Shown piece by piece: positions 1 to 32,913 of a DNA stretch of 32,913 bases (position 1 is its first letter; the number at the start of each line of letters is the position of its first letter). Source of the stretch: a virus; the IMG/VR virus record IMGVR_UViG_3300027861_000117, positions 1 through 32,913 of that record, one strand, 5' to 3'. A model generated the notes under the pieces. It was not told the origin of the DNA, made no database searches, and saw only the letters and a list, made by a program, of their open reading frames with translations. The translations under genes were made by a program, and so were the position numbers.

Positions 1-152
1 TCATGGTCGATAAAGGATACATGACGATCGACGCTCTCAACATGTCGCCCGATGACTTCACCCGATTACTCAATAACTGGATCGTCTACGATTGGTCCAC
101 GAAACCCCGCGCCGACCAAGACGCTTTTATCGAGCTTCTTCTTCTCGCCTAA
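1..152 (+). CDS. Small membrane protein, C-terminal part (gene split by window edge)
   Basis: The frame is open from the window edge and ends at TAA 150-152. The residues from ATG at position 3 (MVDKGY) match in frame the last residues of the ORF that leaves the right edge at 32913, with GTC here and GTG there for the same valine. If the molecule is circular, the two pieces form one protein of about 133 residues. This part is soluble-looking and acidic to neutral, ending in a run of leucines. It lies 30 bases before the RecT-like gene and on the same strand, so it probably belongs to the early operon. I do not recognise a family. A local start at position 3 or 21 would give only a 43-49 residue peptide and is less likely. 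Confidence 0.55.
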   Translation, partial: MVDKGYMTIDALNMSPDDFTRLLNNWIVYDWSTKPRADQDAFIELLLLA

Positions 153-182
153 ACAATCAAATCTTCGCATAAGGATTTAACA

Positions 183-1091
183 ATGATCAACGATCAGACT
201 CTTTCAATAATCAGGAATCTATCAAAGGACAATCGAGACTTTGATGACAACGTCAAAGCCTATCTTACCTTCGGGCATCTCTTTAAGAATAACGTCGCGG
301 TAACCCTCGCTCATACATACGTTATCTCTGGGAAGCCCGCCCTCAATGCCGACGCGATGGCCGGCGTCGTCCGTCGATACATCGATCAGAACGGCGTCAA
401 GATCTGCGCTTATATCCGAATTGTTGAATTGACTAATGAGGTCTGCACGATCGCGACGAAGCGCGCCGACGAGATCGAATGGGACTTCGAGCACACCTGG
501 ACATTCTCGACCGAAGACGCCAACGATCGAGGGCTCCTCAAGCAGCGCGCTTGGAAGTCGATGAGAAAGAACATGTTGCACAAGCGATGCCTCACCGCGC
601 TCCTTCGAGTCGCTTACCCTGAGATCATCGGTCAGTCGTATTCACCCGACGAGCTCGCCGAAGTCATGGTCAAGGATGAGGCCAAGCGAGACGAGATCAT
701 CTTCGCTCAAGTCGAGGGTGAGCGCCCGCCGCGTGAAGAGCGTCAAGAGCGTCAACCCTCTCGCCCTCCTCAGCCTCAGCCTAGACCACCGGCGCCAAGG
801 CCCGAGCCAAAGCCCGAGCCAAGACCCGAGCCCAAAGCCGATCCTCTCTCTCTCGAAGAGGACGCAATCGCAGCTCTCGAAGCATATGATCCCCATTGGC
901 GCAAAGACCCCGGTGATTATGAGCGAAGGATGAGGATGACCAAGGCCGAGATGAGAGTCGAGATGGCGCTCCAAGTCTTGCCTCAAGCTCAACGCGTCGA
1001 GCTCTGGAAGCGGTACGGCGAGGGCGCTCAGCCTCCGTCCGTCGTCATCGGCGCGACTCCTCAGCTAGACATGGCCTCGGTGCCGTTTTAG
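183..1091 (+). CDS. recT: RecT-family single-strand annealing protein
   Basis: This 302-residue protein probably anneals complementary single strands during phage recombination or recombination-dependent replication. Residues 27-155 carry the pattern I associate with RecT-type proteins: AYLTFGHLFKNN, then VISGKPALNADAMAGVVRR, a central strand-rich part, and KNMLHKRCLTALLRVAYPEIIGQSY followed by an acidic DELAE. Residues 180-220 form a proline, arginine and glutamate-rich linker, and the last 80 residues are a separate, unrecognised helical domain that could bind SSB or another partner. An AAGGA site lies seven bases before the ATG. It is the last gene of the rightward early operon, and its TAG overlaps the stop of the convergent gene by four bases. 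A phage SSB is encoded at 29257-29604. The family assignment rests on motif memory, not alignment. Confidence 0.78.
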   Translation: MINDQTLSIIRNLSKDNRDFDDNVKAYLTFGHLFKNNVAVTLAHTYVISGKPALNADAMAGVVRRYIDQNGVKICAYIRIVELTNEVCTIATKRADEIEWDFEHTWTFSTEDANDRGLLKQRAWKSMRKNMLHKRCLTALLRVAYPEIIGQSYSPDELAEVMVKDEAKRDEIIFAQVEGERPPREERQERQPSRPPQPQPRPPAPRPEPKPEPRPEPKADPLSLEEDAIAALEAYDPHWRKDPGDYERRMRMTKAEMRVEMALQVLPQAQRVELWKRYGEGAQPPSVVIGATPQLDMASVPF

Positions 1092-1330
1092 TGCTGAGTT
1101 AAGATCGCTTCGAGCCTCGCGAGCTGCTCCCTTATCTCTGTGTATTGTGCATCTATCGAGGTGAACCGGCTGTCGGCGACCGAGGCCCTCGACTCTAAAC
1201 TTTTGACTTGCTGCTTGAGCCGCCCCATCTCCTCACGATCCCGCCCCTTCTCTCTGAAGTGATCGAGAGCGAGGCCACCGAGGGCGACGATCGTGGTGAT
1301 AGAGATCATCGTGTTCCCGTCGATTGTCAT
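1088..1330 (-). CDS. Small membrane-anchored coiled-coil protein
   Basis: The product is 80 residues. A short hydrophobic segment (about residues 8-22, ISITTIVALGGLALDH) is followed by a charged heptad-rich helix to the C-terminus (MGRLKQQVKSLES, then IREQLARLEAIL). This topology resembles XhlA-type accessory lysis proteins and some small holins, but composition alone does not prove that. GAGGTG lies five bases before the ATG. It is the last gene of the leftward late operon, four bases after the preceding gene, and sits tail to tail with the RecT-like gene. Its layout resembles the rightward gene at 24834-25163, although I see no convincing sequence identity between the two. Confidence 0.7.
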   Translation of the reverse strand: MTIDGNTMISITTIVALGGLALDHFREKGRDREEMGRLKQQVKSLESRASVADSRFTSIDAQYTEIREQLARLEAILTQH

Positions 1331-1334
1331 AGTC

Positions 1335-1766
1335 TCACCTCGCGATTAAGTAAGCTGATGTGCCGAGGGCGACCGCGCCGAGACCGATGGCGACATACTT
1401 CGCGATCTGGGTATTGGCTCGACTCTCGGCTAATTTAATTTTAAGATCTTCACTTTGAGCGGTCAAGAGTTCGATCAAGGTTTGAGAGTCGTATTGAGTC
1501 GTCTCGCAATCTTGATGCGCTGCCCTCAATGCCTCTTCTGTCTGTATCGCCGCCTCTTGGATGACGTAATCACACACCGCTTGAGATGACTCGACGAGGC
1601 CCTTCACGACTACGAAATCTTGAGGTCTCAGAAAGACTCCGCGCTCTTGCAATAGCATTCCCGCCGGAACGGGTCGGCCGATGATCTTCCCGCCGGGGAT
1701 CTTGATCTCAGCGGCGGGAGAGTGAACGAATAAGAAGAGCTGGAGGATCATCGCGCTGGTGTACAT
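1335..1766 (-). CDS. Exported coiled-coil protein with C-terminal membrane segment
   Basis: The protein has 143 residues. Residues 1-18 (MYTSAMILQLFLFVHSPA) look like a signal peptide or N-terminal anchor. The middle contains a predicted helical stretch rich in Q, E and A (about 60-120), and residues 124-143 (YVAIGLGAVALGTSAYLIAR) look like a transmembrane helix. The start at 1766 is chosen because AAAAGGAG lies five bases upstream; it overlaps the previous gene by 19 bases. An ATGA start at 1751 is possible but has no such site. A periplasmic coiled coil tethered at its C-terminus recalls unimolecular spanins, which span both membranes, but no lipobox cysteine is visible, so outer-membrane anchoring is unproven. 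Confidence 0.65.
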   Translation of the reverse strand: MYTSAMILQLFLFVHSPAAEIKIPGGKIIGRPVPAGMLLQERGVFLRPQDFVVVKGLVESSQAVCDYVIQEAAIQTEEALRAAHQDCETTQYDSQTLIELLTAQSEDLKIKLAESRANTQIAKYVAIGLGAVALGTSAYLIAR

Positions 1767-2080
1767 AAGATCTCCTTTTCCAGGGCGATATAGTCTTCGA
1801 CCGCCTTCTTTACCGCGCCAACACAAAGCGGCTGGCACTTCTCAAAAGTACAATCTGCGATGCCTCTCATCGCCGCCGCTTGGCGATCGACATCGCAAGA
1901 GATAAACTTCTCACGCTCTTTGACGAGACCGATGAGCTCCTCGGCGCACATCTCAGATTTAGGGATATGGCCGCGATCGTATCCGACTTTATAACCGAGG
2001 GCGCCGACGGTGAGCGCGACGAATCCGAGGGCGATGTATTTGATCGACTCGGGGTTGATGAATTGGGCTAGCTGAATCAT
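1748..2080 (-). CDS. Small membrane protein, i-spanin-like
   Basis: The 110-residue product has an N-terminal transmembrane segment (about 14-31, IKYIALGFVALTVGALGYK) and then a charged, helical, presumably periplasmic region with five cysteines (C45, C58, C77, C82, C86). This is the arrangement of Rz-type inner-membrane spanins, which help disrupt the outer membrane at lysis. It starts in an ATGA overlap with the preceding tip-protein gene, with GGAG nine bases upstream. It is followed by another small exported gene that overlaps it by 19 bases, which also fits the nested layout of spanin pairs. The endolysin and holin-like genes are about 4.5 kb upstream in the same operon, so the lysis genes would be split. 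Confidence 0.6.
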   Translation of the reverse strand: MIQLAQFINPESIKYIALGFVALTVGALGYKVGYDRGHIPKSEMCAEELIGLVKEREKFISCDVDRQAAAMRGIADCTFEKCQPLCVGAVKKAVEDYIALEKEILCTPAR

Positions 2081-2586
2081 GGGTCAAGTCTCCAAATCGT
2101 GGCCCTACCCATCCCAGCATATATATACTGAGATGATGTCGAGTTGATGCCCGTAGAGTAGATTTTGTTTACGCTCGTTATCCGCAAACTCACAGAGACC
2201 GCGCCGGCTGAGGCGTCAACAAGCACGAACGCCTTCTCATCGCGCCCCGTCAATTGTAGATCGGGAATGCGCTGTTGAACCACCCGCCCATGAGAGCCAA
2301 CATATCCCGTTCCATCATGCCATTGATATTCGCAGTGTGTAAGTGAGTTGAGATATTGAGCATACGTTTGTGTTGACCCTTCGATAAAATAATAATACCC
2401 AGTAGGGAGGGTGATCACGCCACTTGAGAATGATAGTGATGCCGCGAGCGACCCAAAAAAGTCACTCGCTGTATTAAACTGTATGTCGGCACCGACGGCC
2501 GACGAGGTGTTATTCGCTGGCGTGCAGACGGCTAGGGCCGAAGGATTCATTAAGATTTGGCCGAGGTGGCTGGGGACATAGCTCAT
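2077..2586 (-). CDS. Tail tip or receptor-binding small protein (C1q-like fold suspected)
   Basis: The product is 169 residues, almost all short polar beta-strand-like segments, and begins MSYVPSHL. A central pattern (VITLPTGYYYFIEGSTQ, then GYVGSHGRVVQQR, then AGAVSVSLRI) parallels the gene at 2972-3412 (INLSAGHYLAQAYSSFT, then VGEIGNTDMYQGR, then SLLTLRLAA). The two are therefore probably paralogues with a jelly-roll fold of the C1q/TNF type, common in phage fibre tips. It starts in a TAATG overlap with the preceding gene. It belongs to a run of three small MSY-starting genes just after the long fibre, suggesting tip subunits or receptor-binding accessory proteins. The exact role is inferred. 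Confidence 0.68.
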   Translation of the reverse strand: MSYVPSHLGQILMNPSALAVCTPANNTSSAVGADIQFNTASDFFGSLAASLSFSSGVITLPTGYYYFIEGSTQTYAQYLNSLTHCEYQWHDGTGYVGSHGRVVQQRIPDLQLTGRDEKAFVLVDASAGAVSVSLRITSVNKIYSTGINSTSSQYIYAGMGRATIWRLDP

Positions 2587-2972
2587 TATTCCGTCCTCAT
2601 TATGATTGATCTGGATCGCGCTAGGTCGACCGTTACGACTACAGCTGAGGGTGTTTGAGTAACATAACTAGCTCCGCGCCCATATCCGATCCATGCGTCG
2701 TCAGAGCTGCTGTATGCCGAAGCGTTATTCCCCCAGTATTGCCCAAAATGCGATCGGTCAGCCTGGTTGTTAATGTTTGCGACTGACCCCGAGGAGGTTT
2801 GTGTGTTGATTACCCAGCCCACATGAACCCCCTTGCCCGTTGCATCCGTTATTTCAGGGGAGGAGCCCGACACCCACAGTTGAGAAAAGGTGTCTGCTTG
2901 GCTTGTCGCTGATGAGTACGTCAAGAGCGCGAAACATGACGCCGTATGTTGATAACCCTGGAAATAACTCAT
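2586..2972 (-). CDS. Small tail-tip associated protein, unrecognised
   Basis: This 128-residue protein starts MSYFQGYQ and is rich in S, T, N, Q, Y and W, with glycine turns, as is typical of virion surface proteins. I do not recognise a family. It sits between the two related genes at 2972-3412 and 2077-2586 and shares their MSY start, but its internal pattern (VHVGWVINTQTSSG, then WIGYGRGASYV) does not match theirs well. The start at 2972 is chosen because ATG overlaps the preceding stop as TAATG; an in-frame ATG at 2990 would give six more residues. A role in the fibre tip or as a fibre chaperone is inferred from position. Confidence 0.6.
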   Translation of the reverse strand: MSYFQGYQHTASCFALLTYSSATSQADTFSQLWVSGSSPEITDATGKGVHVGWVINTQTSSGSVANINNQADRSHFGQYWGNNASAYSSSDDAWIGYGRGASYVTQTPSAVVVTVDLARSRSIIMRTE

Positions 2973-3412
2973 TAGCGGCCTACTTTCCAAAGTAGCAGTC
3001 GACAGTCAGCATCAAGCGAGGGAACGCTCGTCCCGATTTCGATGGCGGCGAGTCGGAGGGTGAGAAGAGACGAGGAGTCGACAGAAAACTCAGCCGTCGC
3101 CGCGTCACAATTTCGCCCCTGGTACATATCTGTATTCCCGATCTCTCCGACAGCCGACCCGTCAAGATAAAATTTGAACTGGACGTTGTCGGTGGCAGTC
3201 GTGCGCGTGAAAGATGAATATGCTTGAGCTAAATAATGCCCGGCGCTCAAATTGATCTCGGTCGAGTTCGTGATCGCCGGGGAGCTCGCGTATGTGTCGT
3301 CAAGCAAGCTGACATTATACTCGCCGCCGATCGCAGTGATGTTATTCGACCAGTCAAAAAGCGCGAGCCTCAGAGTCTTTTGTATTGTGCCGCCCGGAGT
3401 CATATAACTCAT
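2972..3412 (-). CDS. Tail tip or receptor-binding small protein (C1q-like fold suspected)
   Basis: The 146-residue protein begins MSYMTPGG. It has the strand pattern INLSAGHYLAQAYSSFT, FKFYLDGSAVGEIG, SLLTLRLAAIEIG and a hydrophobic C-terminal strand (CRLLLWKVG), all suggestive of a C1q/TNF-like jelly roll that trimerises at fibre tips. It is the first gene after the repetitive fibre, and its ATG overlaps the fibre TGA as ATGA, so translation of the two is probably coupled. An ATG at 3424 is in frame, but the overlap at 3412 is the recurring style of this genome. It appears related to the gene at 2077-2586. Receptor binding is inferred from fold pattern and position. Confidence 0.68.
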   Translation of the reverse strand: MSYMTPGGTIQKTLRLALFDWSNNITAIGGEYNVSLLDDTYASSPAITNSTEINLSAGHYLAQAYSSFTRTTATDNVQFKFYLDGSAVGEIGNTDMYQGRNCDAATAEFSVDSSSLLTLRLAAIEIGTSVPSLDADCRLLLWKVGR

Positions 3413-6261
3413 ATCAAGATCCAATTGGCATTATCGCTCTGGAGCGTAATTGAATCATATTGAGCGCCGATTGAAAATGTCGTCTGCCCCGCGTGGTCGA
3501 TGTGCTCCGAGCCGTTGGGGTCGACTGTCACCGCTGCGCTCGTGAGTCTTTTGATTTGGAGCTTGAATCCCGATAGCCCAACGGCTGTTGGGAGGTTGAT
3601 GGTTCCCGCGCCGGTTGATGCGGTGTAGGTGCGCTCGAGCTCGCTCGCGCCGATCGCTCCGTCGGTCGTGCCGACGGTGTATGGGGTCGCTGTGATGTCG
3701 GTCACCGTCGGACGAGATCCGCCACCGCTTGCCGCCTCAGCGCCCCATGATGTCGAGGAGTGATCATATGTGAGGACATAATTATCGATGCCCGCGCCGG
3801 CTGTATACGCGACATCGGAGAGCGTCGACATCGGGAGGGTCGCGACCTGGGTGTCGACTCGGCCCGTCGTAAAGTATTGATTAGTTCCCTCGGCGATTGT
3901 CGTCGTCGTCAGGTCTTGGGAGAGTGATGTCAGGCCGACCGCTGAGAGCGACGTTGAGACCGCTTGACCCGAGCCATTGCCCAAGAAGATCTTGTCATTA
4001 TCAAGGTTCGGGGTCGCTGCTGATCGTCCCGCCCCGCCGACTTTAATGATACCCGCGCTCGCGTCCGCTCTGACAACCTTACCTATGTTCTGGATGAGGT
4101 TCGCTTCGGTCGTCGGCGCTGTGTTAGTGAGAGCTCCGGCGGTGGCCGATGATACATAAACAGTATCACCGACGCTTAGGCTCCATGTTGTCGTGTTGAC
4201 GTCGCTTAGGTTGCCGAGAGTTATGATCGTGACCTCGGCCTGATCGTTCGCGTTCGCATGAACTAGACCGAAGGCGGGCATCGTCAAGGCGCTGTTAGAC
4301 CGAGCGAGATCGGCGGTCGGTACAGATCCAGAGATCCCTTTGATGTAGACGACCTGACCCTTTGTCATTAGGCCGCCCGAGTCGTTCTTAGCTTTGAACC
4401 TGATCGCGCCGTTGATGTCGGTCCATGAAGTCAAGTATCGAAGTGACTCAGTACCGATCGTTCGCGTGAGGTCGGCGTCGGGCTCGATCGAGCCGGAGGT
4501 CTTGATGATCCCCGTCCCGTTCGGTGCGATGGTGATGTCTCCGTTTGAGACACTGACAATCGACTGACCGTTAACATCGAGCGAGCCGCCGAGCTGGGGC
4601 GTTGTGTCGTCGATGACGTCAACGACCACGACCCCGATCCGACCATTGACCGAGGTCACCGGGGCCGAGGTGAGGCCGGTCAACTGAGACCCATCGACGG
4701 CGGGGAGCTTTGCCGTTCCGTCGAGTTGGACGATCTTATTCGCCGTAGTCCCGACGTCGACATTGAGGGTCGAAGTTGCACCGGTCCCGCTTAGAGTCAG
4801 CGCCGTTCCATCGATGTTTAATGTCGAGTCATCGGCGTAGATGTTGACCGCGCCCGTCGCTGTGTTGACGCTCGTCACTGGAGCTGAGGGTAAGTTCGTC
4901 AACGCTGACCCGTCAACGGCGGGGAGCTTTGCAGTTCCGTCGAGTTGTACGATCTTATTGGCAGCCGTCCCGACGTCGACATTGAGGGTCGAAGTCGCGC
5001 CGGTCCCGGTTAGGACTAGAGCGGTCCCGTCGATGTTAAGCGTCGAGTCATCGGCGTAGATATTGACCGCGCCGGTTTGTGCGTTGACTGAACTCACCAA
5101 AGCCGAAGGGAGGTTTATCAGTTGAGACCCATCGACCGCCGGGAGCTTTGCAGTTCCGTCGAGTTGTACGATCTTATTGGCAGCCGTCCCGACGTCGACA
5201 TTGAGGGTCGAAGTCGCGCCGGTCCCGCTCAAGACTAGAGCCGTTCCGTCGATATTTAATGTAGTATCATCAGCGTAGATATTGACCGCGCCGGTCTGGC
5301 CGTTGACTGATGAGACGGCGCTGCCGCCGCCCGCCGCTTCAGCGCCCCAAGATGTTGAGGAGTGATCATAAGTCAGGACATAGTTATCAATGCCGGCGCC
5401 GGCTGTATAAGCGACATCCGAGAGCGTCGACATCGGGAGAAGCGCGACTTGGGTGTCGACTCGGCCCGTCGTAAAATAAAGGTTCGCCCCTTCGGCGATG
5501 TCGTCTGTGTCGAGGACGACCGCGCCCGTGGCTGTATTGACCGAGGTCACCGGCGCCGAGGGCAGATTCGTCAACTGTGACCCATCGACGGCGGGGAGCT
5601 TCGCCGTTCCATCGAGTTGTACGATCTTGTTTGCCGTGGTTCCGACGTCTACGTTTAACGTTGAGGTCGCGCCCGTCCCGCTTAGAGTCAACGCCGTTCC
5701 ATCGATATTCAATGTCGAGTCATCGGCGTAGATATTGACTGCGCCGGTGGCGCTATTGACCGAGCTCACCAAAGCCGAAGGGAGGTTTGTGAGGTTTGAC
5801 CCATCGACCGCCGGGAGCTTCGCAGTTCCGTCGAGCTGGACGATCTTATTCGCCGTCGTCCCGACGTCGACGTTGAGAGTTGAGGTCGCGCCGGTCCCGC
5901 TCAAGGTCAGAGCTGTCCCGTCAATGTTAAGAGTCGTATCGTCTGCGTAAATGTTGACTGCGCCCGTCGCCGTATTGACTGAAGTCACCAAAGCCGCTGG
6001 GAGGTTCGTCAATGCCGACCCGTCAACGGCGGGGAGCTTTGCCGTTCCGTCGAGCTGGACGATCTTATTTGCCGTGGTCCCGACGTCGACGTTGAGGGTC
6101 GAGGTCGCGCCCGTCCCGCTCAAGACTAGGGCTGTTCCGTCGATGTTAAGAGTCGTATCGTCCGCATAGATATTGACTGCGCCGGTCTGCCCGTTGACTG
6201 ATGAGACGGCTCCACCACCACCGCCGCCAGAGACAATCTGTCCTTTAAATTTAATACTCAT
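3409..6261 (-). CDS. Long repetitive tail fibre protein
   Basis: The protein has about 950 residues. After a short N-terminus ending in a poly-glycine hinge come six nearly identical 73-residue units (GAVNIYADDTTLNIDGTAL, then VDVGTTANKIVQLDGTAKLP, then DGSxLTNLP). They are interrupted after the third by a 78-residue block ending VLTYDHSSTSWGAEAA. A less repetitive shaft follows (TRTIGTESLRYLTSW, as in other phage fibres). A second copy of the TYDHSSTSWGAEAA block and a C-terminal domain (INLPTAVGLSGFKLQIKRL, then HIDHAGQTTFSI) end the protein. It probably forms a trimeric beta-rich fibre for host adsorption. ATGATG occurs at the start; AGGAG sits six bases before the second ATG, so 6261 is used instead of 6264. 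Repeat number may vary between strains. Confidence 0.87.
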   Translation of the reverse strand: MSIKFKGQIVSGGGGGGAVSSVNGQTGAVNIYADDTTLNIDGTALVLSGTGATSTLNVDVGTTANKIVQLDGTAKLPAVDGSALTNLPAALVTSVNTATGAVNIYADDTTLNIDGTALTLSGTGATSTLNVDVGTTANKIVQLDGTAKLPAVDGSNLTNLPSALVSSVNSATGAVNIYADDSTLNIDGTALTLSGTGATSTLNVDVGTTANKIVQLDGTAKLPAVDGSQLTNLPSAPVTSVNTATGAVVLDTDDIAEGANLYFTTGRVDTQVALLPMSTLSDVAYTAGAGIDNYVLTYDHSSTSWGAEAAGGGSAVSSVNGQTGAVNIYADDTTLNIDGTALVLSGTGATSTLNVDVGTAANKIVQLDGTAKLPAVDGSQLINLPSALVSSVNAQTGAVNIYADDSTLNIDGTALVLTGTGATSTLNVDVGTAANKIVQLDGTAKLPAVDGSALTNLPSAPVTSVNTATGAVNIYADDSTLNIDGTALTLSGTGATSTLNVDVGTTANKIVQLDGTAKLPAVDGSQLTGLTSAPVTSVNGRIGVVVVDVIDDTTPQLGGSLDVNGQSIVSVSNGDITIAPNGTGIIKTSGSIEPDADLTRTIGTESLRYLTSWTDINGAIRFKAKNDSGGLMTKGQVVYIKGISGSVPTADLARSNSALTMPAFGLVHANANDQAEVTIITLGNLSDVNTTTWSLSVGDTVYVSSATAGALTNTAPTTEANLIQNIGKVVRADASAGIIKVGGAGRSAATPNLDNDKIFLGNGSGQAVSTSLSAVGLTSLSQDLTTTTIAEGTNQYFTTGRVDTQVATLPMSTLSDVAYTAGAGIDNYVLTYDHSSTSWGAEAASGGGSRPTVTDITATPYTVGTTDGAIGASELERTYTASTGAGTINLPTAVGLSGFKLQIKRLTSAAVTVDPNGSEHIDHAGQTTFSIGAQYDSITLQSDNANWILI
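4636..6183 (-). repeat. Six 219-base repeats in the tail fibre gene
   Basis: Units 1-3 occupy about 5527-6183 and units 4-6 about 4636-5292. Each is 219 bases (73 codons), separated by a 234-base block at 5293-5526. The period is visible directly: the same GTATCG motif occurs at 5936 and 6155. Many differences between units are at third codon positions or are substitutions such as T/S or N/Q, so the protein repeat is kept while the DNA drifts. The 234-base block has a partial second copy near 3715-3910. Antisense open frames over this region are by-products of the repeat. Confidence 0.9.
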
Positions 6262-6270
6262 CATTGACTC

Positions 6271-6657
6271 CTATCGATTGAAGCCGGCGTAGATGATGAA
6301 TGAATCGCCACCGTTTGCTTTTTTGTACGCGATCGAGGTGATCGTTGACCCGCTTCCGAGAGCTGCCGAGTCGATAGAATAGTCTCGAAGGACCGGGGTG
6401 ACGCCGTCGGTGTTGGTGATCCCATCGCCCGCGCCTATGGCAGCCCTCAATTTAATATAACTGATCAAGGTCTCGTTAGAACTCACCGCGCCGACGAATG
6501 CGAAGGTCGAACCTGCGGGGACTTGAGCCCCATCGGTCGGGTCATAGAAGTCGGCGGCGGTCAAGGTGTGCCAGTCCGTGTTAGCGACCGCGCTCGCGTT
6601 GTAGGCACCGGTCAGCTGGCCGGCGGTGATGGGGTCTTGCACTCCGAGTTTACTCAT
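6271..6657 (-). CDS. Small virion-like protein, unrecognised
   Basis: The product is 128 residues of alternating polar and hydrophobic strand-like segments (MSKLGVQDPITAGQLTGAYN, then STFAFVGAVSSNETLISYIK, then SFIIYAGFNR). I recognise no family. It starts in an ATGA overlap with the holin-like gene and ends six to ten bases before the fibre start. By position it may be a fibre-attachment or baseplate-decorating protein, but it could equally be a lysis accessory protein. There are no cysteines and no membrane segment. Confidence 0.55.
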   Translation of the reverse strand: MSKLGVQDPITAGQLTGAYNASAVANTDWHTLTAADFYDPTDGAQVPAGSTFAFVGAVSSNETLISYIKLRAAIGAGDGITNTDGVTPVLRDYSIDSAALGSGSTITSIAYKKANGGDSFIIYAGFNR

Positions 6658-6875
6658 GGGGTCTCCGTTTTTTTTTCAGGTTTAGGCGCTTTGGCTTTGG
6701 CGACTACGTTTGCGCCGACGTAGGCCAGGAAGAGAGTATCGATCAGCCCCATGATCTCGGTCGTCGCCTTGCCCAAAAGAGCGAGGAGAAGGATCGAGGC
6801 AAGCGAGGCATAGAACGCCGCCGCCTTTCGACCGCCGACTTTGTCGAGCGTTGATGGGGTTGATTTATCACTCAT
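6654..6875 (-). CDS. Putative holin (two membrane segments)
   Basis: The 73-residue protein has two hydrophobic helices, about 19-37 (AAAFYASLASILLLALLG) and 42-61 (MGLIDTLFLAYVGANVVAK), and a lysine/proline-rich C-terminal tail. Small size, two membrane helices, a charged tail and direct coupling to the endolysin gene (ATGA overlap) fit a class II holin, which permeabilises the inner membrane to time lysis. No dual start is obvious. The assignment is by topology and neighbourhood; a general membrane protein of the virion assembly pathway cannot be excluded. Confidence 0.7.
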   Translation of the reverse strand: MSDKSTPSTLDKVGGRKAAAFYASLASILLLALLGKATTEIMGLIDTLFLAYVGANVVAKAKAPKPEKKTETP

Positions 6876-7549
6876 GAGAAGTCTTCGCTCAAGGGTCGAT
6901 AGACGTGAGCGACGTCTTTTATATTCCGCGTTCGAGTGGATACGCCCTCACGCCATCGGCCGTCGGGTCCGTTGCCCTTGGCGTTACCCTCGACGGTGTC
7001 GAAGCTGCCCTCATCGTCGGGAGAAGTGAGAGCTAAAACAATGTGATTCCCTTGGGCGGGGCTCTGCTTGTCGCTTGTCCAAACAACGACTATGTCGCCG
7101 GTCATGATCTCGTCGGGGTCTCGATGTCGAGGTGTGCTCGACCAATTAGACATTAATCTATAGCATGAAGGCATGATCTTTTTCCGAATCCCAAAGCTGA
7201 ACCGAGGGCCATAAGCGAAGGCGGCGAACGCACCGCACCAAGCGAACTGTCCGTTTCTCACATAGTCATCTTCCCAGGTCCAGCCGATCCCATCCATTGA
7301 TTTTATGTAGGCGTTGATTGGGTGCCAATCGCCTCCGCACTCCGGCTCGGTGACATCGAGCTCCCATTGAGCCAAAGCGCGCTTGATCGCTTGCCGGCTG
7401 TGGTCGGTCGGGTATGCCCGAATCAAAGACCTTGCGCTTGAGATCGTGACCTCGGGAGTGTCTAGGCTCATCTGATTAACAGCTCTTTGAAGACGACGAT
7501 TGATCTCGTTTTGTTCTTCGAGTTGAGCAAGTAGTTCTTTTTTAGTCAT
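6872..7549 (-). CDS. Cysteine peptidase-type endolysin (CHAP/NlpC-P60-like)
   Basis: The 225-residue protein should cleave peptide bonds of the host peptidoglycan. Residues 1-25 form a charged helix. The catalytic region runs from about 75 to 215: FAWCGAFAAFAYG gives the candidate nucleophile C105, GDIVVVW lies at 151-157, GNHIVLAL gives the candidate catalytic H169, and DTVEGNAKG (184-192) fits the polar third residue region. This order of Cys, GD, His and EGN is what CHAP and NlpC/P60-type amidases or endopeptidases show. I see no signal peptide, so export would need the adjacent holin. It overlaps both neighbours by ATGA. Because it follows a hub gene, a tail-associated lysin role is a less likely alternative. 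Confidence 0.78.
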   Translation of the reverse strand: MTKKELLAQLEEQNEINRRLQRAVNQMSLDTPEVTISSARSLIRAYPTDHSRQAIKRALAQWELDVTEPECGGDWHPINAYIKSMDGIGWTWEDDYVRNGQFAWCGAFAAFAYGPRFSFGIRKKIMPSCYRLMSNWSSTPRHRDPDEIMTGDIVVVWTSDKQSPAQGNHIVLALTSPDDEGSFDTVEGNAKGNGPDGRWREGVSTRTRNIKDVAHVYRPLSEDFS

Positions 7550-10500
7550 GAGTAAACCTGTGCTTTTGTTGAGTTTATCAAAGGAGGGGACGCGGTGGAA
7601 GCCAAGTATCCATCGAGTTTTAGATCGCCCGTCGCGTTCGCGTATGTCGTCGATTCGATTGTGCCAAGGGAGGCGATTCCATGAGGCGCTGAGAATGTAA
7701 TCAGTTGCCCCGCGATCGCTGAGATCTTGAGGCCGGTGATCGCGCTGTCTTCATCATAAACGGGAAGGAAGTCGACGACATCCAAGACCGCGAACGCGCT
7801 TATGTCATCGGCGCCGAAGTGACTCGCGCTGACCTCGACTTGCTGAACATTCGGGACGTTGATCACGTTCGCGGATGCATTCCAAGCGACCGGCTCAAGG
7901 CCCGTCGAAATGATCTCTAGTTGACACCCTTCACCCATGAGCTCTTGACGTATCGATCGGATCATCCCGACGCCATCGGTCACGCCATAGTCGACGCCGT
8001 ACCCCTTAAGTAATGGAGAGTTAACGATCGCATATGAGCCGAGGTCAAGATAGATCGAAGGACCCGACCCGATTGACCCGCGCCACACTCGAAGAGGATT
8101 CGAGAGGATTTGAAACAGGCGGGCGACCATTGGCAAGAAGTGATTATATGGATCACCTGTACCCGAGCCGAATTGATCAGAGGAGACGCCGTACAAGTCG
8201 AGTGAGATCTTGCGCTTCTCGCCGTCGTATCGATTGATTGCCTCTTGATTATTATAAGTCGCCGAGCCTAAGAACTTCTCCTCTTGGTTGTCGTAATTAT
8301 ATTTAATCTCGATCTGGGTAATGATGTCTTCGTAAGCGTCCCAGGTCGGCGGTGGGTCAGTGAGCCAATCGCCCTCCTCGATCTCGGTGATCGCCGATGT
8401 CTTACGGTCGAAGGCGAGAGGGACAAGCGCAATCTTAGAGATGCCGGTGACGCTGTCTCTCCTCATGACAATCGCGGCGCCCATCGATTGAAGGATCGGC
8501 TCAATGATCTCTCTCAATGCTACGCCATCGGCGCTTAAAGATCCGCTGAAGACTTGGCCTTGACTGTAGTTTAAAAAGCTGGCCTCATCGATATGGGATG
8601 AGGGTATGTTGAGGCCGATCGTCAAGACATCATAAGCGCCGTTGACGAGCTCCCCGCCTCCACTCTCGAATAGCTGAAGAAGAACGACACCGGGCGACTC
8701 ATCAATAAAGCGCGCCGCCCTAACTAATCGAGTTCGCTCCTGACCTGGCCAGTCTCCGAAGCTGATGTCGTCTGACCTCCAATTAAGATGAATATAATAG
8801 CCGACAAGAGTCGCGCCATCGAGGGCTTGAGTCTCATGAGTTGCGCTTAAATATCCTTTGCGCTCTTCATCCGACGATCGATCTATATAATGGACCTCGA
8901 TGTCATAGTATTTATTCGCGGTCGCTGAAGAGGGAAGACCCATCGAGGCCTCGACCAAGAGCCGACCCTCCTGATACTGATAGAACGCCGAGGCGATGGC
9001 GTTGATTTGGTGGCTCGCTTGAGCCGCGACCGCGCCGATCGGAGAGGCGAAGCCTCGGATCAACTGCGGCCCGTCCTCTGTGCCGTCGCCGGGGTGTAGA
9101 GGGACCGCGGGAAAGTCTTCATCCCACAGGTCGATCGGGTAGCTTAGGCGCCAAGCGTCAACAACGCTGACTGGGAAAGAGCCTTCGCTCGTCCATCTAA
9201 ACCAATCATAAGAGGTCTCGTCATAAAGAGCTGAAGTGTTTCTTGTCTTGTGCTCCTCAAGCCGACGAGCGGAACTGAAGAAGATTAGAGTGTTAGGCGA
9301 TTGGTCGATCGGCGTGAGGTTCGTGATGATGATCTGATCAGTCTCGCCCGTTGAGATTCGCCAAGACAAGACGCCGCCGCTAATCCCAGTGTGAACCGTC
9401 GGGCCATGGGCGGCGAGCTGTTCATTGATACAGTCTGGCCATGTCTTGAGCTCACCGACTCCATTATTAATATTACTGACAAGCGGGATGATCTTAATCT
9501 CGGCTTGAGCATCGCGAGTAAAGTCGGGGGGGATAAAGTTAAGATAGGACGGCCCGCTCCATCCAGTCGACAGCGTCCCATTCGCGACCACCTCAGTGAG
9601 ATCTGTACCCGCTGCATATGTCAAAGAGGTCGGGTAGATCGTCGTTGTCCGATTCCTGATTTTAGGGTATCGGGGATGCGGGCCGCCGTCGTTATCATCA
9701 CCTCCATCGCTCAACGTGACGTCGAACTGTTCAATGATCCGCTCGCCGATGAGATTGAAGGTCGACGCTGTAGGAGTGTTCAACTCGCCAAACGGCACGG
9801 GGTAAGATTTCTGGTTGATAGCCTCGGCGTATTCGATCGCGCTTGCGTTCGTCCCGTCAAAATAATGATAGCCTTGCTTAAGGCTCCCCTCGAAATCCTT
9901 TTGGCTTACCTCATTATCGATGAGGGCTGTCAATGGGACGAGAGAGATTGAGATCGATTCGCCGCTTTCGATTTTCGGCGAGGCTTCTATGATGCCGTTT
10001 AAAATTTGAACGTAATCCGAGACCGATCCATCGGGCCGTTGGCGAGCTCCATACAGTATCGCCCTTCGACCTCTAAAGGTCATGATCTCCGATGAGACCT
10101 CGGGAACATTTGTCCCGCCTAGCGTTCTAATATGCGCTTGATTCGGGGTATTGCCGACCGCTCGGCTCCATACATTGAGCGTTGTCGCGGTCGCGTTGAG
10201 GATATAAATAGACTCGGCGCCGATATGCATCAAGCGAGGGTATGTCAACGAAGTTAAATCTTGATCAACGTCGAGAGTCATCGTCGTATTACGCGGGAGA
10301 TCTTCGGTAATTTGAGCTGTCAGGATGTCCGTCGACCGAGGGCCACATCGACCGAGGACGACATGAGGATCATTGAGAGATCCGCGCCTTGAATCGACAT
10401 TAAGAGAGATCGTGAGCGCGCCATAGTTAGCGATACCGCCGGCGGGGTCGAGGTCTGCTGAGTATGCGCTTATTGAACTGATCGCTTGATAATCAACGTA

Positions 10501-10629
10501 GGGAATAGAGACCGCGATGTCGGTGTCGAGGTTCGATCCTGTCGGCGCTTCATGAGAATAATAGCGAGTAGTACACCCCGCGATCTCAAGCGCGAATACG
10601 CGTCGACCATGTTGATCCGAGATGCTCAT
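7546..10629 (-). CDS. Large baseplate hub or tail-tip protein
   Basis: At 1027 residues this is the largest product in the window, mostly beta-rich and without low-complexity repeats. The N-terminal part (VFALEIAGCTTRYYSHEAP and FRGRRAILYGARQ) and the late part with a repeated domain style suggest the central hub that closes the tail tube and contacts the host envelope. Such hub proteins normally lie after the tape measure and distal tail genes, and this one fits that order. No peptidase or lysozyme motif is evident. It is coupled to its neighbours by ATGA overlaps at both ends. I base the call on length, position and general character, not on a recognised family signature. Confidence 0.65.
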   Translation of the reverse strand: MSISDQHGRRVFALEIAGCTTRYYSHEAPTGSNLDTDIAVSIPYVDYQAISSISAYSADLDPAGGIANYGALTISLNVDSRRGSLNDPHVVLGRCGPRSTDILTAQITEDLPRNTTMTLDVDQDLTSLTYPRLMHIGAESIYILNATATTLNVWSRAVGNTPNQAHIRTLGGTNVPEVSSEIMTFRGRRAILYGARQRPDGSVSDYVQILNGIIEASPKIESGESISISLVPLTALIDNEVSQKDFEGSLKQGYHYFDGTNASAIEYAEAINQKSYPVPFGELNTPTASTFNLIGERIIEQFDVTLSDGGDDNDGGPHPRYPKIRNRTTTIYPTSLTYAAGTDLTEVVANGTLSTGWSGPSYLNFIPPDFTRDAQAEIKIIPLVSNINNGVGELKTWPDCINEQLAAHGPTVHTGISGGVLSWRISTGETDQIIITNLTPIDQSPNTLIFFSSARRLEEHKTRNTSALYDETSYDWFRWTSEGSFPVSVVDAWRLSYPIDLWDEDFPAVPLHPGDGTEDGPQLIRGFASPIGAVAAQASHQINAIASAFYQYQEGRLLVEASMGLPSSATANKYYDIEVHYIDRSSDEERKGYLSATHETQALDGATLVGYYIHLNWRSDDISFGDWPGQERTRLVRAARFIDESPGVVLLQLFESGGGELVNGAYDVLTIGLNIPSSHIDEASFLNYSQGQVFSGSLSADGVALREIIEPILQSMGAAIVMRRDSVTGISKIALVPLAFDRKTSAITEIEEGDWLTDPPPTWDAYEDIITQIEIKYNYDNQEEKFLGSATYNNQEAINRYDGEKRKISLDLYGVSSDQFGSGTGDPYNHFLPMVARLFQILSNPLRVWRGSIGSGPSIYLDLGSYAIVNSPLLKGYGVDYGVTDGVGMIRSIRQELMGEGCQLEIISTGLEPVAWNASANVINVPNVQQVEVSASHFGADDISAFAVLDVVDFLPVYDEDSAITGLKISAIAGQLITFSAPHGIASLGTIESTTYANATGDLKLDGYLASTASPPLINSTKAQVYS

Positions 10630-11258
10630 GGGGTTACGCTCGCTTGATAAAGATCGAAGGCTTCGAGCCCTCGAAGTGAGATATAGGTCGAGTCAACCTC
10701 GATCCTCAAGAGCTCGCCTCGATTGGCGAGAGGGACATAAAGAGGCCTAAGCGTGATCGATGGGGAGACGTTGGTCGGCGCGGCTGATCTTTGCGCCGGT
10801 GAGCCTGGACCTGTGGAACTCGTCACCGGTTTGGCCGATCCCGCCTCGATGACTTGAAGCCCTCCAGTTGATGCGATAAATCTTATCCCATGATCAAGGG
10901 TCGTCAAGCTCATGTCCTTAAGGATCACATCGACAAAGCCATCGCTCTCTCGATATGGGATATGAGTCAAGCTAATGACAATCCATTCGGTGATCGGTGT
11001 CGTCCTGTAAAAGAAGGTGTACTCGTTCGATGTCTTGAGCGCCGTTGACCCTCGCGTCCTCACCGCTGATCGATATGCGCCCGATCCATCCGATCCGTTA
11101 TCGACGCCGACCCAGTATCGAGCGTGGCCTCTGAACTTCGCATGACTGAGTTGGGCTAGACTCGAAGCCATTTGAGCCTGAACGCCGCCCATTAAAGCGA
11201 CCCCATTATAACAGGCTTCAGGAGAAGGTAAGGTCGAGTACGCTGTCGGGATTAACAT
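10626..11258 (-). CDS. Distal tail or baseplate protein, unrecognised
   Basis: The product is about 210 residues starting MLIPTAYSTLPSPEACYNG, with strand-rich, serine and glycine-containing sequence and no membrane segment. It sits between the 351-residue tail protein and the large hub, so a distal tail or baseplate role is likely. The start is ambiguous. ATG at 11258 overlaps the previous stop as TGATG and has a run of eight G (minus strand) five bases upstream that may act as ribosome binding site. ATG at 11273 is in frame and would add five residues, encoded through the same G run. The end overlaps the hub start by ATGA. Confidence 0.58.
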   Translation of the reverse strand: MLIPTAYSTLPSPEACYNGVALMGGVQAQMASSLAQLSHAKFRGHARYWVGVDNGSDGSGAYRSAVRTRGSTALKTSNEYTFFYRTTPITEWIVISLTHIPYRESDGFVDVILKDMSLTTLDHGIRFIASTGGLQVIEAGSAKPVTSSTGPGSPAQRSAAPTNVSPSITLRPLYVPLANRGELLRIEVDSTYISLRGLEAFDLYQASVTP

Positions 11259-12313
11259 CAACACCCCCCCCATATCGTCAAACTTGTAATGATCGCGCCG
11301 GTCCCATTTCGAGCTGCTTGAGTCGAGAGCTTGTCGAGGTTCGATTGATTGAGAGCCGTATCATCGAAGCCGACCCGATACATCGGGAGACCATAGCGAC
11401 GCGAGGAGGCGATCGGCTCGGGATTCAAATCAAGTTCATGTTGGCTCCATCCGTTCGATGAGATCTCAATTCTATTCCCCATAATCAAGACCGTCATCGG
11501 ATCGAGGACCGTCGCCTGTTCGACATAGATCTCGGCGTAGATCTTGAGATCGTCGTCATCTCGGACCCCATCGGGGATGAATGTATCTGAGAATAAGATC
11601 GGGATGTCACCAATGCCTATGCCCTTCGAGCTTTGGCTTGTCGCTGCGAGATTGAGGCAGCCCGCCCAAGATAAGAAGACCCGCGCCCGCTTCCTCATCA
11701 TCGAGATATTGGTGAGCGTATTGACACCGAATCTTGAAGAGAGAGGGAGAGGGGTCGAGAGTCTATTGATCCCCATCGGCTTATATGTATCTGCCCCGCT
11801 CACCATGAGGAGGGTGATCGGTGAGGCGACCGCCGACCATTCGGCCATGATCGTCCTGATTTCCATCGACCCGCCCGACCCGTTTATGATGTCGACCTCA
11901 AGGTCAATCATGTCCGAAGCGAGAGCCGAGGGAAAGGTGAGGGTGAACGTGAGGGTCTGGAGACCCGTCGGACAAGCGACGTTATGAAAGAGGGTCGAGG
12001 TTCCATCGGTCGCCTCTATCTCGATTGATCCCGCCGCGCTTGCCGCCTTGGCGATGATGTAGACCTTCAAGACTTTGTGAGCTCGACTGATCGCCGGCGC
12101 TCTATATCTTAAGACGTTGACTTGTGTCGCCGAGCTCGAAGCGAAGACCCCGTTATCCCAACACTGATTTATAAGATTAGTACACCCACCCACCGCCGCG
12201 ATATAGTTTTGAAGATCGCCCATCCTTGACGGGGCGAGCTCGGTGATCGGTTGCCCCGAGGTCACCGTCGCCGGATCGGCGAGCGTTGGCGGTGATGTAT
12301 AGCTATTGCTCAT
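11258..12313 (-). CDS. Tail protein downstream of tape measure, unrecognised
   Basis: The 351-residue product begins with a low-complexity polar segment, then a beta-rich region (LKVYIIAKAASAAGSIEIEATDG, then TGLQTLTFTLTFPS and DMIDLEVDIINGSGGSMEIR) that resembles a jelly-roll or carbohydrate-binding sandwich. No catalytic motif is apparent. It starts in an ATGA overlap with the preceding gene and ends in an eight-base G run. Its place, second after the tape measure, suggests a distal tail or baseplate wedge protein. It may be one of several paralogous structural proteins in this stretch, but I cannot show homology by eye. Confidence 0.6.
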   Translation of the reverse strand: MSNSYTSPPTLADPATVTSGQPITELAPSRMGDLQNYIAAVGGCTNLINQCWDNGVFASSSATQVNVLRYRAPAISRAHKVLKVYIIAKAASAAGSIEIEATDGTSTLFHNVACPTGLQTLTFTLTFPSALASDMIDLEVDIINGSGGSMEIRTIMAEWSAVASPITLLMVSGADTYKPMGINRLSTPLPLSSRFGVNTLTNISMMRKRARVFLSWAGCLNLAATSQSSKGIGIGDIPILFSDTFIPDGVRDDDDLKIYAEIYVEQATVLDPMTVLIMGNRIEISSNGWSQHELDLNPEPIASSRRYGLPMYRVGFDDTALNQSNLDKLSTQAARNGTGAIITSLTIWGGC

Positions 12314-13518
12314 AGATGCTCAAGCTCAATGCGAACGGGGACGCGGCGGCGCAATCGGTTAGGGTAAGCGAGGGATACATCATTAGTAATGTTTGACGCT
12401 CTCACCCGCCCTTGATCGCCGTTGTCTTCGGAGGTGTATAGAAGAGTATAAGCCGCCTGTGAAGAGTCAATAGACGCGGTGAGAAGAGCGCGCCTTGAGT
12501 CACCCCAGCCTTGATAAAAGTTAATCCTCTCACCGGCGGGGATATACTGGATAAAGTGATTTGTCCAATGCCGATAAAGATCTCGGACATCGAGAAGAGC
12601 GTCGAGGTCAAAGAGTAAGACTGAGGTGATGTAAGACCCTATAAAATTAGAGGTATACCCGCCCGCGATCTTGCGGCGAGACTGAGAGACCGTCGATGTT
12701 TTTAGATAATGGGACTGATAAGGGCGAGAGGGAAAGAGCGCGCCGGGGAGAGGGTGACCGGCGACTAAGATCTCGTTGCCTCCTCTTGTGATCGGGGTCT
12801 CTAGTCCGCTGAACCCGAGGCGATCTCTAAAGGTTGTAGAGTTCCAAGTGATGTCATTAACAGATGAGAGATAGTGACACTCGACATGACCTTCGTCGTT
12901 GATGAGCCAACGGATTAAATCCGACGACTGCGCCGCGATGTCGAGCGCCTCAAGATTCGTTGATGCGTCGACGTCATCAAGATCACTCTCAAGCCCTCGG
13001 CGCCTCAAGAAGATAATGACATCTTGAATCCCTAATGAGCCGGCGGGCCAAGTGAACGATCCCGCGCCTCCGACTTCATCGAATCGATAGACGGTGTTTG
13101 ATGCGGCCCTTAAATTAAAGCCTCCTCGCGTCCACTCATGGGGAGCTGTCAAGACATAGTTCGCGCCCGATGGCGATGTCGTCCCGCTTGATAATCCGAG
13201 AGCGTCAACGGCGCCGGTTGATGTGATCGTAAAGTCGGCGTCGGCGGTGATCTCTATTCGATCCGCCGAGGTTAGCGCGACACTCCAGGCGGTGCCGAAG
13301 CTCGATAAGGTCTGGATCGATGTCGTCGCCGACTGCGCGCTCTTCGATCCTCGGCCGTTTAAAAAGCTGATCGCGTCTTCATAGATCCCTTCACCCGTCG
13401 TAAAGTTTGGAAGGGTGACACCGGTTCCGCCTCGATTGAAGACCTGGGTATTGTCCCATGATCTCGCGTCAAAACTTGAGAGTAGAGCGAAGTTTGGAGA
13501 AGGGTTATTCCAAGGCAT
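12310..13518 (-). CDS. Tail protein immediately after tape measure (distal tail candidate)
   Basis: The product is 402 residues, beta-rich, with aromatic patches and the segments DFTITSTGAVDALGLSSGT and RDLYRHWTNHFIQY. The first gene after the tape measure in siphophages usually encodes the distal tail protein or a tip component, which is the basis for this call. Its ATG shares a base with the tape-measure stop (TAATG), so translation is probably coupled. No signal peptide, membrane segment or enzymatic motif is seen. I do not recognise the family, and it is longer than a typical Dit protein, so extra carbohydrate-binding insertions are possible. Confidence 0.6.
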   Translation of the reverse strand: MPWNNPSPNFALLSSFDARSWDNTQVFNRGGTGVTLPNFTTGEGIYEDAISFLNGRGSKSAQSATTSIQTLSSFGTAWSVALTSADRIEITADADFTITSTGAVDALGLSSGTTSPSGANYVLTAPHEWTRGGFNLRAASNTVYRFDEVGGAGSFTWPAGSLGIQDVIIFLRRRGLESDLDDVDASTNLEALDIAAQSSDLIRWLINDEGHVECHYLSSVNDITWNSTTFRDRLGFSGLETPITRGGNEILVAGHPLPGALFPSRPYQSHYLKTSTVSQSRRKIAGGYTSNFIGSYITSVLLFDLDALLDVRDLYRHWTNHFIQYIPAGERINFYQGWGDSRRALLTASIDSSQAAYTLLYTSEDNGDQGRVRASNITNDVSLAYPNRLRRRVPVRIELEHL

Positions 13519-15569
13519 TATCTCGCGCTCCTATATTGTCCGCGTCGAGGGGTCGACATCACCGACGCGACCCGATCGGCTAGAGCTTGCTCGGCCGCTT
13601 GTTTAGTGTCGTAAATGACCGCGCCTCCAAAGTTTATATTGAAGACCTGACCAGCCTCCTCGGCTCTCTCGCGATCTGGTCGAGGCGCCTCTTGAGGTGA
13701 TCCGCTCGGACTCGCCGAAGCACCACCACCACCACCGCCACCACCTAGGGCCATCGACGCTCCACCGGCGGCGAGGGATGCGCCGGCAAAGATCGCGGCC
13801 GACTTAAAGAAGCCGAGAGCGGCGGGGCTGCCAAACGCAAGAGCCGCGAACCCTTCGGCAGTCTTGCCGAGAGCCTGGACCGCGAATTGTTTGGAGAGGC
13901 TCATCAAGATCTGGGCCGTTGCCTCTTGGAAAGACTCGCCGAAGAAGAGCGCACCGATGGCGGCATCGGCGAAGCCCGCGCCGTAAGCCATCGTAAGCTC
14001 TCCGATCTTGGCGATCTGAGCGTCGAGGGCTTGACTCTGGATGTCAGTCTTCTCGATTGCATAGCGCCTCTCAAGTTCCTTGACCCTCTCCTCTTTCCCT
14101 TGAGCGAGGGCGATCTCTTTCTCATATTTTAGATGAAGAAGCTCCAGCTCTCTCGTCGTCTCGTCTGCGATCTGCTCGGCGTTGAATTGTCGCGTTGAGA
14201 ACTCGAAGTCTAGCTTCTCTTTTCCCCGAGCCTCCTTTTGACTCTCGGCCCTCTCATCGATTCGGCTCATCACCAGTTGGTGCTCAAGGTTAGCCTGCTC
14301 AGTCTTTCGAGCGTTATCCTTCGCTAGCTTGAGCTGGGTCGCATGGCGCTGTTCTGCGAGGGCGATGATCTGCCCATCTCCATCTTTGTTAAGTTGAATC
14401 TTTAGCTGCTCGATCTTGTCGAGCTCCATGATCTCTTGACGAGCCCTCGCCACCGTCGCCGCGTCCCGTTGCTTCTTCTCTTGGGCTCGCTTCTTGTGTC
14501 GCTCTCGGCGCCTGGCTTGATCGGCCTCTTCGAGCCTCTCAACATTCTTGATATGCTCGGCCCCGATCGCGGCGATCGTGTCGACGAGAAGGTCTTGGTC
14601 TTGGATCTCTTCGGCGTGGAGGTCGGTGACTCGCTTGACATAAGCGGCTTCCGCCAGTGCAATTTGCTTATCAAGCCCCTCATCCATTATTGCAATCCGC
14701 GACGCCTGGATGTCCCTACTCAGCCCTAGCTCTTGCTGCGCCCGCTTCTTTATAGAGTCAATGCTACGCTCAAGCATCTCCTCTTTCATTTCTTCAAACT
14801 TTTTAAAGTCTCTCGCCCCTTCTGCGAGCAAATGATTGCTCTCCTTCATAGCTACCGCGTGAGCCTCTTCAAGTTTTATAATTTGCTGCTTTGCTTTCTC
14901 GATTCGCGCGTATCCGCCTCGCTCCTTGACGGTCCCTCCAAAGATCAAATTATGGTTCCTTACGGCAGCTTGCGCCCGGTTTTCGCCTACTCTCTGCAAG
15001 CCCTGGGTATCAGCGATCATCACCTTTAGCCGTTTGATTTCCTTGACTTGCTCCACGCGCCGCTCTTTGGTGAGCTGGGCTGCCTCGATCTTGAGCTTTG
15101 CTTTCATAGACAAGTTGTGCAGTTCCATAATGTCTGCGTCATTCAGCTTCACCCCTGCCGCCGCGAGCTCCTCAACCGCGCCGGTGAGCTCACCGAGCGA
15201 GGCAAGATAAGCTTCGCCCGCTTGAGTGACGCCGTCGGTCTCGTCTCTATACTCTCGCCATGCCTGCACCAAACCATAAACTGCCGCAATGGCAATCCCG
15301 ATTGGCCCCGCAAGTGTAGCAAAGCTTATACCTCCCGCCTTAACCGAGCTGCCCAGCTCCATAAACGCCCCGACCGCGTCACCCGCCGCGCCTCCGACGG
15401 CGCCGAGGGCTTCATTAGCTTCCCCTCCAAAAGTCGAGACGGCGTCACCCATTGAAGTAAATGTCTCACCGACTGCGGCGCCGCTTTCAGTAAGACCCGC
15501 GAGTTCCTTCTCGGACTCTTGGACGCCGGTTAGTTCGACCTCGATCTCGACCTTTCCACCTTTAGCCAT
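13518..15569 (-). CDS. Tail tape measure protein
   Basis: The 683-residue protein sets tail length and is ejected with DNA. The start is MAKGGKVEIEVEL at 15569, because AAGGAGG lies six bases upstream; an in-frame ATG at 15596 lacks that. Residues 45-110 are small and hydrophobic (MELGSSVKAGGISFATLAGP, then IGIAIAAVYGLV), the centre (about 150-490) is a long charged coiled coil rich in E, K, R and A, and the C-terminal part has a hydrophobic alanine/glycine stretch ending in a poly-glycine run. It follows the frameshifted tail chaperones, as expected. At roughly 1.5 Angstrom per residue, a tail near 100 nm would be predicted. The segment around 14680-15060 has fewer GATC sites than its surroundings, which suggests mosaic exchange. 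Confidence 0.88.
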   Translation of the reverse strand: MAKGGKVEIEVELTGVQESEKELAGLTESGAAVGETFTSMGDAVSTFGGEANEALGAVGGAAGDAVGAFMELGSSVKAGGISFATLAGPIGIAIAAVYGLVQAWREYRDETDGVTQAGEAYLASLGELTGAVEELAAAGVKLNDADIMELHNLSMKAKLKIEAAQLTKERRVEQVKEIKRLKVMIADTQGLQRVGENRAQAAVRNHNLIFGGTVKERGGYARIEKAKQQIIKLEEAHAVAMKESNHLLAEGARDFKKFEEMKEEMLERSIDSIKKRAQQELGLSRDIQASRIAIMDEGLDKQIALAEAAYVKRVTDLHAEEIQDQDLLVDTIAAIGAEHIKNVERLEEADQARRRERHKKRAQEKKQRDAATVARARQEIMELDKIEQLKIQLNKDGDGQIIALAEQRHATQLKLAKDNARKTEQANLEHQLVMSRIDERAESQKEARGKEKLDFEFSTRQFNAEQIADETTRELELLHLKYEKEIALAQGKEERVKELERRYAIEKTDIQSQALDAQIAKIGELTMAYGAGFADAAIGALFFGESFQEATAQILMSLSKQFAVQALGKTAEGFAALAFGSPAALGFFKSAAIFAGASLAAGGASMALGGGGGGGGASASPSGSPQEAPRPDRERAEEAGQVFNINFGGAVIYDTKQAAEQALADRVASVMSTPRRGQYRSAR

Positions 15570-16496
15570 CACGAACCTCCTTGATTGATTGCTCACGCTG
15601 TCGATCGATCATCGCCTCGGTGTGAGCGTGAAGGGTGTCGATGGCGTCGATCATAGCACATGAGGGCGAGGGATAAACGTCGGAGATCTTAGACGTCCCT
15701 CGGCGGTGTCGGTGGTATGTCGTGATGATCGAGGCGAGTCTATTTATATCTGAGATCGGGCAATGTTTGATTTTATAATCGCCATAATCTAGACCGCAAT
15801 TCGGGGCGACTCGATAGCCTGGGACATAGCGAGAGCCATCGACATCGATCATCGATTGAGGGAGAGTCGACTTAAACGATCCGCCACAATTGCCCCGCGA
15901 TCGCCTCAAGCTCGGGCTGTCTTTGCATTGATCACAATCCCATGATCGGCCTCGACTGTTGGCTATCCAAACAGAAGAGGCGAGAGCTATTTTGGGCGCG
16001 GGCCTAGAAGGCTTGATCGCTGAATATGAATCACTAACTCGGAGATGACTTGTAATCTGTAGGAGTCGGGTCGGATATTGTCGATCGTTTCCCATGATGC
16101 TTCCTCTCCATCGATCGAGACTAAGCTCGACCTGATCATCTCAATGTAGACTCTTTGGATATAGCCCTGATACTCGCCGTAAGCTCGGCGCTCATCCTCT
16201 TCGAGCTCATGATGCCATCGAGCTTTTTCTTCTATCTCATCGGGCGATGATGCCCATAAGACGCGACCGAGCTCCGACCGCGTATAGGCGCCGGCCCTCA
16301 CCTCACCCTCTTCTCTCTCCCTTGAACTCAACGCTTTGAGCGTAAAGATCGTCGCGCCGTCATGCGCCTCAAGATCATCGAGCGAAGCTGATGACAAGTA
16401 GGCCGATCTCTGATCATCTGAGCAGATCACCGAGGGGTCACAAGTCGCGACGACATCAAGGGTCATCTCTGAAGAGGGTAAGAAGTTAAGCGCCAT
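15562..16496 (-). CDS. Tail assembly chaperone, frameshift fusion (GT-like)
   Basis: A -1 slip at 15990-15996 would join the 169-residue upstream chaperone to 142 residues from the next frame, giving a product of about 311 residues. The junction reads LGPRPK then IALASSVW. The added domain contains a cysteine cluster (WDCDQCKDSPSLRRSRGNCGG, then NCGLDYGDYKIKHCP) and a C-terminal helix near IDTLHAHTEAMIDRQ. In lambda, G and the frameshift product GT recruit tail tube and tape measure during assembly, and the position just before the tape measure fits that. The downstream frame has its own ATG at 16095, but no ribosome binding site supports separate translation. The cysteine pattern could bind a metal ion; this is inference. 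Confidence 0.78.
15949..15996 (-). promoter_or_regulatory. Programmed -1 ribosomal frameshift site with downstream hairpin
   Basis: On the minus strand, CCCAAAA (15990-15996) is read in the zero frame as C CCA AAA, the classic X XXY YYZ arrangement, and TAG follows directly. Eight bases later begins a hairpin: GCCTC (15977-15981) pairs with GAGGC (15949-15953), and inside it CTGTT (15970-15974) pairs with AACAG (15956-15960). GG and CC continue the inner stem around an ATAG loop. The downstream ORF lies exactly in the -1 frame. Spacer length and stem position are what ribosomal slippage needs. Confidence 0.82.
15987..16496 (-). CDS. Tail assembly chaperone (G-like)
   Basis: The product is 169 residues, soluble and acidic, starting MALNFLPSSEMTLDVV and ending LLGPRPK just before TAG. 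It is the first of the pair expected between the tail tube and the tape measure. Its last two codons are part of the slippery heptamer, so most ribosomes would stop at once and a minority would continue into the -1 frame. There is no membrane segment or enzyme motif. Sequence identity to lambda G is not visible; the assignment depends on synteny and the frameshift signal. Confidence 0.78.
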   Translation of the reverse strand: MALNFLPSSEMTLDVVATCDPSVICSDDQRSAYLSSASLDDLEAHDGATIFTLKALSSREREEGEVRAGAYTRSELGRVLWASSPDEIEEKARWHHELEEDERRAYGEYQGYIQRVYIEMIRSSLVSIDGEEASWETIDNIRPDSYRLQVISELVIHIQRSSLLGPRPK

Positions 16497-16500
16497 TTGA

Positions 16501-17805
16501 TTAGATCCCTAGGCCGATTCGTAAAAACGAGTTACCGGCGTTGGAGTCATACGCGGCCGTTGAGAAGTCGCCGTTGTATCGACTCTGCTTATAAGTCAAG
16601 GTCTGCCTTACAATATCATTCCCGCCGACTTCATATTTCGATGGGTCATTATTGAGATAAGCACAAGGGATCATGATGGCGCACCCGAGGCCATCACCAA
16701 CGGGGCCAGTGCCGACGAGGACCTGGCGAAGCTGTCGATTGAAGTAGTCTTGATCGAGTGATGTGTTAGGCGCCGAGAGGGTTAAGGTTAACTCGACATC
16801 GATGTCACTGATCTCCATCTCGCTCATCGCTAAGATAGAGTTAGAGTGACCCTTCGGGGTGAGGGTGTTTGTCATGGTGAAGCTGAAGTCTTCACAATCA
16901 AGGCCCGTCCTCGCGAGAGTATCACCCGCCACCGGGTCGGTGAGCGAGCTCGGGGCTGTCGAGCTAACGACCACATAAGCACCCCTGAAGAAGGCCGGCG
17001 CGCCGGTGTTGTATGAAGGCTCAACGGGACCGGTGGCCGCCGCGTGATCGTCTTGAATGATCGCCGCTTGATAAACGAGATCCGCCATAAGTCGCCCGCT
17101 GTCGAGTGAGATTGAGATTGATTCGAGAACGCACCCAAAGCCATCAGTCTTGAAGTCAACGCCGTTGACCTGGAAGGCGACCGAATGGGTCTTAGTCCCG
17201 CTTCGATCTCTTGTCCCTGGGTACCAAGTCTGGAGATGTCGAATCGTTGGCGAGCCCGTAAAGTTTGCACTCAACGCGGGCGAGATTGTCACATCACCGC
17301 CGACATCATTGTCGGTTATGGCGCTGTATTCAGCGCGGCCCGCTAGGTCGGCACCGATAAGCGTCCCGATGTCGGCGACAGCCGGCGCGCTTGTCGGTGT
17401 GTATTTGTTCACCGATGCGATGGCGCTGACATTGTCGAGGGTCTGCGATGGAGTCTTCGAGAGTAGCCCCGCGCCGAGGAGATAGCCAAGATAATTGGCA
17501 TCATAAGTATTCGCGGCGGTGCCGATCGTGGTGAGGTCAACTCGACACTCGATCGAGCCCGTCCTTCTCCTCACTCTTGACCCGCTCGCCCAAACAGTAT
17601 CAGGCTCGGCAGGGACACCGAAGGCGCCGTCTCTCGCGTCGGTTCGCTCACTCGCTACGACATCGCCATAAATGACAATAGGATCGCGCTCACAAGGAAT
17701 CGAGATATAGGTGAGGCCCGAGGTTGAGGGGAGACCGGTCGATGAGTCGAGCGAGCCGAATGATGACTCGATCGCGATGGATAGAGATCTATGAGTGACA
17801 GCCAT
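16501..17805 (-). CDS. Major tail tube protein
   Basis: The 434-residue product has the strand-rich, glycine, serine and threonine-rich composition of tail tube subunits, which polymerise around the tape measure. It begins MAVTHRSLSIAIESSFGSL and ends NAGNSFLRIGLGI. It lies between the tail terminator-like gene and the chaperone pair, as in other siphophages. The start directly follows the preceding stop (TAAATG), with GGAGG five bases upstream of the ATG. The length is larger than the roughly 150-250 residues of simple tube proteins, so an added surface domain is probable, possibly in the central part. The assignment is mostly positional. Confidence 0.72.
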   Translation of the reverse strand: MAVTHRSLSIAIESSFGSLDSSTGLPSTSGLTYISIPCERDPIVIYGDVVASERTDARDGAFGVPAEPDTVWASGSRVRRRTGSIECRVDLTTIGTAANTYDANYLGYLLGAGLLSKTPSQTLDNVSAIASVNKYTPTSAPAVADIGTLIGADLAGRAEYSAITDNDVGGDVTISPALSANFTGSPTIRHLQTWYPGTRDRSGTKTHSVAFQVNGVDFKTDGFGCVLESISISLDSGRLMADLVYQAAIIQDDHAAATGPVEPSYNTGAPAFFRGAYVVVSSTAPSSLTDPVAGDTLARTGLDCEDFSFTMTNTLTPKGHSNSILAMSEMEISDIDVELTLTLSAPNTSLDQDYFNRQLRQVLVGTGPVGDGLGCAIMIPCAYLNNDPSKYEVGGNDIVRQTLTYKQSRYNGDFSTAAYDSNAGNSFLRIGLGI

Positions 17806-18270
17806 TTAAGCCTCCAAATATAAGAGTTCAAAGGGGAGATTGAGAAGGAAGGCGATCGGGTCGCCCGTCTCGTCGAGGATCGGCGCGCCCGTTGGCGAGC
17901 CGGGGATGAGTGACACTATGCCCGAGGTTCCCAAAACATAGTTAGGCCCCTTGAGCGTATCGATAAGTTTAGACGCGTCTTCACTCATCATGAGCTGAAG
18001 GAAGCCGATCGATTGAGGGACATCATAGCGAACCTGGAGGTTAATCGCCGCCCGCTTCCGTCCGCTTAATCCCGCTTGCCCGTCGTCGGTGGCGAAGCCC
18101 ATCACTTCAAACATAAAGAGCCGAGTCTGTAAGTATCGATCGCTTAGGCTCGCGGTCTGGCCGTCGCCCGTCTCGATGCCTACAAAGCCATGATGGGGAT
18201 CAGTCTTTGGCGTGATGGCTTCGACCATCGAGCGAAGCTGTGCAAGAGAGGCGATGATACCTTGACTCAT
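17806..18270 (-). CDS. Tail terminator or tail completion protein
   Basis: The 154-residue protein is predicted to be compact alpha/beta. Segments such as RLFMFEVMGFATDD, AAINLQVRYDVP and PIAFLLNLPFELLYLEA match the strand and helix layout of gpU/gp17-type tail terminators, with a periodic assessment of measured values (DTLKGPNYVLG). It is coupled by ATGA to the preceding head-tail gene and directly precedes the tube gene. The usual order connector, completion, terminator, tube supports the call. No unique motif proves it. Confidence 0.62.
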   Translation of the reverse strand: MSQGIIASLAQLRSMVEAITPKTDPHHGFVGIETGDGQTASLSDRYLQTRLFMFEVMGFATDDGQAGLSGRKRAAINLQVRYDVPQSIGFLQLMMSEDASKLIDTLKGPNYVLGTSGIVSLIPGSPTGAPILDETGDPIAFLLNLPFELLYLEA

Positions 18271-18761
18271 TTTAGGCGCTCTCTTATGTCGTATTGTACC
18301 GCCTCGGTGATGATCTTAACATCATCGGGAGTGAGTCCAATAAAGGGTCGGACCGCGTTGACGTGATAGCCATAATGTTGGACGTGTTTAGTGAGTCCGA
18401 TAATGAAGCGGTGACGGTCTGCGTATTGAAGGACAAGATTGTTCATCAAGACCCCGCTCAAGATGAGATCGACCGGCGCCTCTTTGACCTTCTTCGACTT
18501 AGCTTTATATTCAGCATATCCGCCTTGATAGAATATAGATCGACCTGTCTTCGATGGTCGGCCGCCTTTCGGTGCCAGTCGAGCTCCTCGCTTCGAGATG
18601 TAGATCGGTTTGGTCGAATACTTTTTGAAGCCGACCCCCTCCGAGCTGATCCCCTTCGACGTCCTCAACTTAATCGAGGCGACTGTATTGAGGCCGATCA
18701 TCTGGCTGTCTTGAGCCGTCCATAAACTTTTCGGGATATCGGTCTTGAATGTCGCGCCCAT
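18267..18761 (-). CDS. Head-tail joining or tail completion protein (gp10/virion morphogenesis-like)
   Basis: The product is 164 residues and basic. The C-terminal half has the pattern seen in HK97 gp10-type and phage virion morphogenesis proteins: LILSGVLMNNLVLQY, then RFIIGLTKHVQHYGYHVN, then VRPFIGLTPDDVKIITEAV. This group of proteins attaches at the head-tail interface or ends the tail. The N-terminus carries a lysine-rich segment (YISKRGARLAPKGGRPSK) that could contact DNA. Both neighbours are head-tail genes; the next gene overlaps by ATGA. Confidence 0.68.
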   Translation of the reverse strand: MGATFKTDIPKSLWTAQDSQMIGLNTVASIKLRTSKGISSEGVGFKKYSTKPIYISKRGARLAPKGGRPSKTGRSIFYQGGYAEYKAKSKKVKEAPVDLILSGVLMNNLVLQYADRHRFIIGLTKHVQHYGYHVNAVRPFIGLTPDDVKIITEAVQYDIRERLK

Positions 18762-18762
18762 G

Positions 18763-19716
18763 TTAGTGTCTCATCGCTCGGACGGGGACGAATGTTTTAT
18801 CGTAATCTGTCTTATTGTATGCGGACCATGATGCTCTGAGATCTCGGGAGCTCCCGCCCGTCTCTCTTAAATCAAGCTCACCTGAATCGATCACTCCATC
18901 CCCATCGAGATCGAGGGCGACTGATCGAAGGGCGAGGTGTGTGAGCTCATCACATCGATCTCTCATCGAGGAGGCTACATCGAGTTGAAGTGAAGCCTCA
19001 TAGATTCGGGCCGCTGTACAGTAGGCGTGAGCAAGTTTAAAAGATTCGACATTGAAGACTTCATCTTCTGTCGCGTCTTGAGGAATGACATGATCTCGGA
19101 TCACCAGGGCGATCTCATCGAGAGCCGCTTTGATCTGGGGAGCGAATGAATCTTGACGACGCGGAATCTTATCGGCCAAGGCCGGCATAGTCGCGACGAG
19201 CTCATCATGATCGAGGCCAGTGTTGAAGGGTCGAGGGGTGACCTTGATGACACCCTTCTCTAGTCTCTTGATGTCACCCGATCCGAGGTCAGAATTATAG
19301 CTGATCTCATAGGGATAAGTCCCGGTGACTGAGGTCACCGTCGCCAAGGGCGCGGTGTAGGTCCAAAGGGCGAACTCAAGAGACGCCGATGTAGAGAGAT
19401 CGATCTCACGCGGGAGAGGCTCGGCGAGGATCGCCACCGTCCCGACCATACGGACGACCTTGACAGCGAAGAATGAATCGCCCGCTGTCTTGAGGAAGGC
19501 GCGGACCTGATCACCTTCGAGAGGTTGCGCTTGAGCGTTGACGGTCAATGTCCGTCTATCATTTTGGATCGCGCTCACCGTCGCGTTGACTCGGCTTTGA
19601 CTCATGACCGAGGTCACCGTCGAGGATGCCTTGATCGTGATCGATGGCGTCCCGTTGATCGGGGTCGGCGCGGACCATTCAAAAAGATAATCTTGTGCCG
19701 TAATCGCTTTCCTCAT
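18763..19716 (-). CDS. Head-tail connector-like protein with an EF-hand
   Basis: The 317-residue protein follows the MuF-like minor head gene (ATGA overlap) and precedes the gp10-like gene, the usual place for head completion adaptors. Its N-terminal third is strand-rich. The later part is helical (IKAALDEIALVIRDHVIPQ, then FKLAHAYCTAARIYEASLQ), resembling the helical bundle of gp6-type adaptors. Near the C-terminus, residues 269-280 (DLDGDGVIDSGE) form a canonical EF-hand calcium loop with D269, D271, D273, G274, I276, D277 and E280. Calcium binding is therefore likely. An unrelated virion role is possible, because the family assignment is positional. Confidence 0.62.
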   Translation of the reverse strand: MRKAITAQDYLFEWSAPTPINGTPSITIKASSTVTSVMSQSRVNATVSAIQNDRRTLTVNAQAQPLEGDQVRAFLKTAGDSFFAVKVVRMVGTVAILAEPLPREIDLSTSASLEFALWTYTAPLATVTSVTGTYPYEISYNSDLGSGDIKRLEKGVIKVTPRPFNTGLDHDELVATMPALADKIPRRQDSFAPQIKAALDEIALVIRDHVIPQDATEDEVFNVESFKLAHAYCTAARIYEASLQLDVASSMRDRCDELTHLALRSVALDLDGDGVIDSGELDLRETGGSSRDLRASWSAYNKTDYDKTFVPVRAMRH

Positions 19717-20633
19717 CGGCGCCCTCCAGCGTTCGCTTTTTGAATGTCTTTAGTTGTCGCCCTTGGTAACTTTGACGCGATCAAGAAGCCCTTCGAGATG
19801 GGGCTCCATGAGTGTCGGCAGTTATAGCCACCGCCCGATGTTACGACGGGGAGACCTTGACCATTATTTAACTTTTTCATCTGCGCCGAGCTTATCACTT
19901 TAGAGACGAGCGGGCGACAGAAGGCTCGCGTAATCCCATCCTCGGGGCCGGTATATAAAAACATATCGAGGCCCGCCGATTCGGCTGCCTTCGCTGTCAC
20001 GTCTCGCCCATATTGTGCAAGCTTAGTCCTTACCTCGGTGAGCTGTCGACCCGTCGCCGATTGCATCCTTTTAGATAATGCGCTCATCGCTTGCTTGACA
20101 GGAACTTGGACCGCCATCGCCTGGAGTGACCCTCTGACAGCGCCCAGAGTGTCGGGTATGATCACGTCGTCGAATACGCTTTGAGCGACCGAGACTTTGA
20201 TTTGATTTATCTCCCCTTGAATCGGATCGAATCCAAAGTTGGGAACGATCGCACCGACAGCTTTTGCCGCCGCGTCTTCTATTCGATCTGCTGAATCAAC
20301 AAACTCTTCGACTGCGAGGCCGAGACCGGCGTCGAGGATGAAAGACATGAGTTGATTCCGATCGAGGGACAAGAGAGATAAGGGTGATGAGGCGTTGACC
20401 GCCGCCTCAAGCGTCTTGAGCAATTCACCCCTTGAGGAGGTGAGAGCCTTCTTGATTCTTTTAGTCGCCGACACCTCGGCTTTGAGCTGATCAATTCGAG
20501 CTCGCGTGATTGTGGCGAGGTCGCCCGATTGCTTCTTAACTTGACGAGTCAAATCATCGATAGCGACTTTGTCGGCATCGACTTTTTTCTCCCCGAAGAG
20601 GTGAGCGATGGGGCGGCCACAATCACAGATCAT
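19713..20633 (-). CDS. MuF-like minor head protein
   Basis: The product is about 306 residues. The C-terminal part has the pattern of Phage Mu F-type head morphogenesis proteins: LDMFLYTGPEDGITRAFCRP, then SAQMKKLNNGQG, then GGGYNCRHSW, which includes conserved Cys and His. The central region is a charged helix (DLTRQVKKQSGDLATITRAR). The N-terminus MICDCGRPIAH contains a CxC pair. The ORF stays open as far as 20966 but those residues overlap the capsid gene and look non-coding. Starts at 20633 (one base after the capsid stop) or 20663 (29-base overlap) are both possible, with no clear ribosome site for either. MuF proteins attach inside the portal vertex and may be ejected. Confidence 0.75.
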   Translation of the reverse strand: MICDCGRPIAHLFGEKKVDADKVAIDDLTRQVKKQSGDLATITRARIDQLKAEVSATKRIKKALTSSRGELLKTLEAAVNASSPLSLLSLDRNQLMSFILDAGLGLAVEEFVDSADRIEDAAAKAVGAIVPNFGFDPIQGEINQIKVSVAQSVFDDVIIPDTLGAVRGSLQAMAVQVPVKQAMSALSKRMQSATGRQLTEVRTKLAQYGRDVTAKAAESAGLDMFLYTGPEDGITRAFCRPLVSKVISSAQMKKLNNGQGLPVVTSGGGYNCRHSWSPISKGFLIASKLPRATTKDIQKANAGGRR

Positions 20634-20634
20634 C

Positions 20635-21645
20635 TTAGAGACAGTCTGTAATGATTCGGCCATAGGTCGCGTCAAGAGCCTGGAAGGTCTGAACCTCCTC
20701 GGCGTAGACATAGCGAGCGATGGAGTCGATGGAGTCATACTGACCCGCGACCATTCCGCCGAATTGGAAGTTGAGAGCTGCGGCGGGCATAGCCTTGACG
20801 CCTCCGCTCTTTTGAACGATCGCGTCGGCTCCTCGAAGCACTCCACAAAAGAGGCTATCGGCGGTCCAAATGTAGGCCTCGGATGCAGTCGCACCGGGGA
20901 CAGCTGTATCACGTCGAGCGGCGCCGACGTAGACGTTCGGGATGCCGAGGACATCGCGAAGGACATCGATTACAGCGCCATCGTTGAGAATGCGATCACC
21001 GCCGCCAGCGATCCCGCTCGGAGTAGCACCGACCGTCATATATCCTCTGACCTCGGAGTTACGGGCAATGTTGCGGAATAGGTCGCGACCGAATACGAGG
21101 GTATCTGGGTTGATCCCATGGACCGCCGCAAAGACTGTATCTTTGAGCTCGTCGAGGTAAGTCAAAGGAGTCGCGCCGGCGGCGTTGAACTTACCGCCGA
21201 ACTCGGCGGTCGAGGTCGCATTATTAAAGTTACCTGTACCGAAGAGGAGATCGGCGGCGCGTTGCTCTTTAGCGAGCTTACAAACGCGGGCGACTTTGCG
21301 AGCGATGCGAGCTTCTTCACTGCCGGGGTATTGGCTGTCGAGGATGTCCTCCATCGCGATCGAATCACGCGCTGAGTAGATCTTAGCTTTGAACGTGGTC
21401 GAGCTGCGGTCGAATCCGCCGATCGATTGACGCTCGGAACCTGGAGCGCGCTCAAGGTCGAGACCCGCGCCGGCGCCCATGAAGTTCCGCGAGTTCTCGA
21501 TGAGGAGAGTCCCTGATCGTTCGGGGATGACAACGGTCTCCATGCACTTATCAGCGATGAGCTGATCGTCTGAAGGGACCGCTTCGAGAACGAGACTCGA
21601 TAGGATCTCGTCGACGGGATGAATATTTGAATATGAGCTAGCCAT
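20635..21645 (-). CDS. Major capsid protein
   Basis: The 336-residue protein shows features of HK97-like capsid subunits: an N-terminal arm, a long helical spine (ARIARKVARVCKLAKEQRAA), then LTYLDELKDTVFAAVHGIN and NPDTLVFGRDLFRNIARNSEV, and a beta-rich end. It follows the protease/scaffold and decoration genes, the position expected for the capsid gene. TTAAGGAG lies seven bases before the ATG. There is no long N-terminal scaffold domain, consistent with a separate scaffold from the protease gene. The high-expression-type ribosome site fits an abundant virion protein. Confidence 0.85.
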   Translation of the reverse strand: MASSYSNIHPVDEILSSLVLEAVPSDDQLIADKCMETVVIPERSGTLLIENSRNFMGAGAGLDLERAPGSERQSIGGFDRSSTTFKAKIYSARDSIAMEDILDSQYPGSEEARIARKVARVCKLAKEQRAADLLFGTGNFNNATSTAEFGGKFNAAGATPLTYLDELKDTVFAAVHGINPDTLVFGRDLFRNIARNSEVRGYMTVGATPSGIAGGGDRILNDGAVIDVLRDVLGIPNVYVGAARRDTAVPGATASEAYIWTADSLFCGVLRGADAIVQKSGGVKAMPAAALNFQFGGMVAGQYDSIDSIARYVYAEEVQTFQALDATYGRIITDCL

Positions 21646-21656
21646 TTATAGACTCC

Positions 21657-22052
21657 TTAAACGAGAGATACAGGGCCGACGAAGAGACAAGTAAATTGCT
21701 CCCCGGCAGCTGCTGAGGTTTGGTTGATGTTAGCCATGGCGCGGCCGATCGGGTAGAAGGTCGCGTCGGTTGTCTCCGAAGGCTGAACCTGTCCGTCAGC
21801 AGCGGCGGCGAGTCTCGGGGTTGTCACGAATGTAATGGTCTCGCTGGCGATTACGCGAGTAAGACCAAAGACGAGAACGTCGACAGCATCACCAAGAGCA
21901 CAAGCTCTTTGAGCGACTCCGACACAAGCCTCTTCAGTAGCGGCGCCGGTGATAACCACCTTGCCCGCGGCATTGAGTGAGACGAGAGTGAACTCGGCGG
22001 TGAGAGCCTCGGCGGCGACATAGGTCTGGACGATATTATAAATTGAGCTCAT
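21657..22052 (-). CDS. Capsid decoration or stabilising protein (DUF2190-like)
   Basis: The product is 131 residues, small and strand-rich, with alanine, threonine and valine. Segments LTAEFTLVSLNAAGKVVITG, EEACVGVAQRACALGDAVDV and LVFGLTRVIAS follow the pattern of DUF2190-type decoration proteins, which clasp the outside of HK97-like capsids. It lies between the protease/scaffold and the capsid gene, with ACGGAGGTT six bases before its ATG, so it should be strongly translated. The start is four bases after the previous stop. A head fibre is the main alternative. Confidence 0.75.
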   Translation of the reverse strand: MSSIYNIVQTYVAAEALTAEFTLVSLNAAGKVVITGAATEEACVGVAQRACALGDAVDVLVFGLTRVIASETITFVTTPRLAAAADGQVQPSETTDATFYPIGRAMANINQTSAAAGEQFTCLFVGPVSLV

Positions 22053-22055
22053 GGG

Positions 22056-22685
22056 TTAACCTCCGTAAACTGCGCGGTATGAGTCGGGATTCTGCTCTCT
22101 AAACTGAGTGAGAGCTTGCGAATAAGTGATCGACTTCTCTTCAGAGAGAGCCCTCACCTTTTGATCGAGTGATTTCTTATTAAGTTCTTCACCGCTTGCG
22201 CCGTGGCCGATCTCCTCAAGAGGGACCGATGAGCCGATGGAGCGAGACGAGAAAAGCGCCCAGAAGACAGGCGATGAGTTGCGCTGACTCCACGCTTGAG
22301 AGGCTGCCTCTTCTTCGCTTGGAGTGATTCGGCCTTCTCGAAGAAGCTGGCCGACAGCCTCGCGGCGTTGGACTGTCTCTTTGTCTGCTTTGAGACTTGC
22401 GACTTCTTCGCGCAGCTTATGGATCTCAGAGAGTAAGATCGGAGCGTTAAGGGTCTCGCTCATTTTGACAGCGACCTCCTCCTTCTCCTCTTCCTCCTCT
22501 TCGACTTCTTCGGCTTGCTCGACGACCGCTGGGGCGTCGGCTTGCGCTGTCTCTTCTGAAGTCATTTGAGCTTCTGAGTCGGCCATCAATTCGGCGATCT
22601 TGTCTTCGAGCTGCTTGACCATCTCGTCTTTGGCAGACAGGGCGGCGCGGAGCTCGTCTTCATTCATTGAGTCCAAGTTATCCAC
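22056..22685 (-). CDS. Internal in-frame scaffold product (Mu Z-like)
   Basis: Within the protease gene, an AAGGAGGT sequence (22689-22696 on the minus strand) lies three bases before a GTG at 22685-22683, in frame with the rest of the protein. Translation from it would give a 209-residue protein starting VDNLDSMNED. This contains the coiled-coil scaffold but not the protease domain. Mu makes its scaffold Z in this way from the end of gene I. The next ATG, at 22667, is about 22 bases from the site and is less well placed. The ribosome site is one of the best in the window, which is notable inside a coding sequence. Confidence 0.68.
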   Translation of the reverse strand: MDNLDSMNEDELRAALSAKDEMVKQLEDKIAELMADSEAQMTSEETAQADAPAVVEQAEEVEEEEEEKEEVAVKMSETLNAPILLSEIHKLREEVASLKADKETVQRREAVGQLLREGRITPSEEEAASQAWSQRNSSPVFWALFSSRSIGSSVPLEEIGHGASGEELNKKSLDQKVRALSEEKSITYSQALTQFREQNPDSYRAVYGG

Positions 22686-23297
22686 TGGACCTCCTTCGTT
22701 TAAAGTGACTCGGTCGATCTTGCTGTGAGCTTGCGCCGGCCGAGGGGTGAGGGTGATAGCTAATAGTTGAGCGTCTCCGACTTTAGAGCCGCCGTCGCGT
22801 GAGAAGATCTCGCCTTGAAGATACTCGGGCGAGCTCCAAAGAATCCCGCCCGCTTGTTCGACGACCTCAAGACCCCGCTCATTATAAGCGGGGACTGCGT
22901 AAAGCCCATCTTCTCGAAGATCGAGATCGACGATGAGACCGAGAGCCGACCCACTAGAGGGAGGCGCCGGGGGGCCACCATTGAAAGGGCTTGTCGAGTG
23001 TTGCCAGTCGATGATTACGGGGTCGACTTCTTGGCGCTCTTGATAAACTCTGAGGAGTTCCTCAAGTAGACCCCGATCGATCTCGTTCCCGATCGCTTCT
23101 CCGCTCATCCGAGATGAGACTTGACCCAAGGCCAAAGTCTTAAATGGTCGACCGACGGTGAGCCCTTCGGGGATGTCGTATTGAGTTGACGAGTCGAGCT
23201 GGATCGCCTCGCCGTATGCTCGAAGAGCTGTCGGCGTTGAGATCGTGATCTTCTTCTTTTTGATGATCCGGCTCTTGAGCCGTTTAGCCTTTTTCAA
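22056..23297 (-). CDS. Prohead protease and scaffold (Mu I-like)
   Basis: The 413-residue protein has an N-terminal protease-like domain: DPVIIDWQHSTSPFNGG (D and H as candidate catalytic residues), GLIVDLDLREDGLYAVP, then EQAGGILWSSPEYL and AQLLAITLTPRPA. This order matches Mu gpI-like prohead proteases that cleave the scaffold during head maturation. After about residue 200 come charged coiled-coil segments (DELRAALSAKDEMVKQLEDK and an acidic stretch EEVEEEEEEKEEVAV), typical of a scaffold. The portal gene overlaps its first bases by 14. An internal start inside this frame is listed separately. Confidence 0.82.
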   Translation of the reverse strand: MKKAKRLKSRIIKKKKITISTPTALRAYGEAIQLDSSTQYDIPEGLTVGRPFKTLALGQVSSRMSGEAIGNEIDRGLLEELLRVYQERQEVDPVIIDWQHSTSPFNGGPPAPPSSGSALGLIVDLDLREDGLYAVPAYNERGLEVVEQAGGILWSSPEYLQGEIFSRDGGSKVGDAQLLAITLTPRPAQAHSKIDRVTLNEGGPVDNLDSMNEDELRAALSAKDEMVKQLEDKIAELMADSEAQMTSEETAQADAPAVVEQAEEVEEEEEEKEEVAVKMSETLNAPILLSEIHKLREEVASLKADKETVQRREAVGQLLREGRITPSEEEAASQAWSQRNSSPVFWALFSSRSIGSSVPLEEIGHGASGEELNKKSLDQKVRALSEEKSITYSQALTQFREQNPDSYRAVYGG

Positions 23298-24699
23298 TCT
23301 GTCGCCTCCTCTCGATCAAAGCCTCGGCGAGACTCATCGCGCCGCCCTTCGATGATGATGTCCTCTCGATGGTCGAGCGTTGAGCGTCTTCGGGTAGATC
23401 ACCCGCCCCGAGCCTCTCTCTGATCGCTCGCTCCAGCTCATTATCTGCGGTCAATAATCCCGCTTGAACTAGAGGGGCGAGCATCCCGAGGGACTCGGCG
23501 AGGTCATCAGTATCGAGGCCGGTATGAGTTAGCCTAGGCAGTTTGGAGGGATCGACGGCGCCATAGTTCCAACGGATCAAGCGCCCTATTGTCCCGCCTC
23601 CTCTTCGACCTGGACCGCTGACCTGGGCGGCTACTATATCGCATAGATTAATCGCGGCTCTTCTGAACATCGAGAGGTGAATCTCGCCGACTGACCGTGA
23701 GCCGGTGTCACTTATTCCGAGGTTCGCGAATTGGGCGAGGAAGGCTTGAGAGATCTGATTATCACACTCTTTGATTATGTCGAGCGGGCCTTGAGAGTAG
23801 AGGTGAGGTGTCGTCGAGTAGGTGTCGAACTTGATCGCGGGGTTCTCAACCAAGTAGCTTTGCTCTGTCGAGATGAACGCTTGAGCTTGAGCCTCGGCCT
23901 CATCGATCATCGAGTCGATGTCGCCATCGGTGAGGCCTTGCTGTTCCGCGACTGATCGGTCGACGGTGATCTTTGGAGTCGGGATCGCCCAACGATCAAG
24001 GCCGACGCACATCAGATTAGATACTCTCTGTTTAGTACGCCACCACCACCAGACAGGTCGAAGCATACCCACGCCCTCGAAGTTCGAACCTGTCCGGTTC
24101 AAGGTCAAGAGGATAAGCTTATTCGAGGGGATCGGTCGAGGTTGTTTGGTAACGCCGACAGTATTTTGGACGACGCCATCGAGGTGCTGACCGTCTCGGC
24201 TTAACCATTGAGAGTGAGCCGAGGGCTCTCGATCCGCGTATAGATCGAGCCATACCTTGACCTTGCCCTCGCTATCGGGGCCGACTCTATATGTCTCCTC
24301 GGCGTAGCGATAGCCTAGAGGTACAAACTCCATGAGGTAGGTGAGCTGCTCTTCAAACGAGCTCGACATCTGCCCCGCCCATCCGTCGAGACCGTAAGCC
24401 TCGTTTGCATATCGAGCGTACTCATCGGCGATGGGGTCATTTTCAACCCCAGGCTTGAAGCGCCAAGTCGCGCTTAATAAAGTTTGTCTCAACATATGCC
24501 AAGATCGGCGGACGACTGGGTCAGTCCTCAGCATCTCCTCGGCTTCGTTGACCCAATTCAAGCCCGTCAATTTTGGATTCTGCTCGACGCCCGAGATCAC
24601 CCCGCCCGATAACTGCGTCCCCGTTATACCCCGAACCCCAAAGCGAGGATACCGCGCTTTGAGGTGCTTTGGCGCTCGCTCTTCGGGCTTATAGTTCAT
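23284..24699 (-). CDS. Portal protein (DUF935/Mu gp29-like)
   Basis: The 471-residue protein begins MNYKPEERAPKH, and its early segment LNWVNEAEEMLRTDPVVRRS followed by MLRQTLLSATWRFKPGVE is the pattern of DUF935-type portals. Portals form the dodecameric ring through which DNA is packaged. Further signals include EEQLTYLMEFVPLGYRYAEE, IKECDNQISQAFLAQFANLG and a C-terminal variable tail. It is the first gene of the leftward late operon, with a promoter candidate upstream. No strong ribosome site is seen (GTGAG only), and the gene overlaps the next one by 14 bases. DUF935 portals occur in Mu-like phages, linking this head module to Mu. Confidence 0.83.
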   Translation of the reverse strand: MNYKPEERAPKHLKARYPRFGVRGITGTQLSGGVISGVEQNPKLTGLNWVNEAEEMLRTDPVVRRSWHMLRQTLLSATWRFKPGVENDPIADEYARYANEAYGLDGWAGQMSSSFEEQLTYLMEFVPLGYRYAEETYRVGPDSEGKVKVWLDLYADREPSAHSQWLSRDGQHLDGVVQNTVGVTKQPRPIPSNKLILLTLNRTGSNFEGVGMLRPVWWWWRTKQRVSNLMCVGLDRWAIPTPKITVDRSVAEQQGLTDGDIDSMIDEAEAQAQAFISTEQSYLVENPAIKFDTYSTTPHLYSQGPLDIIKECDNQISQAFLAQFANLGISDTGSRSVGEIHLSMFRRAAINLCDIVAAQVSGPGRRGGGTIGRLIRWNYGAVDPSKLPRLTHTGLDTDDLAESLGMLAPLVQAGLLTADNELERAIRERLGAGDLPEDAQRSTIERTSSSKGGAMSLAEALIERRRQIEKG

Positions 24700-24735
24700 A
24701 TTTTACTCACAGATATATAGACGCGCCTCAACATT

Positions 24736-24762
24736 ATTATAGAGTAAGGGGGTGAAAGTCAA
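24736..24762 (-). promoter_or_regulatory. Candidate late promoter (leftward)
   Basis: On the minus strand TTGACT (24757-24762) is followed 15 bases later by TATAAT (24736-24741). This is a good sigma-70-type pair, though the spacing is two bases shorter than ideal. It reads toward the portal gene at 24699. The palindrome ACCTAGGT at 24766-24773 lies just upstream of the -35 element. This would drive the late head and tail genes. Confidence 0.55.
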
Positions 24763-24779
24763 CCCACCTAGGTTAGACT

Positions 24780-24795
24780 TGACCTCATGGGGTCA
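24780..24795. promoter_or_regulatory. Inverted repeat between divergent genes, operator-like
   Basis: TGACC-TCATGG-GGTCA is a perfect five-base dyad with a six-base spacer, positioned 39 bases before the first rightward gene. It lies between TTAGAC (24773-24778) and TAACGT (24796-24801), a weak but correctly spaced (17 bases) possible rightward promoter. A TATAAT also occurs at 24812-24817, but it lies too close to the start codon to be an easy promoter. The dyad could be an operator that decides cassette expression. Confidence 0.45.
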
Positions 24796-24833
24796 TAACG
24801 TACCCTCTCTATATAATATGCCAAGGAGTGATC

Positions 24834-25163
24834 ATGGACTACGCGAATATATTGACCGAGATCGCCCCGATCTTGGCGACCGCCGGCGGTCTGCTCTGGA
24901 GCTTCTCGAAGAAGGTGACTCGAATCGAGGCGCAGCTCGCCGCGCTTCAGCACCAGCTCGAAGACATGAAGAACCACATCGAGGGGAACCGACAAGGCCG
25001 GATCGAGGTCTTCGGCGTTATCAATAATCTCCTCAAAGTAAAAGATAATGAGCTATCTGAGAGGCTCGCGAGGGTCGAGACCATCATCGAGAAGGGGATC
25101 GATAAAGATACGATCAGGCGACTCGCGACGATCGAGGCCGAGCTCGGGCAGATCACAAAGTAA
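24834..25163 (+). CDS. Membrane-anchored coiled-coil protein, partner gene of the cyclase
   Basis: The 109-residue protein starts MDYANILTEIAPILATAGGL. ATG at 24834 is chosen because AAGGAG lies five bases upstream (24823-24828); the in-frame GTG at 24828 overlaps that site. Residues 5-27 (NILTEIAPILATAGGLLWSFS) include a hydrophobic helix, and the remainder is a charged heptad-rich coiled coil (VTRIEAQLAALQHQLEDMK, then LSERLARVETIIEKGIDK). Its stop is directly followed by the cyclase ATG (TAAATG), so the pair is probably translationally coupled. It could sense or localise the cyclase, act as an effector, or resemble holin-type accessory proteins. No known nucleotide-binding domain is visible. 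Confidence 0.72.
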   Translation: MDYANILTEIAPILATAGGLLWSFSKKVTRIEAQLAALQHQLEDMKNHIEGNRQGRIEVFGVINNLLKVKDNELSERLARVETIIEKGIDKDTIRRLATIEAELGQITK

Positions 25164-25949
25164 ATGGAGCGTCAATTCGCCATCCTCGTCATCATCGACA
25201 TCGTCGAGTCGACCAAGTTCATCGAGACCGTCGGAGACGTCAAGGCGGCTCAAGCTATGCGTCTTTATGATCGGATCTTTAGGGGGCTCTTGATTAAATG
25301 GTCTGGCGTCGAGATCGACAAGACCGACGGCGCCCTCTTGATCTTCGAGACGATGAGAGAGGCTCTTCAATATGTCGTTGAATATCATAAGCTCGTCGAG
25401 CATCATCTCGGCCTCAAGAGTCGAGTCGGGATCCATGCCGGTCATGTCATGATGTCGACGAATCACGCGCACTTTGTGAGTCGAGGAGCCAAACCCGTCG
25501 AGGTCGAGGGAGTTCAAAAGCATATCGCGGCGCGGATCATGAGCCTCGCCGGACCAGGTCAAACCCTCTTGTCGAAGAGGGCGGGCGAGTACGCCTCTTC
25601 GGTTCGAGCGGGTCTCATGATCAGAGACATCGGGCGATGGAGGCTTAAAGGGGTACGCGATCCGATTCAAATCTATGTAGTCTCATGGGATCAAAGTAGA
25701 ATGAAGCCGCCAAAAGAGACATCTAAAGTCAAGCTCATCAAGCCTCCAAAGCTCACGCCCGAGGAGAGGCGCCGTCGCTTCTTTTGGCGATGGGTCGCGC
25801 CTTATCTTGTGTTGATATTGGGTCGGGAGTACCTGATGATCTTGGCATTGTTCGAACAAGCGGGACTCATCCCATATCTTTATCTCGATGTCATGTCGCG
25901 AGGGGTGAGCGCAATCGTATCATTTATCCATGGGCTCTTTTATTTTTAA
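25164..25949 (+). CDS. Class III nucleotidyl cyclase domain with C-terminal membrane tail
   Basis: The 261-residue protein has a class III adenylyl/guanylyl cyclase-type domain at about residues 5-175. IIDIVESTKF gives the first metal aspartate (D12), IDKTDGALLIFE the second (D55), then RVGIHAGHV (87-95), RGAKPVEVEGVQKH and IAARIMSLAGPGQTLLS (121-137), and GRWRLKGVRDPIQIYVV. The transition-state arginine is present (R124), but the usual asparagine position is histidine (H120), a variation I recall in other bacterial cyclase domains. The product may be cAMP, cGMP or a pyrimidine cyclic nucleotide; sequence alone does not decide. After a basic linker (ERRRRFFWRW) residues 211-261 are hydrophobic, suggesting the domain is held at the inner face of the membrane. 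It ends in a 30-base overlap with a convergent gene. Confidence 0.82.
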   Translation: MERQFAILVIIDIVESTKFIETVGDVKAAQAMRLYDRIFRGLLIKWSGVEIDKTDGALLIFETMREALQYVVEYHKLVEHHLGLKSRVGIHAGHVMMSTNHAHFVSRGAKPVEVEGVQKHIAARIMSLAGPGQTLLSKRAGEYASSVRAGLMIRDIGRWRLKGVRDPIQIYVVSWDQSRMKPPKETSKVKLIKPPKLTPEERRRRFFWRWVAPYLVLILGREYLMILALFEQAGLIPYLYLDVMSRGVSAIVSFIHGLFYF

Positions 25950-26114
25950 AGAGGAAGTCACTTCCGCTTTAGCTTCAGCCTCGAAGAGCTCCTTGATGAT
26001 CTGAGTATAGAGTTTAAAGCTCTCGATAAAATCATCATGATCCATGTCGTGATGTGCGTCGGTGATTAGTCGCTTAGCGAGGGTGACCATCATTAGTGCC
26101 TGTTTCTCAGTCAT
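25920..26114 (-). CDS. Small helical protein downstream of terminase, unrecognised
   Basis: The product is 64 residues, predicted helical (MTEKQALMMVTLAKRLITDA, then IESFKLYTQIIKELFEAEAK), with a histidine/aspartate-rich centre (HHDMDHDD). It lies 66 bases after the large terminase stop on the same strand and overlaps the cyclase 3' end by 30 bases, tail to tail. GGGGG lies about seven bases before the ATG. The HDMDHDD pattern could bind a divalent metal, but that is speculation. A spurious frame cannot be excluded because it is short, although this genome is otherwise densely coding. Confidence 0.5.
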   Translation of the reverse strand: MTEKQALMMVTLAKRLITDAHHDMDHDDFIESFKLYTQIIKELFEAEAKAEVTSSLKIKEPMDK

Positions 26115-26180
26115 CGAATACCCCCAGTTTATCGAGCGCCCTCAAAGCGTAGATTGTTAAAACGAATAAAGAGAAGTGAA

Positions 26181-27548
26181 TCAAAACGAATCCTTTCGGC
26201 CACCGCCGACTTTAACTTTTCGGCTCTTCGGCGTTCGGCTGCTTCCCGCCGTTCGCTCGATGTCGGTGTCGCTCCAGTAATGATAAATACAATCGTATCG
26301 GAGAGCGTCGAGGGGATCCTCTCGCCCGTCCTTCTTCGGCTTCTCTTGTTTGTCCCAAGCGTAAGACATAAGCGCCCGCCTGATCGAGTTGCCCTTGACT
26401 CTCTCGCCTCGATCCCAGACCTCCCGCGTCACTCGGTATCTGCCGCGATGGAATGCGCGCTTTAACTTTTGAACGCCGTTGAGAATGTCGGTCATGATTG
26501 GGTCGGTCGTCCATCGAAGAGGCATACCAATGCCGCCTTGGTCAGGGTGACGCTTGATCATACGGAAGGCTGATCGACCTGTATGATCTGACCTCGCGGC
26601 GCCCGCCTTGTCAGCGACTCCGGCGTCTAGCCAGATCCGACTCGATGGCGCTTGGGTCTGGAGCGATCGTGGCCAAGCGACAGCCAAGATCATTTGGGCG
26701 AGCTGCTCGATCGTCACCTCATGGGGATTGAACTCTTGACAGATGACCGAGGCTTGGAGCTCCTCGTCGTAGGCGATGATCAAGACCGATGGTTTCCTGA
26801 ATCCCCAGTCGATGGCGATCCTCGCCTTCATCTCAGGTCGATACTCCCATCCATCGATGATGTGTGTCTCGGGGTTGAACTCGGAGTAGACGAGACCGCT
26901 GGGAGGCTTTGGTCGGTTCATGACCATGGCCTCGCGCTCATCGGGCGGGAGGAGTTTGGTTGCCTCAAACCATTCGGCGGCGAGGTTCGATTCGTTCACA
27001 TAGCTATTGAAGAGGAGCGGATCATACCCCGCGTCCTCGGCCATCTGACACCACCAAGCGTCGACGACGGGGAGACCGACTAGGACGAGTATCGGAGACG
27101 GCCCCGATCGAAGACGACCGAGAGCTTTATGAGCGACCTCGGCTTCGAGAGTCTGACACTCATCGATGAGGGCTACGCCCGAGGTTACGTTGAGGCCTTC
27201 TAGAGGGTTATGAGTCGCGTCTCTTGTACCCGGTCTAAAGTAAGATCTGCACCAGACAGTCGAGCCGTTATTCGTATCCGTCCACCTTCGCATAGTGTGA
27301 TTGTAAACCCACCCGATCGGCTCCAACCACTTCTCGATTTCGGGCATCAAGACGCTATTATATCGCCCGTTCGTATCGGTGACGAGTAGCGAGCTCGTCC
27401 CCGGTCGCGTCTTGGCGATAAACCAAAGAGCGAAGATGAGGCCCGAGGTCTTGCCCGATCCCCATCCACATCGAGCCGAGACGATCTTATCTTCTCGACG
27501 GATGCCGGTGATGATGTGGCGCTGGAGCTCGTTAAGGTTGAGAGTCAT
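26181..27548 (-). CDS. terL: Large terminase subunit
   Basis: The 455-residue motor protein packages DNA into the prohead. The ATPase part has RCGWGSGKTSG (26-36) as Walker A and VALIDECQ (125-132) as Walker B with the catalytic glutamate. The nuclease part shows ARIAIDWGF (D247), RIWLDAG (D308) and DPLDALRYD (411-419), the three acidic clusters of the RNase H-like fold. The C-terminal tail is basic (KSRKVKVGGGRKDSF) and may contact the portal. It follows the small terminase through several small genes and overlaps the preceding gene by 17 bases. GAAGG and GAGG lie close upstream. Confidence 0.94.
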   Translation of the reverse strand: MTLNLNELQRHIITGIRREDKIVSARCGWGSGKTSGLIFALWFIAKTRPGTSSLLVTDTNGRYNSVLMPEIEKWLEPIGWVYNHTMRRWTDTNNGSTVWCRSYFRPGTRDATHNPLEGLNVTSGVALIDECQTLEAEVAHKALGRLRSGPSPILVLVGLPVVDAWWCQMAEDAGYDPLLFNSYVNESNLAAEWFEATKLLPPDEREAMVMNRPKPPSGLVYSEFNPETHIIDGWEYRPEMKARIAIDWGFRKPSVLIIAYDEELQASVICQEFNPHEVTIEQLAQMILAVAWPRSLQTQAPSSRIWLDAGVADKAGAARSDHTGRSAFRMIKRHPDQGGIGMPLRWTTDPIMTDILNGVQKLKRAFHRGRYRVTREVWDRGERVKGNSIRRALMSYAWDKQEKPKKDGREDPLDALRYDCIYHYWSDTDIERTAGSSRTPKSRKVKVGGGRKDSF

Positions 27549-27780
27549 TAGCCTCGGCCTTCAATCGATAATACCTAGCGAGCGCCCGCGCCTTGATCCG
27601 CTCTCTGTTGTCTTGATAGTAGAGCCGATACGCCCTCCGAGCGGCGCGAGCGTCTCTTTGTTTTGCGAGTATGCGCTCTCGATTCGCCTTAAAGTATTTC
27701 CGTTTCTGCTCTCGGATCTTCTCTCGGTTCGCTTTATAATACTTTAGATTAGCCGCGGCCCTCGATTCTTTAGTCGCCAT
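27532..27780 (-). CDS. Small basic repeat protein (YYxxNREKI type)
   Basis: The 82-residue protein consists of basic repeats: LKYYKANREKIREQKRKYF, then KANRERILAKQRDARAARRA, then YRLYYQDNRERIKARALARY. Such N-R-E-R-I repeats are common in phage DNA-binding proteins and in segments flanking HNH nucleases, but no nuclease motif is present here. The charge and helical content suggest nucleic-acid binding. It starts 11 bases inside the preceding gene, with GAGGG six bases upstream, and ends 17 bases inside the large terminase. A role in packaging or recombination is inferred from its neighbours. Confidence 0.7.
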   Translation of the reverse strand: MATKESRAAANLKYYKANREKIREQKRKYFKANRERILAKQRDARAARRAYRLYYQDNRERIKARALARYYRLKAEANDSQP

Positions 27781-28261
27781 AATCGACCCTCATCCACTTT
27801 AAGATCGTTGATTGGTGAGGCTTGCGGCCCTCTGGCGTTCTGATGTCCTGGGCTTTGCAAAGCTCCAGCACTTGGTCCGGAGTATGCCCAGCCAGTTGCC
27901 AGGCTTTAACCTGCTTGATGCAGTCCTCACCATACCTGGTGATCCTAAGCACCGTCGCCTTCTCTCGCCAAGTCAGCGGCCTCGGCATCTTCTTGCTCTT
28001 CTCTGCGTCCAGCTCTTGTTTGAGCGCCGCGTTGGTAGCGTCGAGCTGATGAATTAGCGCCTCCATCGCGCCCATCCGCGCATTGATGCGCTCTAATTCT
28101 TTCGCCTCTAGCTCTACAGCCATCTCCCTGTCAATCAGCTCTCGAACGACTGCGCTCATTGATCGATCGAATCGTTGGTCCGCTCGGCCGCGTAGCCACT
28201 TGCGCCGAGTGGCTCCAAGATATAATTTTGTTCTGATGTTGTCGGGTTGCTCATTCTCCAT
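27770..28261 (-). CDS. DNA-binding protein with RHH-like N-terminus and recombinase-like C-terminus
   Basis: The 163-residue protein starts NIRTKLYLGATRRKWL and continues SMSAVVRELIDRE, a strand-helix-helix layout like ribbon-helix-helix proteins. A coiled coil follows (ELERINARMGAMEALIHQL, then NAALKQELDAEK). The C-terminus (ELCKAQDIRTPEGRKPHQST then ILKWMRV) resembles the DNA-binding part of serine recombinases, but no catalytic serine domain exists. AAGGAG lies eight bases before the ATG. It lies between the terminase subunits, so it may help recognise packaging sites or regulate the operon. Between 27846 and 28160 the GATC density falls to about one per 315 bases and codons look different, so recent exchange is possible. 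Confidence 0.65.
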   Translation of the reverse strand: MENEQPDNIRTKLYLGATRRKWLRGRADQRFDRSMSAVVRELIDREMAVELEAKELERINARMGAMEALIHQLDATNAALKQELDAEKSKKMPRPLTWREKATVLRITRYGEDCIKQVKAWQLAGHTPDQVLELCKAQDIRTPEGRKPHQSTILKWMRVDYGD

Positions 28262-28559
28262 TCCGGTATCTCCTTGATCTCTCGGCCATGATGGCCCTGT
28301 ATTTTGGGTCCTTGTTTCGTCGTCGCTTATATTCTCTTTGATAGACTCTCTTAATCTCGGCCGCCTCTTCGCTAGAGATCGACTCGCGATTGTGTCTTTG
28401 ATCAGCGAGACCTCGGCACCACTCGGAGACCTGATAAAGAGACGGGCATTGATCGGCGGGGAGCTCCTCGGCGAGGATCGCTCTGACCGCTTTATTTGAT
28501 CGTCCCGCGCCTTCGGTCTTGAGCTGTCGAGCGCGGTCTTTTATTTCGTCTCTAGTCAT
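28251..28559 (-). CDS. Small basic protein, possible HTH, unrecognised
   Basis: The 102-residue product has an N-terminal region (GRSNKAVRAILAEELPADQC then PSLYQVSEWCRGLA) compatible with a helix-turn-helix of the homeodomain-like kind, and a strongly basic C-terminus (AEIKRVYQREYKRRRNKDP then IMAERSRRYR) similar in style to the basic repeats of the gene at 27532-27780. It probably binds nucleic acid. Its best ribosome site (AAGGAG) is about 13 bases upstream, rather far, so the start is uncertain. It overlaps the next gene by 11 bases. Confidence 0.6.
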   Translation of the reverse strand: MTRDEIKDRARQLKTEGAGRSNKAVRAILAEELPADQCPSLYQVSEWCRGLADQRHNRESISSEEAAEIKRVYQREYKRRRNKDPKYRAIMAERSRRYRNGE

Positions 28560-28593
28560 GTTATTATAGAATCTCCTTATGCAAGGTATTGAG

Positions 28594-29049
28594 TCAATCG
28601 GTCGAGTCTTCGGATTCGATCTTTTGATTTTCGGCGCCGAGATATAACTCTCTCGTCTGCTCCATCATCGCGACGACCTCATCTTTGCCGTCGCTCTTTG
28701 TGACGGTGACGTCGATCTCTCGGCGTTGGCTGTATTGTGCGGGGTGTCGTCTTTCAAGGATCCAAGCGGCCGCCTTCCAGTCGTCGGTCGACTTGTCCGC
28801 GATCCGCTGGAGAAGGATCGCCTCACTGTAGGCGACCGCTTCGAGGATGTCTTTGTCGAACTCGGGGTCCTCATTCCGCCATGTCAGGATCGTTGTCCGG
28901 TGTATTCGATGGAGCTCGGCGGCGCGTTCAAAAGTAATCCCGACGCGGATCGCTTCGATGATCCCGTCAAGTGTCGCTTGATTCTTCTTTGTCCGTCGGC
29001 CCGACTTTCGCGCGCGCGTCATCGCTTTTTTTTGATTCTTTTTCACCAT
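28594..29049 (-). CDS. terS: Small terminase subunit
   Basis: The 151-residue protein has a basic N-terminus, an HTH (LDGIIEAIRVGITFERAAEL then HRIHRTTILTWRN) and the phage small-terminase signature AAAWILERRHPAQYSQRREID, followed by a coiled coil and an acidic end. The small subunit forms a ring that recognises viral DNA and regulates the large subunit. AAGGGAG lies seven bases before the ATG. The large terminase is about 1 kb downstream, separated by three small genes, which is a little unusual, because the two are normally adjacent. Confidence 0.83.
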   Translation of the reverse strand: MVKKNQKKAMTRARKSGRRTKKNQATLDGIIEAIRVGITFERAAELHRIHRTTILTWRNEDPEFDKDILEAVAYSEAILLQRIADKSTDDWKAAAWILERRHPAQYSQRREIDVTVTKSDGKDEVVAMMEQTRELYLGAENQKIESEDSTD

Positions 29050-29263
29050 CGATGATCTCCCTTAATAGCCTCATCTCATCCCTAAGATTCCATGTCATAA
29101 CTGTAATCCGCTCTTGATATTCTCTCATTTGCTGGGGAGGCCGCGGGACGCCATCGACCTCTTGGTCTCTCATCCTGTGAAGGTTCACAAAGACTCGAAG
29201 CACTTGAGAGAGAGGCGCGACGAGCGCGACAGCCTCCTCGGTTGTGAGATCCCGCTTTACCAT
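28967..29263 (-). CDS. Small helical protein, unrecognised
   Basis: The product is about 98 residues, starting MVKRDLTTEEAVALVAPLSQ, rich in E, R, K and L, mostly helical (QQMREYQERITVMTWNLRDEM). It overlaps SSB at its start (ATG lies inside the TGGTAA stop context) and overlaps the small terminase by 83 bases at its end. The frame remains open up to 29335, but the extension overlaps SSB and is unlikely. The ribosome site is weak. It may be a packaging or recombination accessory; no motif identifies it. Confidence 0.55.
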   Translation of the reverse strand: MVKRDLTTEEAVALVAPLSQVLRVFVNLHRMRDQEVDGVPRPPQQMREYQERITVMTWNLRDEMRLLREIIDGEKESKKSDDARAKVGPTDKEESSDT

Positions 29264-29604
29264 TGAGAGCCACCGCCGACCTGGCGGGGTCGAGCTGCGG
29301 TGATCCGTTGGCCTCGCTTCATCACGATAGACCACGCCGTTATCTTGATTCCGTTTTTCTCGTATTGATCCGAGACGAGCTCGCCTTCAACCCAAACATA
29401 GTCTCCCTTCTCCCAATTCTGGACGCGGTCGGCGGTGTATCTCCATGCCTTGACCCGGTGCCAGTCGGCGATCTTTCGATCTTTAGATATGCGATCGGTG
29501 GCGACGCTGAACTCGGCGAGCTTGTTCCCATGGATGTCTTTGATCTCGGCATCGGAACCGACGCGCCCCATGATCGTGATCGTGTTTAGTGTGTCCTCGC
29601 TCAT
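29257..29604 (-). CDS. ssb: Single-stranded DNA-binding protein
   Basis: The 115-residue OB-fold protein reads NTITIMGRVGSDAEIKDIHG, KLAEFSVATDR, WHRVKAWRYTADRVQNWEKG, DYVWVEGELVSDQYEKNG and ends GGGSQW. These match SSB: GRV near the N-terminus, the W-RV-AW segment, the KGD-V-VEG strand. The start is MSEDTLN at 29604, which has GGGAGAGGG about six bases upstream and overlaps the previous gene as ATGA. The C-terminus lacks the usual acidic DDDIPF tail, so it may not recruit host SSB partners in the usual way. It should protect strands in replication and RecT-mediated annealing. Confidence 0.87.
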   Translation of the reverse strand: MSEDTLNTITIMGRVGSDAEIKDIHGNKLAEFSVATDRISKDRKIADWHRVKAWRYTADRVQNWEKGDYVWVEGELVSDQYEKNGIKITAWSIVMKRGQRITAARPRQVGGGSQW

Positions 29605-30281
29605 GTCGCGCCCTCTCCCTTTGTCGAAAATAGAATATAGTTTTGTCTGTCGGTATGCTGGCGCCAAAGCTCTTTCGCCCCGATGCGCTCGTATCTGCGA
29701 TCAGACCCATAGACCCATCCGCAATTTACCAGCTCGGGCAAGACCGAGACCGCCGTCTTGCTTGAAACAAGAATAACCTCTCGCGTGATGTCGTTCTTTA
29801 AATTGACCGTATCTGATGAGAAGGCATAACCTTCTATGCACTTGCCCTCGATTTGGCTTCGCTCTATCCACTCTGCGCCATCGCTCCCCGGTGGGTACAT
29901 GTGGGTACCCTTACTCCGGTTTGCACACCTCATCTGCTCGATCCCCTCCTCGGTATGGCTTGGCATACATTGACCCGACGCCTTTATATTTAAGCACCCT
30001 TTGCGATGTATGAATGATGAGATATAGACCTCCTCTAGTCGCCGAAGCTGCGCCCGACTCCAAGCGTGAGCGATCACGCTTATGCTCCAGGCCAGGCTCG
30101 GGTCGGCCCGTCGAAGGTCTCGGATGCTAAGGCTTGACCCCTTATAGTTACACACCGTACGGGAGCAGCTGTTTGACCTGGTCGTGCAAGTATGGGCGCC
30201 GATGTAAAACAGGTCGCTCCCCTTGATCTCTATGTCTATCCTGTAAACGATATGATTCGTTATCCATTCGGCCTTCTTCAT
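29601..30281 (-). CDS. GIY-YIG-type homing endonuclease-like protein
   Basis: The 226-residue protein shows a GIY-YIG-like arrangement: IVYRIDIEIK and DLFYIGAHT (YIG), CNYKGSSLSIRDLRRADPS (Y and R candidates), a glutamate helix (LRRLEEVYISSF), GCLNIKASGQ (N), and TEEGIEQMRCANRSKG, similar to NUMOD-type DNA-binding modules. Such enzymes nick or cut DNA and may be mobile. AAGGG lies six bases before the second ATG of an ATGATG start, so 30281 is used instead of 30284. GATC density is about 1.5 per 256 bases, near random, unlike the rest of the genome, which suggests recent arrival. It overlaps SSB by ATGA. Confidence 0.72.
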   Translation of the reverse strand: MKKAEWITNHIVYRIDIEIKGSDLFYIGAHTCTTRSNSCSRTVCNYKGSSLSIRDLRRADPSLAWSISVIAHAWSRAQLRRLEEVYISSFIHRKGCLNIKASGQCMPSHTEEGIEQMRCANRSKGTHMYPPGSDGAEWIERSQIEGKCIEGYAFSSDTVNLKNDITREVILVSSKTAVSVLPELVNCGWVYGSDRRYERIGAKELWRQHTDRQNYILFSTKGEGAT

Positions 30282-30311
30282 CATTCACCCTTATGCTTTA
30301 GATAGATATTA

Positions 30312-30339
30312 ATCATACGCCCCTAAGTCATATAATCAA
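30312..30339 (-). promoter_or_regulatory. Candidate promoter for the leftward recombination and packaging operon
   Basis: On the minus strand TTGATT (30334-30339) and TATGAT (30312-30317) are 16 bases apart. This reads toward the GIY-YIG nuclease at 30281 and the genes behind it. The region is AT-rich compared with the rest of the window. Neither element is verified. Confidence 0.5.
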
Positions 30340-30356
30340 GTTATAATTTTGATAAT
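30332..30356. promoter_or_regulatory. Imperfect inverted repeat, operator-like
   Basis: ATAATCAA (30332-30339) and TTGATAAT (30349-30356) form an imperfect dyad separated by nine bases. It overlaps the -35 elements of the two opposite promoter candidates of this intergenic region. A small HTH regulator is encoded at 32412-32639 and would be a natural candidate to bind it, but that is only inferred. Confidence 0.38.
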
Positions 30357-30377
30357 GTACATTGAGTATGATAAATT
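30349..30377 (+). promoter_or_regulatory. Candidate rightward promoter for a short RNA
   Basis: TTGATA (30349-30354) and TAAATT (30372-30377) are exactly 17 bases apart. No rightward gene follows before 32412. An intrinsic terminator begins only 17 bases downstream, at 30395, so this promoter would yield a transcript of about 50-60 bases. The 30285-30553 gap holds no protein gene that I can support. Confidence 0.42.
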
Positions 30378-30394
30378 CGCCGCGGTGTAAATCT

Positions 30395-30434
30395 CCCCTC
30401 GCCCTTGATTCTTAGGGTGAGGGGTTCTTTTTTT
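30395..30434 (+). terminator. Rho-independent terminator (plus strand)
   Basis: CCCCTCGCCCT pairs with AGGGTGAGGGG in an 11-base-pair stem (one G-T pair) around an eight-base loop (30395-30424). TTCTTTTTTT follows at 30425-30434. The T run is on the plus strand. For leftward transcripts there is no comparable T run, so it is not a good terminator for the DnaC-like gene. Confidence 0.8.
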
Positions 30435-30446
30435 CGGCGCCGAAAA
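30431..30446. repeat. Perfect 16-base palindrome
   Basis: TTTTCGGCGCCGAAAA lies directly after and partly within the T run of the terminator. It could form a second stem for leftward transcripts or be a protein-binding site. Two direct copies of GCCGACCT follow at 30455-30462 and 30471-30478. Confidence 0.6.
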
Positions 30447-30553
30447 CAGAAGAGGCCGACCTAGAATTAAGCCGACCTCAAACCATTACGCCCGTTGATT
30501 TATCTTGCGAATGAGTTCATCACCGACGAGACCGCTGATCATATCTCATTAAG

Positions 30554-31465
30554 TCAAATATCCCAAATGGTTTTTTCTTGCTTCGCTCTTCGATCATGTC
30601 CGATCATCTTAACGGGATCTGGGAATATGCTCTTGAGTCGGGAGACCATCGCTTGCGAGTTGTCGAGGAGGCGCTTGACGATCTGAGCGGGAGATAGATT
30701 TGTGGTCATGATGACCGCGAGCTCGCCGGCGGTCCATCGCTCATAGATGAGCCCGAGCATTTCCTTTGTCTTGTCTCGATACCATTCACTCGCCCGAGCA
30801 TCGCCACCGATCCCGCCCAGCTCATCGAAGAGAAGGACGTCGATCCCATCGAGCCAAGACTCCATCGGGCTCTTGTCCTGCCCTTTCCATGATCTTTTCT
30901 CGGCTTCGAAGAGTCGAGTGTGAGTTGTGTACCTGACTCGCATCCCGCGCCAAGCGAGCTCCTTTGCGATGGCATAGAGGAGGGTAGTCTTTCCATTCCC
31001 GCTTGATCCGTGCATGAGCATAGAAGGGGGCAGATCTTCACCGAGCTTATAGCTGAGTATCTCTGCAACCTGGTTCTCTTGATGCACTGAGTCGAAGTCG
31101 TACATCCCGATGTGAGCGTCTCGGGCATCGAGAGGGAGCTGCGCTTGCTCGATTCTCTTGAGGCGCCGCCGAGGGATCTCACAATCTTGACAGAAGGCGG
31201 CGGTCCTGTATCGACCATCGCTCTTGAAGGTGAACCCTTCCTGACAGCGCCCGCAATAGTCGAGGGTGATCGTCGAGATGTATCCGCCCTTCGGGATGAG
31301 ATAGCCTTGATGAAGCTCATCAGGTCTGAGGTTGCGCCAAGTCTTGAGCTCGGGCGATGGCTCATCGCGTTCGATTCGTCTTTGATCAGAGACGGCTTTG
31401 ATCCGCTTAAGGGCCTTCTCGATCCCGCTATTTACAATCGTGTCTTTTAGATTTTGCATTACCAT
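30554..31465 (-). CDS. DnaC-like replicative helicase loader (AAA+ ATPase)
   Basis: The 303-residue protein should load a replicative helicase at the phage origin, the role of DnaC or lambda P. It has a zinc-finger-like motif (C71, C74, C92, C95; CGRCQEGF and CQDCEIP), Walker A GSSGNGKTT (153-161), Walker B VLLFDEL (210-216) and a sensor-like MTTNLS. AAA+ loaders are typically next to the initiator, as here. The start is ambiguous: ATG at 31465 overlaps the previous stop context (ATGGTAATG), and ATG at 31459 shares a base with it as TAATG. No phage helicase is seen, so the host helicase would be recruited. Confidence 0.82.
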   Translation of the reverse strand: MVMQNLKDTIVNSGIEKALKRIKAVSDQRRIERDEPSPELKTWRNLRPDELHQGYLIPKGGYISTITLDYCGRCQEGFTFKSDGRYRTAAFCQDCEIPRRRLKRIEQAQLPLDARDAHIGMYDFDSVHQENQVAEILSYKLGEDLPPSMLMHGSSGNGKTTLLYAIAKELAWRGMRVRYTTHTRLFEAEKRSWKGQDKSPMESWLDGIDVLLFDELGGIGGDARASEWYRDKTKEMLGLIYERWTAGELAVIMTTNLSPAQIVKRLLDNSQAMVSRLKSIFPDPVKMIGHDRRAKQEKTIWDI

Positions 31466-32247
31466 TGGTTTGGATGTCTCACTTTCTTCGCTTCCTCTTG
31501 TTCTCGTTTAATCTCTTCGACAGCCGGGATGACGTCGATGTCATATTGGACCCAATCGATGTGATGCCATAATGGGTAATTATCGACCCTCCAGTTTTGC
31601 CACCATCGGATCCATCTGATCTTATATTCCTGACCTAGACCACATCGAGTGAAGGCCTCTTGAAGAGTGTGCATCCTCTTCTTCTTCTCATCGTGTAGAT
31701 CTGGGGGCATATATCTCTCGGGTTTATAACATCGATCCCTCAAGGCCACCGGACGCGCCGCGCGCGTTGGTTGATTATTATTGATTATGGTTGAAGAGGG
31801 TTGACTCTCTCCATAATGTGTATGGTTAGTATCCATATTATGTACGGTTAACTTATTCTTTTGTGTACCGTTGGTATCCACTTTATGGATGGGTGTCTTT
31901 TGTGAACTGTTCTTTTTATGGATAGTTAACTTATCCTTTTGTGAACTGTTCACATTATGGACGGGGTCTTGAAGAGCCTCGATATTGACTCTCATCTTGG
32001 CCCGGTCAGCTCGCGGACCGCGTTGAGTGTGAGACCTCTCAATGATGCCCGCGTCTTTCAATGCGACGAACGCTCGATTAACTCCGCTCCTCGATAGAGC
32101 TGTGAGGTTCATGACTTCAGTCACCGAACACTCTCCGCTCCAGGTCTCCCAATCGATGCGAAGCATCACGCCGAGAAGCGCGATCTTGGCGCCGGCTGAT
32201 AAGTCTGGACGCTTTAGAATTAAGCGTCGAAGTTCATTCTCTGTCAT
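31459..32247 (-). CDS. Replication initiator (lambda O-like organisation)
   Basis: The 262-residue protein starts MTENELRRLILKRPDLSAGA at 32247, with AAAGGAGGGG five bases upstream. The frame remains open to 32346, but that extension lacks such a site. The N-terminus has a winged-HTH-like pattern (CSVTEVMNLTALSRSGVNRA, then FVALKDAGIIERS), suitable for iteron binding. Residues about 95-150 form a repetitive linker (HNVNSSQKDKLTIHKKNSS, then IHKVDTNGTQKNKLTVHN), encoded by the iteron-like DNA. The C-terminus is basic and tryptophan-rich (WIRWWQNWR), probably binding the loader. DNA-binding domain, internal repeats and downstream loader match the lambda O/P organisation without clear sequence identity. 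Confidence 0.72.
   Translation of the reverse strand: MTENELRRLILKRPDLSAGAKIALLGVMLRIDWETWSGECSVTEVMNLTALSRSGVNRAFVALKDAGIIERSHTQRGPRADRAKMRVNIEALQDPVHNVNSSQKDKLTIHKKNSSQKTPIHKVDTNGTQKNKLTVHNMDTNHTHYGESQPSSTIINNNQPTRAARPVALRDRCYKPERYMPPDLHDEKKKRMHTLQEAFTRCGLGQEYKIRWIRWWQNWRVDNYPLWHHIDWVQYDIDVIPAVEEIKREQEEAKKVRHPNQW
31813..31968. repeat. Iteron-like repeats, putative replication origin inside the initiator gene
   Basis: Imperfect copies of a consensus close to WTTATGKAYRGTTAA lie at about 31813-31829, 31837-31851, 31882-31896, 31915-31929 and 31954-31968. Start distances of 45, 33 and 39 bases between the last four are all multiples of three, preserving the coding frame. A second motif, CTTTTGTGAACTGTTC, occurs twice (about 31897-31912 and 31936-31951) with a related copy near 31857. 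An AT-rich stretch (TTGATTATTATTGATTATGG, 31770-31789) sits beside them, as an unwinding element would. Confidence 0.65.
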
Positions 32248-32283
32248 CGTCTCCCCTCCTTTCGTGGTAGGCTTAAACCGTAC

Positions 32284-32296
32284 CTTACGCGGTAAG
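32284..32296. promoter_or_regulatory. Operator-like dyad upstream of the initiator
   Basis: CTTAC-GCG-GTAAG is a perfect five-base inverted repeat with a three-base spacer, 37 bases upstream of the initiator start and within the divergent control region 32248-32411. A small HTH gene starts at 32412 on the other strand, so its product is a candidate ligand. This is an inference from symmetry and position. Confidence 0.4.
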
Positions 32297-32333
32297 AACA
32301 ATACAATACTTTTCTTCTCCACTAAAAAAACTT

Positions 32334-32360
32334 TTGACTCTCTCATTTAAGTATGATTAT
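32334..32360 (+). promoter_or_regulatory. Weak candidate early promoter (rightward)
   Basis: TTGACT (32334-32339) is followed after 15 bases by GATTAT (32355-32360), matching four of six -10 bases. TATGAT at 32352-32357 is a better hexamer but too close. It reads toward the HTH gene at 32412. The 164-base intergenic region is AT-rich and contains the dyad above, but I see no strong leftward -10/-35 pair. Confidence 0.35.
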
Positions 32361-32411
32361 CTAAAGTCACTTCAACCGCTCAACAGAGAGCCAAACCTAA
32401 AGGGGCAATAA

Positions 32412-32639
32412 ATGACGCTCAAGGATCAACTCAAGCGAGACCTAAAGATCCACCGCTACAATCTAGGACACCTCGCCGAGATCGCCGAGGTCCACCGATC
32501 ACAGATCTCTCAATATCTAAACGGAAACCACACCCCAACAAAGCGAGTCGCCGCCGACTTGGCCCGAGCTGCTACAGAGTTGACCGGCGTCAACTATCGC
32601 TCATCTCACTTCATCCACAACTCAACCCTTGAGGATTAA
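32412..32639 (+). CDS. Cro/CI-type helix-turn-helix regulator
   Basis: The 75-residue product has a helix-turn-helix (NLGHLAEIAEVHRSQISQYL followed by NGNHTPTKRVAADLARAATE) of the Cro/CI XRE-like pattern, which binds operators as a dimer. There is no long C-terminal dimerisation or protease domain, so it looks Cro-like rather than an inducible repressor. AGGGG lies six bases before the ATG. It is the first gene of the rightward early operon and probably controls the divergent initiator gene. Dyads near 32290 and 30345 are candidate targets. Confidence 0.8.
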   Translation: MTLKDQLKRDLKIHRYNLGHLAEIAEVHRSQISQYLNGNHTPTKRVAADLARAATELTGVNYRSSHFIHNSTLED

Positions 32640-32642
32640 TCA

Positions 32643-32913
32643 ATGATCATCTCATCTCTGCTCATCGTTCTCGCGTCACTCTTCATCATCAACATGGCGC
32701 TCGATTCAATCCGTCCGCCGAAGGTCGAGGTGCATCTCTCAATGAACTCTCCATCTCCCATCAACTTCACAACGATTCGCGCTCTATGGGATTGCTTCGA
32801 TCGCTTCGAGCGGATCTTTGAATGTCAGATCGATGACCTCCTCTCTCAAGGAGTCCTCACCCAAGAGGACATCGAGCAAGCCGCCGACGAGCTCATGGTG
32901 GATAAAGGATACA
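32643..32913 (+). CDS. Small membrane protein, N-terminal part (gene split by window edge)
   Basis: The frame starts MIISSLLIVLASLFIINMAL and stays open for 90 codons to the right edge, with GAGG eight bases before the ATG. Residues 2-20 are a hydrophobic helix, then a short polar region, and an acidic helix (DRFERIFECQIDDLLSQG, then TQEDIEQAADELM). Its end matches the beginning of the window and would continue into 1-152 as one protein. It overlaps nothing and follows the HTH stop by three bases. I recognise no family; an early membrane protein of this kind could be a host-takeover or exclusion factor, but that is speculation. Confidence 0.65.
   Translation, partial: MIISSLLIVLASLFIINMALDSIRPPKVEVHLSMNSPSPINFTTIRALWDCFDRFERIFECQIDDLLSQGVLTQEDIEQAADELMVDKGY

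Follow-up and report, generated by a model that had tools for sequence, protein, structure and literature searches.

The gene at positions 25164 to 25949 of the window, the 32,913-base stretch of an uncultured virus record analysed here, encodes a membrane-tailed class III nucleotidyl cyclase of 261 aa. It comes second in an obligate cassette of two genes, the first of which, F8, encodes a small membrane protein. The locus was read as a phage two-gene signalling cassette, forming a membrane cyclase complex that would act during lytic infection by overriding host physiology or defence, and this reading as a whole is given about an even chance of being right. The kind of enzyme is already known, but its widespread, phage-specific membrane form with obligate and exchangeable partners was not found in PHROGs, PADLOC or the open literature searched.

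The first-pass annotation had placed a cyclase on the plus strand with exactly these ends, and the domain that it proposed was borne out by profile searches, in which the N-terminal domain of NCBIfam TIGR04510 matched residues 5-189 of the protein (E=3.1e-41, profile positions 5-202) and the LipJ profile also matched (E=2.2e-15). In a search of PDB sequences, the top match was Rv1900c/LipJ (1ybt, E=3e-10). The AlphaFold model, for which 15 viral homologues served as alignment input, had a pLDDT of 84, and Foldseek recovered the cyclase fold with it, the closest structure being the cyclase domain of Rv1900c (1ybu, E=1.8e-14, target-normalised TM 0.93, rmsd 1.7 Å). PF00211, the Pfam profile suggested earlier for this check, reached only E=0.0023, below the Pfam cut-off, so a test based on it would miss the window cyclase; it was therefore discarded as the deciding test in favour of the more specific TIGR04510 profile and the fold. 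The secondary structure of the model, the Foldseek match to the Rv1900c domain and the HMM match delimited the cyclase homology domain to residues 1-175 (25164 to 25688). Thus, the identity of the protein as a class III cyclase is settled by homology and fold, and chance is excluded by the profile and fold matches together with the invariant residues and the low dN/dS (0.055) described below.

The suggested resemblance to cyclases linked to peptide modification was also confirmed, in that the matched domain is that of TIGR04510, although the match extends over about 200 of the 814 profile positions and its 141.8 bits are below the curated cut-off of 400 bits for full membership. The window protein ends after its membrane tail, without the remaining TIGR04510 architecture, and its neighbours are the portal, terminase and F8 genes instead of a peptide-modification neighbourhood.

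For the catalytic positions, 59 viral cyclases that are distinct at 95% identity were aligned with 81 bacterial relatives; D12, D52, D55, R87, K110, E113 and R124 were invariant. Both metal-binding aspartates and the transition-state arginine were found where they had been predicted. D12 is encoded at 25197 to 25199 and D52-K-T-D55 at 25317 to 25328, D55 being the second metal aspartate and D52 a base-specifying position according to the roles described for Ma1120 (PMC4215837), while the segment from 25491 to 25535 carries K110, E113 (the second base-specifying position), K119, H120 (the transition-state Asn position) and R124 (the transition-state Arg), all on the plus strand. The transition-state Asn position was the variable one, being occupied by Asn in 47 of the 59 viral sequences and by Pro in 70 of the 81 bacterial relatives; the window protein shares a His (His120) with Rv1900c, and some relatives have Ala, Ser or Val. 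As Ma1120 has Ala at this position and is active nevertheless (PMC4215837), His120 is no argument against activity.

The variability of this Asn, and a turn before D55 that has one residue fewer than that of Rv1900c, would be compatible with proteins that are non-catalytic decoys or structural membrane components, in which the cyclase fold serves for nucleotide binding or dimerisation only. However, the metal aspartates and the Arg are kept in 59/59 viral sequences, and the canonical Asn prevails in the viral proteins in contrast to the Pro of most bacterial TIGR04510-like relatives, so that a non-catalytic role appears highly improbable and the window cyclase is predicted to be an active enzyme.

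Regarding the base-reading positions, D52 and E113 aligned with K101 and D157, the base-reading residues of Ma1120 (PMC4215837), the exact register at D52 being an alignment-based assignment given the shorter turn between D52 and D55. The resulting D52/E113 pair is neither the known ATP pair (Lys/Asp) nor the GTP pair. As it matches no known pair, substrate prediction is unsafe; the D/E pair could specify an unusual product.

A Pro/Lys/Arg-rich basic linker (residues 176-205, 25689 to 25778) and a hydrophobic C-terminal tail (25794 to 25946) follow the domain, in agreement with the first-pass annotation. In the tail, the AlphaFold model and the hydrophobicity profile revealed a helix at residues 199-232 with a hydrophobic core at 211-229, and a further segment at 243-261. 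The tail is kept in the family, at least one hydrophobic segment being present after residue 170 in 58 of the 59 viral cyclases. When compared to relatives 97% identical, the cyclase and the portal both had a dN/dS of 0.055 and F8 had one of 0.069, and the median over the cyclase family was 0.087. Therefore, cyclase and F8 are both under strong purifying selection, on a par with the portal.

The first-pass annotation had overlooked the partner of the cyclase. F8 (24834 to 25163, plus strand) encodes a protein of 109 aa with an N-terminal hydrophobic segment followed by a coiled coil. The cyclase ATG comes immediately after the F8 stop codon, and a Shine-Dalgarno-like AAGGAG (24823 to 24828, plus strand) lies 5 nt upstream of the F8 ATG. 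No sigma-70 promoter was called before the cassette, where there was a lone TATAAT with no spaced -35 and too close to the start. The F8 genes found in scans with F8 only adjoined a cyclase. In the other large clade of cyclases the order is cyclase and then F2, usually with a short overlap, F2 being a protein of 145-178 aa that combines two TM segments with a coiled coil. In all 137 loci with enough flanking sequence F2 was found beside a cyclase (137/137, a redundant count in which many loci come from a scan with F2 only).

Among the 59 distinct cyclases the partner was F2 in 46 cases and F8 in 12; in the last case (L235), a divergent F8-like gene lies immediately upstream of the cyclase. Two loci departed from the pattern of their clades: L179 pairs F2 with a cyclase that falls inside the F8 clade (support 99), and in L219 F2 is upstream of the cyclase. 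This swap and this change of order show that the partners are exchangeable. It must be considered that the 59 cyclases share ancestry and are not 59 independent events; what counts as independent is the existence of two partner families, the swap in L179 and the changed order in L219. Membrane segments were detected in all the F2 proteins, in 11 of the 12 F8 proteins and in 58 of the 59 cyclases. Where structural genes were in view, F2 cassettes ran in the same direction as these and F8 cassettes in the opposite one. Homology between F2 and F8 was rejected (hhalign probability 4%). In L268 (4020-5264) the cyclase ORF is a 77-aa fragment followed by an intact F2, either a broken gene or a sequencing error.

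Strict specificity of F8 for the cyclase was refuted by F8-like genes of 87-99 aa without a cyclase in related phages (L066:2273-2545, L032:2861-3142, L012:1787-2068 and others). These lone genes lie antisense between dnaC-like and ssb genes, often followed by thyX-like and dCMP deaminase-like genes. Because F8-like proteins occur without a cyclase, F8 may have originated as a general membrane protein of phages, or its role may be a broader one.

The pairing of a cyclase with a membrane protein in a two-gene unit is also that of PycC-PycTM (PMC11224242), and the main rival to a takeover or counter-defence function is a Pycsar-like effector pair. Here the cyclase would respond to a trigger, such as a second phage or damage to the membrane, and its product would open or cluster F2 or F8, the collapse of the membrane serving to exclude competitors or to time cell death. 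The strict linkage of cyclase and partner, the partner exchange and the uniform two-TM nature of F2 all favour it, as does a weak match of 17 of 19 F2 members to SLATT_fungal (PF18142, best E 3.6e-5), a 2TM effector domain of nucleotide systems, for which reversed and pattern-shuffled F2 controls gave no match. Nevertheless, this match is under the Pfam cut-off (23.1 bits for the first F2 member against 26.5), and F8 had no SLATT match. No cyclic-nucleotide-binding domain was found in the F2 and F8 sequences, which after the TM part have a coiled coil and a short tail only; thus, an adjacent effector of the Pycsar type, with such a domain plus TM or TIR, was not found. The predicted structure of F2 was a low-confidence hairpin with a coiled coil (pLDDT 70, pTM 0.29). 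Furthermore, PADLOC had no convincing model for F2 or F8, and a PycC-type sequence was not found, the window cyclase matching no PADLOC model at E<=1, nor any PHROGs entry. As the carrier phages look mostly virulent (see below), defence of a lysogen is also unlikely. With these points taken together, a Pycsar-like pair seems rather unlikely.

Cyclases had been described as rare in small phage genomes, and this held for the isolate collection, about 50,000 phage records having yielded no clear relative. The two candidates from isolates, Mel-JY01 and MT838110, gave weak matches and were rejected, the second being an 892-aa cyclase-NB-ARC-type protein on DNA that looks bacterial; this record (L324, MT838110.1), from human faeces and labelled 'Bacteriophage sp.', looks like a bacterial fragment. 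Rarity did not hold for uncultured phages. When viral contigs were scanned with the viral alignment, 336 pattern matches were obtained, relatives being encoded on at least 303 uncultured viral contigs, and the best 80 matches were fetched. The complete viral cyclases among those fetched were compact (about 250-300 aa) and membrane-tailed, and carrier contigs ranged from 4 kb fragments to 376 kb.

The best 80 bacterial matches were proteins of 400-1650 aa, most of them of 850-1050 aa, with TPR, NB-ARC, kinase/WD40 or PEGA parts where tested; the one exception (L092) was on a phage-like contig within a MAG of unstated taxonomy. In the tree, the phage cyclases grouped in a single supported clade (SH-aLRT 95), which divides into two subclades and is separate from the multi-domain bacterial relatives. 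Therefore, a host origin, as had been suggested, stands as an ultimate bacterial-type ancestry, whereas a recent pick-up from a host is contradicted by the existence of a single phage-specific clade. In the open-access literature, subscription journals being outside the search, neither phage-encoded class III cyclases of the window type nor any mention of TIGR04510 was found.

The cassette lies between a divergent gene for a Mu-type portal (23284 to 24699, minus strand; PF06074, E=3.7e-24; phrog_113) and a convergent gene for the terminase large subunit (26181 to 27548, minus strand; phrog_5653, E=1e-7), in a window that also encodes head protease, tape-measure-like, SSB-like, DnaC-like and RecT-like proteins. 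In relatives with portals 75-97% identical the terminase-portal interval was variable; 24 of the 71 intervals covered (redundant loci) had the cyclase cassette, and the rest contained genes for N6/N4 or C5 DNA methyltransferases, an ECF-like sigma factor, T5orf172 or DUF3310, or nothing. From this content, the interval is a cargo slot, often occupied by possible anti-restriction or takeover genes. In L003 (5423-6742), and also in L002, the sister phage of the window, a gene for a 439-aa N6/N4 DNA methyltransferase that is absent from the window lies between cyclase and terminase.

Other features of the window were noted in passing. An ORF of 227 aa beside the SSB gene (29601-30284, minus strand) has an N-terminus that looks GIY-YIG-like by eye but matched no family, and is lacking in L002, where the dnaC-ssb gap is of 271 bases. 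A 951-aa protein (3409-6264, minus strand) made of repeated TGAVNIYADDTTLNIDGTALTLSGTGATSTLNVDVGTTANKIVQLDGTAKLPAVDGS units is probably a tail fibre. Just upstream of the tape-measure-like gene, two overlapping ORFs in different frames of the same strand (15562-16496, minus strand) are laid out like a frameshifted pair of tail assembly chaperones.

The carriers have portals of different families (PF06074 and PF04860), which implies that the cassette has moved horizontally. A tyrosine integrase was detected in only 2 of 30 cyclase-bearing viral records, and no cNMP-binding domain (PF00027) in any of them, with control genomes positive; many of these records are fragments, so the missing receptor and integrase are weak evidence. 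The carrier phages look mostly virulent, and a defence based on lysogeny was rejected as integrases are nearly absent (2/30). The evidence on the role of the cyclase thus leans to lytic infection over lysogenic defence.

In the preferred reading, the abutting genes would yield F8 and the cyclase together, and the two proteins would assemble at the inner membrane, where the C-terminal helix of the cyclase would hold the cytosolic class III domain. The cyclase would dimerise to form two shared active sites, in which D12 and D55 would bind metal and R124 would stabilise the transition state, and would convert a nucleoside triphosphate into a 3',5'-cyclic nucleotide, with F8 (F2 in the sister clade) putatively anchoring, dimerising or gating it in a physical complex. 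The cyclic nucleotide would then act on host receptors during lytic infection and override host regulation or a cyclic-nucleotide-based defence, to the probable benefit of the phage. The phages, mostly virulent in appearance, have no recognisable receptor of their own, which makes host receptors the most likely target. The same grounds favour host takeover or counter-defence, as does a slot otherwise filled with methyltransferases and other cargo.

A simpler form of takeover would have the cassette make cAMP or cGMP, turning a Crp-like host regulator to phage production, with the partner as an anchor only. The adenylyl cyclase nature of the nearest solved relative, the lack of a phage-encoded receptor in the 30 records and the strong constraint on the cassette in many phages are consistent with it. 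However, the base-specifying residues are unlike the adenylyl or guanylyl pair, and a plain anchor needs no two strictly linked partner families when the cyclase has a membrane tail of its own, which makes this version fairly improbable. At its broadest, the signalling-cassette reading would mean that virulent phages own a cyclic-nucleotide signalling system, with a membrane cyclase and exchangeable small membrane partners spread among unrelated phages, including those of >200 kb, and that they use it during infection to counter host defence or competing phages by way of a cyclic nucleotide with a new specificity (the D/E pair), as a phage-side counterpart of Pycsar; we put this forward only tentatively, as a rather doubtful extension.

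Phages destroy or soak up cyclic-nucleotide signals by means of Apyc1, Acb1 and sponges. If a widespread, constrained phage family with its own membrane partner serves to make such a signal, the picture of phages as signal destroyers would be reversed. A membrane-tied cyclase always paired with a small membrane protein suggests that these phages send chemical signals inside infected cells. As both genes are short, activity, product and partner binding are directly testable.

Among known systems, Panoptes (mCpol plus 2TM-beta) likewise pairs strictly a nucleotide-cyclising enzyme with a small two-TM protein, but mCpol is Cas10-related, makes c-di-AMP (PMC12657230) and is unrelated to the phage cyclase, and no beta domain is predicted in F2 or F8. 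Pycsar (PycC with PycTM or PycTIR) is another two-gene unit containing a class III-type cyclase, and its PycTM form has a membrane-protein partner; in contrast, the phage cassette has no PADLOC match, its partner has no recognisable cNMP-binding domain and it is carried by apparently virulent phages, not as a defence of the host. The class III adenylyl cyclase Rv1900c/LipJ of M. tuberculosis is the nearest solved structure (TM 0.93) and has the same His at the transition-state Asn position, although its cyclase domain is C-terminal to a lipase, its base-specifying residues are N/D and not D/E, and it has no membrane partner. Finally, the proteins with the TIGR04510 (mod_pep_cyc) N-terminal domain and the STAND/TPR- or TPR-fused bacterial relatives share with the phage cyclases the same invariant residues and the signatures E-I-D-K/R-T/S-D-G, G-A-K-x-x-E-x-E/D-G and AAR-x-MSL; compared to these multi-domain proteins of 400-1650 aa, mostly with Pro at the Asn position, the phage cyclases are proteins of 250-300 aa with a membrane tail, a clade of their own and an obligate partner.
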